From a virus: 64,000 nt of DNA. Positions 1 through 64,000 of this stretch are shown here, piece after piece (within the stretch, counting starts at the first letter, position 1; every line of letters starts with the position of its first letter). Made by a program: the position numbers and the translations under genes. Below the pieces are notes generated by a model that worked only from the letters and a program-made list of their open reading frames with translations, was not told the origin of the DNA and searched no databases. The stretch is taken from IMG/VR virus record IMGVR_UViG_3300049491_000955, positions 18,082 to 82,081 of that record, one strand, 5' to 3'.

Positions 1-1
1 T

Positions 2-79
2 AATCAACTACTTGGATTCGCAATGATCTCTGTAGCTATCTCTGCATACCTACTTTGGATGTCTGCACATAAAAAATGA
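2..79 (+). CDS. C-terminal end of a small membrane protein (partial)
   Basis: An open frame enters from the left edge and ends at the TGA at 77-79. The visible 25 residues are mostly hydrophobic (FAMISVAISAYLLWMSAH), which fits a transmembrane helix near the C-terminus. Its stop codon overlaps the start of the next membrane gene (ATGA), so the two are probably translated together. The family cannot be identified from this fragment; a holin-like or other small phage membrane protein is possible. Confidence 0.5.
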   Translation, partial: NQLLGFAMISVAISAYLLWMSAHKK

Positions 80-222
80 AAAAGTTCAATCTAACCTACA
101 AAGAGTGGCGCTTTATTATTCTTTTAGCTGCCACCCTTTTTCTTATCTTCTTTGTTAATGACGTACTTGCTTTTATTTTTTCTCTAGGATGTATGGTAAT
201 TAATCTCACGGTTGACCAATAA
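76..222 (+). CDS. Small membrane protein, 48 residues
   Basis: The ATG at 76 overlaps the stop of the upstream partial gene, and the frame runs to TAA at 220-222. The product has a basic start (MKKFNLTYKEW) followed by a long hydrophobic stretch around residues 13-44, so it is probably one or two membrane helices. A strong terminator follows immediately, which supports this as the last gene of a plus-strand operon. No family is recognised. Confidence 0.5.
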   Translation: MKKFNLTYKEWRFIILLAATLFLIFFVNDVLAFIFSLGCMVINLTVDQ

Positions 223-226
223 GCCA

Positions 227-256
227 AAAAGCCTCTGAGTTATTCAGAGGCTTTTT
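227..256 (+). terminator. Rho-independent terminator
   Basis: An 8-bp GC-rich stem (gcctctga/tcagaggc) with a 5-base loop is followed by T5 and preceded by A5, so it can act in both directions. It lies between the plus-strand membrane operon and the convergent Bro gene. Confidence 0.8.
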
Positions 257-272
257 CTGTCAATCTGTTAGT

Positions 273-818
273 CTAACAACCGACTTGAACGCCAGAAGTC
301 AGTCGATTATTTTGGCGCATCCGCTTCTCCCAACCTGAACTTCCATATTTGAATCGCGCGATCGTCGCTCTAGCTTCATCTAGTTTGAGGCTAGTAACGT
401 TTAAATCGCCTACTAGCTGGACATTCTCTTGCTCTAAATGTTGTATATAAGCGCTTGCACTAGCCAGAGTTGCTTTATCGGTTTTTGCAAAAGCGTAACC
501 CTGGCTTTTCAGCTTTGGGAGCAAATCGCGTTTTAACCAACGTTTAAATTTTTGTGCTGACTCTGACTTTGAAGCAAGAATTAATCCCCATACACCATAC
601 TCAGACACAAACCAAACTGGACTTTTTAGTCCAATGTCAACCAAAGCTCTCTCATCCTCTTCTGTATTGGCAGGAATCGTCAAAGAAGGATTAGAAAATT
701 CTAAAACCTTACAAAGGTGAGAGCCTTGATGCCAGGTCAGTCCTTGTTCATCAACAAAAGATTTTATTTTTGTTTCTGAAAACTGACTCAATACAATTTC
801 TATTTCATTTGAAGTCAT
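273..818 (-). CDS. Bro-N domain antirepressor-like protein
   Basis: The N-terminal ~110 residues read as a BRO family N-terminal domain: short beta strands, a HLCKVLEFSNPS segment, WFVSEYGVWGLILASKSESAQKFKRWL, then LLPKLKSQGY. Bro-N domains bind DNA and are common in phage antirepressors. Residues ~115-150 form a helical, probably coiled-coil segment. The last 15 residues (MRQNNRLTSGVQVGC) are identical to the end of the next Bro gene, although the middle parts differ. The promoter just upstream carries twin inverted repeats, so autoregulation is likely. The exact role (antirepressor or other regulator) is inferred. Confidence 0.8.
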   Translation of the reverse strand: MTSNEIEIVLSQFSETKIKSFVDEQGLTWHQGSHLCKVLEFSNPSLTIPANTEEDERALVDIGLKSPVWFVSEYGVWGLILASKSESAQKFKRWLKRDLLPKLKSQGYAFAKTDKATLASASAYIQHLEQENVQLVGDLNVTSLKLDEARATIARFKYGSSGWEKRMRQNNRLTSGVQVGC

Positions 819-837
819 TTTTCCCTACTCCGTAGTC

Positions 838-881
838 CTATGTTTACATAGTATACCATAGGATGTCCTATGTAAACATAG
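838..881 (-). promoter_or_regulatory. Twin-operator promoter of the first Bro gene
   Basis: Two copies of the palindrome CTATGTWWACATAG lie at 838-851 and 868-881. On the minus strand a TATACT -10 box (850-855) sits at the edge of the nearer copy, so a bound dimer would cover the -35 spacer and the start of transcription. This arrangement suggests autorepression, by the Bro protein or another regulator. Confidence 0.6.
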
Positions 882-920
882 TACTGAGATTTTTTTTAAT
901 TCGTGACAGACTTGTTTGGA

Positions 921-1475
921 TTAACAGCCAACTTGAACGCCAGAAGTCAGTCGATTATTTTGGCGCATCGTGCGATCGCCCCTATCCTGCGGTTCGTAAC
1001 GCCGTAATCTGGATCTGAGTCTGTTGCATTCCAACTGCAATCCATTGAAGTCCGATTCCAAGTACATTTTGTCTTCCACCAGATCCTCGCGTTGCTTGCA
1101 CAGCCTCACAACTTCTGCCTGCAACTGTTCAACCGTGGCGTTCGGCATCACGTATACACCACGGCTTCTCAACTTTGGGAGGACTTCCTCTGTCAACCAG
1201 TCTTGAAAATCTACCGCTATTGGAGCTTTAGAACGCAAAAGCAAACGATAAACGCCAGATTCTGACACATAGTTAGACGGTCTTCCTTTACCTAGCTGAA
1301 ATTCTCTGTACTGATGCTGCTTGCAATGTTGCGTTATTGCTTCAAAAGCATTAGAAAATTTCAATACCTTGCAAACTTCTGACGCTCTAAACCAGTACCT
1401 CAAATGATCTGGCTCATTTGGGAGTTCAATAAAAACTATTTTTTTGTTTTCAAACAATTCGGCTAACTGATGCAT
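921..1475 (-). CDS. Bro-N domain antirepressor-like protein, paralogue
   Basis: This 184-residue protein has the same plan as its downstream neighbour: a Bro-N-type N-terminus (YWFRASEVCKVLKFSNAFEAI, then NYVSESGVYRLLLRSKAPIAVDFQDWL and EVLPKLRSRGVYV), a helical coiled-coil region around residues 115-165, and the shared tail MRQNNRLTSGVQVGC. About 40 nt at the 3' ends of the two genes are near identical, whereas the rest is diverged. That points to recombination or gene conversion at the 3' end. It is probably a DNA-binding regulator; the target is unknown. Confidence 0.8.
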   Translation of the reverse strand: MHQLAELFENKKIVFIELPNEPDHLRYWFRASEVCKVLKFSNAFEAITQHCKQHQYREFQLGKGRPSNYVSESGVYRLLLRSKAPIAVDFQDWLTEEVLPKLRSRGVYVMPNATVEQLQAEVVRLCKQREDLVEDKMYLESDFNGLQLECNRLRSRLRRYEPQDRGDRTMRQNNRLTSGVQVGC

Positions 1476-1497
1476 GATTCTTTTACTAGAAAATCCT

Positions 1498-1530
1498 ATT
1501 TAATAGATACTATAGATTTTTCTATTAAAT
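1498..1530 (-). promoter_or_regulatory. Inverted-repeat promoter of the second Bro gene
   Basis: ATTTAATAGA (1498-1507) and its exact inverted copy TCTATTAAAT (1521-1530) flank a minus-strand TATAGT -10 box (1509-1514). The layout resembles the promoters at 838-881 and 21365-21417 but uses a different repeat sequence, as expected for regulators with different specificities. Confidence 0.55.
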
Positions 1531-2379
1531 GTCAAACAGCCAAAGTTTACCGATTTAATGGGTTTAACTCGTTTAGCGATATTTTTCGGTAAAGTCAATA
1601 CTTTGCGCCACAAGTCGCAGAAATGCACTCGCTATCTTTCTAGGCTTCAAAAGCATCGAACTACCTTTTAGCCAACAGACCCACCTTCCTGCCCTTCCTA
1701 GCCATCGACTGGCAGAAGTTTGCCGCTTTCCTGTAAAAGACAATGCCAACTATGCGATCGCCTTTATCCTAATTTCTCCTTTGTCACAGTTCTTTTTCAG
1801 GTGTCACAGTACTTTTCTTTTTAAACCTGATTGCCTGTACTTCTTACACAGTAAGTAGTTGAGCGTTAAACATATTGGAAATGTTTGAAGAAGCTTCCGT
1901 TCTGTTGACTTAACTTTGAGCTTTTTAATCAGCTTCTAATCACTTTTTATTTATTTTTCTCTCTACCATCTCTTGTGCATTTTGTCTAGCTTTTTCAAGG
2001 AATTAGCGAGTGTCACAGTGCTTTCCTATAACTTTTATGATTCCAAACGGGCTGGGATGTATGTATAGCAAGGGAGGAACAGTACTTTGGAAAATAAAGT
2101 TTGGGTTCTGTCACACTAGTCCCGTATATAGAATTAACTGCTATACGGGATTACTGTGACACCTACAGTTTATTACAGGAATGCGACATTGCTTGGATTT
2201 ATACCAGGAAGGCGTTTCAGGCTTTAACTTTTTTACTGGTTATTTGCTTGATGGACACCGAGAAATACTGTCTAGTCACTGAAAACTCACTGAAAGCGAC
2301 TGAAGTGTACTAGTTTTCTGTACTAGCGTATTACATCCATCTTTCGTAAAATACTACAAAAACTTTTAAATGTCTTTCC
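1531..2379. other. Long non-coding region with repeated TGTCACAG motifs
   Basis: No convincing gene was found in about 850 bp. The region contains at least three TGTCACAGT motifs (about 1782, 1802 and 2011) plus the inverted repeat at 2109-2161. The same motif recurs in the repeat array near 41 kb. The 70-residue frame at 2101-2313 runs through the inverted repeat and looks spurious. Confidence 0.5.
2109..2161. repeat. 20-bp imperfect inverted repeat
   Basis: Arms 2109-2128 and 2142-2161 match at 18 of 20 positions (core GTCACASTARTCCCGTATA) around a 13-base loop. A single arm with 17 of 19 matches recurs at 41055-41073. It may be a protein-binding site, a transposon end or part of an origin; there is no T-run to suggest a terminator. 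Confidence 0.6.
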
Positions 2380-2408
2380 TTGACTTTTCATTTATTCTCG
2401 GTTACTAT
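2380..2408 (+). promoter_or_regulatory. Sigma70-like promoter
   Basis: TTGACT (2380-2385) and TACTAT (2403-2408) are separated by 17 bp. The expected transcript start is about 15 nt before the ATG at 2431. Confidence 0.65.
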
Positions 2409-2430
2409 AAAAACAAGGCAAAGAGGTTAG

Positions 2431-2766
2431 ATGATGTACAAAGAGGACAACGAGAGAAATGAAGGTTATTTACCAGGGAACAAGCGAGTTACGGTGCAAT
2501 TACCTCCCCAATTAATAGATGTAGCTAAAAGCTACGCGGGAAACTCTTTAAGCTCTGTTGCAGCAGTGCAAAAAGTTTTAGATGATTTGGCGCAAGCTCG
2601 TTTAATACCTGCTGAAGACTCTAGGGAATCAATTTCACTAGATGTTACAACTCAACGTGAAATTTCAAAAGCTTGTGACAGACATCCTTCTCAATGGCGA
2701 CGTGCAGCTTACGAAGCTATTTGGAAGATAATCGACGCTTCTCAAGTCAAACAAAAATTAAATTAA
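2431..2766 (+). CDS. Hypothetical protein, possible ribbon-helix-helix N-terminus
   Basis: This 111-residue protein starts just after a good promoter. The segment RVTVQLPPQLIDVAKSYA followed by a helix resembles the strand-helix start of ribbon-helix-helix DNA-binding proteins, but the match is weak. The C-terminal half (TQREISKACDRHPSQWRRAAYEAIWKIID) is helical and charged. It is separated by 13 nt from the next gene and is probably cotranscribed with it. No family is recognised, and a regulatory role is only a guess. Confidence 0.6.
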   Translation: MMYKEDNERNEGYLPGNKRVTVQLPPQLIDVAKSYAGNSLSSVAAVQKVLDDLAQARLIPAEDSRESISLDVTTQREISKACDRHPSQWRRAAYEAIWKIIDASQVKQKLN

Positions 2767-2779
2767 TAAAGGCTGACAA

Positions 2780-3436
2780 ATGTATACTTTCAATCGTTCA
2801 CACAATCAAAATCCTAATTACGGAAAAAATGGTTTTATTTACCCAGGACAGCTTGTTTTGAAACAGCAGTTTTCTGGATCTTTACTAGATAAAAGCGGAA
2901 ACCGTTATTTAACTGGTTTTAATCTTTACATAAAAGTTGAAACAGTTGAGAATTGTACAGGAATTGCTGTTAAACCATTTAAAGAAATGGAACCAATTAG
3001 TTTGTTAACTTTAGTTTTCAGTAAACATGAGAACCAATTTTCGGAAAAAGTTATTGTTGTTCCTGACGATTTAGGGTTTGTTGTTGCTTTAAATACTTGT
3101 CGTATGTTTGAAGAACTATTAACAAAAAGTTCTCAGACCAAACAAGACCTATCTCTTGTGTATGATTACATGGAGCTAAATACTATAGATATCAAAGAGG
3201 TTCTTTGTCAAACAGCTAAAGAGAAAAGAGTCTTTCAAACAAAACTTGCCAAGATAAAACAGCACAGGAAAGGCTGCGAGAGTGAAACAGAACCAGGTGT
3301 TTCAATTAGTTCATTGTTGAGTTCAAAAGGATTCAAAAAAGATTTTAATTCTAATGCAAAAACAAAGGAATCAAATAAAGAGACTAGCGGAACAGTTTCT
3401 CTGTCGCAAAGAATAAACCCTGACTACGATTTTTAA
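2780..3436 (+). CDS. Hypothetical protein, 218 residues
   Basis: The ATG follows 13 nt after the upstream gene. The first ~110 residues look like alternating beta strands (GQLVLKQQFSG, FNLYIKVETVENCTGIAVKPF, SEKVIVVPDDLGFVVAL), and the rest is charged and partly disordered. Nothing in it matches a family I know. A hairpin with a T-run follows, so this gene probably closes the short two-gene operon. Confidence 0.6.
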   Translation: MYTFNRSHNQNPNYGKNGFIYPGQLVLKQQFSGSLLDKSGNRYLTGFNLYIKVETVENCTGIAVKPFKEMEPISLLTLVFSKHENQFSEKVIVVPDDLGFVVALNTCRMFEELLTKSSQTKQDLSLVYDYMELNTIDIKEVLCQTAKEKRVFQTKLAKIKQHRKGCESETEPGVSISSLLSSKGFKKDFNSNAKTKESNKETSGTVSLSQRINPDYDF

Positions 3437-3473
3437 CGTTACAATTGCGGCAACACCCTAATGTTATGAGATC

Positions 3474-3508
3474 AAATCCCAGAAGTACTATTACTTTTGG
3501 GATTTTTC
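3474..3508 (+). terminator. Rho-independent terminator
   Basis: AAATCCCA (3474-3481) pairs with TGGGATTT (3498-3505), with further pairing inside the loop, and a T-run follows. Confidence 0.65.
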
Positions 3509-3541
3509 TTGTAAACTGTTTAGGACTTATTCAGAGCGACT

Positions 3542-4156
3542 ATGTTACTAAACGATTTACAGATTGCAGACTTCGCAGAGAAGAAGGGAATGATTACCCC
3601 TTACTATCCCAGTTTGGTATCAGAGGTGGAAGTGCGATCGCACCCAGATATTCCTCCAGCCATCCGAAAAGTTATCAGCTATGGACAGGGGAGCTTTGGA
3701 TATGACTTGCGGTTGTCTTCGTCAGAATTTAAAATATTCCGGCATATCCCAGGGCAGATTGTAAATCCTAAAGAATTTAATCCGGAGATGCTGATGAATG
3801 TGGCTCTCTACTCTGATAGATGGGGAGACTTTTTTATTTTACCAAGCCATACTTATGGACTGGGACTGGCTATAGAAAAGTTTGATATTCCAAGAAATAT
3901 TACCTGTATTTTTCTAACAAAAAGTACATATGCAAGGGCTGGTATAATCTGGAATATTACGCCAGGAGAGGCTGGGTGGCGGGGACATCTGACATTAGAA
4001 GTATCCAACAGCAGTCATTCTGACGTGAGGATATACGCTAACGAGGGAGTAGTGCAGACGTTATTTTTAAAAGGGGAGCCTTGCGCTGTTAGCTATGACG
4101 ATCGCAAGGGTAAGTATCAAGATCAACCGAGTGAGATTGTAACTTCTCGAGTATGA
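3542..4156 (+). CDS. dcd: dCTP deaminase
   Basis: The 204-residue product has the dCTP deaminase/dUTPase fold signatures in order: SYGQGSFGYDLRLSS (about 46-60), LTKSTYARAG (125-134, with K127, S128 and R132 at the positions of the family's KSSxAR motif), ITPGEAGWRGHLTLEVSN (139-156, with E153 as the likely catalytic glutamate) and IYANEGVVQ. The enzyme converts dCTP to dUTP, feeding dUMP to thymidylate synthesis. It is coupled by an ATGA overlap to a DUF3310 gene and lies just upstream of thyX, so the three form a dTTP-supply block. Bifunctional dCTP deaminase/dUTPase activity cannot be ruled out. Confidence 0.88.
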   Translation: MLLNDLQIADFAEKKGMITPYYPSLVSEVEVRSHPDIPPAIRKVISYGQGSFGYDLRLSSSEFKIFRHIPGQIVNPKEFNPEMLMNVALYSDRWGDFFILPSHTYGLGLAIEKFDIPRNITCIFLTKSTYARAGIIWNITPGEAGWRGHLTLEVSNSSHSDVRIYANEGVVQTLFLKGEPCAVSYDDRKGKYQDQPSEIVTSRV

Positions 4157-4461
4157 ATTTAAAATCTCTTTGGGATAACTATTGGAAATTTTGTGATTAT
4201 ATTTGGGGATGGGAAGAAGAAATGGAAACTACTGAGCAAGAATCAAATAACAATGTTGAGCATCCTTCTCATTATAATCAAGGCGACATCGAGTGCATTG
4301 ATGCGATTAAAGCAGCGTTAACGCCCGAAGAATTCGAGGGATTTATCAAAGGAACTGTTATTAAGTATATGTGGCGGGCTAAACATAAAGGACAGATGGA
4401 AGACATGAAGAAAGGATGGTTTTATCTAAACTGGATGTTGAGCTTTTCGGAAAAGAAATAA
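4153..4461 (+). CDS. DUF3310 family phage protein
   Basis: After a non-conserved start, residues ~35-100 carry the DUF3310 pattern: HPSHYNQGDIECIDAI, then FEGFIKGTVIKYMWRAKHKG and KKGWFYLNWML. These small proteins are common in phages beside nucleotide-metabolism genes, and some are annotated as nucleotide-kinase-like; a firm activity is not established. The start overlaps the dcd stop (ATGA), indicating translational coupling. An internal ATG at the METTEQE residues is an alternative start. Confidence 0.8.
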   Translation: MNLKSLWDNYWKFCDYIWGWEEEMETTEQESNNNVEHPSHYNQGDIECIDAIKAALTPEEFEGFIKGTVIKYMWRAKHKGQMEDMKKGWFYLNWMLSFSEKK

Positions 4462-4475
4462 AACCATCTTCGATA

Positions 4476-4484
4476 TGTTAAAAT
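4476..4484 (+). promoter_or_regulatory. Extended -10 promoter for thyX
   Basis: TGTTAAAAT fits an extended -10 box with no clear -35. The same ATATGYTARAAT form precedes the modular genes at 46.7 and 47.6 kb. Confidence 0.4.
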
Positions 4485-4511
4485 GATAGACAGAGACAAT
4501 TAGGGTAGACA

Positions 4512-5240
4512 ATGGATAAGTTATTCCAAGTTAATGTATTAGCTCAGACGCCAAATCCTCAACAAACAATTTACGCTGCTTTGCATCAAGACTATAACTC
4601 AAATTATGTTTGGGATGAATGGCAGAAAGAAGGTTTCCCATCTGAAGAGAAGTGCGGAGAGATTGCAGTAAAAAGATTGCTTGAGGGCGATGCCGGACAC
4701 TGGGGAGCTATAGAACATCCACAAATAATCTTTAGCACTGGTTATTTTCCTCACTCTGCTATGCAGCAGTTACGTACACACAGGAATATCTCCTTCGATG
4801 TTCAATCTTTTCGTTACACTTCTGATAAAGTAATAGCTGTTGCTGAAGATAAACTTGACGTAGAGAAAGTGTTTTATTTGCGACCTGTTGGCGACTATAC
4901 AGACAGACAAGGAGCTAAATATCACTATTCTAGTCAATGGCGAGAAAATGATTTACTCGCTAGGCGGATGGCAGCAAAGGAATACAAATACAATATAAGC
5001 CAAGGGATGAGCGAAGAACATGCTAGAGGTGGCTTGTCTTTCGATTATCGCCAGCATTTTGTCGTCAGTTGTAATGCTCGTGCTTTTCTTCACTTGGCTG
5101 ACTTAAGAGCCAAAAAGAATGCTCAATTAGAATGTCAACAATTTATTGAGCTATGTTGGCCACATTTTGAGAAATGGTGTCCAGCGATCGCAGACTACTA
5201 CAAAAAACATCGTTACGGCAAAGCGAGGTTGGCTCCTTGA
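4512..5240 (+). CDS. thyX: Flavin-dependent thymidylate synthase ThyX
   Basis: The 242-residue protein shows the ThyX layout: EGDAGHWGAIEHPQ (58-71), then QQLRTHRNISFDVQSFRY (85-102) and, near the C-terminus, a DLRAKKNAQLECQQF helix matching the R-x-A-Q-x-E region. The signature RHR-x7-S is present as THR-x7-S (T89-H90-R91, S99), with an arginine displaced by one position. It converts dUMP to dTMP using FAD, NADPH and methylenetetrahydrofolate. Together with dcd it would make dTTP independently of the host. Because a thymine-hypermodification-family gene lies at 56.4 kb, an unusual product such as a hydroxymethylated pyrimidine is conceivable, but nothing here proves it. Confidence 0.9.
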   Translation: MDKLFQVNVLAQTPNPQQTIYAALHQDYNSNYVWDEWQKEGFPSEEKCGEIAVKRLLEGDAGHWGAIEHPQIIFSTGYFPHSAMQQLRTHRNISFDVQSFRYTSDKVIAVAEDKLDVEKVFYLRPVGDYTDRQGAKYHYSSQWRENDLLARRMAAKEYKYNISQGMSEEHARGGLSFDYRQHFVVSCNARAFLHLADLRAKKNAQLECQQFIELCWPHFEKWCPAIADYYKKHRYGKARLAP

Positions 5241-5245
5241 TCAAT

Positions 5246-5527
5246 ATGCAAATTTCTTCTGACTTCTCTCAACTTCTGTCTCAACTTCTTTTAGCTTTAA
5301 GCGTTTTTCTTTTAGCTCTTTTAGCTCACAATATGCGTAGTAGAATTAAAGCTTTAGAAATAGAGCAGAAGAAGCTCAAGAAAAGAGTTTCTAACTTGAT
5401 TCTTGCTACTACTGAAGAAGCTTTAAACTCGTTTAGTGACATTGAAAAAGATTTTGATGACTGGGTAGAATTGCTAAGTCCTCCAAATCAATCTAAAGAT
5501 TCGGCAAAGTCTAGTAAAGAAAGCTAG
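5246..5527 (+). CDS. Small membrane-anchored coiled-coil protein
   Basis: The ATG at 5246 lies 5 nt after the thyX stop; the longer frame starting inside thyX is unlikely. The product (93 residues) begins MQISSDFSQLL, has a membrane helix (LLLALSVFLLALLAHN), then a charged coiled coil (RIKALEIEQKKLKKRV) and an acidic C-terminus. A TTG at 5237 that overlaps the thyX stop is an alternative start. Its function is unknown; a single helix plus cytoplasmic coiled coil is common in small phage membrane proteins. Confidence 0.6.
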   Translation: MQISSDFSQLLSQLLLALSVFLLALLAHNMRSRIKALEIEQKKLKKRVSNLILATTEEALNSFSDIEKDFDDWVELLSPPNQSKDSAKSSKES

Positions 5528-5598
5528 TTTTGAAGCTTTTGATACTATCAATAAAATTTAAACTTGAGTAGTCTTAAGGTAATTTATTTTATACTTTA

Positions 5599-5676
5599 GT
5601 GACTACTCAAATTATTGTTTTGTGGGCAATCTGGTTAGGTTGTCTTATTCTGTTTGTATTTTTACTTTTCGTTTAA
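5599..5676 (+). CDS. Possible 25-residue membrane peptide
   Basis: A GTG at 5599 opens a frame for a very hydrophobic peptide (TTQIIVLWAIWLGCLILFVF). It follows a TTGAGTAGTCTTA element and a TATACT box. It overlaps the 3' end of the convergent gene by 15 nt. It is too short to be certain, and a non-coding leader is equally possible. Confidence 0.25.
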   Translation: MTTQIIVLWAIWLGCLILFVFLLFV

Positions 5677-5913
5677 ATCTTCTTCGTCTTCTGCCTCTGC
5701 TAGTAGAGCAAATTCTTCAATAGGAGGATTTTCTTTAAACATTTCTAATGCATTATCTTGGGTAGTTTGATCGACTTTGGCAAATTGCAGAAGTTCTCCA
5801 ACCGGTTCTAATGCCTCTGAGTCTGGTTTGAAGGTTTTATTCATAATGCCAGTGTATAGCGAAAAAGTAAAAACCAAAACTATGATAAACGATCGAGTCT
5901 TGGCGATCATCAA
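5662..5913 (-). CDS. Small membrane or secreted protein
   Basis: The 83-residue product starts MMIAKTRSFIIVLVFTFSLYTGI, a basic N-terminus followed by a hydrophobic helix that could be a signal anchor. The rest is strongly acidic and ends in a run of E and D residues. No recognisable domain is present. Confidence 0.5.
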   Translation of the reverse strand: MMIAKTRSFIIVLVFTFSLYTGIMNKTFKPDSEALEPVGELLQFAKVDQTTQDNALEMFKENPPIEEFALLAEAEDEEDLNEK

Positions 5914-5976
5914 ATCTTCCTAGGTAGCGATCACGGAAAAGAATAGTAATGCCATCCCATTTAAACTTTTTTCTTT

Positions 5977-6342
5977 TCATTCTTTTTTTACTGTTACAGG
6001 TCTAGTGACTTTTGCGTTTACAAAATCATCAATTACTTTGACTAATATTTTTTGATCAAATTCAAACCATTCGTTTCTTACTTTCCATCTTTCGTATTTC
6101 TTTTTTAGTTGAGCTTCAAACTTTGTTATGTCTTTGCTGTAAACGAAAGTTACTATTTCTATTTCGTAGGCATTCTGACCGCTATTTAGTTGAGCTTGTC
6201 GAAGTCTTGGATGTTTTCTTGTAATTCCAATTTTAAATCTTTTTGTTCCCTTGGCTTGCATAAAGTATACATAACCTTCTTTGGAAAGAATAGTTTTTTT
6301 CTTTTTCACTTCCATACTATTTAGTCTCTGTTTATTTATCAT
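5977..6342 (-). CDS. T5orf172 (GIY-YIG-like) nuclease domain protein
   Basis: The protein is essentially one T5orf172/Mug113 domain: GYVYFMQAKGTKRFKIGIT (about 23-41), an R-x3-LN segment, a conserved E in the helix TKFEAQLKKKYERW, and the closing EWFEF. This family is related to GIY-YIG nucleases, with the YVYF/KIG pair in place of GIY-YIG. Such genes are often free-standing phage nucleases or mobile elements. The gene sits divergently from the cytosine methyltransferase gene, so a modification-linked nuclease role is possible but unproven. The start could instead be the internal ATG at MEVKKKK. Confidence 0.75.
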   Translation of the reverse strand: MINKQRLNSMEVKKKKTILSKEGYVYFMQAKGTKRFKIGITRKHPRLRQAQLNSGQNAYEIEIVTFVYSKDITKFEAQLKKKYERWKVRNEWFEFDQKILVKVIDDFVNAKVTRPVTVKKE

Positions 6343-6381
6343 TCAGAGATATAATGAGAGTATAGTTACTAGCATGTATTT

Positions 6382-6954
6382 ATGTTAACAAGTGGGCATT
6401 TATTTTGTGGTGGAGGTGGGGATACGGAAGGTGCGTTGATAGCAGGATATAAACCATTATGGGGGATAGAAAAGGATAAGTATGCAGCTAGCGTTTACAG
6501 GTATAGATTTGCAAGAGAAAATACAAGAATTATTGAAGAAGATATCAGTAAGTTGTCAGAAAAATTTATTCAATCTTTGCCAGTACCAGACATCATTATT
6601 GGGGGAAGTCCTTGCCAAAACTTTAGCTTGGGAGGGCGTAGAGAAGGACTTAAGGGCAGTCAGTCAAGCCTTTTCTTTGAGTATCTCAGATTCTTACGTA
6701 TCATCCAGCCCAAAATGTTTCTTTTTGAAAACGTTAGCCATCTCATCACTATCAATGATGGCAGCGACTTCAAGCAGATCATCGAATCGTTTGCTTCCGT
6801 GGGGTATGTGGGGAATTGGCAACTTAGAGACGCCGTTAGGCATGTTCCCCAAAACAGAGAAAGATTGTTTTGTGTGGGTATTCACAGCAAATATACAAAT
6901 TACGGAAATGAAATGTTCCAAGCGATCGCTGGAAAAAGTGTTAGTGACGAGTGA
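6382..6954 (+). CDS. C5 cytosine DNA methyltransferase, N-terminal part (frame-disrupted)
   Basis: Motif I (LFCGGGG, 7-13), the catalytic motif IV (GGSPCQN, with C78), motif VI (FENV, 115-118) and motif VIII (QNRERLFCVG, 157-166) are all present and in order. The frame stops at 6952-6954, before the target-recognition domain. The missing part continues in the next frame from about 6932. Removing one A from the A5 run at 6933-6937 would join both into a single enzyme of ordinary size. The cause could be a real inactivating insertion, a sequencing error, phase variation or a programmed shift. An intact enzyme would methylate cytosine to protect phage DNA. Confidence 0.85.
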   Translation: MLTSGHLFCGGGGDTEGALIAGYKPLWGIEKDKYAASVYRYRFARENTRIIEEDISKLSEKFIQSLPVPDIIIGGSPCQNFSLGGRREGLKGSQSSLFFEYLRFLRIIQPKMFLFENVSHLITINDGSDFKQIIESFASVGYVGNWQLRDAVRHVPQNRERLFCVGIHSKYTNYGNEMFQAIAGKSVSDE

Positions 6955-7330
6955 CAAAGTATTGAAAGCTGGAGTCGTTCGCATACATGGAAAGAATGAT
7001 GTGAGAACTTACTTCTTCAATGCTCCAACACTGCGAACACTTTCAAATACTGGAGGGCATCAAGCAGGAAGCGGGGCGACAAAAATTAGGGAGTATTTTT
7101 CAGAGACTGAGTACAAAGACAGACCGATGTTGCCTGTTGAATGCGAAGGAATGATGGGTTGGAAAATAAATTCTACAGCAAAGGGCTTGACAGAATGCGG
7201 TAAAGAGACAGATATTAGTAACACTCAAAGACATAAAATGCTAGGAAATGGAATAGTTCCTCAGGAGGTAACAGAAATTCTTTTGAGTTTAAAACCAATT
7301 TTAGAAACTTTGCGGTGGTTCGATGACTAA
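6908..7330 (+). CDS. C5 cytosine DNA methyltransferase, C-terminal part
   Basis: This frame carries the target-recognition region and the C-terminal motif X (RHKMLGNGIVPQEV), which the upstream frame lacks. An ATG at 6908 could start a separate polypeptide (MKCSKRSLEKVL) overlapping the first by 47 nt, so a naturally split two-subunit enzyme is possible. A frameshift joining at 6933-6937 is simpler, since it gives a seamless reading (GKVLVTSDKVLKAG). The gene end overlaps the next start by 8 nt. Confidence 0.75.
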   Translation: MKCSKRSLEKVLVTSDKVLKAGVVRIHGKNDVRTYFFNAPTLRTLSNTGGHQAGSGATKIREYFSETEYKDRPMLPVECEGMMGWKINSTAKGLTECGKETDISNTQRHKMLGNGIVPQEVTEILLSLKPILETLRWFDD

Positions 7331-7469
7331 CAAAAAGTGGGCAGTAAAGCGGATTACAATTAATCTAGCAGCAGTTGAATCAAAACTTCTTGAAGATTAT
7401 TGTGTTAAAACAGGTAGACCTGCATCAGATGTGATACGAGAATTGATTAGAGATTTACCAAAACTTTAA
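7323..7469 (+). CDS. Small ribbon-helix-helix (CopG-like) regulator
   Basis: The ATG at 7323 overlaps the end of the methyltransferase frame. The 48-residue product has the ribbon-helix-helix pattern: KRITINLAAVESKLLEDYC, then KTGRPASDVIRELIRDL, with a beta strand and two helices. It probably binds DNA as a dimer and may regulate the methyltransferase operon. A terminator follows directly. Confidence 0.65.
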   Translation: MTNKKWAVKRITINLAAVESKLLEDYCVKTGRPASDVIRELIRDLPKL

Positions 7470-7475
7470 GAGAGC

Positions 7476-7500
7476 AAAGCCGCTAAATGGCGGCTTTTAT
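7476..7500 (+). terminator. Bidirectional terminator
   Basis: AAAGCCGC pairs with GCGGCTTT around a short loop. It serves the convergent methyltransferase operon and the HTH gene. Confidence 0.75.
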
Positions 7501-7757
7501 TTTGGAAGTAAATAGTTCATGTTGCATCCTAAAGCTTCGGCGATCGCTTCAATCTCGCTATACTTTATGGAATTGCGTCGTGTTTTGTCATACCAAAGAA
7601 TTTCAATACTTCTTAATACTGCGGCACTTACATTAAGTTTTTTTGCTAAATCTTCCCTAGAAATTCCTGCTTGTTCTCTGGCAACAAAAACATGCAATCC
7701 AATCTTCTCTTCTTCGGTTAGATTTTCGTAAGCATTGGGATTAAATAAAGGTGTCAT
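7497..7757 (-). CDS. XRE-family helix-turn-helix regulator
   Basis: An 86-residue protein with one HTH domain: EKIGLHVFVAREQAGISRE, DLAKKLNVSAAVLRSIE and EIEAIAEALGCNMNYLLPK match the five-helix Cro/CI layout. The upstream region (7780-7840) contains repeated TTTTCGCA motifs and an inverted GCGCAAAAC, which are candidate operators. It stands just before the virion operon and may control it or lysogeny; this is inference. Confidence 0.75.
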   Translation of the reverse strand: MTPLFNPNAYENLTEEEKIGLHVFVAREQAGISREDLAKKLNVSAAVLRSIEILWYDKTRRNSIKYSEIEAIAEALGCNMNYLLPK

Positions 7758-7874
7758 TCTTCTTTAATTTCATTTTTACGATTTTCGCATTATTTTAGAG
7801 TTTTCGCAATATATTACGTTGAGCGCAAAACAAATAATTCAAATTAAGACTTAAAAACATCGACATGTTAACGT

Positions 7875-9074
7875 GTGAATGTATTAAGTGTTTGTGCTAT
7901 GTCTAAGCTTTTGTCCTCCAGCCAAAAAGACAATGATCAGCTAAGTTTTTTAACTCGTTTTTTGCCAGCAAATGAATTACTGGTGAATAAAGAGAAGAGA
8001 GAAGTTAGTTTTTCTTTTTCGTCTAGACGCCCTGTTGAACGGTGGATGTGGTCAGATGAATTGCCAGAAGGAGCGAGCAGTATCTTTGACGAAATTCTTT
8101 CTCATGACTCTAAATCTTGGGATGTAGAAAGAGTCAAAAACGGTGTCTGTCCTTTTCTCAAAAACCACAATCGGAATGACAAATTAGGACAGGTAAAAAC
8201 TGTCTCTTTTGATGGGGAGAAAGGGGTCGCAACCGTGAAGCTTCGTCAGACTAAAGAGGCTGACCAACTTCTATTGGACATAGAGGATGGAATTGCTGGT
8301 GGAATTAGCTTTGGATATATAGCGAAAGAATACAAGGTATTGTCTCCAGCGGAATACCAAGAAGATAAATACGGTTATCCTATTTTAAAGAAGAAAGCCG
8401 TTCTAGAAGCGATGCAAATCACCTTGCTAGAAGTATCTGCTGAGGAAATTCCCGCAGATCCTAGCGTAGGATTTGGCAAAGTAGAAAACTCAAAAGTACT
8501 TCTAAGATCAATTGAGCTTAACGGTGATCCAAATTTTATTGTAAAAGGGAACGAGATAAAGGTGAATGAACTAGAAAAAGCTTTAGCTGATTTGGCGCAC
8601 TCTAATCAAAAAATTGATAGTTTAACTATTGAACATACTCGCGCAACTAATCAGGTAAATGAATTGACTCGCCAGCTCGGAGAGAAAGATGCAAAACTTT
8701 CTGAGCAAGCTGCACAGCTAGCAACTTATCAAAAAAGAGATTTGATAACAACTAAGTATTATAGTTTGCGCTCTAAGGCAGAAGAGTTAAATTCTTCCGC
8801 CAAGCTGTCTAAGGCTGAATTCGATGAATTGTTTACGGAGTCTCCATCCGCAGACATAGAGATTCACTTGAAGTCTGAAGAAGACAAGCTGGGATACATT
8901 TCGTTTCACTTAGGATTGCTTGAAAAAAGAACTCCTTTATTAAATACTCAAGCTTCTTTGGCAAAAGAGCCAATAAAAACAGAGAGACAAAACATGCCAG
9001 AGAGGGCGACAGAAGATGATGACGAGAAAGCACAAAGGCTTTTTAACTTAGCTCGTTCTCAACCCATAAGCTAA
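7875..9074 (+). CDS. Prohead protease with C-terminal scaffold-like coiled coil
   Basis: Residues ~20-210 match the HK97-type prohead (S78) protease: FSSRRPVERWMWSDELPEG, VCPFLKNHNRNDKLGQV (likely catalytic H) and DIEDGIAGGISFGYIAKEY (likely catalytic S in the ISFGY context), then AMQITLLEVSAEEIPADPSVGF. The C-terminal ~180 residues contain a long coiled coil (NELEKALADLAHSNQ to YQKRD), as in fused protease-scaffold proteins. It would guide capsid assembly and then cleave itself and other head proteins. The frame opens at a GTG (7875); the ATG at 7899 (MSKLLSSSQ) is an equally good start. Confidence 0.85.
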   Translation: MNVLSVCAMSKLLSSSQKDNDQLSFLTRFLPANELLVNKEKREVSFSFSSRRPVERWMWSDELPEGASSIFDEILSHDSKSWDVERVKNGVCPFLKNHNRNDKLGQVKTVSFDGEKGVATVKLRQTKEADQLLLDIEDGIAGGISFGYIAKEYKVLSPAEYQEDKYGYPILKKKAVLEAMQITLLEVSAEEIPADPSVGFGKVENSKVLLRSIELNGDPNFIVKGNEIKVNELEKALADLAHSNQKIDSLTIEHTRATNQVNELTRQLGEKDAKLSEQAAQLATYQKRDLITTKYYSLRSKAEELNSSAKLSKAEFDELFTESPSADIEIHLKSEEDKLGYISFHLGLLEKRTPLLNTQASLAKEPIKTERQNMPERATEDDDEKAQRLFNLARSQPIS

Positions 9075-9110
9075 GTAACTAAAAACATTTTTAAGGAGAG
9101 TATTTGGAAA

Positions 9111-10049
9111 ATGACAATGAGACGTGAAGTTTATACTTACGACGATGAATTGATGGGATTTTTCCCAGTAATGGCTCGTCGGACGGCTGAAGCTACTAGA
9201 TATCTTCAGCTAGATCAAGCTTTCACTACTTCTAGCGCCGGAGCAATTAGAGGTGTTGTTAAAGTTTTTGCGCCGGGCTTTTTTGCTGGTTCTATTCCCG
9301 GATCCACAAGATTTCGTTTACTGCCAAGAACTTTTGCAGCGGCTGCTTTAGCTGCTGCCGCAACTAGCTTGACCGTAAAGTTCAACACCGCAGGTATATT
9401 TATTCCCGGTGATATACTTTCAATCATTCCTCCCTCAGGACGAGTAAATATTCAATCTGCCACGACTGGCTGGGCGATCGCAGATACAGTCACAGTTACC
9501 ATAAACGCAATTCCCGTAGTTTATACTTTAGTTCCTGCTGACATTGGTGGTTCTCTTGCAGCTACTAACCAACTTGTTGCGGATAAAGTATTAGCTGCTA
9601 TTAAGAGTAATCCATACGTTGGGCGACGTGTTGATGGACGAACTGTAGTAGGTGCGGCCGGTTCTGTTGACATTGTTTTTTGGTCACTTGATTTCGCAAC
9701 AAACTACTCTGTTGCTGCCGCAGATACAGGCGCAAATGGTACGGCTACTGCGCCTGCTGCAAGCTTCGTTCCCTTAACAACTATTGGAACTATTTCAGCC
9801 GTTAACACTACTACTAATGTTCTGACTATTAGCGCTGCCGCTGTTTCGGTTCCCAATGGTTTTCCAATCGGTGTCGCCACAAGTTTTCCTGCTGATTTGG
9901 GGTTACTTTCGCCCGGTCAACCGATTGATTTACTATTTCGTGAGTCTCAAAACTATGCAGCGTATACAGAGATCATAGCTTACAGAAATAGACTACCTTA
10001 CTTTGATGGTGAACTAGCTTTATTGTTCCCAGAAATTACTTTGGTTTAA
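9111..10049 (+). CDS. Virion structural protein, possible capsid decoration
   Basis: A 312-residue Ala/Thr/Val-rich beta-type protein lies between the prohead protease and the major capsid gene, where lambda-like phages encode a decoration protein. An SD-like GGAG lies 20 bases upstream, with a shorter A-rich gap before the ATG. Features include TVTINAIPVVYTLVPADIGG and an internal TTIGTISAVNTTTNVLTISAA repeat-like strand pair, as in phage Ig-like or adhesive modules. There is no specific family match; the decoration role is inferred from position. Confidence 0.65.
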   Translation: MTMRREVYTYDDELMGFFPVMARRTAEATRYLQLDQAFTTSSAGAIRGVVKVFAPGFFAGSIPGSTRFRLLPRTFAAAALAAAATSLTVKFNTAGIFIPGDILSIIPPSGRVNIQSATTGWAIADTVTVTINAIPVVYTLVPADIGGSLAATNQLVADKVLAAIKSNPYVGRRVDGRTVVGAAGSVDIVFWSLDFATNYSVAAADTGANGTATAPAASFVPLTTIGTISAVNTTTNVLTISAAAVSVPNGFPIGVATSFPADLGLLSPGQPIDLLFRESQNYAAYTEIIAYRNRLPYFDGELALLFPEITLV

Positions 10050-10079
10050 TTCAAATTTAATTAGTATCTTTATTGTGCC

Positions 10080-11249
10080 ATGCCTAGTGTAGTTGAACTG
10101 ATTAATGCAAGTATGCCGACTATTAAAAAGTCGGTGGATCTTACACTTTCTTCTTTAAGTAGTACCGGAGAATTGATCGTTGACGGTAATCCGGATCCAG
10201 CGTTAAATAGATTTTTCCCTTTTGTCAATTACGATGACGATGTTTTAGCAATGCTAAAATTTCGGACATACAAACCGACACTAGGTTATGTTGTCGCGAC
10301 AGATGGCGAAGTTCCTGTTGATCGGGAAAGAGTAACTATCAGCCAAGAACTCTTTGGTAATTTCAAGCTAGCAAAGTCTAGAATGATTACTGAAGAAGAT
10401 ATGAACGTTGCTAGACGTGCTGAAATGTTGGCTCTTTCCGGTTCTTTGCAAGCAGCCGAAAAGATTCGGGATACTTTCTTAGCGATTCCCTCTCAGTTAA
10501 CTCAGGGAGTTTTAAACCTTCATACTGTTTTGACGATTCAAACAGCATGTGTAGGATTCTGTAATTACCTTGATCCAACGTCAGGTATTACCGCAAACCT
10601 TTCTTACACTCAACAAATTCCTGCTGGTAATTTTGCGCCAACACTAACAGGAAATGCTCGTTGGTCACAATGGACTACTGCTACAGGGATTGATGATATT
10701 GTCAATCACATGAATGCTATCTACACCAATATAAGGCGATTTCTGCCTTATATTGTAATGTCCAGAACTGAAGCTAATAATTTAAGAAATCAGACTTCCA
10801 CTAAAGACATTGTTTACAGAGCAAAAGGAATGATTACTGAGGTCGGTACTCAATCCATCCCAGCAATGACTAATCTAGAGCCTCCAACATTAAGCGAAAT
10901 TGGAGACGTTATAGGCAAGCGATTATTAGCAGGTGGCGGACAGCAAGGAACTGTAGAAATCATCGTTACCGATGCTGTTTACTTTGTTCGTGGCGCGGGT
11001 ATTCTTGGTACTCAAACTCTTTCTTATGTTCCTCCTGGATATTATTTTTTTGCAAGTGATGCTTATATTGAGCGCGCTATTGTTCCAACTGCATCTAATA
11101 ACTATGCAGGCGGACTGGTAACTAGCACAGAAGTACTAAAGAAAGAACCTCCTCAAGAATCAGTAACGGTTGCTGGTAGAGGCTTTCCTTTAGTTCCCGA
11201 TCCTCGTCTAATAGCTTCTAGAAACGTTGAGAATACTGCTCTAGTTTAA
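10080..11249 (+). CDS. Major capsid protein, lambda gpE-like
   Basis: The 389-residue protein resembles the lambda gpE branch of HK97-fold capsid proteins: an N-terminal arm, FFPFVNYDDDVLAMLKFRTYKP, an E-loop-like region with DGEVPVDRERVTISQE, the W-x-T region RWSQWTTATGIDDIVNHMNAIY and the conserved YIVMSRTEANNLRNQ strand-helix. The C-terminal part includes the PPGYYFFASDAYIERAIVPTA beta region. It follows the protease and candidate decoration genes in the usual head-gene order. It forms the icosahedral shell. Confidence 0.85.
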   Translation: MPSVVELINASMPTIKKSVDLTLSSLSSTGELIVDGNPDPALNRFFPFVNYDDDVLAMLKFRTYKPTLGYVVATDGEVPVDRERVTISQELFGNFKLAKSRMITEEDMNVARRAEMLALSGSLQAAEKIRDTFLAIPSQLTQGVLNLHTVLTIQTACVGFCNYLDPTSGITANLSYTQQIPAGNFAPTLTGNARWSQWTTATGIDDIVNHMNAIYTNIRRFLPYIVMSRTEANNLRNQTSTKDIVYRAKGMITEVGTQSIPAMTNLEPPTLSEIGDVIGKRLLAGGGQQGTVEIIVTDAVYFVRGAGILGTQTLSYVPPGYYFFASDAYIERAIVPTASNNYAGGLVTSTEVLKKEPPQESVTVAGRGFPLVPDPRLIASRNVENTALV

Positions 11250-11687
11250 CTACCAAGGTAAAGTATTTTCACCTCTTCTTCCTACATAAGAAGTGCCATT
11301 GTAGTAGTTATTGACTGGCGGCTTCTCTTCTGCTGTTCCTGTAATCATTTTTAAAAGTCTCAAGTATTCTGCCCCGTATCGAGTCGAAGCATAATCGCTA
11401 GAACTATTTGATGATTTAAATTGTTCCTGATATTCAACTTCGTAGCGATCGTCTTGAACTTCTATTCTTTTTACTGACCCTGAAGAGAAGCTTGAACCGT
11501 CAGAAGAAACATAAGGGGAAGACAAGCAAATTTTGTGAGCAACTAACAATTCTGTTGCTATTTCCACTAAAGTTCCCCATTGATATCGAGCTACTTCAAT
11601 TGTTGCATCTGGTAAGAAAGCTTCAAACCTAACGGCTTCATTTTTTAATTCTGGATATTTAATTGCAAAACTTTGAAAGGTAATCAT
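11250..11687 (-). CDS. Head-tail connector-like protein (DUF4054-type) on the opposite strand
   Basis: MITFQSFAIKYPELKNEAVRFEAFLPDATIEV, then WGTLVEIATELLVAHKICL fits the helical head-completion/adaptor pattern (DUF4054, gp6-like), usually found directly after the capsid gene. Here it is in that place but inverted. The stop lies directly against the capsid stop. The start codon (CAT at 11685-11687) overlaps the ATG of the divergent neighbour in one CATG. A longer frame from TTG at 11717 is unlikely. No strong minus-strand promoter is evident. The C-terminal ~60 residues are Ser-rich and ordinary. Confidence 0.65.
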   Translation of the reverse strand: MITFQSFAIKYPELKNEAVRFEAFLPDATIEVARYQWGTLVEIATELLVAHKICLSSPYVSSDGSSFSSGSVKRIEVQDDRYEVEYQEQFKSSNSSSDYASTRYGAEYLRLLKMITGTAEEKPPVNNYYNGTSYVGRRGENTLPW

Positions 11688-12126
11688 GATTGAAGATTTA
11701 ATAAACTCTACTATCAAGAATATACCTGATCCTTATTTCAGTGATCCAAATTTATCCTTGACTTTTAAAGTTGGCAACGGAATTTTTTTAGAAGACGAAT
11801 CAGGCAATCAAGTTGAGCAAACTTTCTCTTATGTTGTTCTTGCAAGTGTTACTACAGATGCAAGCAACAAAGAATATGAAATGCCTGGACAAATTGGGCT
11901 AGATTCTCTAGTTCTTTGCGGCAGATGCGTTAACCCCAAGCTACTTCCACCTGGACTTGTTAACAAAGAAAAATTTGCCATTGCTACGCTGACAGATTTA
12001 GCTTCTGGACAAGTTCAAACAGGAGTTTTTACTTTTATTCCTGTTGTTCAACAAAGATTTGAAGCTTTTACCAACCACATGGGAACAGCAATAAAAGGAT
12101 ACTTTAGTACCACGGCAAGAGTGTAA
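11686..12126 (+). CDS. Head-tail joining structural protein
   Basis: A 146-residue beta-rich protein with an AAAGG ribosome site 7 nt before the ATG. The reading LSLTFKVGNGIFLEDESGNQV, TFSYVVLASVTTDAS, then GLDSLVLCGRCVNPKLLP suggests a compact barrel. It sits where lambda-like phages encode neck or stopper proteins, and is followed 2 nt later by the gp10-like gene. No family is certain. Confidence 0.6.
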   Translation: MIEDLINSTIKNIPDPYFSDPNLSLTFKVGNGIFLEDESGNQVEQTFSYVVLASVTTDASNKEYEMPGQIGLDSLVLCGRCVNPKLLPPGLVNKEKFAIATLTDLASGQVQTGVFTFIPVVQQRFEAFTNHMGTAIKGYFSTTARV

Positions 12127-12128
12127 GT

Positions 12129-12521
12129 ATGGTCAAAGTTCGATGGAATAACATACAGGTTCCTTCTAAAATTACTGCTATTCTTTCCTGGAATGTTCTT
12201 TACGCTGCCGCTGTTCATGAAGGAGCTACATTTAAATCTGGAACTGAATTACCTTCTCGCCCTTGGATTATCTATTCTGCTCAAGAATACAATTTTTTGG
12301 CTCAGTATAAATATAATTTTATTTACAATAGTTACAATTTCCGCCAAGCTTTTATTAATGTTGCTAACGAATTTGGAGAAGCCTGTCAAGAGTCAATACG
12401 ATCGCCTATTTGGCAATGGAATCGCTTAACTGTAAGACGCAGCGGCGAAGTCGTGACTAGCCCAAGAAATATCGTAGATCTGGGGAATCTATTGGCATCT
12501 TATTCTTTGGAGATTAACTAA
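12129..12521 (+). CDS. HK97 gp10-like head-tail completion protein
   Basis: The segment YAAAVHEGATFKSGTELPSRPWI is typical of the HK97 gp10-like/minor tail family, which has a Y-A-x-x-V-H-E-G signature followed by R-P-W/F. The downstream helix (NFRQAFINVANEFGEACQESIRSPIW) also fits. It probably joins head and tail. It overlaps the next gene by one base (TAATG), so the two are translationally coupled. Confidence 0.65.
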   Translation: MVKVRWNNIQVPSKITAILSWNVLYAAAVHEGATFKSGTELPSRPWIIYSAQEYNFLAQYKYNFIYNSYNFRQAFINVANEFGEACQESIRSPIWQWNRLTVRRSGEVVTSPRNIVDLGNLLASYSLEIN

Positions 12522-12889
12522 TGAATTCCAAAGAGTTGCGTACTTTACTGCTAGGAGTTTTGTCTAATGAATTAGGAGTTTATACAAACAATCAGATATC
12601 TATTTGGGTGTATGGCGCAGACTCTAATCCTCCTTCTTCTAGTAATGGACTTGAATGTTTGATTATGAAGCAGCCTTTAAGCCCTTCAGAATCAATGAGT
12701 GGAGGAATAAAATACAAGCCTCAAATGTGGCAAATTGTTTTGAAAAATTATGTTCCTTCAAATAAACTTGTTACTGCTATATCTAAAATAGAAACTAGAT
12801 TAGTTGTGAAAAATTATCGCTATATGCCAGCATCTAACGATATTATTGAACAAGCGAACCTTTCTGTTTTTAATCCTATAGTTTATTAG
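12521..12889 (+). CDS. Probable tail terminator protein
   Basis: The 122-residue protein has an alpha/beta layout: an N-terminal helix (MNSKELRTLLLGVLSNEL), strands (ISIWVYGAD, LECLIMKQPL, MWQIVLKNY), a helix (NKLVTAISKIETRL) and a final strand pair. That resembles lambda gpU/HK97 gp10-type terminators. It is located just before the tail tube genes. Sequence support alone is weak; position carries the call. Confidence 0.5.
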   Translation: MNSKELRTLLLGVLSNELGVYTNNQISIWVYGADSNPPSSSNGLECLIMKQPLSPSESMSGGIKYKPQMWQIVLKNYVPSNKLVTAISKIETRLVVKNYRYMPASNDIIEQANLSVFNPIVY

Positions 12890-12893
12890 CAAA

Positions 12894-13505
12894 ATGCCTA
12901 CCGTTGCTTTAGAAAGAAATAAAAGTGTTACTACTAATGCATTGAGTGTTGTTGCAAACGCTCAAACTCCAGTAGAAATAGACACTGCTCAAGAAGACGC
13001 AACTTTAATTAGATGGAAACTTGCTTCGATTGATCCAGCCGCCTTCACCGTAGTCTCTAGCGCTGCAAGTGGCAGTACTACTTTGACCACTGCGATCGCT
13101 AATGGATTTGTAAATATTCGCGTAGGTGATCCGGTTTCAGGTACTGGCATTGCTGGCGGCACAACGGTTACCGCAAAAGCAGTTGGTGATCAAAGCTTAA
13201 CTTTAAGTGCTGCAACAACTGCTTTAATTTCCGCTGGGACAATTACTTTTGATCCGCCAGCGATTACGCCAACTCTGATTTTACTCAAAGTAAATTTTTA
13301 CAGAGATCCTGTCAATCCTTCTTTAATGACCGCAGGTGTTACTTTTTATGCCTATGATGGCAGTCTGTTAAATGCTGACGGAACTGATTTAAACGCCACT
13401 AGAACGTTTCCTATGATTACTAGTGTTCCTACTGGATCTCTTTCTGTCATTCCTCTTGACATGGAGGCTTATTATACGGCTATTCGTGTTGCCAAAGCTC
13501 CTTAA
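12894..13505 (+). CDS. Tail-associated structural protein
   Basis: A 203-residue beta-rich protein. The central part (GSTTLTTAIANGFVNIRVGDPVSGTGIAGGTTVTA) resembles the short Ig-like/adhesin insert that decorates many phage structural proteins, including genes in this window. The flanks (IRWKLASIDPAAFTV, LILLKVNFYRDPVNPSLM) are strands. It precedes the tail tube candidate and could be a second tube or decoration protein. The exact role is unknown. Confidence 0.55.
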   Translation: MPTVALERNKSVTTNALSVVANAQTPVEIDTAQEDATLIRWKLASIDPAAFTVVSSAASGSTTLTTAIANGFVNIRVGDPVSGTGIAGGTTVTAKAVGDQSLTLSAATTALISAGTITFDPPAITPTLILLKVNFYRDPVNPSLMTAGVTFYAYDGSLLNADGTDLNATRTFPMITSVPTGSLSVIPLDMEAYYTAIRVAKAP

Positions 13506-13542
13506 TCTTTTTTCAATTCTTTTCTTTTTTTAGGTAAAAACA

Positions 13543-14238
13543 ATGCCAAGACCTGTAGGTGAAATTACTCTTTTAAACTTTGGTTTAGACTTACTGCTAT
13601 TACCTAGGGGTAGCCGAACAGTCACCAGAAAAACTATTACAATGGCAGTTGCGGCAGCGGCTGGCGCAACATCAGTTACTCTGACTGCAAACGTTTCTAC
13701 TGTTATAAAATCTGGATCTTCTCTTTCTTTTGTTGCTCCTTCTGCTGCTATTGATAGGCAGCAAATATTGTTTACAGAAGATGTTACGGTTCTTACTACT
13801 AACACTGTCGCCCTTGTTGCGTCTGTTCAGCGTCCCGTTGCTCTAAATAGTACAGCTTCATTTGTTGATGGCTCTAGAGCCTTATTTGGTGTCCAAGGAT
13901 TTGAACTACAGCAACAAGATACGACTGTAGACACTACTAACACTCAATCTGGCTCTGGCACGGAAATGGCAATGATTCGGGCAGCCCGAACATTTCAGAT
14001 GAGTGGCATTGAAATTCCTTACGATTTACAATTGCAGGAAGTTAAGAAAATTTGTCGCGACCCTGGTTTTTTTGGTAGAGAATTTTTTGCTACGTTAGTT
14101 TATCCTGACGGAGAAACTTTTGAAGGTGCTGTAAAAACTACAAACTTCTCTCAGCCAGGTAACCAGAATGAAGTAAAACGTTATTCTTTCCAGATGGCAC
14201 TTCAGGGTGATCCAATCTGGCGTCCTTCCTACTTCTAA
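13543..14238 (+). CDS. Probable major tail tube protein
   Basis: The 231-residue protein ends in the pattern typical of tail tube proteins: REFFATLVYPDGETFEGAVKTTNFSQPGNQNEVKRYSFQMALQGDP. An inserted Ala/Thr-rich module (MAVAAAAGATSVTLTANVSTVI) near the start matches similar modules in the neighbouring genes. It stands upstream of the G/GT chaperones, as expected for a major tail protein. Confidence 0.65.
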   Translation: MPRPVGEITLLNFGLDLLLLPRGSRTVTRKTITMAVAAAAGATSVTLTANVSTVIKSGSSLSFVAPSAAIDRQQILFTEDVTVLTTNTVALVASVQRPVALNSTASFVDGSRALFGVQGFELQQQDTTVDTTNTQSGSGTEMAMIRAARTFQMSGIEIPYDLQLQEVKKICRDPGFFGREFFATLVYPDGETFEGAVKTTNFSQPGNQNEVKRYSFQMALQGDPIWRPSYF

Positions 14239-14240
14239 TA

Positions 14241-14477
14241 ATGTTTGATTATTTAGTAGACTCGACAGGCTTGTTAGTCTGTCTTGTTAATTGTCGCATC
14301 GCAGGAAACACAATTTTTTGCGGTGCGACTGTTTTTAAAGGTGGCATTTCCGGCACAATTAAAGTGTACAATGGCACTACAGAGTTTAAAATAGAATTGC
14401 CAGATAGTCTTTTATCTGTTGCCAATTATCAAGCTCGATCCAGTATCAATGATGATTTAGAAGTGAAAATATGCTGA
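14241..14477 (+). CDS. Small hypothetical tail-operon protein
   Basis: A 78-residue beta-rich protein (LLVCLVNCRIAGNTIFCGATVFKGGISGTIKVYNGTTEFKIEL) starting 2 nt after the tail tube gene and overlapping the chaperone start by 7 nt. Three cysteines lie in the first half. No family is recognised. Confidence 0.55.
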   Translation: MFDYLVDSTGLLVCLVNCRIAGNTIFCGATVFKGGISGTIKVYNGTTEFKIELPDSLLSVANYQARSSINDDLEVKIC

Positions 14478-15409
14478 AACCTGCCAACAGAAAGAAATTT
14501 CAAAGATTAGAAATAGTTTCCGTAGGAAATGAAGATTTAGGTTATTTTTATTTTGCAAAGTTAGGCTACATAAAAGCTGGCGAAAGAGATCAATTAGCTG
14601 AATTTGAAGCCGCTAGACAAGAATCAACTTTTGCTTTAGATTCTTTAGTCAGTGCAATCTGCAAAGATAAAGGTATCTCTCGCCAAGAAGCTTCAGATCT
14701 AGTCTTTGGTAAGAAGTTAGAAGACGGATCAGAAATAGCTCCTCTTCCTATTTCAGATCTATATGCTCAATACCCCGCTCAAACTGGTAAATTCTTAAAG
14801 CAAGCTAGCAGTCAAAAGCAAAAAAGCATAGTAGCTACTTTGTTTATCAAAGGCTATTACTCCGACACTGCCGATGGGGTCAAGTTTATCAAAGGTCGGT
14901 CAGCCAAGCCTGTAACTTTGGCAAAACCCGCCAAAATGAACGACAAAAAGATTTTAATTGAGCCAAATTTCTTTTACATTCACGATGGTCAAGAAATTAA
15001 ATTTGGCGATGTATTAGTAACTGTTAACGGTAACTACCGAATTGCTGAAGAAGATACGCCGCTTCCTATTGACGTAAGTGCAATCGCACAAGATCTTCCC
15101 GCAGGCGAAGTTGGCTTTCTTTATTCATCTTTGTCTCAATCCTATATTCTTGGTGAAGAAAATTGGAGCGATTCAGACACTTGTGAACAAGATCCACAAA
15201 TGATTGATTTGATTTTTGAATTTTATCAGAATGAGCAATCAGGCTGGATTAAAAATTTGGGGGAGACTCCCGACAAGACGACATCAGAGACACCTCCGAC
15301 GGAGATTCAACCTCAGCTATCACCAGTATTGATTGGCGAAAAATCTACTGGCGAATCCAAGGATATCGAATTGCCGATCCTCGTTTCTACTGCTGGGAAA
15401 AATTCTTAG
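14471..15409 (+). CDS. Tail assembly chaperone, short form (lambda G-like)
   Basis: A 312-residue protein directly before the continuation frame of the frameshift product. The N-terminal ~200 residues are globular (RLEIVSVGNEDLGYFYFAKLGY, then QESTFALDSLVSAICKDKGISRQEASDLVFG). The C-terminus is Pro/Thr-rich. The frame stops at 15407-15409. Downstream sequence in the -1 frame stays open for about 150 codons and reads as a normal protein, so this is the unshifted product of a G/GT-type pair. In lambda these chaperones wrap the tape-measure protein during tail assembly; here that gene is 6.6 kb downstream. Confidence 0.75.
   Translation: MLKPANRKKFQRLEIVSVGNEDLGYFYFAKLGYIKAGERDQLAEFEAARQESTFALDSLVSAICKDKGISRQEASDLVFGKKLEDGSEIAPLPISDLYAQYPAQTGKFLKQASSQKQKSIVATLFIKGYYSDTADGVKFIKGRSAKPVTLAKPAKMNDKKILIEPNFFYIHDGQEIKFGDVLVTVNGNYRIAEEDTPLPIDVSAIAQDLPAGEVGFLYSSLSQSYILGEENWSDSDTCEQDPQMIDLIFEFYQNEQSGWIKNLGETPDKTTSETPPTEIQPQLSPVLIGEKSTGESKDIELPILVSTAGKNS
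15253..15262 (+). promoter_or_regulatory. Programmed -1 frameshift site
   Basis: Two overlapping X-XXY-YYZ heptamers lie in the correct phase for the chaperone frame: A-AAT-TTG (15253-15259) and T-TTG-GGG (15256-15262). The first begins immediately after the stop codon that bounds the -1 frame. The downstream GC-richer stretch could pair with itself, but no clear pseudoknot was worked out. Confidence 0.7.
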
Positions 15410-15702
15410 AGCAACCAGACTGGCTTATCATTGAGTGTCTTGAAGAGCTAGAGAAACAGAAGCAAGAAGATGCCAACCTTGCTTCTTACACTCATGCAAT
15501 TGGTTGGACACGATTATTCAATGGTTTTGGCGACAAAGATAAACCTTCTGACCCTGTAGACTTACTTCCTTTTCGAGAGGCTGCTAAGAAAGCTAAAGAA
15601 GAAAAACCTGTTACATCTCGTACCAAACAAATCATTCTAGAATTGATGAATAGCCCTAAGATCTCGCCTCACATCACCGCCTCTTTAGCTATGCTACTCT
15701 GA
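15253..15702 (+). CDS. T-domain of the frameshifted tail assembly chaperone (GT-like)
   Basis: Frame -1 relative to the short chaperone opens right after a TAA at 15250-15252 and reads to TGA at 15700-15702. It contains DWRKIYWRIQGYRIADPRFYCWEKFLEQPDWLIIECLEELEKQKQEDANL and an IGWTRLFNGFG segment, with no start codon of its own near the beginning. The fusion produced by slippage at 15253-15262 would be about 410 residues. This is the layout expected of phage GT proteins, whose T domain binds tail tube subunits. Confidence 0.75.
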   Translation, partial: KFGGDSRQDDIRDTSDGDSTSAITSIDWRKIYWRIQGYRIADPRFYCWEKFLEQPDWLIIECLEELEKQKQEDANLASYTHAIGWTRLFNGFGDKDKPSDPVDLLPFREAAKKAKEEKPVTSRTKQIILELMNSPKISPHITASLAMLL

Positions 15703-15914
15703 TGCACCAAGAGATTGCAGAATTGCTTCACGATCTAATCAGGAGTCCTTACCAAAAGAATTTTCCTGACATCAATAGATTACAGGATTTTTTCGATTAC
15801 ATTCACTGCCATATTGCTTGCAAAAGACTTTGGGATGACATCAAAAAGACTTACGACGTGACTGAAAAAGACATCTTTGCTATCAAACAAGCTTTAATCG
15901 ATACTTACAGTTAA
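15702..15914 (+). CDS. Small tail-operon protein
   Basis: The ATG overlaps the stop of the chaperone extension (TGATG). The 70-residue helical product (MHQEIAELLHDLIRSPYQKN, then LWDDIKKTYDVTEKDIFAIKQALID) closes the operon before a strong terminator. Its family is not recognised; a tail assembly role is likely from position. Confidence 0.6.
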   Translation: MHQEIAELLHDLIRSPYQKNFPDINRLQDFFDYIHCHIACKRLWDDIKKTYDVTEKDIFAIKQALIDTYS

Positions 15915-15958
15915 TCTGTTTAACTACTTGACAGATTCTCTTTGATGCCATACTAGCT

Positions 15959-16018
15959 AAATACCAACAAGCGATCGCCTAATTCGACTTAGTGCGATCG
16001 CTTGTTGGTATTTGGTTT
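15959..16018 (+). terminator. Strong terminator with HIP1 in the stem
   Basis: Perfect 20-bp arms (15959-15978 and 15994-16013) around a 15-base loop, with a T-rich tail. Each arm ends in GCGATCGC. It terminates the tail operon and, in the other direction, the convergent gene at 16019-16300. Confidence 0.85.
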
Positions 16019-16300
16019 TTACAAGTATTGACTAACAGCAAAGTGTCCGACGTTGGCTGCTTGGATATTACCTGTGGCAAGTATTCTAAAGAAGTGTAGT
16101 CCTATTAAGCTTTGAGTGGTGTCGAGAGTATATTTGTAAGTTCCTAAAGCAGTTCGGGTCATAGGATAGCTGAATTCTTCTTCTGTTGGAAGTTTAAAAT
16201 GAATGATAACGCTGTCAGCATCTAACGCAGTATCATTTTCTTTAACTTCTGCTATAAAATCAATTAATTCACCTTTCCAAAAAGCATTTATATTTGTCAT
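16019..16300 (-). CDS. Ig-like/baseplate-type structural protein on the opposite strand
   Basis: From MTNINAFWKGELIDFIAEVKE the 93-residue protein reads as one small beta-sandwich: DADSVIIHFKLPTEEEFSYPMTR, GTYKYTLDTT, GLHFFRILATGNIQAANVGHFAV. This pattern resembles phage modules that attach to fibres or baseplates. Its start (CAT 16298-16300) overlaps the ATG of the divergent fibre gene in one CATG. A minus-strand TATAAT lies about 30 nt upstream, inside the fibre gene, so it may have its own promoter. Confidence 0.6.
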   Translation of the reverse strand: MTNINAFWKGELIDFIAEVKENDTALDADSVIIHFKLPTEEEFSYPMTRTALGTYKYTLDTTQSLIGLHFFRILATGNIQAANVGHFAVSQYL

Positions 16301-17597
16301 GGCTATACAAAACTTTTTTAGTAACATTATACCACCCAACGAAGGAACTGATAATGTTAGCTACAACATGGGGTTTCGTTTTACACTGACTGCCCTTTGT
16401 AAAATTGTAGGCGTTCGATTTTATAAACCATCTTTGGAGCCAAATATTGATCACTTGGGAACTTTATGGGATGCTGACACGAGTACTCTTATTGATTCTA
16501 TTATTTTTGCAGATACTTCTTCTTCTGCTGGATGGAAAGAAGTTTATTTCTTGCAGCCAATTGATGCTGTGGTAGGAAAACGATATATAGTAGCCGTCAA
16601 TTGTGGGAATGGTAGCAATGCTGGATACTATCCCTATCAAAGCGCTTATCATTCTTCTGAAATTCAGCAAGGACTTATTACGGCTACTGTAAGCGCAGGT
16701 CTTTTTAATGGTTCTCACACTGGAATTCCGAATGCTGCTTTTAACAATGCAACTTACTTTAGGGATGTAATAATTAGCACGGGAGAAGATATAAGACTTC
16801 AATCATCTTCTTTAATCTTGCTTAGCACAATAAATCGGCTTAGATTAGACGCACGGTTGATCAATACTTCTTTAATTCAATCTACTCAAAGCCTTGTATT
16901 AAGAACAGACAAAAAACTAAAAGGAAATCTACCAACTAACTTAACAAATTTATTAAATGTTAAAACAGACAAAAGATTAATTCTTAATGCGCCACTTAAT
17001 TCTTCGTTAGGTCTTGCATTAAGAACAGATAAAAAGCTAAAAGGAAATCTACCAACTAATCTAACAAATATATTAAATCTTAGAATAGACAAAAGATTAA
17101 TTCTTGCCGCTCCAGTCATTTCTTCTTTAGGCTTTAAACTAAAAACAGATTTAAAGTTAAAGCTGTCTTCTACTTTTAGTAGCACGTTAAACTTAAAACT
17201 CAAATCAGATCTAAGGTTAAAATTTCCTTTTACTTCTGTTAGTATATTAGATTTAAAACTAAAATCTGATATTAAAATTAAATCTATATCGTTGTTTTCT
17301 TCTTCAAGCTTTGTAGTCTTAAGGCAAGCGGCATCATTAAAAAATCAGTCAAGTTTTCTTATTAATGATTCGCTAAAAGTTAAAACGGAAAAAAAGATTT
17401 CTACTTCTTTGGTTTTCCCTAGTCAAATAAATTTAAACATTAAGACTAATTCGGGAAGCTTAAGATCTAATTCAGTCTTAAGTTCTTCCTTTAATCTTAG
17501 ACTACAGGTTACACCTTCTTTAGTTGTTCCTAAAAAAGGAAACTTGCAAATATCAATACAAAGGAAATATAATTTGATAGTTACTATAGAAAAATAA
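16299..17597 (+). CDS. Fibre protein with DUF4082 head and 20-residue repeats
   Basis: I place the start at ATG 16299; the longer frame from 16203 reads through the divergent gene. Residues ~10-165 resemble DUF4082: GFRFTLTALCKIVGVRFYKP, LGTLWDADTSTLIDSIIFAD, GWKEVYFLQPIDAVVGKRYIVAV and YFRDVII. From about residue 198 to 418 there are roughly eleven repeats of exactly 20 residues with an L-x-L-K-T-D-x-K-L core. Two 120-nt units (16902-17021, 17022-17141) are near identical. The repeats probably form an elongated beta-rich stalk. It is likely a receptor-binding or decorative tail fibre. Confidence 0.7.
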   Translation: MAIQNFFSNIIPPNEGTDNVSYNMGFRFTLTALCKIVGVRFYKPSLEPNIDHLGTLWDADTSTLIDSIIFADTSSSAGWKEVYFLQPIDAVVGKRYIVAVNCGNGSNAGYYPYQSAYHSSEIQQGLITATVSAGLFNGSHTGIPNAAFNNATYFRDVIISTGEDIRLQSSSLILLSTINRLRLDARLINTSLIQSTQSLVLRTDKKLKGNLPTNLTNLLNVKTDKRLILNAPLNSSLGLALRTDKKLKGNLPTNLTNILNLRIDKRLILAAPVISSLGFKLKTDLKLKLSSTFSSTLNLKLKSDLRLKFPFTSVSILDLKLKSDIKIKSISLFSSSSFVVLRQAASLKNQSSFLINDSLKVKTEKKISTSLVFPSQINLNIKTNSGSLRSNSVLSSSFNLRLQVTPSLVVPKKGNLQISIQRKYNLIVTIEK

Positions 17598-17601
17598 TAA
17601 A

Positions 17602-17997
17602 ATGCCCATTGGAACTACTTTCGCCAACACTGTTTGGAATCATTTCTTAGGTGCAACAGTTGCAACCCCTTCCGCTAACGTAAGAATAGCTTTGTTTACT
17701 GCTTCACCAAACTTTACAACTGGAGTTGGAGGCACGGAAGTTGCTGATGCAACTTATGCCCGAGTGCAAATAACAAACAACACAACAAATTTTCCTGCTG
17801 CTGCCAACAGGATAAAATCTAATGGCGTAAAGATTAGCTTTGCTGCTTTTACGGCTGCCTCTACGGTTGTCGCTTGGGGAATGTACGATGCTTCTAGTGT
17901 TTGGATGCTTGGAAATACTTTAACTGCTCCTAAAAATATCAATGCAGGTGATCCAATTTATTTTGATATAGGAGACTTAACTTTGCAGCTTGATTAA
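17602..17997 (+). CDS. Phage tail fibre/decoration protein (gp80-like fold)
   Basis: A 131-residue protein with the layout VWNHFLGATVATPSANVRIALFTASPNF, then GGTEVADATYARVQIT, VVAWGMYDASSVWMLGNTL and NAGDPIYFDIGDLTLQLD. This is a widespread small phage fibre-tip or virion-associated fold. It follows the fibre gene by 4 nt and is closed by a terminator. Confidence 0.7.
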   Translation: MPIGTTFANTVWNHFLGATVATPSANVRIALFTASPNFTTGVGGTEVADATYARVQITNNTTNFPAAANRIKSNGVKISFAAFTAASTVVAWGMYDASSVWMLGNTLTAPKNINAGDPIYFDIGDLTLQLD

Positions 17998-18001
17998 TAA
18001 C

Positions 18002-18032
18002 AAAAACCTCGGCAGTTAACCGAGGTTTTTTG
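18002..18032 (+). terminator. Bidirectional terminator
   Basis: AAAACCTCGG pairs with CCGAGGTTTT, followed by T6. It separates convergent genes. Confidence 0.8.
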
Positions 18033-18033
18033 T

Positions 18034-18390
18034 TTACATACTTGGAAAACTTCTTACTTCTCTAACGTATCTTAACTCTAACTCAATTTCAATTTCATTT
18101 ATTTCAGGCTCCTCTCCTAGCTCTGCTAAAGCAACATCAGTTCTTTCTAATTCTACTAAAGCAACAAAGTTAAATTTAGTTTTTCCGGTCACATTGCTGT
18201 ACTTTACGAGATAACATCCAATTAAAACTCCTTTCTTTAATATATCGGGGCAATTAAAGTGCCATTCTTGAATTATTGTTTGATCTTTATCAAAAACTTC
18301 TTTTTCAACGTATCCTGTTATTAAAACCCGCAACAACGACTCTTCCTCAATCCATTCTTTGTTGAGTGCAAGACTGAATTCTAAAATCAC
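18034..18390 (-). CDS. Hypothetical protein, 118 residues
   Basis: A beta-rich acidic protein (MILEFSLALNKEWIEEESLLRVLITGYVEKEVF, then EINEIEIELELRYVREVRSFPSM). It has its own promoter and stands alone between two terminators or promoters. No family is recognised. Confidence 0.55.
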   Translation of the reverse strand: MILEFSLALNKEWIEEESLLRVLITGYVEKEVFDKDQTIIQEWHFNCPDILKKGVLIGCYLVKYSNVTGKTKFNFVALVELERTDVALAELGEEPEINEIEIELELRYVREVRSFPSM

Positions 18391-18420
18391 AAAACCGACC
18401 CTTTTCTCTTTCTTTTTTTC

Positions 18421-18449
18421 AATATATACTATCGTTAGACTACTAGCAA
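18421..18449 (-). promoter_or_regulatory. Promoter, TTGCTA class
   Basis: On the minus strand TTGCTA (18444-18449) and TATATT (18421-18426) are 17 bp apart, with the GTAGT element right after the -35. It drives the gene at 18034-18390. Confidence 0.65.
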
Positions 18450-18483
18450 CACTTTTATGAAAATAAATTAAATCAAAAACTAC

Positions 18484-18512
18484 TTGACAGCCGTAGGACT
18501 ACTGGATATACT
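18484..18512 (+). promoter_or_regulatory. Sigma70-like consensus promoter
   Basis: TTGACA and TATACT with 17-bp spacing, 30 nt before the ATG at 18543. Confidence 0.75.
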
Positions 18513-18542
18513 ACAGAGGTAATTAAGAAAGCAAAAAAAAAG

Positions 18543-18713
18543 ATGAAGACTAAAAGTATTAAGTTTTTAGCTTGCACTACTGTAACCATCGAAATTCCTG
18601 ATGATTATCCAGAAGATGAAGAAGAATGGACATACGAACAAGTTGATGAAATCACTGATCTAGCATATGATAAACTTGAAGGATGTATTCCAGACTGGGA
18701 GATAGATTTTTAA
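18543..18713 (+). CDS. Small acidic protein, 56 residues
   Basis: Begins MKTKSIKFLACTTVTIEIPDDYPEDEEEW and ends DKLEGCIPDWEIDF. It has a consensus promoter, an A-rich leader with AAGAAAG and a terminator directly downstream, so it is very likely a real monocistronic gene. It could be an anti-host or regulatory peptide of the acidic-protein type; nothing more specific can be said. Confidence 0.65.
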   Translation: MKTKSIKFLACTTVTIEIPDDYPEDEEEWTYEQVDEITDLAYDKLEGCIPDWEIDF

Positions 18714-18749
18714 TTTAATTTAACAAAAAAACAATGAACTTTAAATCAA

Positions 18750-18779
18750 AATCCTTGTGCAAATGCACAAGGATTTTTT
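18750..18779 (+). terminator. Rho-independent terminator
   Basis: AATCCTTGTGC pairs with GCACAAGGATT around AAAT, followed by T5. Confidence 0.85.
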
Positions 18780-18806
18780 AGCATTAATACAATTTTGCAA
18801 AATAAA

Positions 18807-18974
18807 TTAAAGAATAGCGATCGCAGTAGCCAGTTTGCTGATAATCAGAGCTAATTCTGGCTTTAAACTTTGAATTTCTGATGGTGTAGCGCGAGTTAGC
18901 TTGTTCAGCGCTTGATGAATATCTGTATGAGATGTTTTGAGAATGTTCAACACAATTATTCTTGATTGTTCCAT
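18807..18974 (-). CDS. Small helical protein, 55 residues
   Basis: Start taken at MEQSRIIVLNILKTSHTDI; the longer frame to 19109 overlaps the neighbouring promoter and start. The product is helical and ends SLKPELALIISKLATAIAIL. Divergent from the tail tip gene. No family is recognised. Confidence 0.45.
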   Translation of the reverse strand: MEQSRIIVLNILKTSHTDIHQALNKLTRATPSEIQSLKPELALIISKLATAIAIL

Positions 18975-19047
18975 GTTCCGATAGGTGTGTTGCGAGTAGT
19001 AATATTGTAACAAAGATGATACTATAAAGAGAGTTTTAAATAAAAAC

Positions 19048-19839
19048 ATGTTGACACTGATTGAATTCTTGCCATTAAAAAGAACATTATTAGATATTTG
19101 TTTAAACAATCAGCCTTACGAAGCGTGTGGATTTCTTATTTGGCAATCTTCAAAGTTGACTATTTTCCCTTGTCAAAATGTGCACCCGGATCCTCTAAAT
19201 CATTTTGAAATATCTGTAAACTCTTATGCTGCGGCTGCTAAGAAAGGTCAGATAGCTGCTATTTATCATAGTCATACTTACTCCTCAATTCAGAACGGTA
19301 AATTAGACTTTAGCCAAGTTGACCGCGCTGTTTGCGAAGCTTCTGGATTACCTTGGATTCTTCTGTCCTTACCTCAAGAAGAAGTTAAGATACTTTATCC
19401 TATTGGCTATATTCCTCCCTACATTGACCGTCCTTTCTCTTATGGCTTGTTGGACTGCTATGCTTTGGTCAGGGATGTCTATAAGCAAGATTTGAATATT
19501 CTGCTTAATGATTACCCTAGGGGAAAGGAAGGGGAGTGGAATGACAATCCTAGCTGGAATTTCTTTGTAGAGAATTTTGCTAAAGAAGGATTTGTTGAGT
19601 GCGATCGCCGTGCTCCTTTGCAAAAATATGATATTCTACTCATGCAAATTGGATCGGCGAAATTGAATCACGCGGCAATTGTTTGGGAGCCAGAACGCAA
19701 TATAGTTTTACATCATTTAGCTGGAAGATTTAGCGGTTATACAGTATTCGGTGGTAGCAGCTATCGCACAGGTAAACTGTTACGCCACAAAAGCAAATTC
19801 ACCAAAATTGTTAGCAGTCGTTTGGAGTACGCAAAATAA
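19048..19839 (+). CDS. Tail tip assembly protein, lambda K-like (JAMM + NlpC/P60)
   Basis: Two enzymatic domains in the order known from lambda gpK. Residues 1-115: a JAB/MPN metalloprotease-like domain with E25, H74-x-H76 and S89-x2-D92. Residues ~125-263: an NlpC/P60 cysteine peptidase with C137 (LLDCYALVRDVY), H208 (LNHAAIVW) and a following H. Such proteins act at the tail tip during assembly or cell-wall entry. The I-like gene follows after an inserted minus-strand regulator gene, and the J-like gene is far away at 61 kb on the other strand. Confidence 0.88.
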   Translation: MLTLIEFLPLKRTLLDICLNNQPYEACGFLIWQSSKLTIFPCQNVHPDPLNHFEISVNSYAAAAKKGQIAAIYHSHTYSSIQNGKLDFSQVDRAVCEASGLPWILLSLPQEEVKILYPIGYIPPYIDRPFSYGLLDCYALVRDVYKQDLNILLNDYPRGKEGEWNDNPSWNFFVENFAKEGFVECDRRAPLQKYDILLMQIGSAKLNHAAIVWEPERNIVLHHLAGRFSGYTVFGGSSYRTGKLLRHKSKFTKIVSSRLEYAK

Positions 19840-19910
19840 TTTTTCACAACGGTGACATCTCCTACACTCCGCTTAAGTGATAAAAGTGATCGCCTGTAAT
19901 AGTTAAGAAA

Positions 19911-19938
19911 AAGCCAGCCAGTGAACTGGCTGGCTTTT
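19911..19938 (+). terminator. Bidirectional terminator
   Basis: AAGCCAGCCAGT and ACTGGCTGGCTT form a near-perfect stem followed by T-rich sequence, between convergent genes. Confidence 0.85.
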
Positions 19939-19941
19939 ATT

Positions 19942-20658
19942 TTATCTATAAAATTCTATAGCTTCTGCAATTGCCAATTTTGGCTCCAAACCTCTATCAG
20001 TCAGTCGCATAGCGTAATCCTCAATTCTATCTATCAACCTCAGGTTGGCTTCGTCGTGAGTGTCGCGCAACGTTTCTTTGGTACATCCTCGTTCTTCGCA
20101 AAGTTGTTTAGCTTTCTTGCCAAATAACGCCAGATTCAAGGTATCAGAAACATTGATGTAGATCCATTGGCGGTAGTTATCAGATACTTCGTGAGTATTT
20201 ACGTAGTCAGCGATCGCTTGCGTCCACGTCCTTCTAGATACTTTTCCGGCTATCCTGGACTTAAACCTTTCGTTTCTTTCTGCTTCAGTCCTAACCTTGC
20301 CAAACACAATATCAGCACGGCGCTCAATGGCTTCTGTGGCTGATGCAACTAACAAAGCAATTGCTTTTAGATTTCCTTTGGCAGCCAAAGCTCCCCAAAT
20401 GGCAGATGCCTGCTCAATAGTTAAAGGTTTAATTTTACTTATACCCTTAAAATGAATCGGCGGCTTAAGACTTTCCATGCACGGTAAGCTGTCTAGCTTT
20501 TCTGACCGAAGAAAGCGCGGATAGTTTTTATTTATGACATCAACAGCTTCAAAGACTTGATCTTGCGAAAGAATATAACTTCCATCCTCTAGCTGGAAGA
20601 CATCTAAGGGGATGTTACCAAGATGAATCGTGACACGAATAACGCTACCATTAGACAT
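19942..20658 (-). CDS. Modular antirepressor-like protein, shared C-module family (member 1)
   Basis: A 238-residue protein with an N-terminal beta module (VIRVTIHLGNIPLDVFQLEDGSYIL), a helical middle and the C-module shared by five genes in this window: RRTWTQAIADYVNTHEVSDNYR, LALFGKKAKQLCEERGC, LRDTHDEANLRLIDRIEDYAMRL, DRGLEPKLAIAEAIEFYR. The C-module is helical and may mediate DNA binding or oligomerisation. The gene is inserted between the K-like and I-like tail genes on the opposite strand, with its own promoter, structured leader and terminator: a self-contained cassette. Function unknown; Bro/KilA-like antirepressor by analogy with the KilA-N member at 55.4 kb. Confidence 0.75.
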   Translation of the reverse strand: MSNGSVIRVTIHLGNIPLDVFQLEDGSYILSQDQVFEAVDVINKNYPRFLRSEKLDSLPCMESLKPPIHFKGISKIKPLTIEQASAIWGALAAKGNLKAIALLVASATEAIERRADIVFGKVRTEAERNERFKSRIAGKVSRRTWTQAIADYVNTHEVSDNYRQWIYINVSDTLNLALFGKKAKQLCEERGCTKETLRDTHDEANLRLIDRIEDYAMRLTDRGLEPKLAIAEAIEFYR

Positions 20659-20752
20659 AGCTTGCCTCTTGATCAGGTAAGTCCCAGTGGAATCTTAAGA
20701 CTAGGAAGTATTAGTAGTACTTCTTAGTCTGCTGGGTATCAGATAATATTAA
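20659..20752 (-). promoter_or_regulatory. Structured 5' leader, member 1
   Basis: Minus-strand transcript. Outer helix CCCAG (20732-20736) with CTGGG (20683-20687); inner hairpin of 13 bp with one mismatch (arms 20718-20730 and 20698-20710); then the conserved single-stranded tail ACTTACCT and GGCAAGC just before the ATG. An AT-rich -10-like TAATAT lies upstream. The same architecture with a different inner helix precedes the genes at 46730 and 47640. Confidence 0.6.
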
Positions 20753-20768
20753 CACAAAATATACAGAG

Positions 20769-21359
20769 ATGAAAACCATCAAATTGCTAGGGAAACTTGG
20801 GCAGATATTCGGGAGAGAATGGCGCGCAGACATTCGTAATGCTTCTCAAGCAATAAAAGCGATCGCGTGTAACTGCCCCAAATTCACAGAGTATCTTTAC
20901 GCCAGCGAAGAGCAGGGTGTCAGCTACCGAGTTATCATCGATAAATCTCATCCAGAAGGGATAGACGCAACTCAGTTCGACTATCCAGTAGAAGAAGTAA
21001 TCATTATTGCGCCAGTAATTCAAGGGGCAGGAGGATTTGGTAAAATTCTTTTAGGTGGCGCGCTGATTGCGGCTGCCTTCTTTATGCCTGCTTCCCTTAG
21101 CTTCATAGGTCTGTCACTTAGTTCAACTACCGTGGGATTGCTTGGGGCAGCTTTGGTATTCTCTGGAATCTCTCAGTTAATCTCCCCGCCAAGCAAAACT
21201 CCTGCTACTTCGGCGGAGAAACAAGACTCATATTTATTCGATAGATCTGCTGGGTCTAGTGCTCAAGGGCTACCTATTCCTGTTGGATATGGGGAGAGAC
21301 TGCTGACGGACTTGATTGTGATTAGCCAGAACAACGTGGTCGAGCAAATTCCTACTTGA
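20769..21359 (+). CDS. Tail assembly protein, lambda I-like
   Basis: Residues 1-80 form a ubiquitin-like beta-grasp (MKTIKLLGKLGQIFGREWRADIRNASQAIKAI, then VSYRVIIDKSHP and VEEVIIIAPVIQGAGG). A Gly/Ala-rich hydrophobic region (about 95-140) follows, and the protein ends with the conserved SSAQGLPIPVGYGERL segment. This is the full layout of lambda gpI-type proteins. It works with K and J in tail tip assembly. Confidence 0.85.
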   Translation: MKTIKLLGKLGQIFGREWRADIRNASQAIKAIACNCPKFTEYLYASEEQGVSYRVIIDKSHPEGIDATQFDYPVEEVIIIAPVIQGAGGFGKILLGGALIAAAFFMPASLSFIGLSLSSTTVGLLGAALVFSGISQLISPPSKTPATSAEKQDSYLFDRSAGSSAQGLPIPVGYGERLLTDLIVISQNNVVEQIPT

Positions 21360-21364
21360 TTTTA

Positions 21365-21417
21365 TTGTATTTTGGTTTAAACCTGCTATACTAAATATAA
21401 TTAAGTAGGTTTAAACC
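21365..21417 (+). promoter_or_regulatory. Twin-operator promoter of the RHH gene
   Basis: TTGTAT (21365-21370) and TATACT (21387-21392), 16 bp apart. GGTTTAAACC occurs at 21374-21383, between the boxes, and again at 21408-21417, just before the ATG. The two sites lie inside 16-bp perfect inverted arms. This is a textbook layout for autorepression by the RHH protein encoded next. Confidence 0.7.
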
Positions 21418-21420
21418 AAA

Positions 21421-21783
21421 ATGAGTAAGGCAAAAATTGCTTTATCGCTTCGCATTGATGAACACTTGCACAATTCGTTGTCAATGTACTGTGAGCATAC
21501 AGATACAACAATGACAGAAACTATTGCTCAAGCAATTGCAGATTTTCTCAAAAAACAAGAGCAAATAGCTTTCTTAGAAGTGGATGGATTAAATGAAAAC
21601 TATTGGATTAGAATAGCTTTTAATCCTTATACTTCAGACTGCATAAATGAAGCGGTTTTGGGGTCTTCCTATGCTGGAACAGAACACCTTTTTGTTAAAA
21701 ACTTTTCAAGAGAAAAGTTATCGGAAGTTTGCGAATCTTTTAAAAACTCAGTAGATCTTGTCGAGAGATTGATAGATATTTAA
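21421..21783 (+). CDS. Ribbon-helix-helix regulator with extra C-terminal domain
   Basis: Residues 1-46 form an RHH domain (KIALSLRIDEHLHNSLSMYC, then TTMTETIAQAIADFLKKQ). The remaining ~75 residues (FLEVDGLNENYWIRIAFNPYTSD ... LVERLIDI) form an alpha/beta domain I cannot name. It is monocistronic, with palindromic operators and a terminator. It probably represses itself and perhaps tail or late genes. Confidence 0.75.
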   Translation: MSKAKIALSLRIDEHLHNSLSMYCEHTDTTMTETIAQAIADFLKKQEQIAFLEVDGLNENYWIRIAFNPYTSDCINEAVLGSSYAGTEHLFVKNFSREKLSEVCESFKNSVDLVERLIDI

Positions 21784-21784
21784 T

Positions 21785-21815
21785 AAAATAGCCCGTGTTT
21801 TACGGGCTATTTTAT
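21785..21815 (+). terminator. Rho-independent terminator
   Basis: AAAATAGCCCGT pairs with ACGGGCTATTTT, followed by a T-rich tail. Confidence 0.8.
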
Positions 21816-21856
21816 TCTTCGATGACTGTATTGTTGTTAGACAGAGAAAAACAAAA

Positions 21857-22165
21857 ATGTCTCAAAATTATTGGACGGAAATTGAATCAGGCTATGGTTA
21901 TGGTCACGAAGAATATAAAGGTTTCTATTTCACTGTTAATGATTTCAATGGCAAATATTATTTTGATCTTTGGGGCAACAAAGAAGACAGTTTGTTTATT
22001 AGCAAAGTAATTTTCTTGTCTAAAGCAGAAGCTCTTGAAGCAGCGCACAAAAAGATAGAAGAAAAAATAAAAGAAGAAGCGGAAGAAGAGCAAGAAAAGT
22101 TGCTTTTTAGTAATCAAATTTCTAAGATAGCTTCTTTAATAGATAAAATAAAGTTTGAATTGTAA
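21857..22165 (+). CDS. Small hypothetical protein, 102 residues
   Basis: The N-terminal half is a small alpha/beta domain (GFYFTVNDFNGKYYFDLWGNKE, SKAEALEAAHKKIEEKI), resembling in layout the 63-residue protein at 55096 and the one at 30894 (strands, then a helix with EAxEAAKK). The second half is a charged, Glu-rich helix. These may be a divergent family of one-domain small phage proteins. Confidence 0.55.
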   Translation: MSQNYWTEIESGYGYGHEEYKGFYFTVNDFNGKYYFDLWGNKEDSLFISKVIFLSKAEALEAAHKKIEEKIKEEAEEEQEKLLFSNQISKIASLIDKIKFEL

Positions 22166-22192
22166 TCAAGTGAATTTTATATTAATAATTAT

Positions 22193-22236
22193 ACAAAAAT
22201 TCTTAAAAATATTTTCAAGAATTTTTGTGTTATAAT
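22193..22236 (+). promoter_or_regulatory. Inverted repeat and -10 box before the tape-measure gene
   Basis: 12-bp arms ACAAAAATTCTT (22193-22204) and AAGAATTTTTGT (22217-22228) are followed 2 nt later by TATAAT (22231-22236). The repeat may be an operator covering the -35, or a terminator of the preceding gene. Confidence 0.5.
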
Positions 22237-22260
22237 ACTGCCAAATTATTATGAGTTTTT

Positions 22261-25200
22261 ATGGATTTAGGTACGTTAGAAATTAATTTTATTGGCAGCT
22301 TTCAACAATTAGATCGGGACATTGCAAGAGCAAAGACGATCGCAACTCAAGCTGCCAAAGAAATAGAGTCCAGCTTTAAGAATACAAACTTCAAAATAAC
22401 GGTTAACGATTCCGCATTATCTTCTTTAAATAAACACTTAGACTTCAAAAAAATACATTTTCAGCAAGTACAACAGTACTTCAATCAGAATCCTTTAACT
22501 GTTAAAGTTGACGATACCTCTTTAACAAAATTAAACAAAGAACTAGACATTATTACTAAACAGAGAGACGTAGTAGTAAATGTAAAAGCTAACATTAGGC
22601 AAGAAGCAGAACTAGTAGGAACAGAAGTAGGACAACAAGTAAAAAAATCTTTATCTAATTCTTTCAAAGGACTTGGAAAGGAAGTAAAAGACGCAGTTAG
22701 TTTAAACTCTGGCATTACTCTAGGTATTGGTCAGCTATTTGGATCAATGCTTGGAAGTCAAATGATTTCTGGATTGAAAAGAAATTTAGGAGTAGATGTA
22801 AAAGCTGCGATAGGAAGTATTTTTGATACTGCCGCAAAACCTTTAAAAGTCTTTGTTGTGGACAACCAAGACTTGAAAGCATCTATAAATAAAGCTGGAG
22901 TCTTATTAGAAGAACGCTTTGAGTCCGCAGGGTATAAAGTAGGGGAAGCAATTATAGCCTCTCTAGAGTCAAAAGCTAGCACGATTGAAGGCAAGTTTAA
23001 TGCCTTTACCAAAGAATTAATTGATCCAAATAAATTTCAGTCACAACTTTCAACGCTTAAAAAAGATATTGTTGACATATCTTCCGACGTAAAAGGATCT
23101 CTTTTTAACAAGCAAGCTTCTCAAGAATTCTTTGGTGGATTAGGCGAAAAGATTTCAAGCAGACGAGAGAAAGGATTACAGACTCGTGCTGTTCCACTTG
23201 TTAGAGAAAGAGCTTTACAAATTTTAGAAGAAAATAAAGCAAGAAATAGTGCCAATGCTGTTACTTCTGAGACAGAGCAAATTTATATTGCTACTGGCGG
23301 CTATGCGGGAGCAAGAGGACTAAGTGGAAAGAGACTAGCTGGAGACTTGAAGAAACAAATCAGTGCAAATGATTTAGCAATTTGGGTAAAAAATGACGAT
23401 ACAGATTTACCTAAAGAAGCTATGTCAAAAGCAAAAGAGAAGGCGATCGCTTTAATGACATCTATGGCAAAGCCACATTTGCGTGGTTATTCAAAAGATG
23501 CTATAGAAATGGCTGCTCAAGCGATGGCTGCATTGGAGAAAAACCCCAATGTTAAAGTAAAATTTTTAGGAGAAAGTGGAGGAGGCTTTGCAGCAGAAGA
23601 AGCCGAAAAGATTGTAAGTTTGATGGGATATGGACAGAAAGCTGATTATCTTGGTGTAGGAACTCCTCAATTTATTGGTGGACTGGATTCAAGAAATAGA
23701 AAGATTATTTCTCCCGATGAAACACTTGGCGCAGAAACTCATAAAATGTATGCCAAGCTAGGATTAGCTAATGTCTCTAGTTCTCAACAAAACATACTCG
23801 GCGTTTTTGGACATCCTTACGAAAATTACAAAGAAGCTGGAATAGCTGAGTTACAAAACTTCATTCAAGGAATGCCAAAGCGCTTTACAAGCGAAGATAT
23901 TTCTGGAGCCAAAGGAGCGGCACAAGCTTTTAAAGCGCATGATTTGAAGAAGCTTGACTCTAAGCAATTAGAGAAGTTCTCAGAACAAGCTTTTGCTAAT
24001 TTACAAATGATTCGTAGACAAATTCTTGTTGCAACAACAGAGACGAGACAAGAACTTGAAGAAATAGCAAAAGATTTTGAGGATGTTTACGTTGCTTCTG
24101 CGCCTGAAAGCAGGGAATTTACACAAGCAAGAGAAACGATCGCTAAAGCTCAAAATATTTATAAGCATTTAGTACCTCAAGCTGGACTCGCCGCAGCTAA
24201 GGTAGGACAAGAACTTGCAAAAGAATTAGAATCTCATCAAAAAGAATTTGCTAAAGTTGGTGGACAATACAGCGGTACTTATGGAAGAAAATATCAAAGC
24301 ATTAACTCTGAGATGAGTGACTTGATTGCAAAGCTTCAAGCTACTGAATTGGGAGTTAAAAAAGCAGAAGTAAAAATTCCTTTAACTATTCCGAATGTTC
24401 CTGAGAAAGCTTTTGTTGAACAATCAGCAAAGCAAGTTAGTCAAGCCGTTGCAGAAACAGCAAAGCAAGTTATAGAGAATACTAAAAAAGAGATAGTAAA
24501 AGCTCAGCAGACTTCACCAAACACAGACAAAATAAAAACTCAAATAGCTGCTATTCAAGAAGCAATTAAAAAATCTCAAGGTTATTTGGCAGGAACTCCT
24601 GAACTTTCTTCTGCTTATATTGACACAATCTTAAAAGTAGTTCCTGAGATTCAGAAACAATTAAATGAAGCAATTCAAAGCTTGCCAACAGAAGAAAGAA
24701 TGTCTTCTGAGCTAGGAGTGCAATTAGCCAACCTAAAATCTCAGATTCCTTCTATGCAGAAGCGAGTTGCAGAGATAGTTAAAAACCTAAACAAAGATAT
24801 TACTCGTGTTGCTAGTGGAGAACCTAAAGATTCAATTAAGTCTTTAGGAAATGTTTTCACCGAACAATTAAGAACAGCAAAACAGTTTGGACAAGGATCT
24901 ACTCAGGGCGATGCTTTAGCTAAGGATGTTCTTGCTGCAACAGAAAAAGCTCGTCAGTCTATAAGTGATCTACTCGTCTCTTTTGGGCAAGATGTTCCTG
25001 AAGTTATCAAAAAAGCAGCCAAAATTGCTAGACAGCAAATAACAACATCAGAAAAAGGCGCAAAAACTTTTCTTGGTGAAGCTAAAACAGCCGGACTCGA
25101 TACAGGTGCTGGTTTTAATGAAGGATTAAAGCAATCCATTGCTAATGTTCAGAAATCTGCTCAAGCTATGGCACAAATTGCTATAGATGTGACAGAAGAA

Positions 25201-28200
25201 ACCTTAGAAATTCAATCGCCTTCAAAAGTGTTTGAAAGAATAGGTCGTTTTGTCGGACAAGGTTTTAAGCAAGGTTTAGATACAATAGGACAAATCAATT
25301 TTAAGCAACTCTTTCAAGATTTAATCGATTCTCCTGCTGATTCAATAGATAAATTACTTGGAAATTTCTCTAAACTTTCTGGCGCGGCGAAAGCAATCGC
25401 TGTTGCTTTTGCAGGATTTACTGTTTTTCAGCTTTTTGGATCTCAATTAATAGATTTTGGTAGATCAACTAGTCAGGTTGCAAGTAATCTAGAAAATCTA
25501 GAACGACGCATTAAATTTGTTTCTAACAGCAGCGCAGACGCCAATAAAAACTTAGAATTCTTCCGTGGTAATGCCAAACGCTTAGGCTCTGATATCTCTA
25601 CATCCTTGACTCAAGGTGGAGCCTTTGCCGCAGTAACCCGTGGAAGCTCTTTAGAGGGCGATCCAACCAGAAGAATAGTAGGAGCCGTTCAACAAGCTTC
25701 TACTGTCTTGGGAGCAACCCCAGAGCAACAAGAACGCGGTTTGTTAGCACTTCAACAAATGGCAGGAAAAACAATCGTATCTCAAGAAGAGTTACGACAG
25801 CAATTAAGTGAGGCTATTCCTGGTGCAGCGCAAGTGGCGGCAAGGGCTTACGGGTTGACTACCCAAGAAATGAATCAACTGATAGAGAAGGGTCAGATTC
25901 TTGCAGAAGATTTTCTGCCAAGACTAGCACAACAATTATCAATCGAGACTTCTGCTGGCTTGCCCGGCGCGCTCAAAACTTCCGTTTATGCAATGGGTCG
26001 CTTTAAGAATGCAACATTAGAAGCTCAAGAATCAATTGGCAAATTAGCTTTACCATTGCAAACATTCTCTTTAAATGTTTTGAGTGGCGGAATTGAAAAA
26101 CTTACGGGTATGCTACCTCTACTGATAAACGGTTTTCAGTTCTTTATTCTGCTCATTACAAAACCTTTTTGGTTCCCAATTATTCAAGGCTTATTCTCAA
26201 TACAAGCAAATACATTACTTACAGGAATATCTTTCAAAACATTGGGAGCAAGTATTGCAACTTTCTCTGCTACCGCTCTTACTGCATTGGCTCCTTTGTT
26301 ACTTCAGTTCTTAGCTTTTGAAGCAGTTATCTTGATATTTTCTGCGCTAAAAGAACAGTATCAAGACTTCGCTTCAAGCATTAGAGATAATACTAAGCAG
26401 ATTAATCAATCTATTGATGAGCTAAACAAATCTTTAAACAAAGTTGGGACAGGAGCCGCTAAGCCTCTTGCTGGGAATACTGAAGAACTTAGGCAGCGAT
26501 TAGCTTACGAGTATAACGATAAAATCCAGAAAAATCCTTTCTCGGTTTTCTCAACTACTCGTGTACCTGTTCAGATAAAAGAACTTGAAGATTATTTGTC
26601 AGCTTCCAAAGAACTGTTAGCAACCTCTCAAAGATTAAAGAAAGAATCAGAGTCATCTACGTCAACAAAAGCTATCAGTGATCTAAAACTTTTGGATGCA
26701 GAATATCAACGTGTCCAAAATAGACGCAGAGGATTAGAGGTCAACAATCCTGGTGATGCCAAAGGGCGGGAAGCTTTAATAGCGCAAGAACAAGACTTGC
26801 TTAGAAAACGCGAAGAAGCAAACAGGACTCCAACAACTTATCAAACGGCTTATGCTACTCAGGCAAAAACAATCAAAGATTTGATTGAGCTTATGGAGGA
26901 GCAGAAGAAAAAAGGTGTTGTTACCGCAGAGAGCGAAATTCAATTACAGAAACTTAAGAAAGGCTTGGTTGAAGTAACAGAAAAACAAGAGTATTTTGCA
27001 AAATCTACCCGTTCATCTCAAAGCAGTCTGCTTGAATTTGAGCGCAGTTTTGCAAGACTAGATGCTTCCTTGGAGGGAACAAAGTCTAGGCTTGAATCTC
27101 TATCCAATATATCAAAAGTTACTTTGCAGTCTCAGGAAGCTTCTGGGGCAATCACGCCTGGGCAAAATGCGTTCACTGACTCGCTAAAACAACAAGAGCA
27201 GATATCTAAACAAGTTGCTGCAAACATCTCTGTTATCCGTCAGAAATACGCAGAGTTGAACAACCAAAATGCGTTGCAAGTATTAAATGACTTAGGTATT
27301 GACAAAAACTCAACTTCTGCCGAACTTAAAGGAAGAGCGGAAGAAAATCAAGCCAATCCCCAAGTCAAATCAGTCCTCGAAAAACTTGCACAAGTTAGGG
27401 ATTTAGAAGCCGAAACATATAGGCTAAATGCTCAACAAGCAGAACAACAAAACAATCTTGTTAAGCAAATATACGATTCAAATAAAGCCGTCTTAGAATA
27501 CTATCAATCAATTCAAAGGCAGACTCAAGAGTTAAGTATTGCAGCCCAAGAAGCAGCCCAGACAATTAAATTAACTAATGTTAAGTCTAAATTAAAAGCA
27601 GCAATTTCGGGCACTCAAGATAATTTTGTTAACCAATTTGTTGACTCTATCGTTCAGATAACTGAATCTTTGGGACAGATTGCTAATGAAGAAATCCAAG
27701 CTAAACGCCAAATCTTACAAAATGAAAACGCTTACAAAGACATCATTAAACAAGGCGTTGACCTAAATCGAAATCTTCCAGGACTAGCGCCGGGTGCAAC
27801 AGTTGGTAGCTACACTGGAGGCTACAATCAATCTCTAGTCTTTCCAATAGGAGGAAGAAATAATTCTACTATTAGTAGCGGTTATGGCGATCGCGTTCAT
27901 CCGATAAGCGGCAAACACAAGTTTCATGATGGTGTAGATTATCCCGCGCCAATTGGCACGTCTGTTGTTAGTCCAATGGCAGGTGTTGTTGTTGGGGTCA
28001 AATATGAAGCTCGTGGCGGAGGTAAATATGTAGTTATTGAATCGCTGGATTCCAAAGGGCAGAAAGTAGAGCATACTTTTATGCACTTAGATCAGCAGAT
28101 GGTGAAAGAAGGACAACAAGTAGCCGCTGGGCAACAAGTAGGAACTGTCGGCAATACTGGCGGTTCAACTGGTCCACACTTGCATTACAGAACTAGAATC

Positions 28201-30546
28201 AATGGGCGATCTGTAAATCCTATTGATTTCCTGAAATCTGGTACTCTTGGAGCCGGTGGCGGAGGCGGACAAATTCAAACTTCTTCTCCTAGTCCTTATA
28301 CTGGCAGCACCAAAGCTTCTTTCTATGGCGCAGGAGATGGATTTGATGGGAAGCCTACAGCTAGCGGGGAAACATTTGATCAAAATAAAATGACTGCTGC
28401 TATCAACGAAACCCTTCGTAAGCAGCTTGGACTAAATTTTGGCACTCAAGTTCAAATCACAAACCCAGCTACCGGACAATCCGTCGTTGTCCGAGTGAAC
28501 GATCATGGCCCATATGAAAAAAAAGGAGGAAAGTTTGTTCCCCACAGTACTCGCGGCTTTGATTTAAGCACGTCTGCCGCGCGGGCGATCGGTTTAGACA
28601 AGGTTGGCGTAGGCAATGTAAACTTCCGTGTACTTGGGCAAGGCGGCGCAACCGGTTCTCCTAACTTGAATAACTCTAGAGCTTATTCTTCTGCCAGTGG
28701 TTTGGCACAAGGGCAATCGAATCCTGGTGGTGTAATGATTGGCGCAGGAGGGAAAGTTGCTTTGGATAACTTGAATCAACAGAATGCCCAAGTTATTGCC
28801 AAATTTGAAGGAAGTCGGAAGCTTGCCCAACTTGATGCCGAAAGAAACGCTCGCCGTGCTCAGTCTCAATTAGAAACTAATCGAATTGAAAATCTTCGTA
28901 GTACAAAAGCTACACAAAGAAATTTGGAAGATTCCAGCTTGGGACTGGGCTATCAAACTTATGGAGTCGAAGCGACTCGACAAGCGATCGCAGTTGAACG
29001 CAAGTATGAAGATCAGGTACAGCAACTTCAAGAGCAACGCGTCAAACAGCAAGAAGCAATAGATACTGCTGAAAGTACTTTGGCTGTGCTGAGATCTAGT
29101 ACAGACGCAGAGATACCTTACAGAAAAGAATACATTCAGAAATTAGAAAAACTTCTTCCTTCTGTTAAAGCAGTTTTGGGACAGATTAACAAACAAATTC
29201 TTGATAGCGCAGAAGCAGAAAGCAAAGAGATTGGAGATATAGAAAAGAAAAGCTATGAAGCTGAAATGATTCGCTTGGGCGAAGCAAAGGACAACTACAG
29301 TCAAGGTAGATCTGAAATACTAAAACGTAATGCCGCCAATCGACGCACTTTAGCAGAAAGAAGTAGATTAAGTATTCCTGATTTGTTTGCTACTTTGGAT
29401 GCAGAGAAAGAAGCAGCATCCCTTGATGCTAGTGTCGCTTACAACTCAACCATTAGGGCTATTGATGAGCAAATAAAAAAAGAAATCAACAAAGATATTC
29501 TTAAGTTATTAAACAGCAGAAAAGCTCAAGCCTTTGCTTCTTTATTAAAAGCTCCAAGGGAAGCTCAGCAACGCTTTGATCGAGAACTCCTTGATAGACA
29601 ACTTACAGAAAGAGGAGAGCACGAAGGACGATTAGATAAAATTTCTGAGTCTAGAAAATCTCTTTTATCGGCTGGCTCTCAATACTTAGGTCGATTCAAT
29701 CTTGGCACAATTGCAAATCCTCTGAACAAGAAAATTGCTCAGATGGGTGCTGAGGATGAATATAGAAGAGGCTCACTAGAAATAGAGCAATTAGCAGCCT
29801 CTGGTAAATATTCTAATGAGCAATTATCCGAGCTACGCAAGAATCTAGAAAGCTTGAATACTATCAAGCTGGAAAATATTCGGGCTGAATTTGATGTATG
29901 GACTGGGGTAATGGAATCGACTAAAGGGCAATTTGAAGGCTTCTTTGGCAGTATGATTCGAGGAACTGCAAGCATTGGAGAAGCTTTTTCAAATCTTATT
30001 GGCGGTATCGCTGATAATCTTGCCAATCTTGCAGCCCAATACCTAACCAATGAAATCTTTGCTTCTATATTTGGGATTTCTAATAAGCCAGCTATTCAAG
30101 AATCCGGAGGAGGTGGATTACTTGGCGGAGGAATTGGTGGCATACTTGGCGGATTACTCGGCTTTGCTAATGGCGGTGAAATTGGCAATTATGCTAATGG
30201 TGGGATTATTGGGGCGATGCAGCGTGAACGGGCAATGACAGGGCGACGCGCTCACTTAATTGTAGCTTCCGAAGGAGAGCGTATTCTAAATCACAAAGAA
30301 GCGCAGATTTGGAATAAAATTACCGGGAGGCTTAATTTTGCTTCTGGTGGCATGATCGGAGCAGACGCGGGCACTCTTTCTGCTAGCGCTGGCGTTGGTG
30401 GGGGACTTACAATCAATGTTCCAATAAATGTTGGCAGTGAATCCAAAGGTGCTTTTGATAAGGGCAAAGAAGCCGCCCTTAAACAAGCAATTATCGCTAC
30501 AGTCGTAAACGAAAGGCGTCCAGGTGGCAGTTTATACCAAGTTTAA
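22261..30546 (+). CDS. Giant tape-measure protein with M23 and RlpA-like domains
   Basis: At 2761 residues this is the tape-measure protein. Domains in order: helical N-terminus; an alpha/beta-hydrolase-like region around 340-530 with a G-E-S-G-G nucleophile elbow (S439); helical repeats with SPSKVFERIGRF (about 986); a tape-measure domain (about 1070-1260); hydrophobic helices (about 1280-1365); coiled coils; an M23 endopeptidase (about 1860-1985; H1889, D1893, H1973-x-H1975); an RlpA-like double-psi barrel (about 2017-2125; D2081 in VRVNDHGPY); more coiled coil; and a Gly-rich C-terminal helix region. It sets tail length and should cut peptidoglycan during DNA entry. From the usual ~0.15 nm per residue, the tail could reach roughly 400 nm, less if the enzymatic domains do not span it. 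It is far from the chaperone genes. Confidence 0.92.
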   Translation: MDLGTLEINFIGSFQQLDRDIARAKTIATQAAKEIESSFKNTNFKITVNDSALSSLNKHLDFKKIHFQQVQQYFNQNPLTVKVDDTSLTKLNKELDIITKQRDVVVNVKANIRQEAELVGTEVGQQVKKSLSNSFKGLGKEVKDAVSLNSGITLGIGQLFGSMLGSQMISGLKRNLGVDVKAAIGSIFDTAAKPLKVFVVDNQDLKASINKAGVLLEERFESAGYKVGEAIIASLESKASTIEGKFNAFTKELIDPNKFQSQLSTLKKDIVDISSDVKGSLFNKQASQEFFGGLGEKISSRREKGLQTRAVPLVRERALQILEENKARNSANAVTSETEQIYIATGGYAGARGLSGKRLAGDLKKQISANDLAIWVKNDDTDLPKEAMSKAKEKAIALMTSMAKPHLRGYSKDAIEMAAQAMAALEKNPNVKVKFLGESGGGFAAEEAEKIVSLMGYGQKADYLGVGTPQFIGGLDSRNRKIISPDETLGAETHKMYAKLGLANVSSSQQNILGVFGHPYENYKEAGIAELQNFIQGMPKRFTSEDISGAKGAAQAFKAHDLKKLDSKQLEKFSEQAFANLQMIRRQILVATTETRQELEEIAKDFEDVYVASAPESREFTQARETIAKAQNIYKHLVPQAGLAAAKVGQELAKELESHQKEFAKVGGQYSGTYGRKYQSINSEMSDLIAKLQATELGVKKAEVKIPLTIPNVPEKAFVEQSAKQVSQAVAETAKQVIENTKKEIVKAQQTSPNTDKIKTQIAAIQEAIKKSQGYLAGTPELSSAYIDTILKVVPEIQKQLNEAIQSLPTEERMSSELGVQLANLKSQIPSMQKRVAEIVKNLNKDITRVASGEPKDSIKSLGNVFTEQLRTAKQFGQGSTQGDALAKDVLAATEKARQSISDLLVSFGQDVPEVIKKAAKIARQQITTSEKGAKTFLGEAKTAGLDTGAGFNEGLKQSIANVQKSAQAMAQIAIDVTEETLEIQSPSKVFERIGRFVGQGFKQGLDTIGQINFKQLFQDLIDSPADSIDKLLGNFSKLSGAAKAIAVAFAGFTVFQLFGSQLIDFGRSTSQVASNLENLERRIKFVSNSSADANKNLEFFRGNAKRLGSDISTSLTQGGAFAAVTRGSSLEGDPTRRIVGAVQQASTVLGATPEQQERGLLALQQMAGKTIVSQEELRQQLSEAIPGAAQVAARAYGLTTQEMNQLIEKGQILAEDFLPRLAQQLSIETSAGLPGALKTSVYAMGRFKNATLEAQESIGKLALPLQTFSLNVLSGGIEKLTGMLPLLINGFQFFILLITKPFWFPIIQGLFSIQANTLLTGISFKTLGASIATFSATALTALAPLLLQFLAFEAVILIFSALKEQYQDFASSIRDNTKQINQSIDELNKSLNKVGTGAAKPLAGNTEELRQRLAYEYNDKIQKNPFSVFSTTRVPVQIKELEDYLSASKELLATSQRLKKESESSTSTKAISDLKLLDAEYQRVQNRRRGLEVNNPGDAKGREALIAQEQDLLRKREEANRTPTTYQTAYATQAKTIKDLIELMEEQKKKGVVTAESEIQLQKLKKGLVEVTEKQEYFAKSTRSSQSSLLEFERSFARLDASLEGTKSRLESLSNISKVTLQSQEASGAITPGQNAFTDSLKQQEQISKQVAANISVIRQKYAELNNQNALQVLNDLGIDKNSTSAELKGRAEENQANPQVKSVLEKLAQVRDLEAETYRLNAQQAEQQNNLVKQIYDSNKAVLEYYQSIQRQTQELSIAAQEAAQTIKLTNVKSKLKAAISGTQDNFVNQFVDSIVQITESLGQIANEEIQAKRQILQNENAYKDIIKQGVDLNRNLPGLAPGATVGSYTGGYNQSLVFPIGGRNNSTISSGYGDRVHPISGKHKFHDGVDYPAPIGTSVVSPMAGVVVGVKYEARGGGKYVVIESLDSKGQKVEHTFMHLDQQMVKEGQQVAAGQQVGTVGNTGGSTGPHLHYRTRINGRSVNPIDFLKSGTLGAGGGGGQIQTSSPSPYTGSTKASFYGAGDGFDGKPTASGETFDQNKMTAAINETLRKQLGLNFGTQVQITNPATGQSVVVRVNDHGPYEKKGGKFVPHSTRGFDLSTSAARAIGLDKVGVGNVNFRVLGQGGATGSPNLNNSRAYSSASGLAQGQSNPGGVMIGAGGKVALDNLNQQNAQVIAKFEGSRKLAQLDAERNARRAQSQLETNRIENLRSTKATQRNLEDSSLGLGYQTYGVEATRQAIAVERKYEDQVQQLQEQRVKQQEAIDTAESTLAVLRSSTDAEIPYRKEYIQKLEKLLPSVKAVLGQINKQILDSAEAESKEIGDIEKKSYEAEMIRLGEAKDNYSQGRSEILKRNAANRRTLAERSRLSIPDLFATLDAEKEAASLDASVAYNSTIRAIDEQIKKEINKDILKLLNSRKAQAFASLLKAPREAQQRFDRELLDRQLTERGEHEGRLDKISESRKSLLSAGSQYLGRFNLGTIANPLNKKIAQMGAEDEYRRGSLEIEQLAASGKYSNEQLSELRKNLESLNTIKLENIRAEFDVWTGVMESTKGQFEGFFGSMIRGTASIGEAFSNLIGGIADNLANLAAQYLTNEIFASIFGISNKPAIQESGGGGLLGGGIGGILGGLLGFANGGEIGNYANGGIIGAMQRERAMTGRRAHLIVASEGERILNHKEAQIWNKITGRLNFASGGMIGADAGTLSASAGVGGGLTINVPINVGSESKGAFDKGKEAALKQAIIATVVNERRPGGSLYQV

Positions 30547-30758
30547 TCTTCTTCTTCTTCTTCTTCTTCTTTGCAGTCTTTAAGAATTATTTCAAATTCT
30601 TCAATAGCAATAATTGCCATTTTTACGCAAGCAACTTCTTGAGGATGCGTAGCAGTTTGCATTTTGTAATTATCAGAAACGTGATAGCCTTGCACAGCAT
30701 AAAATTTCTTCGCAAGTCTTTCAATCAACAAATCTCTGTAAAAAACTCCTAATTCCAT
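30543..30758 (-). CDS. Small hypothetical protein, paralogue of 31060-31290
   Basis: Start set at MELGVFYRDLL, which has a strong AGAGGGGGG ribosome site; the longer frame to 30800 would begin inside the promoter. The helical core RDLLIERLAKKFYAVQGY ... KMAIIAIEEFEIILKDC closely matches the protein at 31060-31290. The C-terminus is a run of Glu and Asp. Its last codons overlap the end of the tape-measure gene by 4 nt. No domain is recognised. Confidence 0.65.
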   Translation of the reverse strand: MELGVFYRDLLIERLAKKFYAVQGYHVSDNYKMQTATHPQEVACVKMAIIAIEEFEIILKDCKEEEEEEED

Positions 30759-30788
30759 CGCCCCCCCTCTTTTTCTTTTCTTTTTACT

Positions 30789-30817
30789 ACTATAACTCAT
30801 AATATCTCTTTTAGTAA
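30789..30817 (-). promoter_or_regulatory. Promoter, duplicated TTRCTA class
   Basis: Minus strand TTACTA (30812-30817) and TATAGT (30789-30794) are 17 bp apart, matching the promoter at 31314-31342 base by base apart from a few changes. Confidence 0.6.
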
Positions 30818-30825
30818 TACCTTAG

Positions 30826-30891
30826 TCAATATTCCTTTGTGTAGCGAAGTAAGTCAACCTCTACAGGGTTTTCGTCATTTTTGCCCTTCAT
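30826..30891 (-). pseudogene. Duplicated 3' fragment of the ATPase gene
   Basis: The frame reads MKGKNDENPVEVDLLRYTKEY and stop, almost the same as the last residues of the ATPase at 31351-32799 (MKGKNDENPVEVDLLHYKPP, TKEY), minus three codons. It lies upstream of a duplicated promoter and paralogous gene, so it is a leftover from a tandem duplication. It probably has no function. Confidence 0.7.
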
Positions 30892-30893
30892 TT

Positions 30894-31070
30894 TTAAGTT
30901 TTTTGCGTTAGTTGATCAATCAAATTTTTAGCTGCTTCAAAAGCTTCTTTTTCTGAGTCAAATCCCGTAACATATTTATTTACTGCTTTTCCCGTGATAT
31001 AGGAAGCGTACTTGTTATTTTTTTCTGTGATAACAATGCTGAAATTTTTGTGTGTTGTTTTAGCAAACAT
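30894..31070 (-). CDS. Small alpha/beta protein, 58 residues
   Basis: Start at MFAKTTHKNFSIVITEKNNKYASY, inside the end of the upstream gene (11-nt overlap), giving translational coupling. The pattern of strand, strand, TGFDSEKEAFEAAKNLIDQL resembles the proteins at 55096 and 21857. Function unknown. Its stop lies next to the duplicated ATPase fragment. Confidence 0.6.
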   Translation of the reverse strand: MFAKTTHKNFSIVITEKNNKYASYITGKAVNKYVTGFDSEKEAFEAAKNLIDQLTQKT

Positions 31071-31290
31071 TTTTAATTTCCTCTTTTTCCTCTTCTTTTT
31101 CTGTACAATTTTCAAGAATTACTTCAATTTTGTTAACGGCAATAATTGCCATTGCTACGCATCTGCGCCTTTCTCGACTTTTAGCACTTTGCATTCTGCA
31201 AGTAGGGGGAGCATAATAACCTTGCACTTTATAAAAGTCTTTAGCTAGCTCTTCAATTAATGCATCTCTTTCTGCGGATTCTATTTTCAC
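31060..31290 (-). CDS. Small hypothetical protein, paralogue of 30543-30758
   Basis: Begins at a GTG (MKIESAERDALIEELAKDFYKVQGYY) and shares its helical core with the downstream copy, including RDxLIExLAKxFYxVQGY and MAIIA. The C-terminus is Glu/Lys-rich. It follows its own promoter right after the ATPase gene. Function unknown. Confidence 0.6.
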   Translation of the reverse strand: MKIESAERDALIEELAKDFYKVQGYYAPPTCRMQSAKSRERRRCVAMAIIAVNKIEVILENCTEKEEEKEEIKNVC

Positions 31291-31313
31291 AATTTTTCTT
31301 TTTTCTTTTTTCT

Positions 31314-31342
31314 ACTATAACCCATAATATCTCTTTTAGCAA
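31314..31342 (-). promoter_or_regulatory. Promoter, TTGCTA class
   Basis: Minus strand TTGCTA (31337-31342), 17-bp spacer, TATAGT (31314-31319), upstream of 31060-31290. Confidence 0.65.
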
Positions 31343-31350
31343 CACTTTAG

Positions 31351-32799
31351 TCAATATTCCTTTGTGGGTGGCTTATAGTGAAGCAGATCAACCTCTACAG
31401 GGTTTTCGTCGTTTTTGCCTTTCATTTTTAAAGTTCCTTTTCCGCTACCCACTGTTTCGCCCATCTTGTCAGTAGTTGAAATGCAATCGATGCGTGGGCA
31501 AGAATCGATTAACTTGGAGAAGCCAGCTAGCTTGGAAGAAATACTAGTTTGATTCATGGAATGAGCAGTGAGAACTCCTGTGTATCCCCACTTCCTAATG
31601 TTGGTAGTCATTTGTTTTAGGAAAGTAGCCCAGACTTTAGGATCAATATTGTGAACTTCGTACGTATTGGCCTCACAAAGTACGATCGCAACTCTACCTT
31701 TTAGTCCTGTTTTGTCTTTCAAGTAATCCAAGTAGTCATCTTCATCGATTTCTTTTTGGCGAGCTTCGTCTTGGCGATCGCGTATGCTCTTTGGAAAATT
31801 GCTCATAAATTCATTGATAGAATCGATGTCCGACAAAACTGTTACCCCTGCCATTGTTTCCGTAGCAGCCGCACCTTTTCTAATTGTTTCAGGATTGATA
31901 ACTACAACATGGTGTCCCATCTCCCGCAACAAGTCGATGGCCAATCTTTCTAATGTAGATTTACCGCTACCTTGTTCCCCAGAAAGAACTTTAAAGGGCA
32001 TTTTGAGTAATTGGTATATCCATTGATGCTTTTGAGCTAATTGAATTTTCCCCGAACTAGACTTGCTGTCTTTAATCACTTTCTCTTCTGCTTTCTCTAA
32101 ATCCAGTCTTTTTTTGTCAGCTTTGCTTTTATCCCTAAAGTTTTCAGCAATTTTCTTATCAGCATCTGAATGGGCAACAGCACGATTTTTCAAATAATCT
32201 TCAAGTTGTAATCGTCCTTTAGCTTGTTCGTTTTCTGGATCAGTTAATCCAAGGTGTATGCGTTCTTCCGTATCTTGTGCTGTTAGTCCATCTTTTAATC
32301 TATCTGTGTACAACGCCCTCGAATGAGCTTTGGTCTCCCGATAATGCTTGTTATCTTCCCAAGTTCCATAGCCATAAGTTTTTTCTTGCTCATTAAGTTG
32401 GTAGTCTGTTTCATTTAATCTCTGCAATCGAAAATACATTGTTAATGCGGCTCCCCATAGTCCAGCGACCGCAAAACTTCCGCCAAGTAACTGATTAGGA
32501 TTGTCTGTTGGCAATGCCATGACTTCTTGAATTGAATTGCCTTTGTAAGGAATTTTACTACCATACATGCCGTACTTCTTCCATTCTTCGGTGAGCACAT
32601 AGCGAGGTTTTACGCAATACTCTTTGTTGATAACTATCTGCCCTTTTTTACCACTGGCAGACTTAGGACAGAATTTAATTTGAGTTAGATCATAAGCTTG
32701 AGTTGTTTGAGTAGCTACAAAACCTGTCACTGAAACAACTCCGCAAGCTAGTATCACTCCAAATTCAAACAAATTAGTTTTAGTTTTCTTCTTTGTCAT
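31351..32799 (-). CDS. Membrane-anchored P-loop ATPase (FtsK/HerA-like)
   Basis: The 482-residue protein has two predicted membrane helices (about 13-33 and 104-123) bracketing a Cys-containing loop, a charged cytoplasmic linker, and an ATPase domain. Walker A is GEQGSGKST (274-282 region). The Walker B strand reads RVAIVLCEAN, with C375-E376 where D-E is usual. A later RKWGYTGVLTAHSMNQTS segment matches the sensor strand of FtsK/VirB4/HerA ATPases. Such proteins move DNA or protein through membranes. It is the last large gene of a minus-strand operon of small membrane proteins and overlaps the preceding gene by 20 nt. The substrate is unknown. Confidence 0.75.
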   Translation of the reverse strand: MTKKKTKTNLFEFGVILACGVVSVTGFVATQTTQAYDLTQIKFCPKSASGKKGQIVINKEYCVKPRYVLTEEWKKYGMYGSKIPYKGNSIQEVMALPTDNPNQLLGGSFAVAGLWGAALTMYFRLQRLNETDYQLNEQEKTYGYGTWEDNKHYRETKAHSRALYTDRLKDGLTAQDTEERIHLGLTDPENEQAKGRLQLEDYLKNRAVAHSDADKKIAENFRDKSKADKKRLDLEKAEEKVIKDSKSSSGKIQLAQKHQWIYQLLKMPFKVLSGEQGSGKSTLERLAIDLLREMGHHVVVINPETIRKGAAATETMAGVTVLSDIDSINEFMSNFPKSIRDRQDEARQKEIDEDDYLDYLKDKTGLKGRVAIVLCEANTYEVHNIDPKVWATFLKQMTTNIRKWGYTGVLTAHSMNQTSISSKLAGFSKLIDSCPRIDCISTTDKMGETVGSGKGTLKMKGKNDENPVEVDLLHYKPPTKEY

Positions 32800-33106
32800 C
32801 TTTCAAATCCCAAAAATTAATTAATACTTTTTCTGCAACAGTTTCTCCTACTTGATTCCAAAGAACATTTTGTTCTTGGATTTCTGGAAAGGCAGACATT
32901 GAATTTATAGTTTCAAAACAATTGAAATCAATCCAAATTAATTCGCCAAGTTCAGCTAATTCTTGTTTTTCAAGAAAATGAGGATTTACTATATACTCTT
33001 GAATTCTTTCTTGAATTTGTTCTCTGCCACTTTGGTTGTACTTTAACTGATTCCAAAGATTTGAAAACCATAAAACAACTTTAGTTGTGTCGCTGTATTG
33101 ATTCAT
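32780..33106 (-). CDS. Hypothetical operon protein, 108 residues
   Basis: Soluble, Trp- and Glu-rich (VVLWFSNLWNQLKYNQSGREQIQERIQEYI, ELGELIWIDFNCFE). It overlaps the ATPase start by 20 nt and its own start overlaps the upstream gene by 4 nt, so all three are translated together. No family is recognised; it is probably a partner of the ATPase. Confidence 0.65.
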   Translation of the reverse strand: MNQYSDTTKVVLWFSNLWNQLKYNQSGREQIQERIQEYIVNPHFLEKQELAELGELIWIDFNCFETINSMSAFPEIQEQNVLWNQVGETVAEKVLINFWDLKDDKEEN

Positions 33107-33339
33107 TTTTCTGCAACTTTAAACAAAAGAACAACCATAAAAACAGTCATCGAAAGACAAATGCCAACGCTTAGCCAAGGATAAAGAAAGGGATATTGAC
33201 CATAAATAACTGCAAGATTAGAACTGAGTCTATATATAAGATCGTCAACAATTTGGCTAAAAAATACGTAATCTAATTTAAAAAAAATAATAGCTGTTGC
33301 TGTTGTCAAGATTATTTTTAAAAAATTATTGTTTCTCAC
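33103..33339 (-). CDS. Small two-helix membrane protein
   Basis: 78 residues with a first hydrophobic helix (FLKIILTTATAIIFFKLDYVFF) and a second (YPWLSVGICLSMTVFMVVLLF). Start and stop overlap its neighbours by 4 nt each. Part of the membrane ATPase operon; function unknown. Confidence 0.65.
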   Translation of the reverse strand: MRNNNFLKIILTTATAIIFFKLDYVFFSQIVDDLIYRLSSNLAVIYGQYPFLYPWLSVGICLSMTVFMVVLLFKVAEK

Positions 33340-33914
33340 TTTCTAAAAACTCCTAATAGTAAAACAAGTGCGATCGCACCAAGTACAGCAAATCCCCAAG
33401 CACCAGCCCACGCATCAGAGCGAGGTTCTTGCTTTTCAAAGATTTGAATATCTTCAGCAATTTCATGAATAGTAGTGTTTGTGATATCTTGAAAATATCG
33501 GTAATCTTGTCCAGCTAAATAAGTAGTGATTGCCGAGCTACCCAAACCAAACACAACTTTGACAGTACTTTGAGCATTATCAACTTCTAGTCCTTCTCCA
33601 GCCTTGTAGTTTACTCTAAAATTGGTCAATCCTGAAAGCGGAACTACGGCACAGCAAGTAAAACAAAGGCTAATTGCTAACCAATAGTTTACTCCTCCGC
33701 CCAAAAGCAATAAACCTTTAGCAAGGAAAAATCCGGTAGCATTCATCGACCACCCCACAAGATATCCAGTAAGCTTCCCTGTTGTTCCGATGACTTGTTT
33801 TCTGTGTAGCTTTCTCTCTTGTAAGTGCTCTGCTAAATCTTTTGGAAGAAGAGTGTCTGGAGCATATTCCATTATTTCTTCTTGCTCTGTCTGTTGCTCG
33901 TTTAATGTATACAT
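33336..33914 (-). CDS. Membrane protein of the ATPase operon
   Basis: Start set at MYTLNEQQTEQEEIMEY; the frame is open to 33962. Charged N-terminus, then hydrophobic helices (TGFFLAKGLLLLGGG, YWLAISLCFTCCAVVPLSGL), a soluble loop (about 115-165) and a final helix (WGFAVLGAIALVLLLGVFRK). This looks like a three-helix inner-membrane protein. No family is recognised. Confidence 0.65.
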   Translation of the reverse strand: MYTLNEQQTEQEEIMEYAPDTLLPKDLAEHLQERKLHRKQVIGTTGKLTGYLVGWSMNATGFFLAKGLLLLGGGVNYWLAISLCFTCCAVVPLSGLTNFRVNYKAGEGLEVDNAQSTVKVVFGLGSSAITTYLAGQDYRYFQDITNTTIHEIAEDIQIFEKQEPRSDAWAGAWGFAVLGAIALVLLLGVFRK

Positions 33915-33981
33915 GTAATAATAATCCCAGTGTAAACATATTTTGTTTGGCAGCTTATGCATAAAGCTGCCAATTTTTTAA

Positions 33982-34656
33982 CTAAAAACCAAAAATAAAA
34001 TCTTTGATTTTTCCAACTACATTATTACTTGCGTAATTTTTTTTGGGCTTAAAAGCCTCTACAGCTTGATCGCCTTCTGCCAGATAATAATTACCCATCT
34101 CTTTGTTGTGCTGAAGATCTACTGTTTGTTGCTTAATTGGAATTCTCAATTCTTCTTTAAGCAATTGATAGTCTTCATCAATAGTAGTCATATGAGCATC
34201 AATCCAAGCTTTAAGTTCAAGTCTCTTTGCTGTTCTCTCATGTCTAAGCTCTTCCTTCCTTTGAGAATTCTCAAAGTCGGTTTGCATTTCATCCAGAGCA
34301 TTGACGAGACTTGTATCTTCTAACGTGGCAGATTGAATTGCTCTTTCAACTGCTTTGCCGCTAACACCTGCTTTCTTGTAGATTTCGGAGAGAACAAGAT
34401 TTAAATCTTCTTGTCCTTGGATAGCTGCAATCATTTGGTCTTTTACTTTGGGAGCAAATTCACTAATTCTTGCTCCGTCTATACCCATCTGCCCAATTAT
34501 TTTTAGAGCTTTTTGATCACCTGTAAGAGCACTAATGATTAGTCCTTGGGACACTCCTGTATTCAGTCTTAGTTGGGCTTGTAAATTGCGGGTTTTTCCT
34601 AAAGTTACCCTGTTTTTTAGCTTCCCAATATGTCCGGCACTTTTCTTTCCAAGCAT
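33982..34656 (-). CDS. Helical/coiled-coil operon protein
   Basis: 224 residues, almost all helical: a region rich in short helices (GVSQGLIISALTGDQKALKIIGQMGIDG), then a long charged coiled coil (MQTDFENSQRKEELRHERTAKRLELKAW) and a C-terminal FKPKKNYASNN segment. The first 125 nt overlap the preceding gene in another frame, which is long for a phage. The start could therefore be an internal Met (MGIDGARISEF), giving no overlap. Confidence 0.6.
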   Translation of the reverse strand: MLGKKSAGHIGKLKNRVTLGKTRNLQAQLRLNTGVSQGLIISALTGDQKALKIIGQMGIDGARISEFAPKVKDQMIAAIQGQEDLNLVLSEIYKKAGVSGKAVERAIQSATLEDTSLVNALDEMQTDFENSQRKEELRHERTAKRLELKAWIDAHMTTIDEDYQLLKEELRIPIKQQTVDLQHNKEMGNYYLAEGDQAVEAFKPKKNYASNNVVGKIKDFIFGF

Positions 34657-34822
34657 CTATATATACCTCGCTACATTCGTAATCCATTCGTCGCATATAT
34701 GCATCAAGTTGAGTTTGATGCTTTTCTTCTCTTTTAAAATTCTCGATACTCACTAGTGGCAAATATATAAAGTAATGAGTACCGAGAATCAAGCTTGTCA
34801 ATCCTGTAAGCAAAACAGCCAC
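34532..34822 (-). CDS. Small membrane-anchored protein
   Basis: 96 residues. An N-terminal membrane helix (MAVLLTGLTSLILGTHYFIYLPLV) precedes a charged, probably helical domain (RMDYECSEVYIDAWKEKCRTYWEAK) with two Cys. It overlaps the next gene by 125 nt in a different frame. Operon membership is clear; function is unknown. Confidence 0.55.
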   Translation of the reverse strand: MAVLLTGLTSLILGTHYFIYLPLVSIENFKREEKHQTQLDAYMRRMDYECSEVYIDAWKEKCRTYWEAKKQGNFRKNPQFTSPTKTEYRSVPRTNH

Positions 34823-34847
34823 CGGTCTTACAGGATTTTTTCTTCTG

Positions 34848-35543
34848 CTACTGCTTAAATCTTGCGGAGATTTCGGCGAAAGCTGTGGTAAGTTCTTCGC
34901 CGCAGCTTTTGTAATCGTTGGTCGATTCCTCCATTGCTGAAGAAAAATTATTCAGCAATCCAACTACGTTGCGATCGCTTTCGTCAATTGTTTGGTACAA
35001 AGATTGAAACTGTGATTGAATGTATTTTTCTTCTTCTGCTAAATAAGTTTTGATTAAGCCAAGCACATGAGTAATCATCTCTCCTCTGCTTGTGCAATTA
35101 GCAGGAATGCTTTTTGCAATTGTTTGAATCTCTTGCTTGTGTAGTTTCAATCCACCTTTTTGCAAAGTCGAACCTACAATTTCTAGCTTTTCAGATTCTG
35201 CTATTAATTGAATTTCTCCTTTAAGCTCAACTGGCTCAACTTGTTCGGGTTGGATTTCTTCTGGCTGAATCTCAAAACTTAAGTTTTCTTCAGGCTTGAT
35301 TAAACTTTGGGAGACGGTGCTTAGTCCACTAGAAGGAGAAATATTTTCTTTTGATTCAAACTTAAGCTTTTCTACTATTTCTTGCATTTGTTCTTCTGTT
35401 GGCTTTTCTTCTGCACTGTTAATCACTGTGTAATATGCCTCTTTGATTTTTTGATAGCTTTTAATTATTTCGTAATTGCGCTTCAGTCTAGATTGAATTC
35501 TTTTAAAGTAAATTTTTTCGTTGTTGTGAAGCTTTTCAGACAT
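34848..35543 (-). CDS. Coiled-coil operon protein, 231 residues
   Basis: N-terminal basic helix (KIYFKRIQSRLKRNYEIIKSYQKI), an acidic Pro/Glu-rich linker (EIQPEEIQPEQVEPVEL) and a C-terminal helical domain (LKLHKQEIQTIAKSIP, ... LAEEEKYIQSQFQSLYQTIDESDRN). One nt separates it from the upstream DNA-binding candidate. No family is recognised. Confidence 0.6.
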   Translation of the reverse strand: MSEKLHNNEKIYFKRIQSRLKRNYEIIKSYQKIKEAYYTVINSAEEKPTEEQMQEIVEKLKFESKENISPSSGLSTVSQSLIKPEENLSFEIQPEEIQPEQVEPVELKGEIQLIAESEKLEIVGSTLQKGGLKLHKQEIQTIAKSIPANCTSRGEMITHVLGLIKTYLAEEEKYIQSQFQSLYQTIDESDRNVVGLLNNFSSAMEESTNDYKSCGEELTTAFAEISARFKQ

Positions 35544-35544
35544 T

Positions 35545-35967
35545 TTAGTTACCTCTTGTTTTTTCTTTGTACATTAAAGCTTTGATTGTGATTTCAAACA
35601 GATCTTTTCCTAAATAAAAGTTACTTGCTTTAAATCCACCAATCTGTTTGAACCACCTAGATAATGTTGATTGCGACGGTTGTAAGTCAGATAAAGACAA
35701 ATAATTTAAAAATGCTTTACCAGAGTAGTATTGCTCAAAAGATAAATTTGCTCGGTGCTTTAATATCTTTTCTTTTGCGTTTGCTAATCGTTTTATACGT
35801 CCATTAGAAATCTTGTTTAGTCTTAGATAAAGAATTAAATTTTTTTCGGTTAGTTCTAGCTCTAAACTTTCCAAAAAAGTTTTTACTCTCCACCATTCCG
35901 TATCACTTGATCTTGATTCAATTAATTTTTCATACCTTTCTCTCTCCTTAGAGATTGTTATCGTCAT
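35545..35967 (-). CDS. Possible DNA-binding protein, first gene of operon part 2
   Basis: The start at 35967 (MTITISKERERYEKLIES) has a strong AAGGAG ribosome site 7-8 nt upstream. The 140-residue product is basic and helical with a helix-turn-helix-like stretch (LSLSDLQPSQSTLSRWFKQIGGF), which suggests binding to the repeats in the intergenic region just upstream. It may be the operon's regulator or an origin-binding protein. Confidence 0.6.
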   Translation of the reverse strand: MTITISKERERYEKLIESRSSDTEWWRVKTFLESLELELTEKNLILYLRLNKISNGRIKRLANAKEKILKHRANLSFEQYYSGKAFLNYLSLSDLQPSQSTLSRWFKQIGGFKASNFYLGKDLFEITIKALMYKEKTRGN

Positions 35968-36051
35968 TTTTCTTCTCCTTTTCTTTCCTTTTCTCCTAAT
36001 ACAAACTTCTTTTTTTGCCGTATTACGTATTACGCATGTAATGCCCTGCAT

Positions 36052-36428
36052 TTATGCTTTTTTTAGTATGCATGTACTGTTTTTGAGTATATATGCTTAC
36101 TAAAAACCCTTAAAAAAGACTGCATGTATTACGCACTGTCCATATTTAGGCTTAATATATGAGCGGTGTAATACAGTTTTTCCTGACTGCACTGCCTGAA
36201 ACTCTTTAGGAGTAAGCTTATTCACAATTCACAAGTGATGAATAAGCTTGTTTTTACCCCTAAAAATTTACCTTTTTTCTAAACCCTTCTTTTGACCGAC
36301 AGAATCGCTGTAACGAGGTGGCAGTAACCATCGTGCATCTGCACGGGCAGGTTTTTGACGTTCTGACATCGATTCAAGCTGAAACAGGTCAATCATCAAT
36401 CTTTTCCTTTATTTACTGTTAGCTGAAA
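36052..36428. other. Intergenic region with GTATTACG motifs
   Basis: No gene was found in 377 bp. GTATTACG-type motifs occur several times at 36014-36030, about 36123-36135 and 36168-36176, some as inverted pairs (ATTACGCATGTAAT). Similar GTATTAC lies near 36953. It could be an operator cluster or an iteron-type origin for the adjacent DNA-binding protein. Confidence 0.45.
36214..36255 (+). terminator. Orphan plus-strand terminator
   Basis: AAGCTTATTCA (36214-36224) pairs with TGAATAAGCTT (36239-36249) and is followed by GTTTTT. There is no plus-strand gene upstream, so it may end a non-coding transcript. Confidence 0.5.
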
Positions 36429-36710
36429 TTAGTTGCCTAGAAGAACAGAATAAAGACTTTCCACTACTTTGCAGTTAACATGATTGCTTGGCGAGGTCTT
36501 GCAGTAATAATTTGCATTCACCAAGTAACTGCCGAAAGTTAATAGTCCTACTCCAGTAAGCATGATTCCTAGTAGATGAGGAACAAACCCAAATCGTTTT
36601 TTGAAATTATCTCGTTCTTCTTCTTCTGGATCATAATTATTTCCCGCTTCTTGCCAAGTGATAAATTTGCCGTCGTAGTAGAATCCACCTTTCTCTTTTT
36701 TATTGCTCAT
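36429..36710 (-). CDS. Small membrane protein, 93 residues
   Basis: N-terminal soluble part (GGFYYDGKFITWQEAGNNYDPEEEERDNF), one membrane helix (HLLGIMLTGVGLLTFGSYLV) and a short tail with two Cys (YYCKTSPSNHVNCKV). It overlaps the upstream membrane gene by 11 nt. Part of the first segment of the minus-strand operon. Confidence 0.6.
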   Translation of the reverse strand: MSNKKEKGGFYYDGKFITWQEAGNNYDPEEEERDNFKKRFGFVPHLLGIMLTGVGLLTFGSYLVNANYYCKTSPSNHVNCKVVESLYSVLLGN

Positions 36711-36939
36711 GGCTTATTCTCGCTGCTAATCTTGCTTGTTTCTCTTCTTCTTTTTTCTCGTGCATCTGCTGGAGTTGCATTATCCCTCCTGTTGTCAACA
36801 ATCCCAATCCGACGTAACCCGCTATTTTTCCTCCATACTTTTGAGAACCAAAATAACCCAATCCTACACACCCAATCAAAAACAAAAAGAATAATGCACT
36901 GTTTTTTGCTGTTCCTAAACTTACTTTTTTCTTTGCCAT
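36700..36939 (-). CDS. Small two-helix membrane protein
   Basis: From MAKKKVSLGTAKNSALFFLFLIGCVGLGYFG, with a second Gly-rich helix (IAGYVGLGLLTTGGIMQL) and a charged helical tail. The longer frame to 37005 would start before the promoter's -10. It is the first gene after a consensus promoter and so heads the operon. Confidence 0.6.
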   Translation of the reverse strand: MAKKKVSLGTAKNSALFFLFLIGCVGLGYFGSQKYGGKIAGYVGLGLLTTGGIMQLQQMHEKKEEEKQARLAARISHEQ

Positions 36940-36975
36940 TTTATTCACTGCGTGTATTACCTGCTCTCTTTCTTT

Positions 36976-37020
36976 AATATAAATGCACGGGGGTGCAACT
37001 GTCAAGTAAGTGCACCTCTG
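36976..37020 (-). promoter_or_regulatory. Operon promoter with GTGCA operator repeats
   Basis: Minus strand TTGACA (37000-37005) with TTATAT at 17 bp or TATATT at 18 bp. The spacer contains an inverted repeat TGCAC (36984-36988) / GTGCA (36993-36997), and GTGCACC recurs at 37010-37016. These may be sites for the divergent RHH protein at 37112. Confidence 0.65.
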
Positions 37021-37111
37021 TTTTTATTATTTCTTAATGATTAAGGGTGAAAGACTGATTCTGCTGTACATTAAGATTGAGGTGCAAGAACAAACAGAAG
37101 GATGCAAAAGG

Positions 37112-37450
37112 ATGCCAAGGCAGCCAAGAATTTACTATATATTGAGTGAAGAAAATTTAGGCAAGCTAAAAGCTTTGGCAGAGAGTGAAGGGCGATCGCT
37201 CTCCAACCTTACCGGGCGATTTGTTGAGGCTGCTTTAATTCAATCCAGTATTCCAGCCGTTGAACCAGGGCAACTAGATCAGACAGAGGAAGTTATTAGA
37301 TTTCTAAGAAAGTTGGCGCAAAGTGATCGCCCTTCAGATTCAGATTGCATTCTTGCCGCACACGACGCTGGAATCCAAGAGGAGGATCTAATTCAATTAC
37401 GCGATCGCTTATTCACCAAGGAGAAAAACGGAAATGGCATTGCTCACTGA
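37112..37450 (+). CDS. RHH-type regulator, divergent from the membrane operon
   Basis: Start set at MPRQPRIYYILSEENLGKLKALA, preceded by AAGG; longer frames begin in the promoter region. Residues 1-45 resemble a ribbon-helix-helix domain (RIYYILSEENLGKLKALAESEGRSLSNLTGRFVEAAL); the remainder is helical and acidic. Divergent arrangement and GTGCA repeats between the genes suggest that it represses the minus-strand operon. It overlaps the next gene by 17 nt. Confidence 0.65.
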   Translation: MPRQPRIYYILSEENLGKLKALAESEGRSLSNLTGRFVEAALIQSSIPAVEPGQLDQTEEVIRFLRKLAQSDRPSDSDCILAAHDAGIQEEDLIQLRDRLFTKEKNGNGIAH

Positions 37451-38072
37451 TTTAAATTTCGGGCGTGCTCACATCAGTTTGCGGGCCAGTTCAAAAAATC
37501 AAGCCAAACAGTATGTCCGAGAAGCTACTGGATGGAGTCAACAATTTAAGCAAGATATTTATATTTTCTATCCGGGCAATCCGCGCCCTTATAGAATCCC
37601 AGTATTGAATTCAGAATTAAAAGAAAAACAGATGACTAATATTTTATTGCCTGGAATCCAGATTGCAGAAATGCAAATCTCTTTGCCTTTACTCCAAGTC
37701 TTTAGCGAGTTCTTAGAATATCCAGATCGCAAGTCTGGTTTAATTCGGTTGCGAGATGATCGCCAAATTGCTGTTTCAAATTCTAGTCGAGTTTTGATGA
37801 GAGATGGTGACTTGCTTCGCGCAGTCCAACGCCAACGCTCAGATTATTGGTACTTACCAGATTTGGAATTGATTACACAACGAACTCGGCAAGAACTTGA
37901 GCCAAACAACCCCAACAGTTTCTTTGAATTTAGTTGGCGTTCTCCTGGCAAATCAGAAAGTCCTGAGTGGCGAAGATATACCAATCAATACAGACTTGTC
38001 TCTGATGCCTTTGGCGAACTCTACCAAGTCTCTAACAGCTTAGGTTTTGATGTAGTTGCACCCGTCGTTTAA
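37434..38072 (+). CDS. Hypothetical protein, 212 residues
   Basis: A mixed alpha/beta protein (AKQYVREATGWSQQFKQDIYIFYPGN, then GLIRLRDDRQIAVSNSSRVLMRDGDLL and FFEFSWRSPGKSESPEWRRYTNQYRLV). The C-terminal part has the look of a PAS-like sensory fold (strands with a conserved W-R-R/Y-x-N-x-Y-R pattern), but I would not rely on it. Cotranscribed with the upstream RHH regulator. Confidence 0.55.
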   Translation: MALLTDLNFGRAHISLRASSKNQAKQYVREATGWSQQFKQDIYIFYPGNPRPYRIPVLNSELKEKQMTNILLPGIQIAEMQISLPLLQVFSEFLEYPDRKSGLIRLRDDRQIAVSNSSRVLMRDGDLLRAVQRQRSDYWYLPDLELITQRTRQELEPNNPNSFFEFSWRSPGKSESPEWRRYTNQYRLVSDAFGELYQVSNSLGFDVVAPVV

Positions 38073-38099
38073 GCAGATTTTAACCGCTGCTATTTTTTT

Positions 38100-38318
38100 T
38101 TGAAAAAAACAATTCTTAGTTGCGATCGCTGTAAGAAAGACATCAGCTTTTTTGATGAGCAGTTTAACGAATTTCTGGCTCAAGAATATCCGGGGTTAGA
38201 CATCTGCGCTGATTGCGACGGGCTTCTAGTTTTGGCGTCATCTTTGCAAACTCATGATTTGATTCGTGGAAACAAGCAGGGAACTGCTCTGAAGAAAATG
38301 TTGGAGCAATACAGTTAA
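38100..38318 (+). CDS. Small zinc-ribbon protein
   Basis: Starts at a TTG. Two CxxC pairs (CDRCKKD at 8-11, CADCDG at about 35-38) form a likely zinc site around a 23-residue loop. 72 residues. Probably the last gene of this small operon. Confidence 0.5.
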   Translation: MKKTILSCDRCKKDISFFDEQFNEFLAQEYPGLDICADCDGLLVLASSLQTHDLIRGNKQGTALKKMLEQYS

Positions 38319-38438
38319 GCCAGTGCTGAGAAATACCTTTTCGCAGTCGCATCCTCCACAACCTCTCCCAACACTACCTCTCAAAAAACCACACGATTCC
38401 ATTTCTTACTTTTTGCTTACTTTCCATACCAGTAAAAA

Positions 38439-38467
38439 AAACGCACCTACAAAACGTAAGTGCGTTT
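38439..38467. terminator. Terminator-like hairpin
   Basis: AAACGCAC pairs with GTGCGTTT, flanked by A- and T-rich runs on both sides. Confidence 0.6.
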
Positions 38468-38608
38468 AAAATCAATCTTACCAATAGCAATACACAAGAC
38501 AATAGTATTTCTTATTTTTTAAACGCTTCTCTATCAACAAAACTTATCTATACTTTTTTGAGAAAGTAGTATTACAATAGAGACACACTGTCTAAGTTGT
38601 GAACAGAG

Positions 38609-38944
38609 ATGATCGCAGATATACGAATTCAGCACGAGCTAAAGACATGGAAGGAATCTTTTTACTATATTGTTAAGGGAAAAAAACTGGCAGAAGTCCG
38701 GAAAAATGATCGTGATTTTCAAGTTAATCAACGATTAATTCTTTGTGAAGTAGACGAAGAAAATGAGTATCTACCTACTGGAAACAGAATGTCTTTTCGC
38801 ATCAATCACATTATTTATCTCAATGACTGGATTCCAATACTAAAAAGCAAAGAGGAATTATTGGAAGAATATGTAGTCTTGTCTTTATACTTTGTTGGAA
38901 GCCACCTTCCCAATCCACTATTATTTAAACCAAACTTGTTGTAA
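38609..38944 (+). CDS. DUF3850 (ASCH-like) protein
   Basis: The reading HELKTWKESFYYIVKGKKLAEVRKNDRDFQVNQRLILCEVD is the classic DUF3850 signature (HELK, E-x-R-x-N-D-R-D-F-x-V). The fold belongs to the PUA/ASCH superfamily, thought to bind RNA or nucleotides. 111 residues with an unrelated C-terminus. Common as a single-domain gene in phages. Confidence 0.8.
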   Translation: MIADIRIQHELKTWKESFYYIVKGKKLAEVRKNDRDFQVNQRLILCEVDEENEYLPTGNRMSFRINHIIYLNDWIPILKSKEELLEEYVVLSLYFVGSHLPNPLLFKPNLL

Positions 38945-39005
38945 AATATCAGAGGGAAACGCGGGAGCTTGGTTCTGTCGCCTGCCGTGACTCGGAACGA
39001 CTACA

Positions 39006-39054
39006 AAAACAAAAGACGATCGCATTCTACACTCGTGCGATCGTCTTTTGTTTT
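39006..39054. terminator. Perfect 19-bp stem, bidirectional terminator
   Basis: Arms 39006-39024 and 39036-39054 are exact complements around an 11-base loop, A-rich on one side and T-rich on the other. It separates convergent genes. Confidence 0.8.
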
Positions 39055-39224
39055 CAATTCAAATATTCTATTGCCGTCCAATCTTGGAATTCTACATTTA
39101 CTGTGGGAGCGATCGCCCCAATTGGAAAGAAAAATTCTGCCAGCAATGCTCCAATCAAAAAGTAGCTAATTCCTTTGATCAAGATATATTTTTGGTCTTT
39201 CAAGCGTTCCAGAAAACTTTCCAT
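39054..39224 (-). CDS. Small membrane protein overlapping the HTH gene
   Basis: From MESFLERLKDQKYILIKGISYFLIGALLAEFFFPIG: one membrane helix and a short polar tail. It begins inside the end of the long HTH gene (59-nt overlap) in another frame. It is plausible as a coupled gene but could be a chance frame. Confidence 0.4.
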   Translation of the reverse strand: MESFLERLKDQKYILIKGISYFLIGALLAEFFFPIGAIAPTVNVEFQDWTAIEYLN

Positions 39225-40563
39225 CTTCCCATCCTTCAAAATATTCTCGATCCTCTACAATTTCTATTCTTTCCTCATCAGTCATCAGTAAAATCTCTGT
39301 TTTTGTATACACCACATCGCCACAACTGTCCTCAAAAGCAATATCTTCTTGATGTTCTATCTCTTTTTCTTTCCAAGATTCTAATTCCGTCTGTATCCTT
39401 TCCATAAAAATTTCTTTCTCTTCATCTGTTTCTACTCCACAGTAATAGCTAAAGAAATCTTTCTCATCTATAAACCCTCTCGTAGCATAGTTAATAGCCT
39501 CAAACGCCTGATTCAAAACTTCAACTTTCTCTTTCTCTCCTCTCTGATAGTAAGGTTCATAATAATCTTCCAAGTTCATCCCTGACTCTTTCGCTTCTGT
39601 ACTCAACTCAGGTAAAAGTTTTTCCCCTAAATGTGCCAAAGCTACCAGTCTTCTTATGTCTTTTGGAAAAGCTTCCATCATCATTGTTGAAGCAACAGGA
39701 TTATTGTGATCAATGACAATAAAATTTTCCCATTGCTCTGCTGTCATTCTTGTTATCACTTCCATCTCTTGAATTGTCTCTATCAACTTTTCGTGAAAAA
39801 TCTTGTGCAACTTAATATCACACATCAATTTCCTAATCATGTCTCCAAAGTAAATTTGTACCCAAGTCGAATCCATCTGTTCACACTCTTTCTCCGCATG
39901 ATCTGTCAGCCTCAGCCGCTCTTCTCTCATCTGTTTGATCAATCTTCTGTATTCTGCATATATCACATCGTATTTCTCTCTCCATCCCTCTTTAAGCTCC
40001 AATTGTACGTCTACTTGATTGGAATAGTACTGTGTCGCTTCCTTCTCTCTCATCAAGTGATGCTCATAAAGCTTTATATCTTCTTCCAATGCAGCTAATC
40101 TCTGTTCCGTCACTGCTCGATGATCATCTAACTGGATAATTGCAGTGCGATCGCCCCTAAACTTTTGATAGCCTGTCATATCATAAATGTATGCATCTAA
40201 CCCCAACTTGTTTGTCCTTCTAACCGTTTCAATTGCTTGCTCCGTGCATCTCTTCCCTGCTCCTCCTGGCTTGCTGTCAGTATAGTAAGAAAGAACTTCA
40301 CTGGCTAAATCAGATGAAATAATCATTGCTTGCCCCTGTCTCCATTGCTGATCAGAATCAAAATATATTTTTTCAGGGTTCTCAACAAACTCTTGAAAAT
40401 ATTTAGGCATTCTTGGTGTTTTAGCTACTATTTTTTCAATCCAACTGTTTAAAGCTGTATGACTTACTCCAGTAAGATTTGCAAGTTGTCTCAAGCTTAA
40501 TCCTGCTTTCCCTGTTTCTTTTTCAGTAAAAAATCCTTTGCTTTTGTCAAACATTAAAGACAT
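39166..40563 (-). CDS. Long HTH protein, possible phage regulator
   Basis: 465 residues. The N-terminus has an HTH (GLSLRQLANLTGVSHTALNSWIEKIV) and a helical domain (QWRQGQAMIISSDLASEVLSYY, GKRCTEQAIETVRRTNKLGLDAYIYDMTGY) that resembles domains in cyanobacterial phage regulators. Residues ~140-240 are coiled coil. The C-terminal ~200 residues are acidic and helical. A 4-nt gap separates it from the upstream small gene, so they form an operon. DNA-binding is likely; the exact role is unknown. Confidence 0.65.
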   Translation of the reverse strand: MSLMFDKSKGFFTEKETGKAGLSLRQLANLTGVSHTALNSWIEKIVAKTPRMPKYFQEFVENPEKIYFDSDQQWRQGQAMIISSDLASEVLSYYTDSKPGGAGKRCTEQAIETVRRTNKLGLDAYIYDMTGYQKFRGDRTAIIQLDDHRAVTEQRLAALEEDIKLYEHHLMREKEATQYYSNQVDVQLELKEGWREKYDVIYAEYRRLIKQMREERLRLTDHAEKECEQMDSTWVQIYFGDMIRKLMCDIKLHKIFHEKLIETIQEMEVITRMTAEQWENFIVIDHNNPVASTMMMEAFPKDIRRLVALAHLGEKLLPELSTEAKESGMNLEDYYEPYYQRGEKEKVEVLNQAFEAINYATRGFIDEKDFFSYYCGVETDEEKEIFMERIQTELESWKEKEIEHQEDIAFEDSCGDVVYTKTEILLMTDEERIEIVEDREYFEGWEDGKFSGTLERPKIYLDQRN

Positions 40564-40567
40564 AATT

Positions 40568-40780
40568 TTAGACTCCTGTTTTTACTTTGAATTTTGTTTC
40601 TGACGCTAACTGTAATCGATGAGCTTCTAATCCTAGGCGGATTAAGTGCGACATCATTGCTTGATCTGAATCAAAGGAAACTCGTACCGACTGCAAATCT
40701 TCTACCAAATCTAATTCACTTCGATAGGTCAATCTTGGTCGTTTGGCTTCGTAACGAGCTTGGGCTTCTGCTTTACTCAT
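40568..40780 (-). CDS. Small helical protein, possible RHH
   Basis: Start set at MSKAEAQARYEAKRPRLTYR, whose ATG lies 6 nt after a -10 box, so the mRNA is probably leaderless. The segment RLTYRSELDLVEDLQSVRVSFDSDQAMMSHLIRLGLEAHRL could be a regulatory helical domain. 70 residues. It precedes the long HTH gene and may regulate it. Confidence 0.5.
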   Translation of the reverse strand: MSKAEAQARYEAKRPRLTYRSELDLVEDLQSVRVSFDSDQAMMSHLIRLGLEAHRLQLASETKFKVKTGV

Positions 40781-40786
40781 ACCAAT

Positions 40787-40816
40787 ACAATAAATTAATA
40801 AGCACAGACTTGTCAA
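40787..40816 (-). promoter_or_regulatory. Promoter, probably for a leaderless mRNA
   Basis: Minus strand TTGACA (40811-40816) and TATTGT (40787-40792), 18 bp apart. The ATG is only 6 nt beyond the -10. Confidence 0.55.
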
Positions 40817-40831
40817 TACTTTTCTAAAATA

Positions 40832-40915
40832 AATAAAGTTTCCAGTTGGTTTTTAAGATTTCCTTGTTTTCTAATGGTTTCAAGGATCAAATTTTCACCA
40901 ACTGGAAACTTTATT
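40832..40915. repeat. Long inverted repeat with nested hairpin
   Basis: Perfect 19-bp arms (40832-40850, 40897-40915) enclose a 46-nt loop, which itself contains TCCTTG (40861-40866) and CAAGGA (40881-40886). The plus-strand side is followed by a T-rich run. Whether it is a terminator, a mobile-element remnant or a structured RNA is unclear. Confidence 0.6.
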
Positions 40916-40923
40916 GGTTTTTT

Positions 40924-41338
40924 TCTCAAAATTACACTTCAGTTTTTTGTTAAGATTTGTAACAAAAATAGTCAAAATCGCCGTAAGCTTTGCTGTATAT
41001 AACTTGCGTAGAGTATTCATGTATAATAAGTGTATTATAGGACATTGCACTCTCGTCACAGTGATCCTGTATATATAGTCCCTTACGTGACTACTGTTCG
41101 AGCTGATCTTAGTTCAAATGTACTAATAAGAAAAGAGTCGATTTTCAAGATAGATCTTAGAATCCCAAAGATTGCACTCAAAGGCTTACAACTTGGTAGT
41201 CTTCTCCTCAGCAGGCAAGCGGCAAGCTTGGCACAACAGGAATGGCTCAATAGGACTTAGAAGCAACAGACAAGCCTTGCTGGGCAAAATAAACGCAGTA
41301 GAGACGCTGATTAATCGCAGACTGCTATCTGAAAGCTG
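40924..41338. other. Non-coding region with a TGTCACAG-type site
   Basis: No gene recognised. It contains GTCACAGTGATCCTGTATA at 41055-41073, which matches the inverted-repeat arm at 2142-2161, followed by an imperfect inverted partner. The 76-residue frame at 41030-41260 is not convincing. Confidence 0.45.
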
Positions 41339-41716
41339 ACCAACTACTGTTCCACTGCCAGAATTCTGCTAGTTTACCCAAGAGATTTTGAGGATGTTTG
41401 AGGATGAACGCATTACCTGGCATACATTACAGGTAACTAACTTTAGAAAAATTTGACTAGTGTGACGGGCAAATAGCTCGTAATTGAGTTGGGGCGATCG
41501 CCTAACCGACTACTGTGACATCGCCAGAATTCTGCCAAGTTACCCAAGAGATTTTGAGGATGTTTGGAGATGAACGCATTAGCTGGCATACATTCCAGGC
41601 GACTAACTTTAGAAAAATTTGACTAGTGTGACAGGAGAAGACTGGGGAATTTGGTTGGAGCGATCGCTTGACCAACTACTGTTCCACTGCCAGAATTCTG
41701 CCCGTCACAGTAGTCA
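41339..41716. repeat. Tandem array, 166-bp period
   Basis: The AGAATTCTGC element recurs at 41360, 41526 and 41692, giving a period of exactly 166 bp, with two full units and the start of a third. Units share AGAGATTTTGAGGATG, GATGAACGCATTA and GACTAGTGTGAC. The units differ by scattered substitutions. A further partial copy lies beyond the homing endonuclease gene at 42676-42738. Confidence 0.7.
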
Positions 41717-41739
41717 GTTTGAAAAATTTTACAAAAGTA

Positions 41740-41769
41740 TTGCCACAAGTAAGACAATAGTGATAAAGT
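41740..41769 (+). promoter_or_regulatory. Promoter, TTGCCA class
   Basis: TTGCCA (41740-41745), 18-bp spacer, TAAAGT (41764-41769), about 30 nt before the ATG at 41798. Confidence 0.5.
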
Positions 41770-41797
41770 AAAAAGATAAAGAGCAAAAAGAGCAGAG

Positions 41798-42682
41798 ATG
41801 ACTATTTATTTTGTACAAAACGAAAGAACAAAAAGCATAAAGATTGGATATACCAAAGGTAATTCTTCGGATCGATTAAGAACACTTCAAACAGCGTCTT
41901 GCGAAAAACTTTGTTTATTAAGTCAGATAGAAGGGGATATATTTTTAGAGAAACAATTGCATATTTTATGTATTGATTATCAAATTATGCTTGAGTGGTT
42001 TAAACCAGAATGTTTGTCTGCTTGTGAAAATTTTCTTAAAAAGCCAATAATCTTATGTTGTTATGAATTTGAAAAAGATTCTAGCTCAAATATTAGACCA
42101 AAAGAGAAATTCAGAAGAACTAGAACAAGTAGAATAACTAGAGAAATGATGGACAAAAGTTTATTTAGTTTAGAGCAAGCTGGATTTGTCGAAGTTTTGG
42201 GTTACGAAGGTCTGTATTCTATAAATAAAAAAGGAAATCTTTTCTCTCATAAAACTCAGATATGGATGAAAGGATGTCAAAGATCTGATGGTTGCATGTG
42301 GGTTGGACTAACAAATTCTTCTGGTGTAACGAATAATCACAGAATCGCCAGACTGGTTTTATCAACTTTTGTTGAGCCTCGTCCTAAAGGCGATAGAATC
42401 ATTCACCTTGATGGAAACACACTTAACAACAACCTAGAAAACTTATCTTGGTGCTTTGGTGCTTTTATTCCTTGTTCTTTACCAGGTGGATCAAAAAGAA
42501 GGAATCACGATACAGATCGACTAACAGATCAAGACGTTAGAGACGTTTTTTGGTTTGTCAGTACGAATGTACCTCGAAAAGAAATTGCAATTATGTATGG
42601 GATAACAGAACGGCACGTTTCCAATATTCAGGCTGGAAGAAGACGCTCCAAAGCTTTAGCAGGAATACATTCTTTTGGTTGA
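41798..42682 (+). CDS. Homing-endonuclease-like fusion: T5orf172 + NUMOD4/HNH
   Basis: Residues 1-85 form a T5orf172 domain (TIYFVQNERTKSIKIGYTKG, E in FLEKQLHILC, LEWFKP). Residues ~125-225 form a NUMOD4-HNH unit (VEVLGYEGLYSINKKGNLFSH, then NHRIARLVLSTFVEPRPKG, IHLDGNTLNNNLENLSW). The C-terminal ~55 residues hold an HTH of the intron-nuclease type (LTDQDVRDVFWFVSTNVPRKEIAIMYGITERHVSNIQAGRR). Two different nuclease folds in one chain is unusual. It is flanked by copies of the tandem repeat and is probably mobile. Confidence 0.8.
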   Translation: MTIYFVQNERTKSIKIGYTKGNSSDRLRTLQTASCEKLCLLSQIEGDIFLEKQLHILCIDYQIMLEWFKPECLSACENFLKKPIILCCYEFEKDSSSNIRPKEKFRRTRTSRITREMMDKSLFSLEQAGFVEVLGYEGLYSINKKGNLFSHKTQIWMKGCQRSDGCMWVGLTNSSGVTNNHRIARLVLSTFVEPRPKGDRIIHLDGNTLNNNLENLSWCFGAFIPCSLPGGSKRRNHDTDRLTDQDVRDVFWFVSTNVPRKEIAIMYGITERHVSNIQAGRRRSKALAGIHSFG

Positions 42683-42738
42683 GTTGGGGTGATCGCTTGA
42701 CCAACTATTGTTTCACTGCCAAAATTCTGCTTGTCACA
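42676..42738. repeat. Partial copy of the 166-bp array unit downstream of the nuclease gene
   Basis: The block GATCGCTTGACCAACTA.TGTT.CACTGCC.AAATTCTGC matches 41660-41701 closely and is followed by a GTCAC motif as upstream. The nuclease gene therefore sits between direct repeats. Confidence 0.65.
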
Positions 42739-42765
42739 AAGCTTGGCAAGACAGTTAAGACATTA

Positions 42766-42872
42766 AAATATCTTATGCAGACATCTATTCACATAAGATA
42801 TTTGTCTTGTATAATAAAAAGTGGTTTAAGCATTTCCACCGCAGATGTTAGCAATAGCATCTGTTTTTTTTG
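42766..42872 (+). promoter_or_regulatory. Possible attenuator or small RNA leader
   Basis: A 12-bp inverted repeat (42766-42777, 42792-42803) precedes TATAAT (42810-42815). The predicted short transcript contains a GTGG/CCAC hairpin (42821-42839) and then a terminator (CAGATG 42842-42847, CATCTG 42858-42863, T8). The downstream gene starts 39 nt later. Confidence 0.5.
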
Positions 42873-42910
42873 TAAAATTATAGAGAGAGGTTTTGTTTTT
42901 GAGCAAACAG

Positions 42911-43597
42911 ATGAAAGAGCACTTAATAGAGAATTGGCTTATCTCTTCTAACGCAAGGCATTTTGATTTTGATCGGAATCAAATCAACCCCAAAAGTCTG
43001 CGAATGTTTTTAAATCTGTTATTGGCAACTGTGACAAAAAGACTTGACGTTTTAGAACAAGAAGTAGAAATTGCTGAAGCAATGCTTCTTGGAATAGATA
43101 AAGATTTAGCTCTTTTTGGAAATAGATTGCTTCAGCGATTTTTCAAAGATCTAAGGTTAGAAGAAGATTTGTATATAGGGTATTGCGATTTTCTGTTTTT
43201 TTCAGTAGAGAAAGCGATCAAATCTAAAACCTATAGTTATTTAGGGGAATTGATTTTAAGTACAGATGAGTGCAAGAAATGGCGAAAAGATATAAAAGAA
43301 AAGAGTACTGAAATTGATTTGATAATGGGCTGGCAACATCCGCTAAGTCGAGATAAAATCATTAATGGTAGTCAGTTCTTAAACAGTTGGGCTTACGCTT
43401 CTCTTTTTGCTGGATTGGCAGCGAAAAGATTGAAGACAGGTAATTCAGACAAAGCAGTTCACAGACTTATTCAAATGGGCGTGCTGAGAATAGAAGAGGC
43501 TTACACTCGACTGGCCTGCTGTAAATATTTGGATTCAGAATATTTGGAGCTACTGGAGGAGATTCAGCAAAAGCTTCAAGATCAAGTTTCTCGTTAA
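42911..43597 (+). CDS. Hypothetical protein, helical
   Basis: Start set at MKEHLIENWLISSNARHFDF; the frame opens at a TTG at 42893. About 228 residues, almost entirely helical, with LRMFLNLLLATVTKRLDVLEQEVEIAEAMLL and a C-terminal GVLRIEEAYTRLACCKYLDSEYLELLEEIQ. No family is recognised. Possibly under attenuation control. Confidence 0.55.
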   Translation: MKEHLIENWLISSNARHFDFDRNQINPKSLRMFLNLLLATVTKRLDVLEQEVEIAEAMLLGIDKDLALFGNRLLQRFFKDLRLEEDLYIGYCDFLFFSVEKAIKSKTYSYLGELILSTDECKKWRKDIKEKSTEIDLIMGWQHPLSRDKIINGSQFLNSWAYASLFAGLAAKRLKTGNSDKAVHRLIQMGVLRIEEAYTRLACCKYLDSEYLELLEEIQQKLQDQVSR

Positions 43598-43611
43598 TTA
43601 TAAGCAAAGTG

Positions 43612-43640
43612 TTGCGAGTAGTCTTACAATGGAGTATAGT
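43612..43640 (+). promoter_or_regulatory. Promoter, TTGCGA class
   Basis: TTGCGA (43612-43617), then GTAGT, 17-bp spacer, TATAGT (43635-43640). The -10 overlaps the first codons of the longest frame, so the gene must start further in. Confidence 0.65.
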
Positions 43641-43664
43641 AGAGATGAAGTAAAAAAGAAAAAA

Positions 43665-44135
43665 ATGTTAGAACGAAAGATAGATACAAGACCGAGAGAT
43701 TCTTTAGGTCGTTTAGTGCCAACAAATAACGCTAAAAAAGCAATTAATTTTAAGTTAAAACCAGATGTATTTGATTGGCTAAAAACAAAGCTTAGCTATA
43801 CAACTTATGTAGAGAGCTTGGTTATTCAAGCAAAAACAGAAGAAGAAATGAATTCTTCTGTTAAAATTAATTATTTTGCTGAAAAACTAGCGAAAGTTTT
43901 TGAAGAATTTAAGGTAGTTGAAGAAAGCGAAGAATGGACTGATAATCTGCAAAAACTATTAGAAAAATTAAGAGATTACCGCGTAAAAGTTGCGATTAAT
44001 AATTTCGATTCTTCTCAAGTGTTTTGCCCAGATTGTGGTAGCGACAAACTGACGAAAGATGGTACAACTCTTGTAAAAGATGAGCAGCATCAAAGATACA
44101 AATGTAAAGAGTGCCAAACAAAATTTACTTTTTAA
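43665..44135 (+). CDS. Regulator-like protein with C-terminal zinc ribbon
   Basis: Start set at MLERKIDTRPRDSLGR because the upstream ATG lies in the promoter. The middle (AINFKLKPDVFDWLKTKLSYTTYVESLVIQAK) could be an RHH-like DNA-binding segment. The C-terminus has a zinc ribbon (FCPDCGSDKLTKDG ... YKCKECQTKF), with two CxxC pairs of the kind found in IS1 InsA and other transposon-linked proteins. About 156 residues. No catalytic domain is present. Confidence 0.6.
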   Translation: MLERKIDTRPRDSLGRLVPTNNAKKAINFKLKPDVFDWLKTKLSYTTYVESLVIQAKTEEEMNSSVKINYFAEKLAKVFEEFKVVEESEEWTDNLQKLLEKLRDYRVKVAINNFDSSQVFCPDCGSDKLTKDGTTLVKDEQHQRYKCKECQTKFTF

Positions 44136-44168
44136 AAAAAGCGGCTTCTTTTTGAAGCCGCTTTTTTT
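44134..44168. terminator. Bidirectional terminator
   Basis: GCGGCTTC/GAAGCCGC stem with A7 before and T7 after, between convergent genes. Confidence 0.85.
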
Positions 44169-45063
44169 ATGCATTTATTCTGCCGATTGCTTGCTGAAAA
44201 GTATACATTATTTGGTAGTCTGCTAAAGCTTGCGCGGATGTCAAGCCTTGTCCTATACTATATCCGCCAGCGTTCCAATAAGAATATTGAACTATTCCGC
44301 TACTATCATTGTGAGCGAACAGATATATGGACATATCAGTTAAAGCAGCAGAAGCAAAAGCAGTATCAACTCCTTGATTTATTCCGTTATAATAAATAGT
44401 TCCATTGTTGACAGCTATATTGGAACCCATTAATTGTCCTTGCAAAAGAAAAGAATTTTCGTATAAACCTGCCGCAGATCCAGCGATACCAATATTATAT
44501 TCCCATCTATTGGCAGCAGTATTGTGCCGCATAAAGAATCTATTGTTTGAGGCATTTGTACCTCCCAAAAGAGTTTTTACTGTTGTATTTCCTTGCATTA
44601 CGCTAGTGTTCATGCCATAGACAGAAAGATGGCAATCAGTAATATTTCCACCTGGAATGTGTGATAAAGGAATAAATCCTGTTTGTAGATGTTTAAAAGC
44701 ACTGCTGTTTGCTTTTAGTCCTCCAGTTTCACTGTAATCACCTTCAACGAAATTGACATTTGTTAGTTTACTTTGAACGCCTGCGGGGTATTTCAGTTTT
44801 ATCAAAGATGCATTCAGACTATTTCCGCAGAACAATCCTTTTTCTTGAATTCGATTCCATATTCCAGCTTGCTTGTAGGAAATTACTAATTTGTTGACAG
44901 CGTTTAAAGTCTTAACGCTTATTGTTCCTCCGTCAGCAATAATTCTATCTCTGTAATCAATAACTTCTGTGTCATAGACTATTGCTTGGGATGCATTACT
45001 TGCAATATGTTTTGTTCTACTTCCTGGCATATTTTTAGGGTTTTCGTTTATCCAGTTTATCAA
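44167..45063 (-). CDS. Probable tail fibre protein
   Basis: 298 residues, beta-rich, with a pattern seen in phage fibre tips (LFCGNSLNASLIKLKYPAG, then FFMRHNTAANRWEYNIGIAGSAAGLYENSFLLQG, and GTIYYNGINQGVDTAFAS, IYLFAHNDSSG). The latter half resembles a lectin/laminin-like surface domain of virion proteins. The TTG start overlaps the preceding stop; ATG 45030 (MPGSRTKH) is an alternative start. It is coupled to the following minus-strand structural gene. Confidence 0.6.
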   Translation of the reverse strand: MINWINENPKNMPGSRTKHIASNASQAIVYDTEVIDYRDRIIADGGTISVKTLNAVNKLVISYKQAGIWNRIQEKGLFCGNSLNASLIKLKYPAGVQSKLTNVNFVEGDYSETGGLKANSSAFKHLQTGFIPLSHIPGGNITDCHLSVYGMNTSVMQGNTTVKTLLGGTNASNNRFFMRHNTAANRWEYNIGIAGSAAGLYENSFLLQGQLMGSNIAVNNGTIYYNGINQGVDTAFASAALTDMSIYLFAHNDSSGIVQYSYWNAGGYSIGQGLTSAQALADYQIMYTFQQAIGRINA

Positions 45064-45539
45064 ATAGATGCTTCTGTATAGATAGAAACACTAAAAGTTT
45101 GATCTGCATTTGGTGTAAAAGCAGATCTAGATTCAAGCAGTCCAAACAAAGCAGCTTGAGCATAGTTTGGACTGATTTGTAAAAATCTTCCAAAACTTCC
45201 TTCACAAGAAGCAAAATTTCCACTCTGTTTCCAGTCGGTAAAATCAATAACTCCAACAGGAGAAACATTCATTGTTAAGGGTAAATTGTCTACAGCTAAA
45301 AGAGTGCTAGCTGTTAGAGACAGATGTAATCTTAACGCTTCAATATGTGAAGATTTATTGGTAACCAAATATACTCGTGACAAGTAAATACCAAGTGGAT
45401 AGACTGACACAGGGAAATTTAAGCTTCTGGTAACAGTTGGAGAAATCACGTCTCCAATGGAGTAAGCCGTAGTATCTGATGGACGATTAAAGGTGTCAAC
45501 AGAAGTACCAAGATCGTAACAGCGTTTAATAGGAGTCAT
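45060..45539 (-). CDS. Virion-associated or fibre protein
   Basis: Start set at MTPIKRCYDLGTSVDTFNRP. Beta-rich 159-residue protein (SIGDVISPTVTRSLNFPVSV, YLSRVYLVTNKSSHIEALRLHL, PVGVIDFTDWKQSGNFASCEGSF). It resembles the small DUF-type proteins found in phage tail fibre operons. A minus-strand TATAAT lies at 45564-45569, so it heads the two-gene operon. Confidence 0.55.
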   Translation of the reverse strand: MTPIKRCYDLGTSVDTFNRPSDTTAYSIGDVISPTVTRSLNFPVSVYPLGIYLSRVYLVTNKSSHIEALRLHLSLTASTLLAVDNLPLTMNVSPVGVIDFTDWKQSGNFASCEGSFGRFLQISPNYAQAALFGLLESRSAFTPNADQTFSVSIYTEASI

Positions 45540-45584
45540 AATAATCACTAAAAAGATCACAATATTATACTACATTTCGTCTTT

Positions 45585-45635
45585 GTTTTTATGCAAAACA
45601 AAGTAAATCAATTTAAATTTGTTTTGCATAAAAAC
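45585..45635. repeat. 18-bp perfect inverted repeat
   Basis: Arms 45585-45602 and 45618-45635 are exact inverted copies around a 15-base loop in the intergenic region. There is no T-run directly after it. It may be an operator, or may end transcription weakly. Confidence 0.55.
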
Positions 45636-45717
45636 AGGAACTTTCTTTTTATTTTCTCTTCAGTATTCTTTCTTTTTAATAATAATTTTTGTGGCATCAT
45701 TTAGCTCTGTCTAGGTA

Positions 45718-45772
45718 CTTGACTAAGAAGAACAGATTACATACTATGTAATCTCTACCCTTTGAAGTTAAG
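45718..45772 (+). promoter_or_regulatory. Structured leader before the helical gene
   Basis: CTTGACT (45718-45724) can pair with AGTTAAG (45766-45772) with one G-U pair, enclosing a perfect 9-bp hairpin (arms 45734-45742 and 45746-45754). The ATG follows 12 nt later. The plan (outer helix, inner hairpin, short tail, start) is the same as for the modular family leaders. Confidence 0.4.
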
Positions 45773-45783
45773 TGTTAGCAATC

Positions 45784-46278
45784 ATGTCAGCTAGTTTTTC
45801 ACAAGTTTTAGATCAGGCACAAAAGAACGTAGCCACTGCGACAAATCAGCAAAAAGAAATAAACATTTTGGCTGCTCATTTAAGTAGAGTTAAAGCGGAT
45901 ATATTGAGTGGATATAAAAAAGCCAGCAATGTTAACGGCAGTGCTGGCTTAGCATATTTAAATGAAATAAAATTCTTTCTTGAGGATATATCTAATGGAA
46001 CTTTAGATATATCAAAGTTTCAGGCAGAGGAAAAAGAAATTAATTTACTGAAAAACACAATCAAGGTCAGGCTAGGCTTTGGCTCCATACATAGACCTAA
46101 GAAAACTACCATAAAGAACAAGCTTCTAAGTGAATTGAAGGTGCTTCCTTTAGGCTCTATTGAACTTGAAAAAGCTTCTCTTCTTCTTGTTAAGATGTTT
46201 GAGTCTGGGATGCATGAGGAGATCTTCTGGGCGATCGCCAAAGAAATTTTAGAGATAGTTGACTCAGTTAAAGTGTGA
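45784..46278 (+). CDS. Hypothetical helical protein
   Basis: Start set at the ATG (MSASFSQVLDQAQKNVATATNQ); the GTG at 45772 is part of a possible leader helix. 164 residues, helical, with a C-terminal PLGSIELEKASLLLVKMFESGMHEEIFWAIAKEILEIV. No family is recognised. Ended by a strong terminator shared with the convergent gene. Confidence 0.6.
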   Translation: MSASFSQVLDQAQKNVATATNQQKEINILAAHLSRVKADILSGYKKASNVNGSAGLAYLNEIKFFLEDISNGTLDISKFQAEEKEINLLKNTIKVRLGFGSIHRPKKTTIKNKLLSELKVLPLGSIELEKASLLLVKMFESGMHEEIFWAIAKEILEIVDSVKV

Positions 46279-46306
46279 TTTTGAAGATTTCAAAGAGTTT
46301 AGTTCA

Positions 46307-46357
46307 CTATAGTGAAGTCTCTTTTATTCTTGCTGAAATAAAGAGACTTCACTATAG
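46307..46357. terminator. Bidirectional terminator, 18-bp stem
   Basis: Perfect 18-bp arms (46307-46324, 46340-46357) with T- and A-rich edges, between convergent genes. Confidence 0.8.
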
Positions 46358-46365
46358 TTTTGGTA

Positions 46366-46623
46366 TTAAGGGGTGTCACCCCTCACAGTGTATGGAATTT
46401 TTTGTGATATGGAGCGAAGGTCGGGTTTATCTTCTTCGGTGAAAGAAGGCTTGCACTCAATTTCAAATTTTAATTCTACTTTTTTTATCAAAATACTTGC
46501 CAGATAAATAGCTTCATCGGCTAAGGCGTAAGGAGGAGTCTTTTTGTTTTTTGGACTGGCTACCAATCCTTGTAGAATTCTGCTGGCAACTTCTAAAAAT
46601 TGGCTCTGTGAATCTTGATTCAT
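46366..46623 (-). CDS. Small hypothetical protein, 85 residues
   Basis: Helical N-terminus (SQSQFLEVASRILQGLVASPKNKKTPPYALADEAIYLASILIKK) with a polar, acidic C-terminus. It is divergent from the first tandem modular gene, whose promoter overlaps its upstream region. No family is recognised. Confidence 0.5.
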   Translation of the reverse strand: MNQDSQSQFLEVASRILQGLVASPKNKKTPPYALADEAIYLASILIKKVELKFEIECKPSFTEEDKPDLRSISQKIPYTVRGDTP

Positions 46624-46631
46624 TGCAGATA

Positions 46632-46729
46632 TGCTAGAATATTTTGATACCCAGTAAAGCAGGATCTGCTGATAACATTTCCTGCCTTGATTTCACTGGG
46701 ACTTACCTAACTAACAGGCAAGCATATTT
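46632..46729 (+). promoter_or_regulatory. Promoter and structured leader, tandem copy 1
   Basis: Extended -10 TGCTAGAAT (46632-46640); outer helix CCCAGT (46650-46655) / ACTGGG (46695-46700); inner hairpin GCAGGA (46659-46664) / TCCTGC (46680-46685); conserved ACTTACCT and GGCAAGC before the ATG. Confidence 0.65.
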
Positions 46730-47482
46730 ATGTTAACAGTTCGTTTGGAAACCATCAAGTATGGTGGTTGGGATTCTTTGGAAGTTGCCATTGATATCAA
46801 TCAGGTTGATGGCAAAACGTTGTATGTGACTTATCCGACTGCCGAGACTATTCTCAATTACAGAGAAAACTCCGTCAGGGAAAAAGTAGCATCTAAATCC
46901 TTCAAACTCTTTCTAGGAGAAGGTTTGCCGCTAGGGAAATTCTCTGGTTCTATTGTCAATAAGCTAGGTTTGTCAGGCGCTAGAGCAAAAGTCAATTTGA
47001 TTGAGCTGAGTGACTTGATCAAATTAGCAGCATGGGAAGCTAGTAACGGAAATACTGCAATCGCCAAACTACTTGCAATTGGGTTTGGTGATTCTTTGAG
47101 GTCGTTGGCTTATGAGCAGCTTGGCATTGAAATTACTGCTGAAGATCGTCAAAGTTGGATTAAATCTCGCTTTGTAGGTAAACAAACTCGTAGAACTTGG
47201 ACAGATGCAGTCAGTGATTACATTAATAATAACGAAGTTTCAGAGAACTACAGAACATGGGTCTACAAGCACGTTTCTGATTCAGTTAATGTGGCGTTGT
47301 TTGGAAAGAAAGCCAAGCAATTGTGTGAAGAAAGGAAGTGCGATCGCGATAGTTTGCGCGATACTCACGATGAAGCTAGCCTCAGGTTGATAGACAGAAT
47401 TGAGGACTACGCCATGCGATTGATTGATAGAGGTTTGGAGCCTAAGCAAGCGATCTTAGAAGCGATTGATTTCTACAAGTAG
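46730..47482 (+). CDS. Modular antirepressor-like protein, shared C-module family (member 2)
   Basis: 250 residues. The N-module (MLTVRLETIKYGGWDSLEVAIDI ... TYPTAETILNYRENSVREKV) and middle helices differ from the next gene, while the C-module (RRTWTDAVSDYINNNEVSEN, FGKKAKQLCEERKCDRDSL, LRDTHDEASLRLIDRIED, RLIDRGLEPKQAILEAIDFY) is nearly identical to it at the DNA level. It is a regulator candidate by similarity to the KilA-N member at 55.4 kb. Own promoter, leader and terminator. Confidence 0.75.
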   Translation: MLTVRLETIKYGGWDSLEVAIDINQVDGKTLYVTYPTAETILNYRENSVREKVASKSFKLFLGEGLPLGKFSGSIVNKLGLSGARAKVNLIELSDLIKLAAWEASNGNTAIAKLLAIGFGDSLRSLAYEQLGIEITAEDRQSWIKSRFVGKQTRRTWTDAVSDYINNNEVSENYRTWVYKHVSDSVNVALFGKKAKQLCEERKCDRDSLRDTHDEASLRLIDRIEDYAMRLIDRGLEPKQAILEAIDFYK

Positions 47483-47487
47483 CGAAC

Positions 47488-47518
47488 AAAAAGCCCGGTC
47501 AATTAACCGGGCTTTTTT
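47488..47518 (+). terminator. Rho-independent terminator
   Basis: AGCCCGGT/ACCGGGCT stem with A-run before and T-run after. Confidence 0.85.
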
Positions 47519-47540
47519 AATCAATTTTTCTTTGCAGATA

Positions 47541-47639
47541 TGTTAGAATATTTTGATACCCAGCAAGGCAGGATCTGCTGATAACATTTCCTGCCTTTGA
47601 TTTTACTAGGACTTACCTAACTAACAGGCAAGCATATTT
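47541..47639 (+). promoter_or_regulatory. Promoter and structured leader, tandem copy 2
   Basis: Extended -10 TGTTAGAAT; outer helix CCCAG / CTAGG (one mismatch); the inner hairpin extends to 9 bp (AAGGCAGGA/TCCTGCCTT) by changes relative to copy 1. ACTTACCT and GGCAAGC are conserved. Confidence 0.6.
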
Positions 47640-48389
47640 ATGTTAACAGTTCGCAAGACCACTATCAATATTAGTGGCATCGAAATCGACGCTTATACCG
47701 CTGACGAACAGGACAAGCAAGGTAGACCAGTAAATTATTTATCAGGACAGGGAATAGCCTTGAGTATAAATTTACTCCACACTTCGACTGTGCAAAGTAG
47801 AATGTCTCAGGAGCTAAAAACTAGACTGGGAGCAGGTTTTTCTACTGTGCAAGGAAAGTGTAATACTACTGAGAACGCGAAGAATCTTGTATCAAAAATA
47901 TCTTTATGGACAGTTACCAATGCAATCAAGTATTGGCAGTACCATGGAAAACAAGGTAATACAAAAGCGCAAGATATTTTATCTGCCTTGGCAGAGACTG
48001 CGCTAGACATTGTTATTAATGACGCTTTTGGAAAGGATTACGAAAAAGGTCAAGCCCAAACTTGGACTAAATCTCGTTTTGCAGGCAAACAAACTCGTAG
48101 AACTTGGACTGATGCAGTCAGCGATTACATTAATAATAATGAAGTTTCAGAAAACTACAGAACGTGGGTCTACAAGCACGTTTCTGATTCAGTTAATGTG
48201 GCGTTGTTTGGGAAGAAAGCCAAGCAATTGTGTGAAGAAAGAAAGTGCGATCGCAATAGTTTGCGCGATACTCACGATGAAGTCAGCCTGAGGTTGATAG
48301 ACAGAATTGAGGATTACGCGATGCGATTGATTGATAGAGGACTGGAACCTAAACAGGCAATCGCAGAAGCAATTAATTTCTACAAGTAG
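47640..48389 (+). CDS. Modular antirepressor-like protein, shared C-module family (member 3)
   Basis: 249 residues. The first five codons match member 2, then the N-module is unrelated (TTINISGIEIDAYTADEQDKQG, IALSINLLHTSTVQSRMSQEL). From about residue 137 the sequence rejoins member 2 with only a few differences. This is what an exchange of the N-terminal cassette between conserved leader and conserved C-module would leave. Regulator candidate; target unknown. Confidence 0.75.
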   Translation: MLTVRKTTINISGIEIDAYTADEQDKQGRPVNYLSGQGIALSINLLHTSTVQSRMSQELKTRLGAGFSTVQGKCNTTENAKNLVSKISLWTVTNAIKYWQYHGKQGNTKAQDILSALAETALDIVINDAFGKDYEKGQAQTWTKSRFAGKQTRRTWTDAVSDYINNNEVSENYRTWVYKHVSDSVNVALFGKKAKQLCEERKCDRNSLRDTHDEVSLRLIDRIEDYAMRLIDRGLEPKQAIAEAINFYK

Positions 48390-48394
48390 GTGAC

Positions 48395-48424
48395 AAAAAA
48401 CCCGGCTTACACCGGGTTTTCTTT
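48395..48424. terminator. Bidirectional terminator
   Basis: AAAACCCGG/CCGGGTTTT stem between convergent genes. Confidence 0.8.
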
Positions 48425-48427
48425 TTA

Positions 48428-48556
48428 TTAAATTTTGTCTAGTAAGATAGTTAGTTTATTTTTTGACAAAAAGCCTTTGAGTCTTCTTCGATGGTTTCTA
48501 CGCTGTCTTTTTTCAGACTGAACCAATCTTGTTTTTTGACTGTGCTGAAAGCTCAT
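48428..48556 (-). CDS. Very basic small protein, 42 residues
   Basis: A perfect AAGGAG ribosome site lies 8 nt before the ATG (48554-48556). The product (MSFQHSQKTRLVQSEKRQRR, then NHRRRLKGFLSK) is rich in Arg and Lys, with a hydrophobic end. It could bind nucleic acid or be a small host-takeover peptide. No family is recognised. Confidence 0.55.
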   Translation of the reverse strand: MSFQHSQKTRLVQSEKRQRRNHRRRLKGFLSKNKLTILLDKI

Positions 48557-48582
48557 TTTGTTTCTCCTTTTTAAGTTTTAAA

Positions 48583-48852
48583 TTAATTGCAAGCCTTTTT
48601 GTAAGTAGCTTGTTGATTGCTATCGCCAAATTTAACAACTGGCGCATAATCTTGACAGAGCTTAGCTTTGCTAACTCCTTTTGGAATAGAAGATTTACTA
48701 GGAGTTTTTAGGTAAGGTCTAACTTTAGTCAGGCTAGTTTTGTGTAGCAAGACTTCGTTGGCTAACTTGTGAGTGCTGTCGTGATAGATGGCGCGAGTTG
48801 TTAGCATTCCCATCCAGAAAAGTATTGCAGCTACAGTTAAGGTTGTTTTCAT
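48583..48852 (-). CDS. Secreted or anchored small protein, 89 residues
   Basis: N-terminal signal-like helix (MKTTLTVAAILFWMGMLTTRA) followed by a polar domain with KTPSKSSIPKGVSKAKLCQDY and a C-terminal Cys. Adjacent to another exported protein gene with similar orientation. Function unknown. Confidence 0.55.
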   Translation of the reverse strand: MKTTLTVAAILFWMGMLTTRAIYHDSTHKLANEVLLHKTSLTKVRPYLKTPSKSSIPKGVSKAKLCQDYAPVVKFGDSNQQATYKKACN

Positions 48853-48881
48853 TTTGATTTTCCTTTGATTGCGAAAATAAA

Positions 48882-49262
48882 TTAAGGTACGTTTGAGGTT
48901 GCTTCTGCGTGAATAAATTCAGCTTCTTGACAGGCTGCTTCAATTAAATTTAGACTGCCTGCCGAATTAGCTTGGACAACTAAAGTTGTCTCGTAATTTG
49001 TTCTTACGATCCATATTTTTTTGTCGCAACTTAAATATCCAACTCTTAATGGTTTGTTTTCGATTCCATAAATAAAAGTAGTAACGCCGTTTTGTACGTC
49101 AACAACTCCACCATAATAAAATTTCTCTCCATTATTGCCAGTTCCTTTTACTTCGTGAAGATGTTCTTTTGGATTTGGATTGACTAAAGGATTGGCTTGA
49201 GCCGTATTGATGTTAATACATAAAGCGCTTATAACTGATAATGCAATCGCTCGTAACTTCAT
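48882..49262 (-). CDS. Secreted protein with Sec signal peptide
   Basis: The start at 49262 (MKLRAIALSVISALCININTAQA) has an AGGAG site and gives a classic signal peptide ending AQA-NP. The mature ~103-residue domain is beta-rich with two Cys (YLSCDKKIW, IEAACQEAE), suggesting a disulphide in the periplasm. The longer frame to 49289 would precede the ribosome site. Its role could be host-envelope modification or exclusion, but nothing specific is visible. Confidence 0.65.
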   Translation of the reverse strand: MKLRAIALSVISALCININTAQANPLVNPNPKEHLHEVKGTGNNGEKFYYGGVVDVQNGVTTFIYGIENKPLRVGYLSCDKKIWIVRTNYETTLVVQANSAGSLNLIEAACQEAEFIHAEATSNVP

Positions 49263-49295
49263 TTTTTTTGACTCCTGGCTGTTTTTCACTCTTTT

Positions 49296-49325
49296 AATAT
49301 AACACTACAGTATTACTATTGGCAA
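49296..49325 (-). promoter_or_regulatory. Promoter, TTGCCA class
   Basis: Minus strand TTGCCA (49320-49325), then ATAGTAATACTGTAG, 18-bp spacer, TATATT (49296-49301). Confidence 0.6.
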
Positions 49326-49372
49326 CACTTATTTTAAAGAAAATGTATAATTTAAAAAAAGTTATTACAAAG

Positions 49373-49402
49373 AAAAAGCCCGGTTATTCAACCGGGCTTT
49401 TT
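49373..49402. terminator. Rho-independent terminator
   Basis: AGCCCGGTT/AACCGGGCT stem with A- and T-runs; the minus-strand gene at 49420 ends here. Confidence 0.85.
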
Positions 49403-49419
49403 TAATTTAACAGTTAAAT

Positions 49420-49614
49420 TTATTCTTCTTCAACCAAGGACGTACTGTAAGGATCAATGTCTACGCTAATTTCTGCGCTGTCATGCTCAACTCTTAACCC
49501 ATCAAGAATTTTTTCTGTTAGCTTCAAAATTTCTTCTTCACTCATTTTGCTAACGTCAACATTAATTATTACTTCTAAACTTAAAGTAAAATTCTTGTAG
49601 TTTTTGTTTTCCAC
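49420..49614 (-). CDS. Small acidic protein, 64 residues
   Basis: The strand-helix-strand pattern (FTLSLEVIINVDVSKMSEEEILKLTEKILDGLRVEHDSAEISVDID) suggests a compact alpha/beta fold. It has its own TTGCCA-type promoter and a terminator. No family is recognised. Confidence 0.6.
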   Translation of the reverse strand: MENKNYKNFTLSLEVIINVDVSKMSEEEILKLTEKILDGLRVEHDSAEISVDIDPYSTSLVEEE

Positions 49615-49647
49615 TTTTGGCTCTTCCCTTTTTTTCTTTGCTCTTTC

Positions 49648-49677
49648 ACTATAGCACTACAGTATTACTATTGGCAA
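49648..49677 (-). promoter_or_regulatory. Promoter, TTGCCA class
   Basis: Minus strand TTGCCA (49672-49677), the same ATAGTAATACTGTAG spacer start as at 49296, 18 bp, then TATAGT (49648-49653). Confidence 0.65.
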
Positions 49678-49743
49678 CATGAAAACAAAGAAAAGGTAAA
49701 AATTCTTGCAAGCTATAGTGAAGATAAATTAAAAGGGATTGCG

Positions 49744-50190
49744 ATGAGAAGGGCAATAGTAACAGCACTGGCTTTGAGCTTATGGTCTAGCTTGGTTGGA
49801 AGTGCGATAGCGTCAGATCAATCTTTCTTGGATACTTATCAGAGGTTGATAGATCCGCATCAAGCTTTAGTGGAAGGAAAAAGACTCTGTGAATTTAGCA
49901 AGCAGTCTGGCAGAAGTCTTGCAGAGATAGCATCTGTATACAATGACGCTAGGCTGTCTTTTGCTTACAAGGCGGGCAATATGAAGGCAGATAGCAGGCA
50001 GAATTACGAGAAGCTGATGGAGCGTGTAGAGGCTTATCAGACTCTTACAATTCCTGATGGGGAGACAACACGCTTTAGCTCTGCTAATATTGGCAACATT
50101 GAAGTACTTGCAATTCATGTTTGTCCTCAGCAGTCAGGCGTTTTTGAATACAGCAAAAATTTATGGAAAGTTATTTTCAAGTTTTACTAG
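49744..50190 (+). CDS. Secreted protein, DUF732-like layout
   Basis: 148 residues with a Sec signal peptide (MRRAIVTALALSLWSSLVGSAIASD). The mature part (FLDTYQRLIDPHQALVEGKRLCEF ... LAIHVCPQQSG) has a helical domain with two Cys far apart that could form a disulphide, and a pattern resembling DUF732-type small exported proteins. It overlaps the membrane coiled-coil gene by 28 nt, so the two are made together. A lysis or envelope role is possible. Confidence 0.55.
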   Translation: MRRAIVTALALSLWSSLVGSAIASDQSFLDTYQRLIDPHQALVEGKRLCEFSKQSGRSLAEIASVYNDARLSFAYKAGNMKADSRQNYEKLMERVEAYQTLTIPDGETTRFSSANIGNIEVLAIHVCPQQSGVFEYSKNLWKVIFKFY

Positions 50191-50720
50191 GTCAAGCAGG
50201 GACAAAGGCTGTTATCGAAGTCTCTGATACGGTGGATCCGGTTCCTGTTATTTCAGTTCCCTCCCCAACATCTTTTATCAATTCTGGAATAACAGGTTTT
50301 ATTTTTGTTGTTTTGTTTTATTTTGTTAAGCCAGTTGCAGAAAACTTGATTTTGGCTTTTAGTGATAAGGCTAAGAAGAGAAAAGCGCAAGAGGATAAAA
50401 TTCTTGACTTTCAAGCTAAGCAGATTGAATCTTTGCAACAGCCGTTTGGTGAACAGCAACGATTTATGCAGCAGTTCATGCTGGATCAACAGAAGCAAAT
50501 GAATCAAGTTATTCAAGAGAAGAATAACCAGACTGACGAAGATTTCATTGAGGCTTTGAACCAACTTAGCAAAAGTTTCGTAAGTATTAGCCAAAGCATC
50601 CAACAGCAGACTGAGGATCTTAAGGCAACAATCAGGGAGATCAAAGAATGCTCTGATTTCCAAGCAATAAAAAAGTCTGATCAAGTAGGACTCAATCAGA
50701 CTGGTTTTTTGAATAAATAA
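50163..50720 (+). CDS. Membrane-anchored coiled-coil protein
   Basis: 185 residues: short extracytoplasmic part with Pro-rich segment (VDPVPVISVPSPTS), one membrane helix (ITGFIFVVLFYFVKPVAENLIL), and a long Gln-rich coiled coil (RFMQQFMLDQQKQMNQVIQEK ... SKSFVSISQSIQQQTEDLKATI). In layout it resembles holin/spanin-like or phage exclusion proteins, but no signature is decisive. Confidence 0.55.
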   Translation: MESYFQVLLGQAGTKAVIEVSDTVDPVPVISVPSPTSFINSGITGFIFVVLFYFVKPVAENLILAFSDKAKKRKAQEDKILDFQAKQIESLQQPFGEQQRFMQQFMLDQQKQMNQVIQEKNNQTDEDFIEALNQLSKSFVSISQSIQQQTEDLKATIREIKECSDFQAIKKSDQVGLNQTGFLNK

Positions 50721-50724
50721 AGGA

Positions 50725-51321
50725 TCAGGAGACTTTTTGTCTTGATTCTTGAGTACATTTGGCAGCATATAGAGCGACTAAAGCCGCATCGCACATGCCA
50801 ATAGTTAGCTCATTTTCTGAATTATTTTTACCCAAAGTAAATTCATGCAAGCAGGAATGATGCTTGTCAAACATTTGGTTTACTACTGAGATTACGCCCG
50901 GTTTAGGAACGCCTATTAGTTGAAAAGGACGTTTCCATTGTGCTGCCATAATTCCAGGCAATACATTAAATCCCATTAGCCTGAAAGCATTTATTAGTCC
51001 AAGGCTATTTGCACCAAAGCTAAAAGCAGATTTATTCCCTTGCCCGTAGCTAGCCACTCGCTCAATTGCCAAGTCCACTTGAGTAAAATCTACATCTACT
51101 TGAGTGTCTGAAATTCGATAATCCATTCCAGGGACAGTGTATGCCACTGCTGCAATCTCTTGTCTGATTTGCTTTTCAAGTGCAACTAAGTCTACTACTT
51201 TGTGCCCCCATTCAAGCTTCAAAGGGAAGTTGAACGCAAAAAGTAAAGTTTCACTTGGCTTGTAGATGCAAGCGATCGCACCTTTTTCGCCGGGGTCAAC
51301 GCCAATAATCAAAGAATTCAT
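50725..51321 (-). CDS. RuvC-like Holliday junction resolvase
   Basis: From MNSLIIGVDPGEKGAIACIY, the first acidic strand (D9-P-G-x-K-G) of the RNase H fold, then LAIERVASYGQGNKSAFSFGANSLGL with E and the G-x-G pattern, and near the C-terminus ENELTIGMCDAALVALYAA with the last acidic residue. It would resolve branched DNA before packaging. It stands next to a helicase and a possible ssDNA-binding protein, forming a recombination/replication block. Confidence 0.75.
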   Translation of the reverse strand: MNSLIIGVDPGEKGAIACIYKPSETLLFAFNFPLKLEWGHKVVDLVALEKQIRQEIAAVAYTVPGMDYRISDTQVDVDFTQVDLAIERVASYGQGNKSAFSFGANSLGLINAFRLMGFNVLPGIMAAQWKRPFQLIGVPKPGVISVVNQMFDKHHSCLHEFTLGKNNSENELTIGMCDAALVALYAAKCTQESRQKVS

Positions 51322-51329
51322 AAAATAAA

Positions 51330-51347
51330 CGCCTGGCAAGCCAGGCG
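51330..51347 (-). terminator. Intercistronic terminator before RuvC-like gene
   Basis: CGCCTGGC and GCCAGGCG pair around AA on the minus strand, followed by TTTATTTT, right before the RuvC-like start. Confidence 0.6.
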
Positions 51348-51372
51348 CGATAAGGTTAGTGTTAATCAAGTG

Positions 51373-52539
51373 CTAGAAAGAATCAAAGTCTGGTGCTTCA
51401 CTATCGGGCATTGCCTGAATTACCAATTCTTTTTCTTTAGCAGCTTTTTTTGCTTTTCCAGATGCAACTGCGACGGGAACACTTTCTGGAGTATGAATTT
51501 CAGCAATTTCAACCTTAGAGAAATCAATCAAAGGTTCGGCTGATTTCAAGCTTTTGGTTGAATTTAATCTTGCACTTTCAATGTTAGCCGCTGGAATCAT
51601 TCCAGAGAATCTGTTGCGTAATTCTAAAGGAACTTCTTTGTCAAAGATTCTTCCGTGTACAACTTTCACAAAAGAATCACCTCGTTTGATCTCTTCTAAT
51701 TCTCGAATATATAAAGTACAAAAACCTATACGAGAAATGGTAGTGTTGTAAAGATCTAAGGATAATTGATTTCCAAAGTAGTCACCTCCTAGTTTACTTC
51801 CTAGTGCAATTTTTACAACTGTTCCATCAATGATGTAAAGAAGTACTGACTTCCATCGATTTGTTTTTCCATTTTCTGATTTAGAATCTTCAATAATCTC
51901 AAATCTATTGAAGGGGTATAATCCAGGCTGTAAGTCTCTAGCTAATGTGTATCCGGCTCCTTCGCGGAATTCCGCTACTTGAGAAATTGTTACGGGCGCT
52001 CCTGCGTCCATTTTAAAAAGAGCTACCAAATTTTCGTTATTAGCTTTTCCTTCACTGTTTTTTACTGCGTCTACTTTTAAAGCAAAACTTACTTGAGCCG
52101 CAAATCCTCCAGCATTTTTTGTTTCAGAAGGTAATGTAAATACGAAACTTGCTAGTTGATATTTTTCTTTAGAAACAGTTTCTATTGTTTGAACTTCGGC
52201 TCGGATCTCAAAGGTCGCTTGATGTTCCATCAAAGAAACAGGAACGTTGTCTATTTGAATTACGTATTCTCCTTCTTTTTGCCGAATAATAGGAGAAGAA
52301 CAAGCTCCGGCGATGTAATCTTCAAACTTATAGCTGACTAAGTTTGTTTCTCCTGGCAAGCCTAATAGCTTTGCAAATTTTACGCACTTGTAAAGAGCTA
52401 AATCTTTTATTTTGTTTTCTTCTGATCTGCTTAAAATTTCACTGCATTGATCAATAGACAATCCTTTCCAACCATTAGCGATTTCTTCTACATGTACAGA
52501 ATATTCGCTAAACGTATCAGAGGTAAATAAATCAGCCAT
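51373..52539 (-). CDS. Possible ssDNA-binding/replication protein with acidic tail
   Basis: 388 residues, beta-rich middle (VIQIDNVPVSLMEHQATFEIRAEV, KWKS-like strand RWKSVLLYIIDGTVVKIALGS, TTISRIGFCTLYIREL). The last residues (PDSEAPDFDSF) form an acidic, aromatic-tipped tail, like SSB tails (DFDDDIPF) and T4/T7 analogues that bind replication partners. Flanked by the RuvC-like and Dda-like helicase genes. The SSB-like role is inference from tail and context; no OB fold was proven. Confidence 0.5.
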   Translation of the reverse strand: MADLFTSDTFSEYSVHVEEIANGWKGLSIDQCSEILSRSEENKIKDLALYKCVKFAKLLGLPGETNLVSYKFEDYIAGACSSPIIRQKEGEYVIQIDNVPVSLMEHQATFEIRAEVQTIETVSKEKYQLASFVFTLPSETKNAGGFAAQVSFALKVDAVKNSEGKANNENLVALFKMDAGAPVTISQVAEFREGAGYTLARDLQPGLYPFNRFEIIEDSKSENGKTNRWKSVLLYIIDGTVVKIALGSKLGGDYFGNQLSLDLYNTTISRIGFCTLYIRELEEIKRGDSFVKVVHGRIFDKEVPLELRNRFSGMIPAANIESARLNSTKSLKSAEPLIDFSKVEIAEIHTPESVPVAVASGKAKKAAKEKELVIQAMPDSEAPDFDSF

Positions 52540-52648
52540 TTCTGCTTGTCCTTGTTCTTCTCTTTTTTCTTGTAGTTAGTCGGGCTGTTTTCCGACCTCT
52601 TTATATTATCAATTCATTTTAGCTCTGTCAAGGGGGTATACAGAAAAT

Positions 52649-52672
52649 ACCACAAGAAATATATCTTGTGGT
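52649..52672 (-). terminator. Terminator after the helicase gene
   Basis: ACCACAAGA/TCTTGTGGT stem around AATATA; the minus-strand side is followed by ATTTTCTG. Confidence 0.6.
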
Positions 52673-52719
52673 AAAAAGTGGTTAAATGATGTATTCAGAT
52701 TTATTGTATCGCAAGATGA

Positions 52720-54189
52720 TTAACAGAGGATAATTTTGTCGCTAGCTCTGCTAGTGGCCACATACCAAGAACGATTGCGAGTGTCAAAGTTTTTGATAGC
52801 TGCAATGTCATTGCCGGGAATAAAAACATTTCTGTAGGTAGAACCCTGGCAAGAGTATATTGTCAATCCATAAGCGACACGAGCATCATCAAAAAACTCA
52901 AGTAGTTGATAATAATATTTCCACCTGTTGTTGTTGCCTTCTTTCTTCGCCTGAATGGCTTCATCTTTTAGCTTATTACAATCTTCTTTCCATCGTTTCT
53001 TCACTTCTGGAGAGGGAATTTTAAGCCAGATAGTACCTTCCATGCCAATTACTTCAGTACAGACATTCCAGATTGGATAAGTGTAATCCTTTCCATTTAT
53101 GGAAACAGAATCAACAGATTCTCGACTTGAATATACTCTGCCTTCTGTAGCTGTTGGCAGAATGATACTTTTTACTATTTTTTGTTTTTTGTCATCCCAA
53201 ACTCGACGAGTGATAGGAGAAAGACAAACAACAGGTTCCCCCTCAATAAACGCTGTTGTTTTTGAAGCTATTCCAAACAAGCTTTCTCGAATATATTCAT
53301 TGATATTTTCAATTGTGTTGTGAAAAAAAGCTAATATTCTGATGTGATCCCATTCTCCCATTCTTTGTGCTGCTTTAAAAGCTGGAATTAAATATTTATT
53401 CCAGTCATCATTGCTCATCAGCCAAGTGCCTTTGGTCTTTCCTTGTTTTTTAATTAAGCTACTTTCTAGGCGAGGGTCAAACCTGTACTTACCTTTGATT
53501 ACAGCATTCATGCACTCTTCCACCAAACATGCACACGGGGAATTTTCACCCTGCCGCATATTTTCTGTAAGTTCAAATTTGTACTTTTGATTTATACTGT
53601 TGAATAATGGAGAGAAACTTTCTCCTACCGGGGGCAATTGGAATTTATCTCCAACAATTAGTAAAGAAACTTCTCCTACCGTTTGATGAAGTAATTGATT
53701 ACTAATTTCTTGATTTACCATTGAAGCTTCATCAACTACAATTAAGTCATAATCAGATATATTTAGTTCTCTCTCTGATTTTTTAAGCTTCTTTTTTCCT
53801 TCCTCCTCGTCTACTTGCAGCCCCAATAAACTATGTAAAGTTTTGTATTCTATGTTTTGAGAAAGCTTTGCTTTTTCTCCCATTTGTCTTGCCACTTTGA
53901 CTGCTTTGTTGGTTGGAGCAACTACTGCAATGTTTGGAGTGTACTCATGCTTTGTGATAAATCGCTTCAAAGCTTCTTGAAATACAGTAGTTTTTCCTCG
54001 TCCTGCTCCTCCCACTAGTCCACAAATTTTTGTGCCTGCGCCTAACCCTTCTTCTAATCCGTCGATTGCTGCTTGCTGTCCTTCATTAAAATTAATCTCC
54101 AAAGAAGGATACTGGATGCACTCTTCTGTCTTCTCAACTATTTCTTCTTTATAAATTTGTTGGATTTCGTCTAAATCGTAGTTACTCAT
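52720..54189 (-). CDS. SF1 DNA helicase, Dda/Pif1-RecD2-like
   Basis: 489 residues with the SF1 motifs: I GGAGRGKTT (60-68), Ia VVAPTNKAVKVA, II VVDEAS (151-156; D153, E154), III GDKFQLPPVG, and V/VI near the C-terminus (TIYSCQGSTYRNVFIPG, YVATSRASDK). This is the Dda/RecD2/Pif1 branch, which unwinds 5'-to-3'. It likely acts in phage replication or recombination, with the neighbouring possible SSB and RuvC-like genes. Own promoter with TTGACA/TATATT. Confidence 0.85.
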   Translation of the reverse strand: MSNYDLDEIQQIYKEEIVEKTEECIQYPSLEINFNEGQQAAIDGLEEGLGAGTKICGLVGGAGRGKTTVFQEALKRFITKHEYTPNIAVVAPTNKAVKVARQMGEKAKLSQNIEYKTLHSLLGLQVDEEEGKKKLKKSERELNISDYDLIVVDEASMVNQEISNQLLHQTVGEVSLLIVGDKFQLPPVGESFSPLFNSINQKYKFELTENMRQGENSPCACLVEECMNAVIKGKYRFDPRLESSLIKKQGKTKGTWLMSNDDWNKYLIPAFKAAQRMGEWDHIRILAFFHNTIENINEYIRESLFGIASKTTAFIEGEPVVCLSPITRRVWDDKKQKIVKSIILPTATEGRVYSSRESVDSVSINGKDYTYPIWNVCTEVIGMEGTIWLKIPSPEVKKRWKEDCNKLKDEAIQAKKEGNNNRWKYYYQLLEFFDDARVAYGLTIYSCQGSTYRNVFIPGNDIAAIKNFDTRNRSWYVATSRASDKIILC

Positions 54190-54242
54190 TTTTGCCCTTT
54201 GCCTTATGGCTAATTTATTTCCGAAGTCTCTTGACTCTCTCC

Positions 54243-54271
54243 AATATATCTATTACTATTGTCAATGTCAA
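54243..54271 (-). promoter_or_regulatory. Promoter of the helicase operon
   Basis: Minus strand TTGACA (54266-54271), 17-bp spacer including ATAGTAATA, then TATATT (54243-54248). Confidence 0.7.
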
Positions 54272-54296
54272 GTACTTATACAGAGTTAACTTACAT

Positions 54297-55037
54297 ATGC
54301 AAGTATCTACAGATCAGTTAGCCAGCGCTTTGTCCGCAGTTCAGAAACAGCAGGCGGAATTAATGGCTGCCTTCTCTCTACTAAATAAGAAGCTGGAGAG
54401 AAAAAACTACTTTATGCCCACTCAGTCTGTCAAGACACCAGAGGAAGAGTACAAGGAGCGAGTATTTGGCAACGTAGAACTAATGAGAGAAGCGATCGCC
54501 TCTGGGCAATGGGAAGCAATAGAATCCTTGACTTCTGAATGGACAAAGGAATTCAAGGCAGCAGTTGCATCCCACCTGACTAAAGCAGAGTTATCGCTAG
54601 TTCGCCAAATAAAAGCCGCATACAGTCAGTACTTGGAACCCGCTGCCCAAGCTTACACTAAAGCTATGGAGGATTACCAGGCTGCAATCGCTAAACTCTC
54701 CTTACCAAGCTTTACTCCCACTGAATACATCCCCGAACAAATTCCCCTTCCTTCCGCCGGGCTTGCATATCAAAAATTAGAAAATGGTCTATCTCTACCA
54801 GTCCCTGCCCATGTAACTGCTCCCGTAGTTGTAGAGAAGCCTGTTGAAAAACTTTCGGAAGCTGTGCCAGAGCAATCGACTAAACCTGCATTCAAAGGAT
54901 GGGGTAAACCTCAGGTCACTATTGGCAAAGAAGTAGTTGATCGTTTGTCTTCGCCAGAGCCTGAAGAAACTATTGCCGAAAAAGAAGCGCGAGCTTCTAT
55001 AGAGCAATGGCAACCTGCTTGGCTTAAGCAAGCTTGA
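54297..55037 (+). CDS. Hypothetical coiled-coil protein
   Basis: Start set at MQVSTDQLASALSAVQKQQAEL; the longer frame to 54192 overlaps the divergent promoter. An N-terminal coiled coil is followed by a helical domain (VELMREAIASGQWEAIESLTSEWTKEFKAAV) and a Pro/Glu-rich C-terminus ending EQWQPAWLKQA. No family is recognised. Possible partner for the replication proteins on the other strand. Confidence 0.55.
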   Translation: MQVSTDQLASALSAVQKQQAELMAAFSLLNKKLERKNYFMPTQSVKTPEEEYKERVFGNVELMREAIASGQWEAIESLTSEWTKEFKAAVASHLTKAELSLVRQIKAAYSQYLEPAAQAYTKAMEDYQAAIAKLSLPSFTPTEYIPEQIPLPSAGLAYQKLENGLSLPVPAHVTAPVVVEKPVEKLSEAVPEQSTKPAFKGWGKPQVTIGKEVVDRLSSPEPEETIAEKEARASIEQWQPAWLKQA

Positions 55038-55044
55038 AATCTTA

Positions 55045-55073
55045 TTGACAAACGTGTTTCTAATGGCTATACT
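55045..55073 (+). promoter_or_regulatory. Sigma70-like consensus promoter
   Basis: TTGACA and TATACT separated by 17 bp, shortly before the ATG at 55096. Confidence 0.75.
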
Positions 55074-55095
55074 ATAGAAAATAAAGGCAGAAAAA

Positions 55096-55287
55096 ATGCA
55101 AAAAGAACAAAGAATTGATTACGACGGAGCAACAATTGTTATTGAAAAATACGCTTCTGGCTACGCATACAGCGTCGATAGTGCATTTGTTAGCGATATG
55201 GCTGGAAGATTCAAAACTGCTGAAGAAGCGATAGAAGCAGCAAAAAAAATGGTTGAGGAATCTCTTGTTCAGATTGATCCAACTTAA
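55096..55287 (+). CDS. Small alpha/beta protein, 63 residues
   Basis: IDYDGATIVIEKYASGYAYSVD followed by KTAEEAIEAAKKMVEES: two strands and a helix, the layout seen in the proteins at 30894 and 21857. Own consensus promoter with TATACTATAG. Function unknown. Confidence 0.6.
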   Translation: MQKEQRIDYDGATIVIEKYASGYAYSVDSAFVSDMAGRFKTAEEAIEAAKKMVEESLVQIDPT

Positions 55288-55299
55288 TCTCTCTGTTTA

Positions 55300-55391
55300 C
55301 TGACTTTACACAGCCAAAATGATATACTAACAAAATAGCCCGCAGATAGTTCAAAGTATCTGCGGGCTTTGCACAAACCTAGCAACAGGAA
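55300..55391 (+). promoter_or_regulatory. Promoter and 5' hairpin leader of the KilA-N gene
   Basis: CTGACT (55300-55305), 17-bp spacer, TATACT (55323-55328). The transcript would start near the base of a 12-bp hairpin (AGCCCGCAGATA 55337-55348 / TATCTGCGGGCT 55357-55368), so the mRNA begins with a structured element. Copied at 56145-56290. Confidence 0.6.
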
Positions 55392-56141
55392 ATGTACATG
55401 TCCATTATCTTGCATAACTATCAAAATAGTCAAATTAATCAACTTGCTGAAGATACCTTGATCGCTGGAAAGTTGATTCCTAAAGGCTATGTCAATGCTA
55501 CGCAGATGTGTCAAGCAAATAAGAAGCGTTTGGACCACTACTTAGAGAACCAAAAAACTAAAGCCTTTCTGGAGGCGACTTCCACCGTTACCCGGATTTC
55601 CGGGGAGCGGCTAATTATACCAGTTATCGGTGGAAACGATAAGCAAATTCAAGGAACATGGTTTCATCCTAACGTTGCAAACAATTTAGCTCAGTGGATA
55701 TCACCCACTTTTGCGGCATGGTCTGCTGAAGTTTTAACTCGTGTTCTTCAAGGTGATTATCTAGCACTAACCGCAGAAGCTCAGCAAGCTGAAGCCAAAC
55801 TACAAGAAATTTGGGACAGACTACGTTTATCAGGTAAAGTAACTCGCAGAACTCTAACTGATTCCATTAAAGATTATTGTTTTCGTCACGACAAGTCCCT
55901 AAACTACCAAATATTTATTTATCCAAACGTCTCGGATTGTTTGAATGTTGCATTGTTTGGAAAGAAGGCTAAACAGTTGTGTGAAGAACGTCAGTGTGAT
56001 CGAGATTGCTTACGAGACACTCACGCGGAAGCTGATCTGAAAAATATAGATCACGTAGAAGCAAATGCTATGAAATTAATTGATAGACGAGATGTTGAAC
56101 CGTTGGAAGCCATGAGGCAAGCGATCGCACTTTATCTTTAA
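55392..56141 (+). CDS. KilA-N + shared C-module protein (family member 4)
   Basis: 249 residues. The N-terminal ~115 residues form a KilA-N domain (IPKGYVNATQMCQANKKRLDHYL, GTWFHPNVANNLAQWISPTFAAWSAEVL). The C-terminal part is the shared module (RRTLTDSIKDYCFRHDKSLNYQ, ALFGKKAKQLCEERQCDRDC, LRDTHAEADLKNID, EAMRQAIALYL). KilA-N proteins are DNA-binding phage regulators, often antirepressors. This member links the module family to known biology. Confidence 0.8.
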   Translation: MYMSIILHNYQNSQINQLAEDTLIAGKLIPKGYVNATQMCQANKKRLDHYLENQKTKAFLEATSTVTRISGERLIIPVIGGNDKQIQGTWFHPNVANNLAQWISPTFAAWSAEVLTRVLQGDYLALTAEAQQAEAKLQEIWDRLRLSGKVTRRTLTDSIKDYCFRHDKSLNYQIFIYPNVSDCLNVALFGKKAKQLCEERQCDRDCLRDTHAEADLKNIDHVEANAMKLIDRRDVEPLEAMRQAIALYL

Positions 56142-56144
56142 TCT

Positions 56145-56309
56145 CTCTGTCTACTGATTCTACACAGCCAATTTACACAGCGAAAATGATATACTAACAA
56201 AATAGCTCGCAGATAGTTCAAAGTATCTGCGGGCTTTGCACAAGCCTAGCAACAGGAAATGTACATGTCCATTATCTTGCATAACTATCAATTATTGACA
56301 AACATGTAG
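56145..56309 (+). pseudogene. Decayed duplicate of the KilA-N gene start
   Basis: Promoter, hairpin and first eleven codons (MYMSIILHNYQ) of the preceding gene are repeated nearly exactly, then the frame ends after five more codons (stop at 56307-56309) at the TTGACA promoter of the next gene. It looks like a duplication cut short by deletion. Confidence 0.7.
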
Positions 56310-56323
56310 CTACTAGATATACT
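56295..56323 (+). promoter_or_regulatory. Sigma70-like consensus promoter
   Basis: TTGACA (56295-56300), 17-bp spacer, TATACT (56318-56323); similar to the promoter at 55045. Confidence 0.7.
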
Positions 56324-56357
56324 GTAGAAATCAACAAAAATAATTTGTTTTATTTTT

Positions 56358-57299
56358 ATGACAGAATTACTTGACCTTTATCGTTTCTTTGTTCATCATC
56401 GCCAACAAACTTTAATTGCTAAGCTAAGCAATCCTTTTCATGTTAGTAACTTGCTCTTACACAATAAATTCACGAATGTTCAAAGAATCTTTGATAGGGT
56501 TAGTCAGTATGAGCTTAAAAATGTTTTGTATACAGGTGATCAAACTCCAGTTGAAGTGTTAAAGCGCATTTTTTTGTTTAATCAATTTAAAACCTCAGTG
56601 TTTTGGGAAAGCTATTCTTCCTATAAAGAAGACATGTATCTAAATAGTTTTTCTTTTGAAGACTTTAACAATTATTTCTTAAAGTCTTCTGGTTCTTCTA
56701 AGATGTTTACAAACGCCTATGTTGTTCCTGGAAAGTCAGGAGAGAGCAAAGGACAGACTATACACAATAGATGTTTGCAACTTAATGCGTATGAAGAAAC
56801 TTTGCAAAAAGCTGTTAATTTACAAAGAATTGATTTGCTTTTTGATACGCTTAAAATTCTTCCTGGCATTGGAGATTTTCTGGCTTCTCAAGTATGTTTT
56901 GATTTTCTTTGGCATAGTTCAACTAAAGATTGGAAGCCATTATATGTTTTAGGCACAGGCGCAATCAGAGGAGCAACAAAGTTAAGCTTAATACAAGCCG
57001 CTAAGCCAAATAAATTTGATTGCATGGCTGCTTTAAACCAAGCTTTTGAGTATGTAATAGAAGATTATCCTTTTTTGTCTGCTAACGGAGTTAAAATTTA
57101 TCCCAACATTGCAGACATTCAAAATACGTTCTGTGAATCCGACAAGTTTCTAAGGCTAGTTCGTCCCGACTTAAAGACAAGCAATACTGCTCCTACTCGC
57201 ATCAAAAACGTTTACAAGCCTAAAGAAGCCATTGATTACTGCGTTCCCGGACACTGGGTCAACAGTGCATCAACTCTTGTTCCGATTGACCAAACTTAA
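56358..57299 (+). CDS. Thymine hypermodification-family protein (HMUDK-helical/aGPT-Pplase-like)
   Basis: 313 residues. The N-terminal NPFHVSNLLLHNKFTNVQRIFDRVSQYELKN and VLKRIFLFNQFKTSVFWESYSS resemble the signatures (x-T-N-x-x-R-x-x-D-R-x-S-x-Y ... hFxxFN) of the 5-hmdU DNA kinase helical domain and alpha-glutamyl/putrescinyl thymine pyrophosphorylase families. A helix-hairpin-helix-like LPGIGDFLASQVCFDFLW lies at about 169-187. Those proteins belong to thymine-hypermodification pathways in phages. With dcd and thyX nearby, the phage may carry altered thymine, or this may be a solo DNA-binding relative. No catalytic residues can be confirmed. Confidence 0.6.
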   Translation: MTELLDLYRFFVHHRQQTLIAKLSNPFHVSNLLLHNKFTNVQRIFDRVSQYELKNVLYTGDQTPVEVLKRIFLFNQFKTSVFWESYSSYKEDMYLNSFSFEDFNNYFLKSSGSSKMFTNAYVVPGKSGESKGQTIHNRCLQLNAYEETLQKAVNLQRIDLLFDTLKILPGIGDFLASQVCFDFLWHSSTKDWKPLYVLGTGAIRGATKLSLIQAAKPNKFDCMAALNQAFEYVIEDYPFLSANGVKIYPNIADIQNTFCESDKFLRLVRPDLKTSNTAPTRIKNVYKPKEAIDYCVPGHWVNSASTLVPIDQT

Positions 57300-57376
57300 T
57301 CTCTCCGTATCTCTCTCTAATCTCTCGCTCAAAAGTAGTTCAAAACATAATTCCTGATAAGCGTCAGTTTTCAACC

Positions 57377-57405
57377 AAGCCAGCCAATATTGGCTGGCTT
57401 TTTTT
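57377..57405 (+). terminator. Rho-independent terminator
   Basis: Perfect palindrome AAGCCAGCCAAT/ATTGGCTGGCTT followed by T7. Confidence 0.85.
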
Positions 57406-57427
57406 CCTCTCAATCAATTAAAAAACA

Positions 57428-58114
57428 ATGCCAGCCACTAAAACAAAAGCTAAACTTAAGCAATTCGACTTATCTCAGATATCTGCCGATGCGATCGCGG
57501 GATACTGGTGGGAAATCACCGATGGATCCGATAAAGGTAAATTCCTCTTTAACGACCTTCTTGGATCTATCCGACGAGGCTACGTAGATGAAACGGGAGA
57601 AGTCTTCCGGTACTACTATGTATCCAGTAAAATTATAATTAGCTATGAACAGATCATGTTGTTACCAAGCAAGATGATTACTCATGTCAGTTTGGCAAAT
57701 CCTCACACATTAATTTTCGATGGCACTCTGACGCCCTACAAAGAGCCTGATAAGTCCTCTGTATGGAATGGGTGTAGTGAAGAACGAAGAGAAAAATTAT
57801 TTAACTCTTTAGTTATGTTGGAAGATAACTTACCCTTAGCAACTTACTGGTTGGAGTGCATGATTGCAGAGGATTATATTTTTGCTATTAGAGCTTGGAG
57901 TCAAATGTCTTTAGCTGTTAGACACAAAATTATTTTAGATTGTCAAGAGAATCCCAACAATAGAATCAATAGCGTTGATAAGGTTGACAAGTTCTATCAG
58001 ATTTTTCTAAGAACTTTTCACCTTTTTCTCCCCAAAGTGTTGCCAATAGAAGTGGAAACAGGTATGCAAATGGAAGCGCAAAAAGAGATGCTATTGGAAA
58101 GATTAGCGGCGTGA
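57428..58114 (+). CDS. Hypothetical protein, 228 residues
   Basis: N-terminal beta-rich section (GYWWEITDGSDKGKFLFNDLLGSIRRGYVDETGEVFRYYYVSSKI), then a helical half (ERREKLFNSLVMLEDNLPLATYW, VRHKIILDCQENP, VDKFYQIFLRTFHLFLP). Lies between two terminators, so it is probably monocistronic. No family is recognised. Confidence 0.55.
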   Translation: MPATKTKAKLKQFDLSQISADAIAGYWWEITDGSDKGKFLFNDLLGSIRRGYVDETGEVFRYYYVSSKIIISYEQIMLLPSKMITHVSLANPHTLIFDGTLTPYKEPDKSSVWNGCSEERREKLFNSLVMLEDNLPLATYWLECMIAEDYIFAIRAWSQMSLAVRHKIILDCQENPNNRINSVDKVDKFYQIFLRTFHLFLPKVLPIEVETGMQMEAQKEMLLERLAA

Positions 58115-58148
58115 CAACCCCCTGGGTTAAATCGAAAAATCAACATCA

Positions 58149-58178
58149 AAAAGCCAGAGCGATTGCTCTGGCTTTTTG
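58149..58178 (+). terminator. Rho-independent terminator
   Basis: AAAAAGCCAGAGC/GCTCTGGCTTTTT with a 4-base loop and T5. Confidence 0.85.
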
Positions 58179-58200
58179 TGTACAAGCTCGTACACAAAAA
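58173..58200 (+). promoter_or_regulatory. Inverted-repeat operator before the regulator gene
   Basis: TTTTTGTGTAC (58173-58183) and GTACACAAAAA (58190-58200) are perfect inverted copies, overlapping the terminator tail and just upstream of a TACAAT -10-like box (about 58215). A likely site for the next gene's product. Confidence 0.5.
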
Positions 58201-58265
58201 GTGTATTATCAAGTACAATAAAGAAAGGGACAAAACTTCTAACTCTCTTGTCTCTCTTTTTTTTA

Positions 58266-59039
58266 ATGTTAACTCAAATCAAGCCTCAAATTATTGATGG
58301 CGTAGAATTTTACGTTTCTTTAGATGGAAAATCTTCAGGAATGTCTCAAAGAGGATTGTGTAGATTTGGAAGCATTCCTCGTACTAGTTTATACACAATT
58401 ATAACAAATCCTACGGCTCCGTTTTGGGCTTCTAAATGGGCAAAAGGTATAGCTAGTAGCGATTTGGATTGGCTCCAAGATTCGGGCAACGCTCAAGTCA
58501 TATCCAGCAAAGCTTGTTCTGCTTTAGTTGGTTACTTTGGCTTTGAAAAAGGAAATCTTTTAGCAGAAGAAGCTTATCATAGATTTGCAGCAGCCGGAAT
58601 GCACGCATTTATTCTTGTAGCAACAGGCTTTAAAGCGGTCAATCCAGTTGATTCTTTAACTGGTTTTGAAGCGGTTAAACAACTTGCTAGGCTTTATTTA
58701 AACATTGATGAAAATGTAAAAAATAAACCTGGCTTAGCTTCTATTTTGGAAGAATACAGCAACACTAATTATTCGGGACTTCCTGCTGAAAAGATTCTTT
58801 TGAAAGATTATTTACTTTCTAAAAAAGTTGTTCTTGATCGTTCCGAGATGATTAGAGTAAGTGGTGTTGTGGCGGCAACTTACAAAGCGCACAGACATGA
58901 ACTACCTGAATTTAGTAACGTAAGTTATCGGACTGTAAGTGGCAAACGAGCACATCGAAGAAATTATGTTTATGGTATGGAGGATTATCCAATAATAGAT
59001 TCGGCTTTAGTCGCTCTTAATATCAAGTCAGTAGATTGA
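58266..59039 (+). CDS. Probable regulatory protein with HTH-like N-terminus
   Basis: Start set at MLTQIKPQIIDGVEFYVSLDGKSSG; the longer frame begins before the promoter. 257 residues. The N-terminal GVEFYVSLDGKSSGMSQRGLCRFGSIPRTSLYTII resembles the DNA-binding start of cyanobacterial phage antirepressor-type proteins. The middle is helical (SALVGYFGFEKGNLLAEEAYHRFAAAG), and the C-terminus ends EDYPIIDSALVALNIKSVD. Function is inferred from its resemblance and operator. Confidence 0.6.
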   Translation: MLTQIKPQIIDGVEFYVSLDGKSSGMSQRGLCRFGSIPRTSLYTIITNPTAPFWASKWAKGIASSDLDWLQDSGNAQVISSKACSALVGYFGFEKGNLLAEEAYHRFAAAGMHAFILVATGFKAVNPVDSLTGFEAVKQLARLYLNIDENVKNKPGLASILEEYSNTNYSGLPAEKILLKDYLLSKKVVLDRSEMIRVSGVVAATYKAHRHELPEFSNVSYRTVSGKRAHRRNYVYGMEDYPIIDSALVALNIKSVD

Positions 59040-59060
59040 TGGATTGATTTATTGTTTCTA

Positions 59061-59095
59061 AAAAGCCAGGCGATAACACTTCGCCTGGCTTTTTG
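59061..59095 (+). terminator. Rho-independent terminator
   Basis: AAAAGCCAGGCG/CGCCTGGCTTTTT with loop ATAACACTT. Confidence 0.85.
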
Positions 59096-59247
59096 ATGTT
59101 TGCGTATCAATAAACTAAAAAAGTTTTTTTAGCGCAATTTCAAGAATTGGAAACTCACAGTTTCTGTAAGCATTAAGCTTAATTGTCTTATATCCTTTTT
59201 TATTCAGAGTTAGTACTGTTGTTGGATCTTGTCCGGTCATGGTACGG

Positions 59248-59349
59248 TATAATTATTAGATGCCGCAAGAGTAGCGCTAACTACTCTGTTAACAACGACA
59301 CATCTCCCTTGAAGAAGGAGATTAACCACAATCTAAGAGCAATTAGACA
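59248..59349 (+). promoter_or_regulatory. Promoter and structured leader, member 5
   Basis: TATAAT (59248-59253). The transcript would contain a hairpin AGAGTAG/CTACTCT (59268-59287) and a second hairpin ATCTCC/GGAGAT (about 59302-59322), then the ATG. It may be a divergent form of the leaders at 46.6 and 47.5 kb. The preceding ~150 bp hold no gene. Confidence 0.45.
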
Positions 59350-60099
59350 ATGGCTAACAGCATTATAACAGCTACCGTCGCCTTGGTTCCAGTTGGGCAT
59401 TTAACCATAGAAGGTTTGATGGATGAAGAAGGGAAATATTACGTTGCAGTAACGCAATTTAATCAACTGATAAGTTTCAGTGCATCCAATAACACTATAT
59501 CAAGGGACTTGAAACGTCTACTAGGAGAGAGTTTTAGTCCATCCAAGGCTAAAACTAATCTATATAAACAGCTTATCAATGTTTTCAGTATTGAACAGTT
59601 TGAGCTTGCTTTGACAAAATTAGATAGACTTGGCAATCAAAAAGCACAAGAGTTTAGAGATCAACTGGTTGGATTGTCTTTGCATCAATTATTTTCAGAT
59701 GCATTTAGTGTCAAATTTGAAAAAGAAGAACGTCAAGGATGGATCAAAAAACGCCAAGAAAATATAGATTCTTTTTGGTTAATTGGGGAAGCAACGGAAT
59801 TATACAAAAGCAGACATTCTGAATTATCTCAAAATACTCTGAAATTCATGTATCCTAATTACCAAGACGCGATTAATCGTGGTTTGTTTGGAAAAACTGC
59901 CAAGCAAATTAGAGAAATTCTTGGATTGTCCGACAAGAATAAATTGAATCGTGACCATTACGGAAAGAAAGCACTTGTTAATATTGAATCGATACAACGT
60001 TTAGCGGCACAATTAATCAATCAAGACAAATTGCCGTTAGATGCGGTTAAGCAGGCGTTAAGCTTGTACAGCTACCCGGTGATTGACTTTCTAGACTAG
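59350..60099 (+). CDS. Diverged shared C-module protein (family member 5)
   Basis: 249 residues. N-module ATVALVPVGHLTIEGLMDEEGKYYVAVTQ, helical middle, then a diverged C-module (ATELYKSRHSELSQNTLKFMYPN, GLFGKTAKQIREILGL, LNRDHYGKKALVNIESIQRLAAQLI). The key points G-K-x-A-K-Q, NY/N-R-D-H and the helix preceding the C-terminus remain, but the DTH motif became DHY. It shows how far the family can drift. Own promoter, leader and terminator. Confidence 0.7.
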   Translation: MANSIITATVALVPVGHLTIEGLMDEEGKYYVAVTQFNQLISFSASNNTISRDLKRLLGESFSPSKAKTNLYKQLINVFSIEQFELALTKLDRLGNQKAQEFRDQLVGLSLHQLFSDAFSVKFEKEERQGWIKKRQENIDSFWLIGEATELYKSRHSELSQNTLKFMYPNYQDAINRGLFGKTAKQIREILGLSDKNKLNRDHYGKKALVNIESIQRLAAQLINQDKLPLDAVKQALSLYSYPVIDFLD

Positions 60100-60114
60100 T
60101 ATTGACTTCCAAGT

Positions 60115-60142
60115 AAAAGCCAGGAGATCGCCTGGCTTTTTT
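60115..60142. terminator. Bidirectional terminator
   Basis: AAAAGCCAGG/CCTGGCTTTT with T6, between convergent genes. Confidence 0.8.
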
Positions 60143-60146
60143 GTAT

Positions 60147-60353
60147 CTACTGATTGTCAAATTGATAGCTAGCTTCCCAGCCGTTCATGAAACCAATTCT
60201 TAAGAATGTAATCAGAGTGGTTTGAGTATTAAAAGGCAATTCATTCCAAGGCAGCATCTCAGGTTGTGCGTCAGTTTCAAGAGACTTTTTTCGACAAGCT
60301 TCATAAGCTTTTTCAGTCAAATCTTCAAAGAATAATTCTTCGACATCTTCCAT
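60147..60353 (-). CDS. Small acidic hypothetical protein, 68 residues
   Basis: Start set at MEDVEELFFEDLTEKAYEAC. It ends LRIGFMNGWEASYQFDNQ. Located directly after the fibre gene (5-nt gap), so in the J operon. It could be a small tail-fibre helper, but no evidence supports that beyond position. Confidence 0.55.
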   Translation of the reverse strand: MEDVEELFFEDLTEKAYEACRKKSLETDAQPEMLPWNELPFNTQTTLITFLRIGFMNGWEASYQFDNQ

Positions 60354-60358
60354 ATTTA

Positions 60359-61069
60359 CTAAGCCAAAAACAAGCAATATAATTTTCTGTTAGTAACTGT
60401 CATAGCGTAGCTCGATCCAGCCGAGGCTAACCCGTCTAATTTGATATTGTAGTTGCCAGTAAAACTTCCTGAATGTATTACTGTTCCATCAAAGTTTCCA
60501 TCGGCGATTGAAGAGGGAATCCCTTGGCTTTTTGTTAGTAGATCTATTGCGCCAGTTTCGTCTCTTATCCATCCAACAACTGTTGTAGGCGTTGTTCCTG
60601 TATTGCAATTAAAGTTTGCAGATATGACTGCAATTCTATATACGTTCGTTCCTAAGGCAGCCGTAAAGCTTGCCTGGGTTCTTCGGACGTTATCTGTTTG
60701 TAAAGTGCCATTAGATGGAAAATCAACGTATAAGGCTAAACCATTTTTAACGAAAGCAGTAGTCGCCAGGCGTGTACTATTGTTTGAGTTTCCTTGAGTA
60801 GCAGCAGTGGGGTTTCCCGTTAAGACTGTATCGTTTAAAAGCCCTAAGTTAGTTTGATTTAATTTTCCTACAGTCATCCAGGCAGTGTTACCTGTATTCC
60901 TTTGTTTTAAAAGAAGGTTGGTCGTGTCTGCCCAAAGTTGGTTGGGATAAATAACTAAAGGCTCAACAGTTCCTGAGCTTACACTTCCAAGTGATTGCAA
61001 AGCATTGTTTATATCTGCTCTTGTTGCCGGAAATGTTTGGTTATCAATAATTAAATCGTGTTGTGGCAT
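60359..61069 (-). CDS. Tail fibre protein downstream of J
   Basis: Start set at MPQHDLIIDNQTFPATRADINNAL, 4 nt after the J stop. The segment LTGNPTAATQGNSNNSTRLATTAFVKN is the tail-fibre repeat motif (G-x-P-T-A ... ATTAFV). The C-terminal half is beta-rich. 236 residues. It is probably the tail side or tip fibre attached to J. Confidence 0.75.
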   Translation of the reverse strand: MPQHDLIIDNQTFPATRADINNALQSLGSVSSGTVEPLVIYPNQLWADTTNLLLKQRNTGNTAWMTVGKLNQTNLGLLNDTVLTGNPTAATQGNSNNSTRLATTAFVKNGLALYVDFPSNGTLQTDNVRRTQASFTAALGTNVYRIAVISANFNCNTGTTPTTVVGWIRDETGAIDLLTKSQGIPSSIADGNFDGTVIHSGSFTGNYNIKLDGLASAGSSYAMTVTNRKLYCLFLA

Positions 61070-61073
61070 GATA

Positions 61074-64000
61074 TTAAATAATTTGTTGACCGTATCCTTT
61101 AGCAATATACCAGATTAATCTAGAAACTCTAGCATTACTGGAGTTTCTAATATTGAATACCAGATCAGAATTAGTCTTGGTAATTATTTCTGTGTAATCT
61201 CCTGCTTGTCCGTTTTGCACTGTTATAGCTACGTCTGGAATAGCTGCAAAAGCTGACTGAAAAGTTATAGTAGTGTCTGCTGATGAGCTTGTAGTTAAAC
61301 TAGCTGATTCTATTTTGTCTGGCATGTCTACGCTAACTTCTAGCTTTTCGACAAAAAAGTTATGGTTGGCGTTATTGCTCTTTAGAATTAATCTAAACTT
61401 AAAAACTCTTGCTGAGTATTCACCAATAAGCAAAGGTTCGTAGTCAGTAAAAGTTATGTTATCTAAAGATGTTGACACCCATAAGCTCATAGAACTGTTG
61501 TCGTTGTCTTCTCCGTCAAAATTTCCAGTTATTTCGTCAAATAAACCTCCTGTTCTGTCAAAACTGATTGATTCATTTACGCTGTATCCTGAAACCTTGG
61601 CGATTATTCTAACAGGATAAACATTAAGTAAATCTATTGGAGAGCTAAAGTCATAATATCCTTCGGGATAGACTGCAAAAAGAAATCCAGCATCATCAAA
61701 ATCTCCAGTAGCGTCATCAAAAAGTCCAAGAAAAGAATCAGCATACCCTGCAACATCGTCAAAATTTCCAGTTAGAGAATCAAAGTCTCCAGATTGGGCA
61801 TCAAAGTAATCTTGAGAATTAAGTTTTAAAAATCCGCCAGCATTTATTACATTTGATTTAAATCCTGTAAAAAGAGGATCTTCTACAAGAGTAGCAACAA
61901 TGTTTTTGTTAATTAAGTCTGGCGCTCCAGCAACAATTATTGTGGCAGCAACGGCTGATTGTTGTCCTGTAGAATCAACCGCTTTTATTAGATAAGTTCC
62001 ATTCATTGCTGGAGTCTGGAAGAAGTTAGAGCTTCCCGCTATCTTATTTACTTCTATTCCGTCTGCCCAGGAAACATCGCTTGTTTTTGAAGTGTATTTT
62101 ATTTTAAAATATCCGCCTACTCGTACATCTAAATCGGGAGATTGATTCCAAGAAAAGCTTGCAAGTGAACTGCTAAAGCTAGCAGTAAAGTTAGTAACAT
62201 CAGAAGGAGGCGAAGTCAGTCCGAGTATGGGAACTGTAACTTCTGCATAAATACTTGAGACATTATAACGATTGTAAACTTTTACTCTAAAATTATAAAT
62301 TCCTGGTGCTAAATCATAAGCTACTGCTGACAAGTCCTTAGTTAATGCAAGTATCTGGAAAGTTGGATCCGCAGTAATTCGATACTCTACTTGATATTTG
62401 TCTAAAAAAGCAGAAGGAGAACCAGCCCAAACTATATCAGCCCGAACTTTTACGCCTCCACTTCCAATATTTTCATATAAAGATTCGGTAACTGTAATTG
62501 TTGTTGGTGGTAAAGGTGGAATAGTCGGATTGGGGTAATTGCTTATTCTTGGCTCGTCCAAAACAAAGCCAGAGTTTTCAACAACAGAGTAGATTGATTC
62601 GTTGTATTCTACACCTGTAATTTCATACAAATGATCTTCAACTTCTGCAACAGAATTACATCTAAATAATTGTGCTTTCAAAACGTTTGATTCCAAGATC
62701 CACAGGTGACGAGGGATCTCAGAGAAAGCAGAGGATACCGTAAGGACTGAGTAAACTCCTGGGACATTTGAGACAGTTCTTGATTCAGTCTTTCCATCAG
62801 ATTTTATGATTGTAAGAGTGTAGGTTACACTGCCCACTAAAGTAACGGAACTATCTAAGGTAACTGATGTGGTAGTAGCTGTTGCAATTCTCCCCCCTAG
62901 CCTGTCCAAAGTTTTCAAAGTATCCATTACCTTGAAAACTTCGCCGGGCAATACTATCGCTCCTTCTGCCCCAACCTTAAATGTAATGACTTGAGTCAAA
63001 AGTCTCTGGCTTAATAGGAGCCATTTCCCCATTCGATAAGCTTGTCCTCGCGATGTACACCCAAAAGCTGTAATTTCTGTTGGGATATATCCGTATCGTG
63101 CGATCGCCGCAGTGTCTTCTACAATCTCTTCGGCAGTTTGATAGGAGTTCTTTGGATCGCTATAACTAACTCTAGCGACTGTGTACCGTGTGTCTAAAGC
63201 GGTTCCACTATAGTTGAAAGGTGGACTTGTTATTTGTCCTGATTCGTCGTAGTCGCAGACAACATTCGCTCTTGTGTATGCCCGGACAGGTGCTGATACT
63301 TTATCTTGGATTGCTGTTAGTTCTCCAGATCTTTCGTACATCATTCCTCTAAAGCAAGAAGCGATAGAAGTTAGCACCCTAAAAGCGTCGTCTTGATTTT
63401 GGATTAAACAATTGCAAGTAAACCTTGGCTCTGTTCCTCCTTTTCCATTGGGAACTAGTTCATCACAGTATTGCCCAATACTGTAAAGGTCAAACACATC
63501 AACCAAAGAAGAGGTTATGTATTTACCCGAACCATATCTATTGTTAGTTGCTAAGTCATAAAAGACCCAAGCCGGATTATTGCAATAAGCTCTATATAAA
63601 TTCCCGTCAAAGTTTCCAATATAATTCCTATTTACTGGGTCGTAATTTGTGGGAATTAGTATTTTTAGCAGTTTTAGTTTCACTGCAATCTTTGGTATGT
63701 TACTGAATTGCTCCGCTGATACTCTTACACCAAAAATTACACTATTGGGATAGTTTAGCTTGACATCAGTTATCTCTGTCAGTGATTGCCAAAATAAACT
63801 GTTTTGAATTGTGGTTTTGTCGCTGTCCGGAGAGAGTCTAGTTAGTCTAATGTCCCAAGGACTGTTGCCAATCAACGGCAGTCGATATGATTCTTCATAA
63901 GAGCCAGAAGTTTTTCCCTGGATCGTTTTATCCATCTGTTGGATGTAAGGGCTGCCCTCAGAAGATAATTCTATTTTAAATCTTACTGAAGATTCTTTAA
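61074..64000 (-). CDS. Host-specificity/tail tip protein, lambda J-like (5' end missing)
   Basis: The frame stays open beyond 64000, so the start is outside. Near the edge it reads GKTSGSYEESYRLPL, then PWDIRLTRLSPDS, matching the start of lambda gpJ (after its first ~60 residues). Further: GNLYRAYCNNPAWVFYDLATNNRYGSG, FTCNCLIQNQDDAFRVLTSIASCF, several fibronectin type III-like modules (YQVEYRITADPTFQ, FKIKYTSKTSD), an Asp-rich repeat region (about 61500-61812), and a C-terminal beta domain ending WYIAKGYGQQII. Central tail-tip protein for receptor binding. It is about 40 kb from K and I, on the opposite strand. Confidence 0.88.
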   Translation of the reverse strand, partial: KESSVRFKIELSSEGSPYIQQMDKTIQGKTSGSYEESYRLPLIGNSPWDIRLTRLSPDSDKTTIQNSLFWQSLTEITDVKLNYPNSVIFGVRVSAEQFSNIPKIAVKLKLLKILIPTNYDPVNRNYIGNFDGNLYRAYCNNPAWVFYDLATNNRYGSGKYITSSLVDVFDLYSIGQYCDELVPNGKGGTEPRFTCNCLIQNQDDAFRVLTSIASCFRGMMYERSGELTAIQDKVSAPVRAYTRANVVCDYDESGQITSPPFNYSGTALDTRYTVARVSYSDPKNSYQTAEEIVEDTAAIARYGYIPTEITAFGCTSRGQAYRMGKWLLLSQRLLTQVITFKVGAEGAIVLPGEVFKVMDTLKTLDRLGGRIATATTTSVTLDSSVTLVGSVTYTLTIIKSDGKTESRTVSNVPGVYSVLTVSSAFSEIPRHLWILESNVLKAQLFRCNSVAEVEDHLYEITGVEYNESIYSVVENSGFVLDEPRISNYPNPTIPPLPPTTITVTESLYENIGSGGVKVRADIVWAGSPSAFLDKYQVEYRITADPTFQILALTKDLSAVAYDLAPGIYNFRVKVYNRYNVSSIYAEVTVPILGLTSPPSDVTNFTASFSSSLASFSWNQSPDLDVRVGGYFKIKYTSKTSDVSWADGIEVNKIAGSSNFFQTPAMNGTYLIKAVDSTGQQSAVAATIIVAGAPDLINKNIVATLVEDPLFTGFKSNVINAGGFLKLNSQDYFDAQSGDFDSLTGNFDDVAGYADSFLGLFDDATGDFDDAGFLFAVYPEGYYDFSSPIDLLNVYPVRIIAKVSGYSVNESISFDRTGGLFDEITGNFDGEDNDNSSMSLWVSTSLDNITFTDYEPLLIGEYSARVFKFRLILKSNNANHNFFVEKLEVSVDMPDKIESASLTTSSSADTTITFQSAFAAIPDVAITVQNGQAGDYTEIITKTNSDLVFNIRNSSNARVSRLIWYIAKGYGQQII

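What the first reader, a model, noticed from the sequence alone, without database searches (positions are those of the whole stretch)
46620..48389. Two tandem genes with swapped N-terminal cassettes between conserved leader and conserved C-module
The genes at 46730 and 47640 share a near-identical 5' leader and first codons, then have unrelated N-modules of about 135 residues, then return to a C-module with only scattered DNA differences. Conservation on both sides of a fully different middle is not what ordinary divergence gives. It suggests recombination-mediated exchange of DNA-binding modules, a way to diversify regulators. Other members at 19942, 55392 and 59350 share the C-module with still other N-modules, one of them KilA-N.
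Basis: partly seen in the sequence, partly recalled or inferred. Interest (0 to 1): 0.85.

Follow-up and report, generated by a model that had tools for sequence, protein, structure and literature searches.

The report
Phage genes swapping self-recognition N-modules
Cyanobacterial phages carry small families of two-part proteins whose front halves are swapped between genes by recombination, and many of those front halves contain a paired DNA repeat with the same 56/57-base spacing as the known BstA 'self-immunity' element, which suggests shuffled self/non-self passwords used in fights between phages.

Summary
Genes 46730 and 47640 share a 95%-identical leader and a C-module (95% aa, 91% nt) around N-modules only about 20% identical. 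The N-modules are remote homologues (hhalign about 97%), not unrelated, and E's C-module is only 31% identical. Modular exchange is well supported beyond this window. Other cyanophage contigs carry the same leader with different N-modules, and a second virus record replicates the B/C pattern. N- and C-trees conflict (AU p 1e-38 to 9e-54); N and C identities are uncorrelated (r=0.11). New: many N-modules (window B approximately, C, E) contain a 9-16 nt direct repeat at exactly 56 or 57 nt. Its sequence differs between genes, it can be out of frame, and it persists in non-gene remnants. BstA's aba self-immunity element has essential direct repeats 56 nt apart; 5 of 6 divergent BstA loci show 56/57 repeats near the start codon, while 63 bacterial KilA-N loci do not. 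Best reading: N-cassettes carry a recognition domain plus its cognate DNA element, shuffled onto shared leaders and C-modules; function probably BstA/aba-like (inferred, untested). The proteins are not BstA members by sequence. Interest high; new variant of a known kind.

The parts
46619..46729 (+). leader of gene B: extended -10-like TATGCTAGAAT, CCCAG...CTGGG hairpin, ACCT..AGG stem near the start codon
   Evidence: 94.4% identical to 47528-47639; alignment; the promoter and hairpin reading is by eye; folding z only -0.9
46730..47482 (+). gene B, 250 aa: N-module class N_B + C-module class C1
   Evidence: phrog_2657 on the C-module
46744..47147 (+). N-cassette of B (class N_B; relatives G3 56% and L171 62%)
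46872..46884 (+). repeat copy V1 of B (CCGTCAGGGAAAA)
   Evidence: 10/13 match to the copy 56 nt downstream; the same position is 12/13 in G3 and 11/13 in L171
46928..46940 (+). repeat copy V2 of B (CCGCTAGGGAAAT), 56 nt from V1
47148..47482 (+). C-module of B (class C1)
47528..47639 (+). leader of gene C
47640..48389 (+). gene C, 249 aa: N-module class N_C + C-module class C1
47654..48056 (+). N-cassette of C (class N_C; relatives G4 50% and L134)
47783..47795 (+). repeat copy V1 of C (TTCGACTGTGCAA)
   Evidence: 12/13 match at spacing 57; exact core ACTGTGCAA
47840..47852 (+). repeat copy V2 of C (TTCTACTGTGCAA)
48057..48389 (+). C-module of C (class C1)
19942..20658 (-). gene A: divergent N-module + C1; antisense between lambda L-like and K-like tail genes; leader related to B/C
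   Evidence: no 56/57 repeat
55392..56141 (+). gene D: KilA-N + C1-like C-module
   Evidence: no 56/57 repeat
56138..56291 (+). second copy of D's leader and first codons without a gene behind it (88%)
59350..60099 (+). gene E: N-module class N_E + C-module class C2
59477..59489 (+). repeat copy V1 of E (TCAGTGCATCCAA)
   Evidence: 11/13 match at spacing 57, best of all spacings tested
59534..59546 (+). repeat copy V2 of E (TTAGTCCATCCAA)

Best explanation
B and C are members of a cyanophage family of two-domain proteins built from exchangeable parts: a shared promoter/leader, an N-cassette (BRO-N-like recognition domain by predicted fold) and a C-module. Shown by comparison: N-cassettes and C-modules have been recombined many times, with breakpoints in the leader/first codons and at the N/C junction, most simply by homologous recombination in the conserved flanks. 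Shown by comparison: many N-cassettes carry inside their coding sequence a direct repeat pair V...V at 56 or 57 nt whose sequence is specific to the cassette and is held at DNA level. Inferred: V...V is the cognate DNA element of the encoded protein and works like BstA's aba: the protein acts against replicating phage DNA, and DNA bearing the matching V pair is exempt. Swapping the N-cassette therefore changes recognition type and self-element together while leader and effector domain stay. Gene-less V...V remnants would be retained immunity elements against other phages' proteins (inferred).
For: Module exchange: N vs C identity r=0.11 over 210 pairs, with extremes both ways (winB/winC 21/94%, G1/G4 15/91%, G3/L171 75/16%, winB/L171 61/12%); AU tests reject shared history; N_B is found with C1, C2 and C3, N_E with C1-C4, N_C with C1 and a KilA-N-type C; leaders shared across N classes (L133/L171 95%, G1/G4 90%, L154/L171 86%). 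DNA-level element: exact repeats of 10 nt or more spike at 56 (10) and 57 (13) against a median of 1 per spacing in 263 kb; 19 of 36 genes have 56/57 as strictly the best of 52 spacing classes; 56 is out of frame, and the same V TTCCTCA encodes FLI at spacing 57 and VPQ at 56; 3 of 4 held-out loci show it; 63 bacterial KilA-N loci do not. BstA link: aba repeats CCCGCC are 56 nt apart and both are required for self-immunity, aba acts as DNA and variant BstAs have cognate aba (PMC8585504); 5 of 6 divergent BstA loci chosen without reference to this have repeats of 6 nt or more at 56/57 near the start, with different sequences, 0 of 200,000 simulations reaching that. Remnants: at least 12 V...V pairs outside intact genes; the L171/L133 remnant pair equals the V of the intact gene L150 in another contig in 23 of 24 positions while the spacer is 28/44.
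Against: No experiment. BstA's N-domain does not match N_E by profile comparison and its C-domain differs; BstA was not among the listed fold hits. aba straddles the start codon whereas V...V lies at about codons 40-66. About half of the family members, and window A and D, lack a clear pair. Other remnant-to-gene comparisons show no excess conservation of V over the spacer. Two of three further E. coli bstA alleles lack an exact 6-nt pair, having one mismatch. The codon-identity count (36/41 vs 14.4 expected) is biased because windows were chosen by nucleotide match.
Confidence: 0.5

Rival explanations
1. Flank homogenisation: B and C are old tandem paralogues whose N-modules simply diverged, and gene conversion within each genome keeps leader and C-module alike. 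No N-module was ever swapped in.
For: C1 modules group by genome (winA/B/C together; G1/G4 together) while N_B and N_C are about 50-56% conserved between phages; tandem copies favour conversion.
Against: It does not explain N_E joined to C1, C2, C3 and C4 or N_B joined to C1, C2 and C3, where C classes are only about 5-30% identical and cannot be converted into one another in place. It may still be the right history for the B/C pair itself.
Confidence: 0.3
2. Antirepressor or transcription regulators: the proteins are BRO-N/KilA-N phage regulators that bind the V pair inside their own gene as an autoregulatory operator.
For: BRO-N and Ant-like fold hits; phrog_2657 is labelled transcriptional regulator; domain shuffling of such regulators is known (Iyer et al. 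2002, cited in PMC6145125).
Against: Does not predict the exact 56/57 spacing shared with BstA, nor retention of pairs in gene-less remnants.
Confidence: 0.2
3. Replication initiator with origin iterons inside its gene (lambda O-like), the N-domain and iterons exchanging together.
For: Known precedent for a DNA-binding domain and its repeats moving together; PLE RepA/Odn domain shuffling driven by iteron recognition (PMC8263062).
Against: Five paralogues in one genome with different V; only two repeat copies; a separate Dda-like helicase/resolvase replication region lies elsewhere.
Confidence: 0.08
4. The V pairs are a by-product of the recombination process (microhomology or small duplication) with no function.
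For: Arrays of remnants bounded by terminators and T-runs suggest frequent illegitimate events.
Against: Fixed 56/57 spacing at a homologous position with many different V sequences and divergent spacers; the same spacing in the experimentally essential aba repeats.
Confidence: 0.12

Closest known systems
BstA / aba (prophage abortive-infection protein with cognate self-immunity DNA element, Owen et al. 2021, PMC8585504)
   Same: Two-domain phage protein with a DNA-binding-type N-domain; direct repeat pair 56/57 nt apart within the locus; repeat sequence differs between variants.
   Different: No sequence match of N-domains by hhalign; different C-domain; repeat pair inside the N-domain codons instead of across the start codon; several paralogues per phage, shuffled modules and gene-less remnant pairs; function untested.
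KilA-N / BRO-N / Ant phage regulators with domain shuffling (Iyer, Koonin, Aravind 2002, as cited in PMC6145125)
   Same: Combinatorial joining of N-domains to shared C-modules; D is KilA-N; B/C/E N-modules have BRO-N/Ant-like predicted fold; the C-module occurs behind KilA-N in hundreds of bacterial genomes.
   Different: No Pfam family covers the N_B/N_C/N_E modules; shared leader DNA; embedded 56/57 repeat pair, which the bacterial KilA-N loci lack.
ICP1 Odn / PLE RepA (domain-shuffled DNA-binding module in phage-satellite conflict, PMC8263062)
   Same: DNA-binding module exchanged between proteins so that sequence recognition moves with it, in a conflict between mobile elements.
   Different: Odn is a nuclease targeting an origin; no nuclease domain seen here.
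Nodularia phage KilA-N proteins (Ravarandavirus, e.g. ALY07463.1)
   Same: KilA-N N-domain 44% overall to window D, related C-module.
   Different: C-module of D is closer to window A/B/C (56%) than to the Nodularia protein (about 35%).

Membership tests
[quoted passage not shown]
   hhalign of 15 N_E modules against 7 BstA N-domains: prob 0.4%, E 0.16; only D touches phrog_6287, through KilA-N
BstA family | BstA C-terminal domain | tested here: not met
   C-modules of all five match phrog_2657, not phrog_6287, in the C-terminal half
BstA family | aba: direct repeat pair with about 56-nt spacing in the locus, variant-specific | tested here: met
   in the window clear for C and E, approximate for B, absent for A and D
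BstA family | blocks phage DNA replication; element rescues own phage | not testable with these tools
   needs experiment
BstA family | frequent position next to a prophage repressor | tested here: not met
   no repressor family among the tested neighbours of B/C
BRO-N / Ant antirepressor N-domains | Pfam/PHROG sequence match | tested here: not met
   no Pfam match over cut-off for 20 members; no PHROG match to the N part of B, C or E
BRO-N / Ant antirepressor N-domains | BRO-N-like fold | tested here: inconclusive
   AF2 model pLDDT 87; BFVD hits mostly BRO-N/Ant, best E 1e-4, others about 2e-3, TM 0.45-0.6
KilA-N | Pfam PF04383 match | tested here: inconclusive
   met for D (3.5e-22), not for A, B, C, E

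The most novel reading that the evidence does not exclude
Cyanophages carry a multi-type self/non-self recognition system in which each protein's specificity domain contains, within its own coding DNA, the 'password' repeat pair it recognises; recombination through shared leaders and C-modules deals these passwords between phages, and gene-less password pairs are kept as stolen immunity. The 56/57-nt repeat rule would unite this family with BstA and predict aba in every BstA variant.
Probability: 0.35. Interest if true: 0.95.

Novelty: new variant of a known kind. Interest (0 to 1): 0.82.

Why it matters
It turns a mosaic gene pair into a testable general rule: direct repeats 56/57 nt apart inside BstA and these cyanophage genes. 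If right, the self-immunity element of any BstA variant can be read from sequence, the specificity of a whole family of phage-phage conflict proteins can be typed, and module exchange between phages gets a concrete reason: recognition domain and cognate DNA element travel as one cassette.

Tried and rejected
Rfam on the window: no match. Leader as a strongly folded RNA: folding z about -0.9 for A, B and C, so not pursued; D and E leaders fold better than shuffles. Leader core as an exact pattern in viral contigs: 13 stretches, not followed. Close relatives with the single C-module of gene C: none. Megablast of 40-64 kb against phages: none. 'N-modules unrelated' rejected by profile comparison. 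V pair as protein-level repeat (FQLSK..FQLSK) rejected because many pairs are 56 nt apart, out of frame. Target-site duplication of a small element considered: unlikely, since the position is homologous across the family. N_E against BstA homology by sequence: not found. PDB fold search of the full-length model: nothing significant; PDB sequences with the N profile: nothing. Orphan pairs in the window: only weak, low-complexity or isolated hits. A direct search of cyanobacterial genomes was not possible (no genome handle; genome scan used).

Full report
1. The observation. Genes B (46730-47482) and C (47640-48389) were re-read and aligned. The leader is 94.4% identical over 126 nt and the identity runs into codon 5 (ATGTTAACAGTTCG); identity resumes near codon 140 and continues to the stop (91.4% nt over 327 nt; dN 0.03, dS 0.39). 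The middle is about 20% identical in protein. This is a true mosaic. Corrections: N_B and N_C are each remote homologues of the N-module of E (hhalign about 97%, E 3e-10 and 8e-10), and E's C-module is only 31% identical to C's. E against C is a useful yardstick: N and C parts are both about 20-30% identical, as ordinary divergence would give.

2. Where it lies. The window is positions 18082-82081 of an 82-kb IMG/VR record with exactly five family members. It is a lambda-like tailed phage (J, K, L-like and tape-measure genes) of a cyanobacterial host: 35 HIP1 sites against 0.28 expected. A sits antisense between the L-like and K-like tail genes, like an inserted independent unit.

3. Module exchange is general. 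Viral-contig scans gave relatives. One record (G001, IMGVR_UViG_3300037325_000356) has four full or nearly full members: G1 N_E+C1, G2 N_E+C3, G3 N_B+C2, G4 N_C+C1. G1 and G4 repeat the B/C pattern independently: leader 90% over 114 nt, C-module DNA 94% over 323 nt, N-modules 15%. Across contigs N_B occurs with C1, C2 and C3; N_E with C1-C4; N_C with C1 and with a Nodularia/KilA-N-type C. N and C identities are uncorrelated (r=0.11, 210 pairs). N data reject the C1 clade (p 1e-38) and C data reject N_B (9e-54) and N_C (3e-43) as clades (these groups were named after seeing the data, and one single-matrix model was used). Leaders are shared across N classes in several contigs. Within one genome, 'swap' and 'flank homogenisation' cannot be separated for B/C; across genomes only exchange explains the combinations.

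4. The repeat pair. In the alignment a short motif recurs about 19 residues apart and changes in step between proteins. At DNA level it is a direct repeat of 9-16 nt at 56 or 57 nt. Over 263 kb of family loci, exact repeats of 10 nt or more number 10 at spacing 56 and 13 at 57, median 1 elsewhere; in-frame multiples of three have modest excesses up to 8, as coding DNA does. Because 56 is out of frame, protein constraint cannot explain it; V TTCCTCA is read FLI in L135 (57) and VPQ in L189 (56). Of 36 genes, 19 have 56/57 as the strictly best of 52 spacing classes; winA, L134, L151, L152, L158, L160, L164 and L185 have no clear pair. Four loci first seen in the last scan served as a held-out set: three have the pair. 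Sixty-three bacterial KilA-N loci with the same type of C-module do not (0 at 56, 1 at 57).

5. Remnants. Pairs also lie outside intact genes: L171 (3774, 4831, 4904, 5023, 5151), L133 (2047, 4441, 4514), L170 (3654, 3754), G001 (L129 reverse complement 2280, 2401) and truncated N-modules (L130 reverse complement 359; L135 3367). L133 and L171 share two of them by descent. One remnant V equals that of an intact gene in another contig (L150) in 23/24 positions with the spacer at 28/44; in the other comparisons V and spacer are similarly conserved, so selection on remnant V is suggested, not shown.

6. The link to BstA. BstA is a prophage abortive-infection protein; aba, 63 bp spanning -29 to +34 of bstA, gives self-immunity as DNA, needs its terminal CCCGCC direct repeats, and is variant-specific (PMC8585504). 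The repeats are 56 nt apart. This was computed after the 56/57 rule had been found in the cyanophage genes. Testing other BstA loci: S107 CCCGCCA 56; Klebsiella RCIP0114 TGGTCA 57; Pseudomonas D14H CCGCCAG 56; CL707 ATCCCT 57; PseuP_222 TTAGGG 57; Azospirillum plasmid CAAGGAAATC 57; Sagittula none. In -60..+120, 7 of 8 loci have a 6-nt or longer pair at 56/57, the next best adjacent spacings 4 and 3 of 8; excluding BTP1 and its near relative 5 of 6, against shuffle rates of 3.5-7% per locus, 0 of 200,000 simulations. Three further E. coli alleles are mixed: 2013C-4538 has GATCGC at 57 where CL707 has ATCCCT; CP53 and ZH063 have one mismatch there.

7. What it is not. N_E does not match BstA's N-domain by profile. 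The AlphaFold model of the N-module (pLDDT 87) resembles BRO-N and antirepressor N-domains in the viral library, weakly (best E 1e-4); the full-length model's best hit is the Nodularia KilA-N protein (3e-9). No Pfam family covers the N-modules. So: it works like BstA/aba at the level of the repeat rule, but it is not filed as BstA.

8. Mechanism proposed. N-cassette = recognition domain plus cognate repeat pair; C-module = effector or partner domain; leader = shared expression signal. Homologous recombination in leader and C-module replaces cassettes. The steps 'protein recognises V pair' and 'V pair exempts own DNA' are inferred from BstA.

Noticed in passing
window 56358-57299 and 4512-5240: 5-hmdU DNA kinase helical domain (PF18723, 2e-43) and a thymidylate-synthase-family protein: the phage may carry hypermodified thymine (inference).
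   Followed up: no
window 55284-55391 and 56138-56291: D's leader plus its first codons is repeated downstream of D (88%) without a gene, just before the 5-hmdU kinase gene; analogous in extent to aba (upstream plus first ~33 nt), but no 56/57 pair was found in D.
   Followed up: partly
L173-L180, L206 (BstA loci): Predicted aba repeat pairs for BstA variants other than BTP1 (TGGTCA, CCGCCAG, ATCCCT, TTAGGG, CAAGGAAATC, GATCGC).
   Followed up: partly
L133 2594-3895: An N_E+C1 gene appears interrupted by a TnpB-like (IS605-type) coding region, read from the sequence by eye; the C1 half resumes at about 3896.
   Followed up: no
G001 (L129/L130): The two ends of the 63.9-kb record share 121 identical bases, so it is probably a complete circular map; 100-220 bp dispersed repeats (80-92%) lie between genes.
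   Followed up: no
L136 3734-4189: Short in-frame fusion of an N_E front to the last ~60 residues of C1, an apparent internal deletion.
   Followed up: no
L129 reverse complement 4946-5278: Stand-alone 110-aa protein that looks like an N-domain alone (BRO-N/KilA-N-like by eye).
   Followed up: no
window 273-818 (minus): Anti-repressor Ant-like protein (phrog_2899 and others).
   Followed up: no
window 22261-30546: 2761-aa tape-measure protein with peptidase/endolysin-type matches.
   Followed up: no

Follow-up and report, generated by a model that had tools for sequence, protein, structure and literature searches.

Leaders of the regulator genes

The analysed window, a stretch of 64 kb out of an 82-kb virus record, carries five paralogous genes that encode proteins of 238–250 aa. 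Their common C-terminal domain matches phrog_2657, a "transcriptional regulator".

46730–47482, + strand: regulator gene 1, phrog_2657 C-terminal domain
47640–48389, + strand: regulator gene 2, phrog_2657 C-terminal domain
19942–20658, − strand: regulator gene 3, phrog_2657 C-terminal domain
55392–56141, + strand: fourth paralogue, KilA-N domain (Pfam, 3.5e-22) and phrog_2657 C-terminal domain
59350–60099, + strand: fifth paralogue, phrog_2657 C-terminal domain

A first-pass annotation had noted structured leaders ahead of regulator genes 1, 2 and 3; hairpin leaders in fact precede all five paralogues. Measured from the sense -10 to the start codon, the leaders of the trio occupy 46632–46729 (+), 47541–47639 (+) and 20754–20659 (−), and they follow one layout: TGnTAnnAT, 5 nt, GATACCCAG, an inner hairpin, ACT(G/A)GGACTTACCT-N7-AGGCAAGC and the start codon (in another notation, the last segment is ACTGGG or ACTAGG, then ACTTACCT-N7-AGGCAAGC, then the start codon). 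The outer helix, inner hairpin and tail that had been described as shared are present in all three, but the sense outer helix of copy 2 is broken (CCCAG/CTAGG). Copies 1 and 2 arose by recent duplication (they are 94% and 84% alike), so that within the trio only copy 3 is informative. Read on the opposite strand, these segments contain two back-to-back hairpins between an antisense -10 in the first codons and the sense -10.

46632–46640, + strand: copy 1, sense extended -10 (TGCTAGAAT)
46650–46700, − strand: copy 1, antisense hairpin 2, outer helix CCCAG...CTGGG with inner hairpin
46701–46723, − strand: copy 1, antisense hairpin 1 (GCUUGCCU-N7-AGGUAAGU), over the ribosome-binding AGG of the mRNA
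46730–46738, − strand: copy 1, antisense extended -10 (TGTTAACAT), within codons 1–3
47485–47521, no strand assigned: terminator hairpin flanked by an A-run and a T-run, which would also stop the copy 2 antisense transcript
47541–47549, + strand: copy 2, sense extended -10
47559–47610, − strand: copy 2, antisense hairpin 2
47611–47633, − strand: copy 2, antisense hairpin 1
47640–47668, − strand: copy 2, candidate antisense promoter TTGATA-17-TGTTAACAT (promoter scan, 9/12, TG ahead of the -10)
20643–20651, + strand: copy 3, antisense -10 (CGCTACCAT, no TG)
20660–20682, + strand: copy 3, antisense hairpin 1
20683–20736, + strand: copy 3, antisense hairpin 2, inner helix replaced
20746–20754, − strand: copy 3, sense extended -10 (TGTTAATAT)
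55320–55422, − strand: fourth copy, before the KilA-N paralogue, with a hairpin at 55337–55368 and CCT-N6-AGG at 55378–55389 (model R3, E 0.24)
56187–56291, − strand: orphan copy of the fourth leader, followed by a 14-codon ORF alone (model R3, E 4.8)
59241–59370, − strand: fifth leader, divergent, with antisense -10 TGTTATAAT at 59362–59370 and hairpins at 59268–59287, 59302–59322 and 59332–59347

The orphan is 98% identical to the leader and first codons of the KilA-N gene and could supply an identical antisense RNA in trans. Other repeats lie in the window. The terminator at 47485–47521 is nearly identical to one at 49370–49406, both with A- and T-runs on either side and likely bidirectional; three similar promoter-like repeats occupy 18481–18519, 55042–55080 and 56292–56330; and a 166-nt unit forms a tandem pair (84% alike) at 41336–41667, with partial copies at 41322–41709 and 42683–42738.

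Related leaders in viral contigs

A profile search with the C-terminal domain led to close relatives of these genes in viral contigs, which carry a leader of a second type: CACCGC...TTCCGGTGCAT, then ACCT-N6-7-AGG, then ATG. Searching for this pattern gave 12 stretches with 13 copies in seven contigs, and the 13 type-2 leaders precede shuffled KilA-N/phrog_2657-type regulators with differing N-modules and C-modules. Twelve of them were aligned without regard to structure (MAFFT; alignment A7), and the decayed copy L148:2153 was omitted. Several type-2 copies have a U-run beyond antisense hairpin 2, as in an intrinsic terminator; copies 1–3 have none past hairpin 2.

Among the relatives found by protein, L201, L203, L206, L207, L217 and L218 have no clear leader copy. 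In Nodularia phage vB_NpeS-2AV2, a cultured relative, the antisense strand at the KilA-N gene shows a comparable arrangement of two hairpins. The DNA pattern ACTTACCT-N{5,9}-AGGCAAGC occurs in 42 stretches of the viral contigs, none of them in the CCCAG/CTGGG context, and these were taken as chance; the long leader pattern had no match, the leader DNA gave only chance matches in phages and plasmids, and the protein query A3 gave no match. In plasmid relatives of the N-terminal part of gene 3, models R1 and R2 (see below) detected no leader, and R3 gave a single weak match off the gene (L053, E 3.8). Two contigs (L140, L144) contain N-terminal module fragments, with variable short stretches, directly ahead of the promoter of the full gene; they look like stored modules or recombination leftovers.

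The strand that carries the structure

In copies 1–3, the sense folds have no extra stability over dinucleotide shuffles (z −0.49, −1.06 and −0.81), whereas the antisense folds are more stable than shuffles (z −3.75, −3.80 and −3.33) and lie 10–13 kcal/mol below the sense folds. Among the type-2 leaders, the difference between sense and antisense folds exceeds that of shuffles in only some of the 12, so energy alone is not decisive.

Where the helices are mismatched on the sense strand, the mismatch is A.C, and nearly all of these positions become G.U on the antisense strand. The segment ACTTACCT/AGGCAAGC, an imperfect hairpin in the mRNA, becomes a full 8-bp hairpin, GCUUGCCU-N7-AGGUAAGU, in an antisense RNA. 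At 20.7 kb the inner helix has indeed been replaced, as the first-pass annotation stated, but the new helix has an A.C mismatch on the sense strand and is continuous only on the antisense strand, with G.U. The extension of the inner arm of copy 2 by compensating changes was not confirmed: the change is one-sided, a sense A.C in copy 1 being G-C in copy 2.

Counted over the window helices, which were picked by eye, G.U pairs number 11 on the antisense strand and 0 on the sense strand. The 12 type-2 leaders from seven viral contigs (A7) have 45 antisense against 0 sense G.U in 240 cells, with 187 Watson-Crick and 8 other cells; 12 of these 45 G.U cells belong to a single pair, among the 20, that was defined on the antisense strand only. 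In 23 copies the count is 72 against 1; such wobble cells are not independent, since the copies are kin. Since a wobble count may be biased when the helices are picked from a single strand, a strand-symmetric helix search that allows both kinds of soft pair was also run. It gave 17 antisense against 4 sense for the five window leaders and two Nodularia phages, 44 against 8 for 22 of the 23 model-aligned copies (one decayed copy omitted), and 24 against 6 for ten genome copies, compared with 413 against 439 in 300 random window segments. A contrary case is L200, a relative found by protein, in which one hairpin contains a sense-type wobble pair. Selection for RNA structure on the antisense strand is well supported. 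Both the strand of the wobble pairs and the fold energies speak against the sense-leader reading of this structure, which was rejected; the fold of the sense RNA is not favoured by selection. The locus is a clean case in which G.U pairs expose a "leader" as being read from the other strand.

Covariation

In A7, which was aligned without a model, 3 of the 20 pairs have changed on both sides, one of them through a G.U intermediate; none of 500 shuffles reached the number of double-change cells and 5 of 500 reached the number of pairs. The 23 model-aligned copies show compensating changes in 18 of 20 pairs (83 cells; 0 of 500 shuffles), and controls with slid partners gave at most 13 cells against the 83, in an alignment that was fitted to the model; alignments A12 and A13 are model-aligned and lean to its structure. 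Covariation across the relatives agrees with the earlier claim that a fold kept under sequence change indicates selection on RNA structure, though the structure lies on the antisense strand. Once the relatives are included, covariation is present and recent duplication alone does not explain the shared parts.

Covariance-model searches

A covariance model (R1) was built from A7. Over 291 cyanobacterial genomes it gave 4 matches at E <= 1, of which L222 and L223 are convincing, and over 386 genomes of the phylum 1 match at E <= 0.1 (L226). With these three added (R2), a search of 388 genomes gave 16 places in 15 genomes at E <= 0.05; the architecture is present in nine places at E <= 0.0011, three of them training copies, and in L238 (E 0.044). 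Model R3 gave 4 matches at E <= 0.01 in 386 genomes, L240 and L241 being new. L224 and L225 (R1) and L232–L237 (R2) are weak and were judged to be chance after inspection; L225 has a correctly placed 153-aa ORF but weak hairpins, and the architecture is absent in L232–L237. As a control, R3 was run over 239 Pseudomonadota genomes, and it was not a clean negative: the single match, L242, shows the complete architecture with a U-run, but its ORF is 48 aa long. This terminator-bearing copy (600–701 of its contig) points either to a contig with the wrong label or to spread outside cyanobacteria.

Each of the 13 accepted genome copies has a sense-strand start codon 70–86 nt into the matched segment, and the bulged G of hairpin 2 is retained in most copies despite changes in the surrounding helix. 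Genes found by the RNA model alone include one for a KilA-N protein (L229, 2.4e-23), one for a Bro-N protein matching the anti-repressor Ant (L230; Bro-N 4.6e-19, phrog_130 5.9e-51) and one for a regulator (L222, phrog_4936, 8.6e-7). The L231 gene is regulator-like by eye, as is that of L238, with matches to sigma-70 region 4 and phrog_6287. HNH endonuclease genes stand at L226 (Pfam) and L240 (by eye), a ResIII/DEAD helicase gene at L239, a gene of no assigned identity at L223 and one for a 139-aa protein at L227, and short ORFs lie beside L228 (truncated, 49 aa), L241 (74 aa) and L242. At L227 (1501–2077) the next gene on the antisense strand, 45 nt past the RNA copy, encodes an IS200-like Y1 transposase, and the 139-aa protein opposite the copy looks exported.

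In the window itself the scores are low. R1 matched the minus strand at copy 1 (46632–46748, E 0.85) and copy 2 (47541–47661, E 3.3), and the top eight matches of R3 without filters include copy 4, copy 1 (0.68), copy 2 (4.8) and the orphan. Four such placements would arise by chance at about 1e-9 if independent, but they are in fact two duplicate pairs. Two other R3 matches, 42797–42880 and 49360–49422, resemble terminators and were discarded. Copy 3 and the fifth leader were missed by every model, and the R3 genome search of the whole virus record gave no match. That the window RNAs and the model copies form one family is thus probable, and depends less on score than on layout, strand, position and gene family. 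Rfam 15 had no match at gathering score in the window or in 12 loci; sub-threshold matches at 47.5 kb came mostly from the terminator at 47485–47521.

A candidate antisense promoter

An antisense TAnnnT occurs within the first 20 nt of the coding sequence in 27 of 30 family genes and in 72 of 210 other ORFs; for TGnTAnnnT at the same place the counts are 17 of 30 and 12 of 210. For genes found by the RNA model alone they are 12 of 12 and 4 of 12, respectively (L242 came later and is not counted). The element varies: copy 4 has GATAAT and no TAnnnT, copy 3 lacks the TG, and the Nodularia phages have TGCAATAAT. A promoter scan reported a full -35/-10 only for copy 2, on the minus strand, and not for copies 1 and 3; it found 3 sites in the region against 2.3 expected and proves nothing by itself. 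Judged by sequence, the opposite strand has a candidate promoter of its own. The genes also share ATnnTAnCA codons, and since their N-termini differ, a promoter seems the best explanation of these codons. If so, a promoter here limits how coding sequences can begin.

Interpretation

The structure, its strand, the covariation, the conserved antisense -10 and the link to KilA-N/Bro-N/phrog_2657-type genes are observed; on this basis each leader is most likely the gene for a small antisense RNA, encoded in cis, which would keep the regulator from being translated by blocking initiation. Production of the RNA, its ends and the repression are putative. The RNA would start from the opposite-strand -10 inside the first codons of the regulator. 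Hairpin 1, the first in the RNA, would present an arm complementary to the ribosome-binding AGG; hairpin 2 would lie opposite the 5′ end of the mRNA leader, and the RNA would end there or beyond, facing the sense promoter. Pairing with the nascent mRNA would begin at the hairpin loops and continue into the arms, by which translation initiation would be blocked, and the face-to-face promoters may contribute transcriptional interference. For copy 2, the terminator at 47485–47521 is the farthest point that the antisense transcript would reach. Read-through could continue into the 85-aa ORF at copy 1 and into the tail assembly gene at copy 3, and both RNAs could then double as mRNA leaders.

The suggestion of a cis-regulatory leader stands as far as control of the gene family is concerned, but a cis-acting switch or stalling leader in the mRNA is at odds with the energies of the folds, the strand of the wobble pairs and the second promoter. 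The sense 5′ leader could still be such a switch, or hide its ribosome-binding site by folding the mRNA over its own AGG: a sequence that forms a hairpin has a complement that can form one too, and most type-2 copies do fold CCU onto the AGG by the start codon in the sense RNA. This is unlikely, given sense folds in copies 1–3 that are no better than shuffles and wobble pairs that favour the antisense strand. About equally improbable is that the antisense-strand RNA is merely the leader of a divergent mRNA, with no separate antisense RNA. Just past copy 1 there is an 85-aa ORF (46366–46623, −), and just past copy 3 the tail assembly gene (20769–21359, +; phrog_32, 1.7e-44), but an antisense ORF of at least 60 aa within 200 nt is absent in 10 of the 12 type-2 copies and also for copies 2, 4 and 5, L222 and L223, and a U-run ends several copies.

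Autoregulation, with the dyads as DNA operators for the regulators themselves, would fit genes that encode predicted DNA-binding proteins (KilA-N, phrog_2657) and dyads that adjoin a promoter. It is less probable again: G.U pairs are useless to DNA dyads and break their symmetry, the helix sequence varies freely while the bulged G is kept, and the leader stays constant while both protein modules change. Finally, the likeness of the leaders might reflect a shared recombination flank of shuffled gene modules with no RNA function, as copies 1 and 2 are duplicates and the leader is joined to many N- and C-modules; set against compensating changes in 18 of 20 pairs that no shuffle matched, this is very improbable as the explanation, although such a flank could act in addition.

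Beyond the antisense RNA at each gene, a wider reading is tentative. The two hairpins and a promoter that fixes how the guarded gene's coding sequence begins may together make up a mobile silencing cassette, acting by antisense RNA, that cyanobacterial phages and mobile genes carry. It would have reached genes with no relation to one another (KilA-N, Bro-N, HNH endonuclease, helicase, small proteins) and perhaps, with L242, hosts other than cyanobacteria. Through changes in helices and loops each copy would silence its own gene only, while the duplicates and the orphan at 56187–56291 would cross-silence. Should a strongly covarying RNA family that can be traced by models indeed guard many shuffled regulators of phages in cyanobacteria, control of lysis and lysogeny in cyanophages becomes testable.

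Comparison with known systems

Antisense control of anti-repressors has so far been known from a few enterobacterial phages. The c4 RNA of phages P1 and P7 comes from the same strand and operon, upstream, whereas the RNA proposed here lies on the opposite strand, across the start codon. The sar RNA of phage P22 has two stem-loops in about 69 nt. KilA-N/Bro-N phage regulators with swapped N- and C-modules were reportedly described by Iyer et al. in 2002, as proteins and with no shared antisense RNA; the genes considered here belong to the same domain-shuffled protein family. In the portions of the open-licence literature consulted, no description of this antisense RNA was found.

A cyanobacterial parallel in form is the type I pair msoT1/msoA1 of Microcystis, which is reported to have a cis-antisense RNA of 56–83 nt with two predicted hairpins, pairing with the 3′ end of the message for a 63-aa toxin (PMC12390103). 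On that account the two share a cis-antisense RNA, two predicted hairpins and a cyanobacterial setting; unlike MsoA1, the RNA here would face the 5′ end and start of proteins mostly of 200–500 aa. Assignment to type I toxin-antitoxin systems was rejected, since these call for a small toxic membrane protein, while the window targets have 238–250 aa and small ORFs stand at few genome matches.

In P22, the Sar antisense RNA is reported to block the ribosome-binding site of ant (PMC7968456, PMC2629481, PMC5415839). By position, the copy at the Bro-N/Ant gene L230 is likewise placed as an antisense RNA across the start site of an anti-repressor, and the phrog_2657/KilA-N genes of the window may have an anti-repressor role as well. 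The phages and hosts are different, the antisense -10 here overlaps the first codons, and one RNA is found on many unrelated genes. The best reading is that the putative RNA would work as P22 sar does on ant, a likeness of action rather than shown homology.
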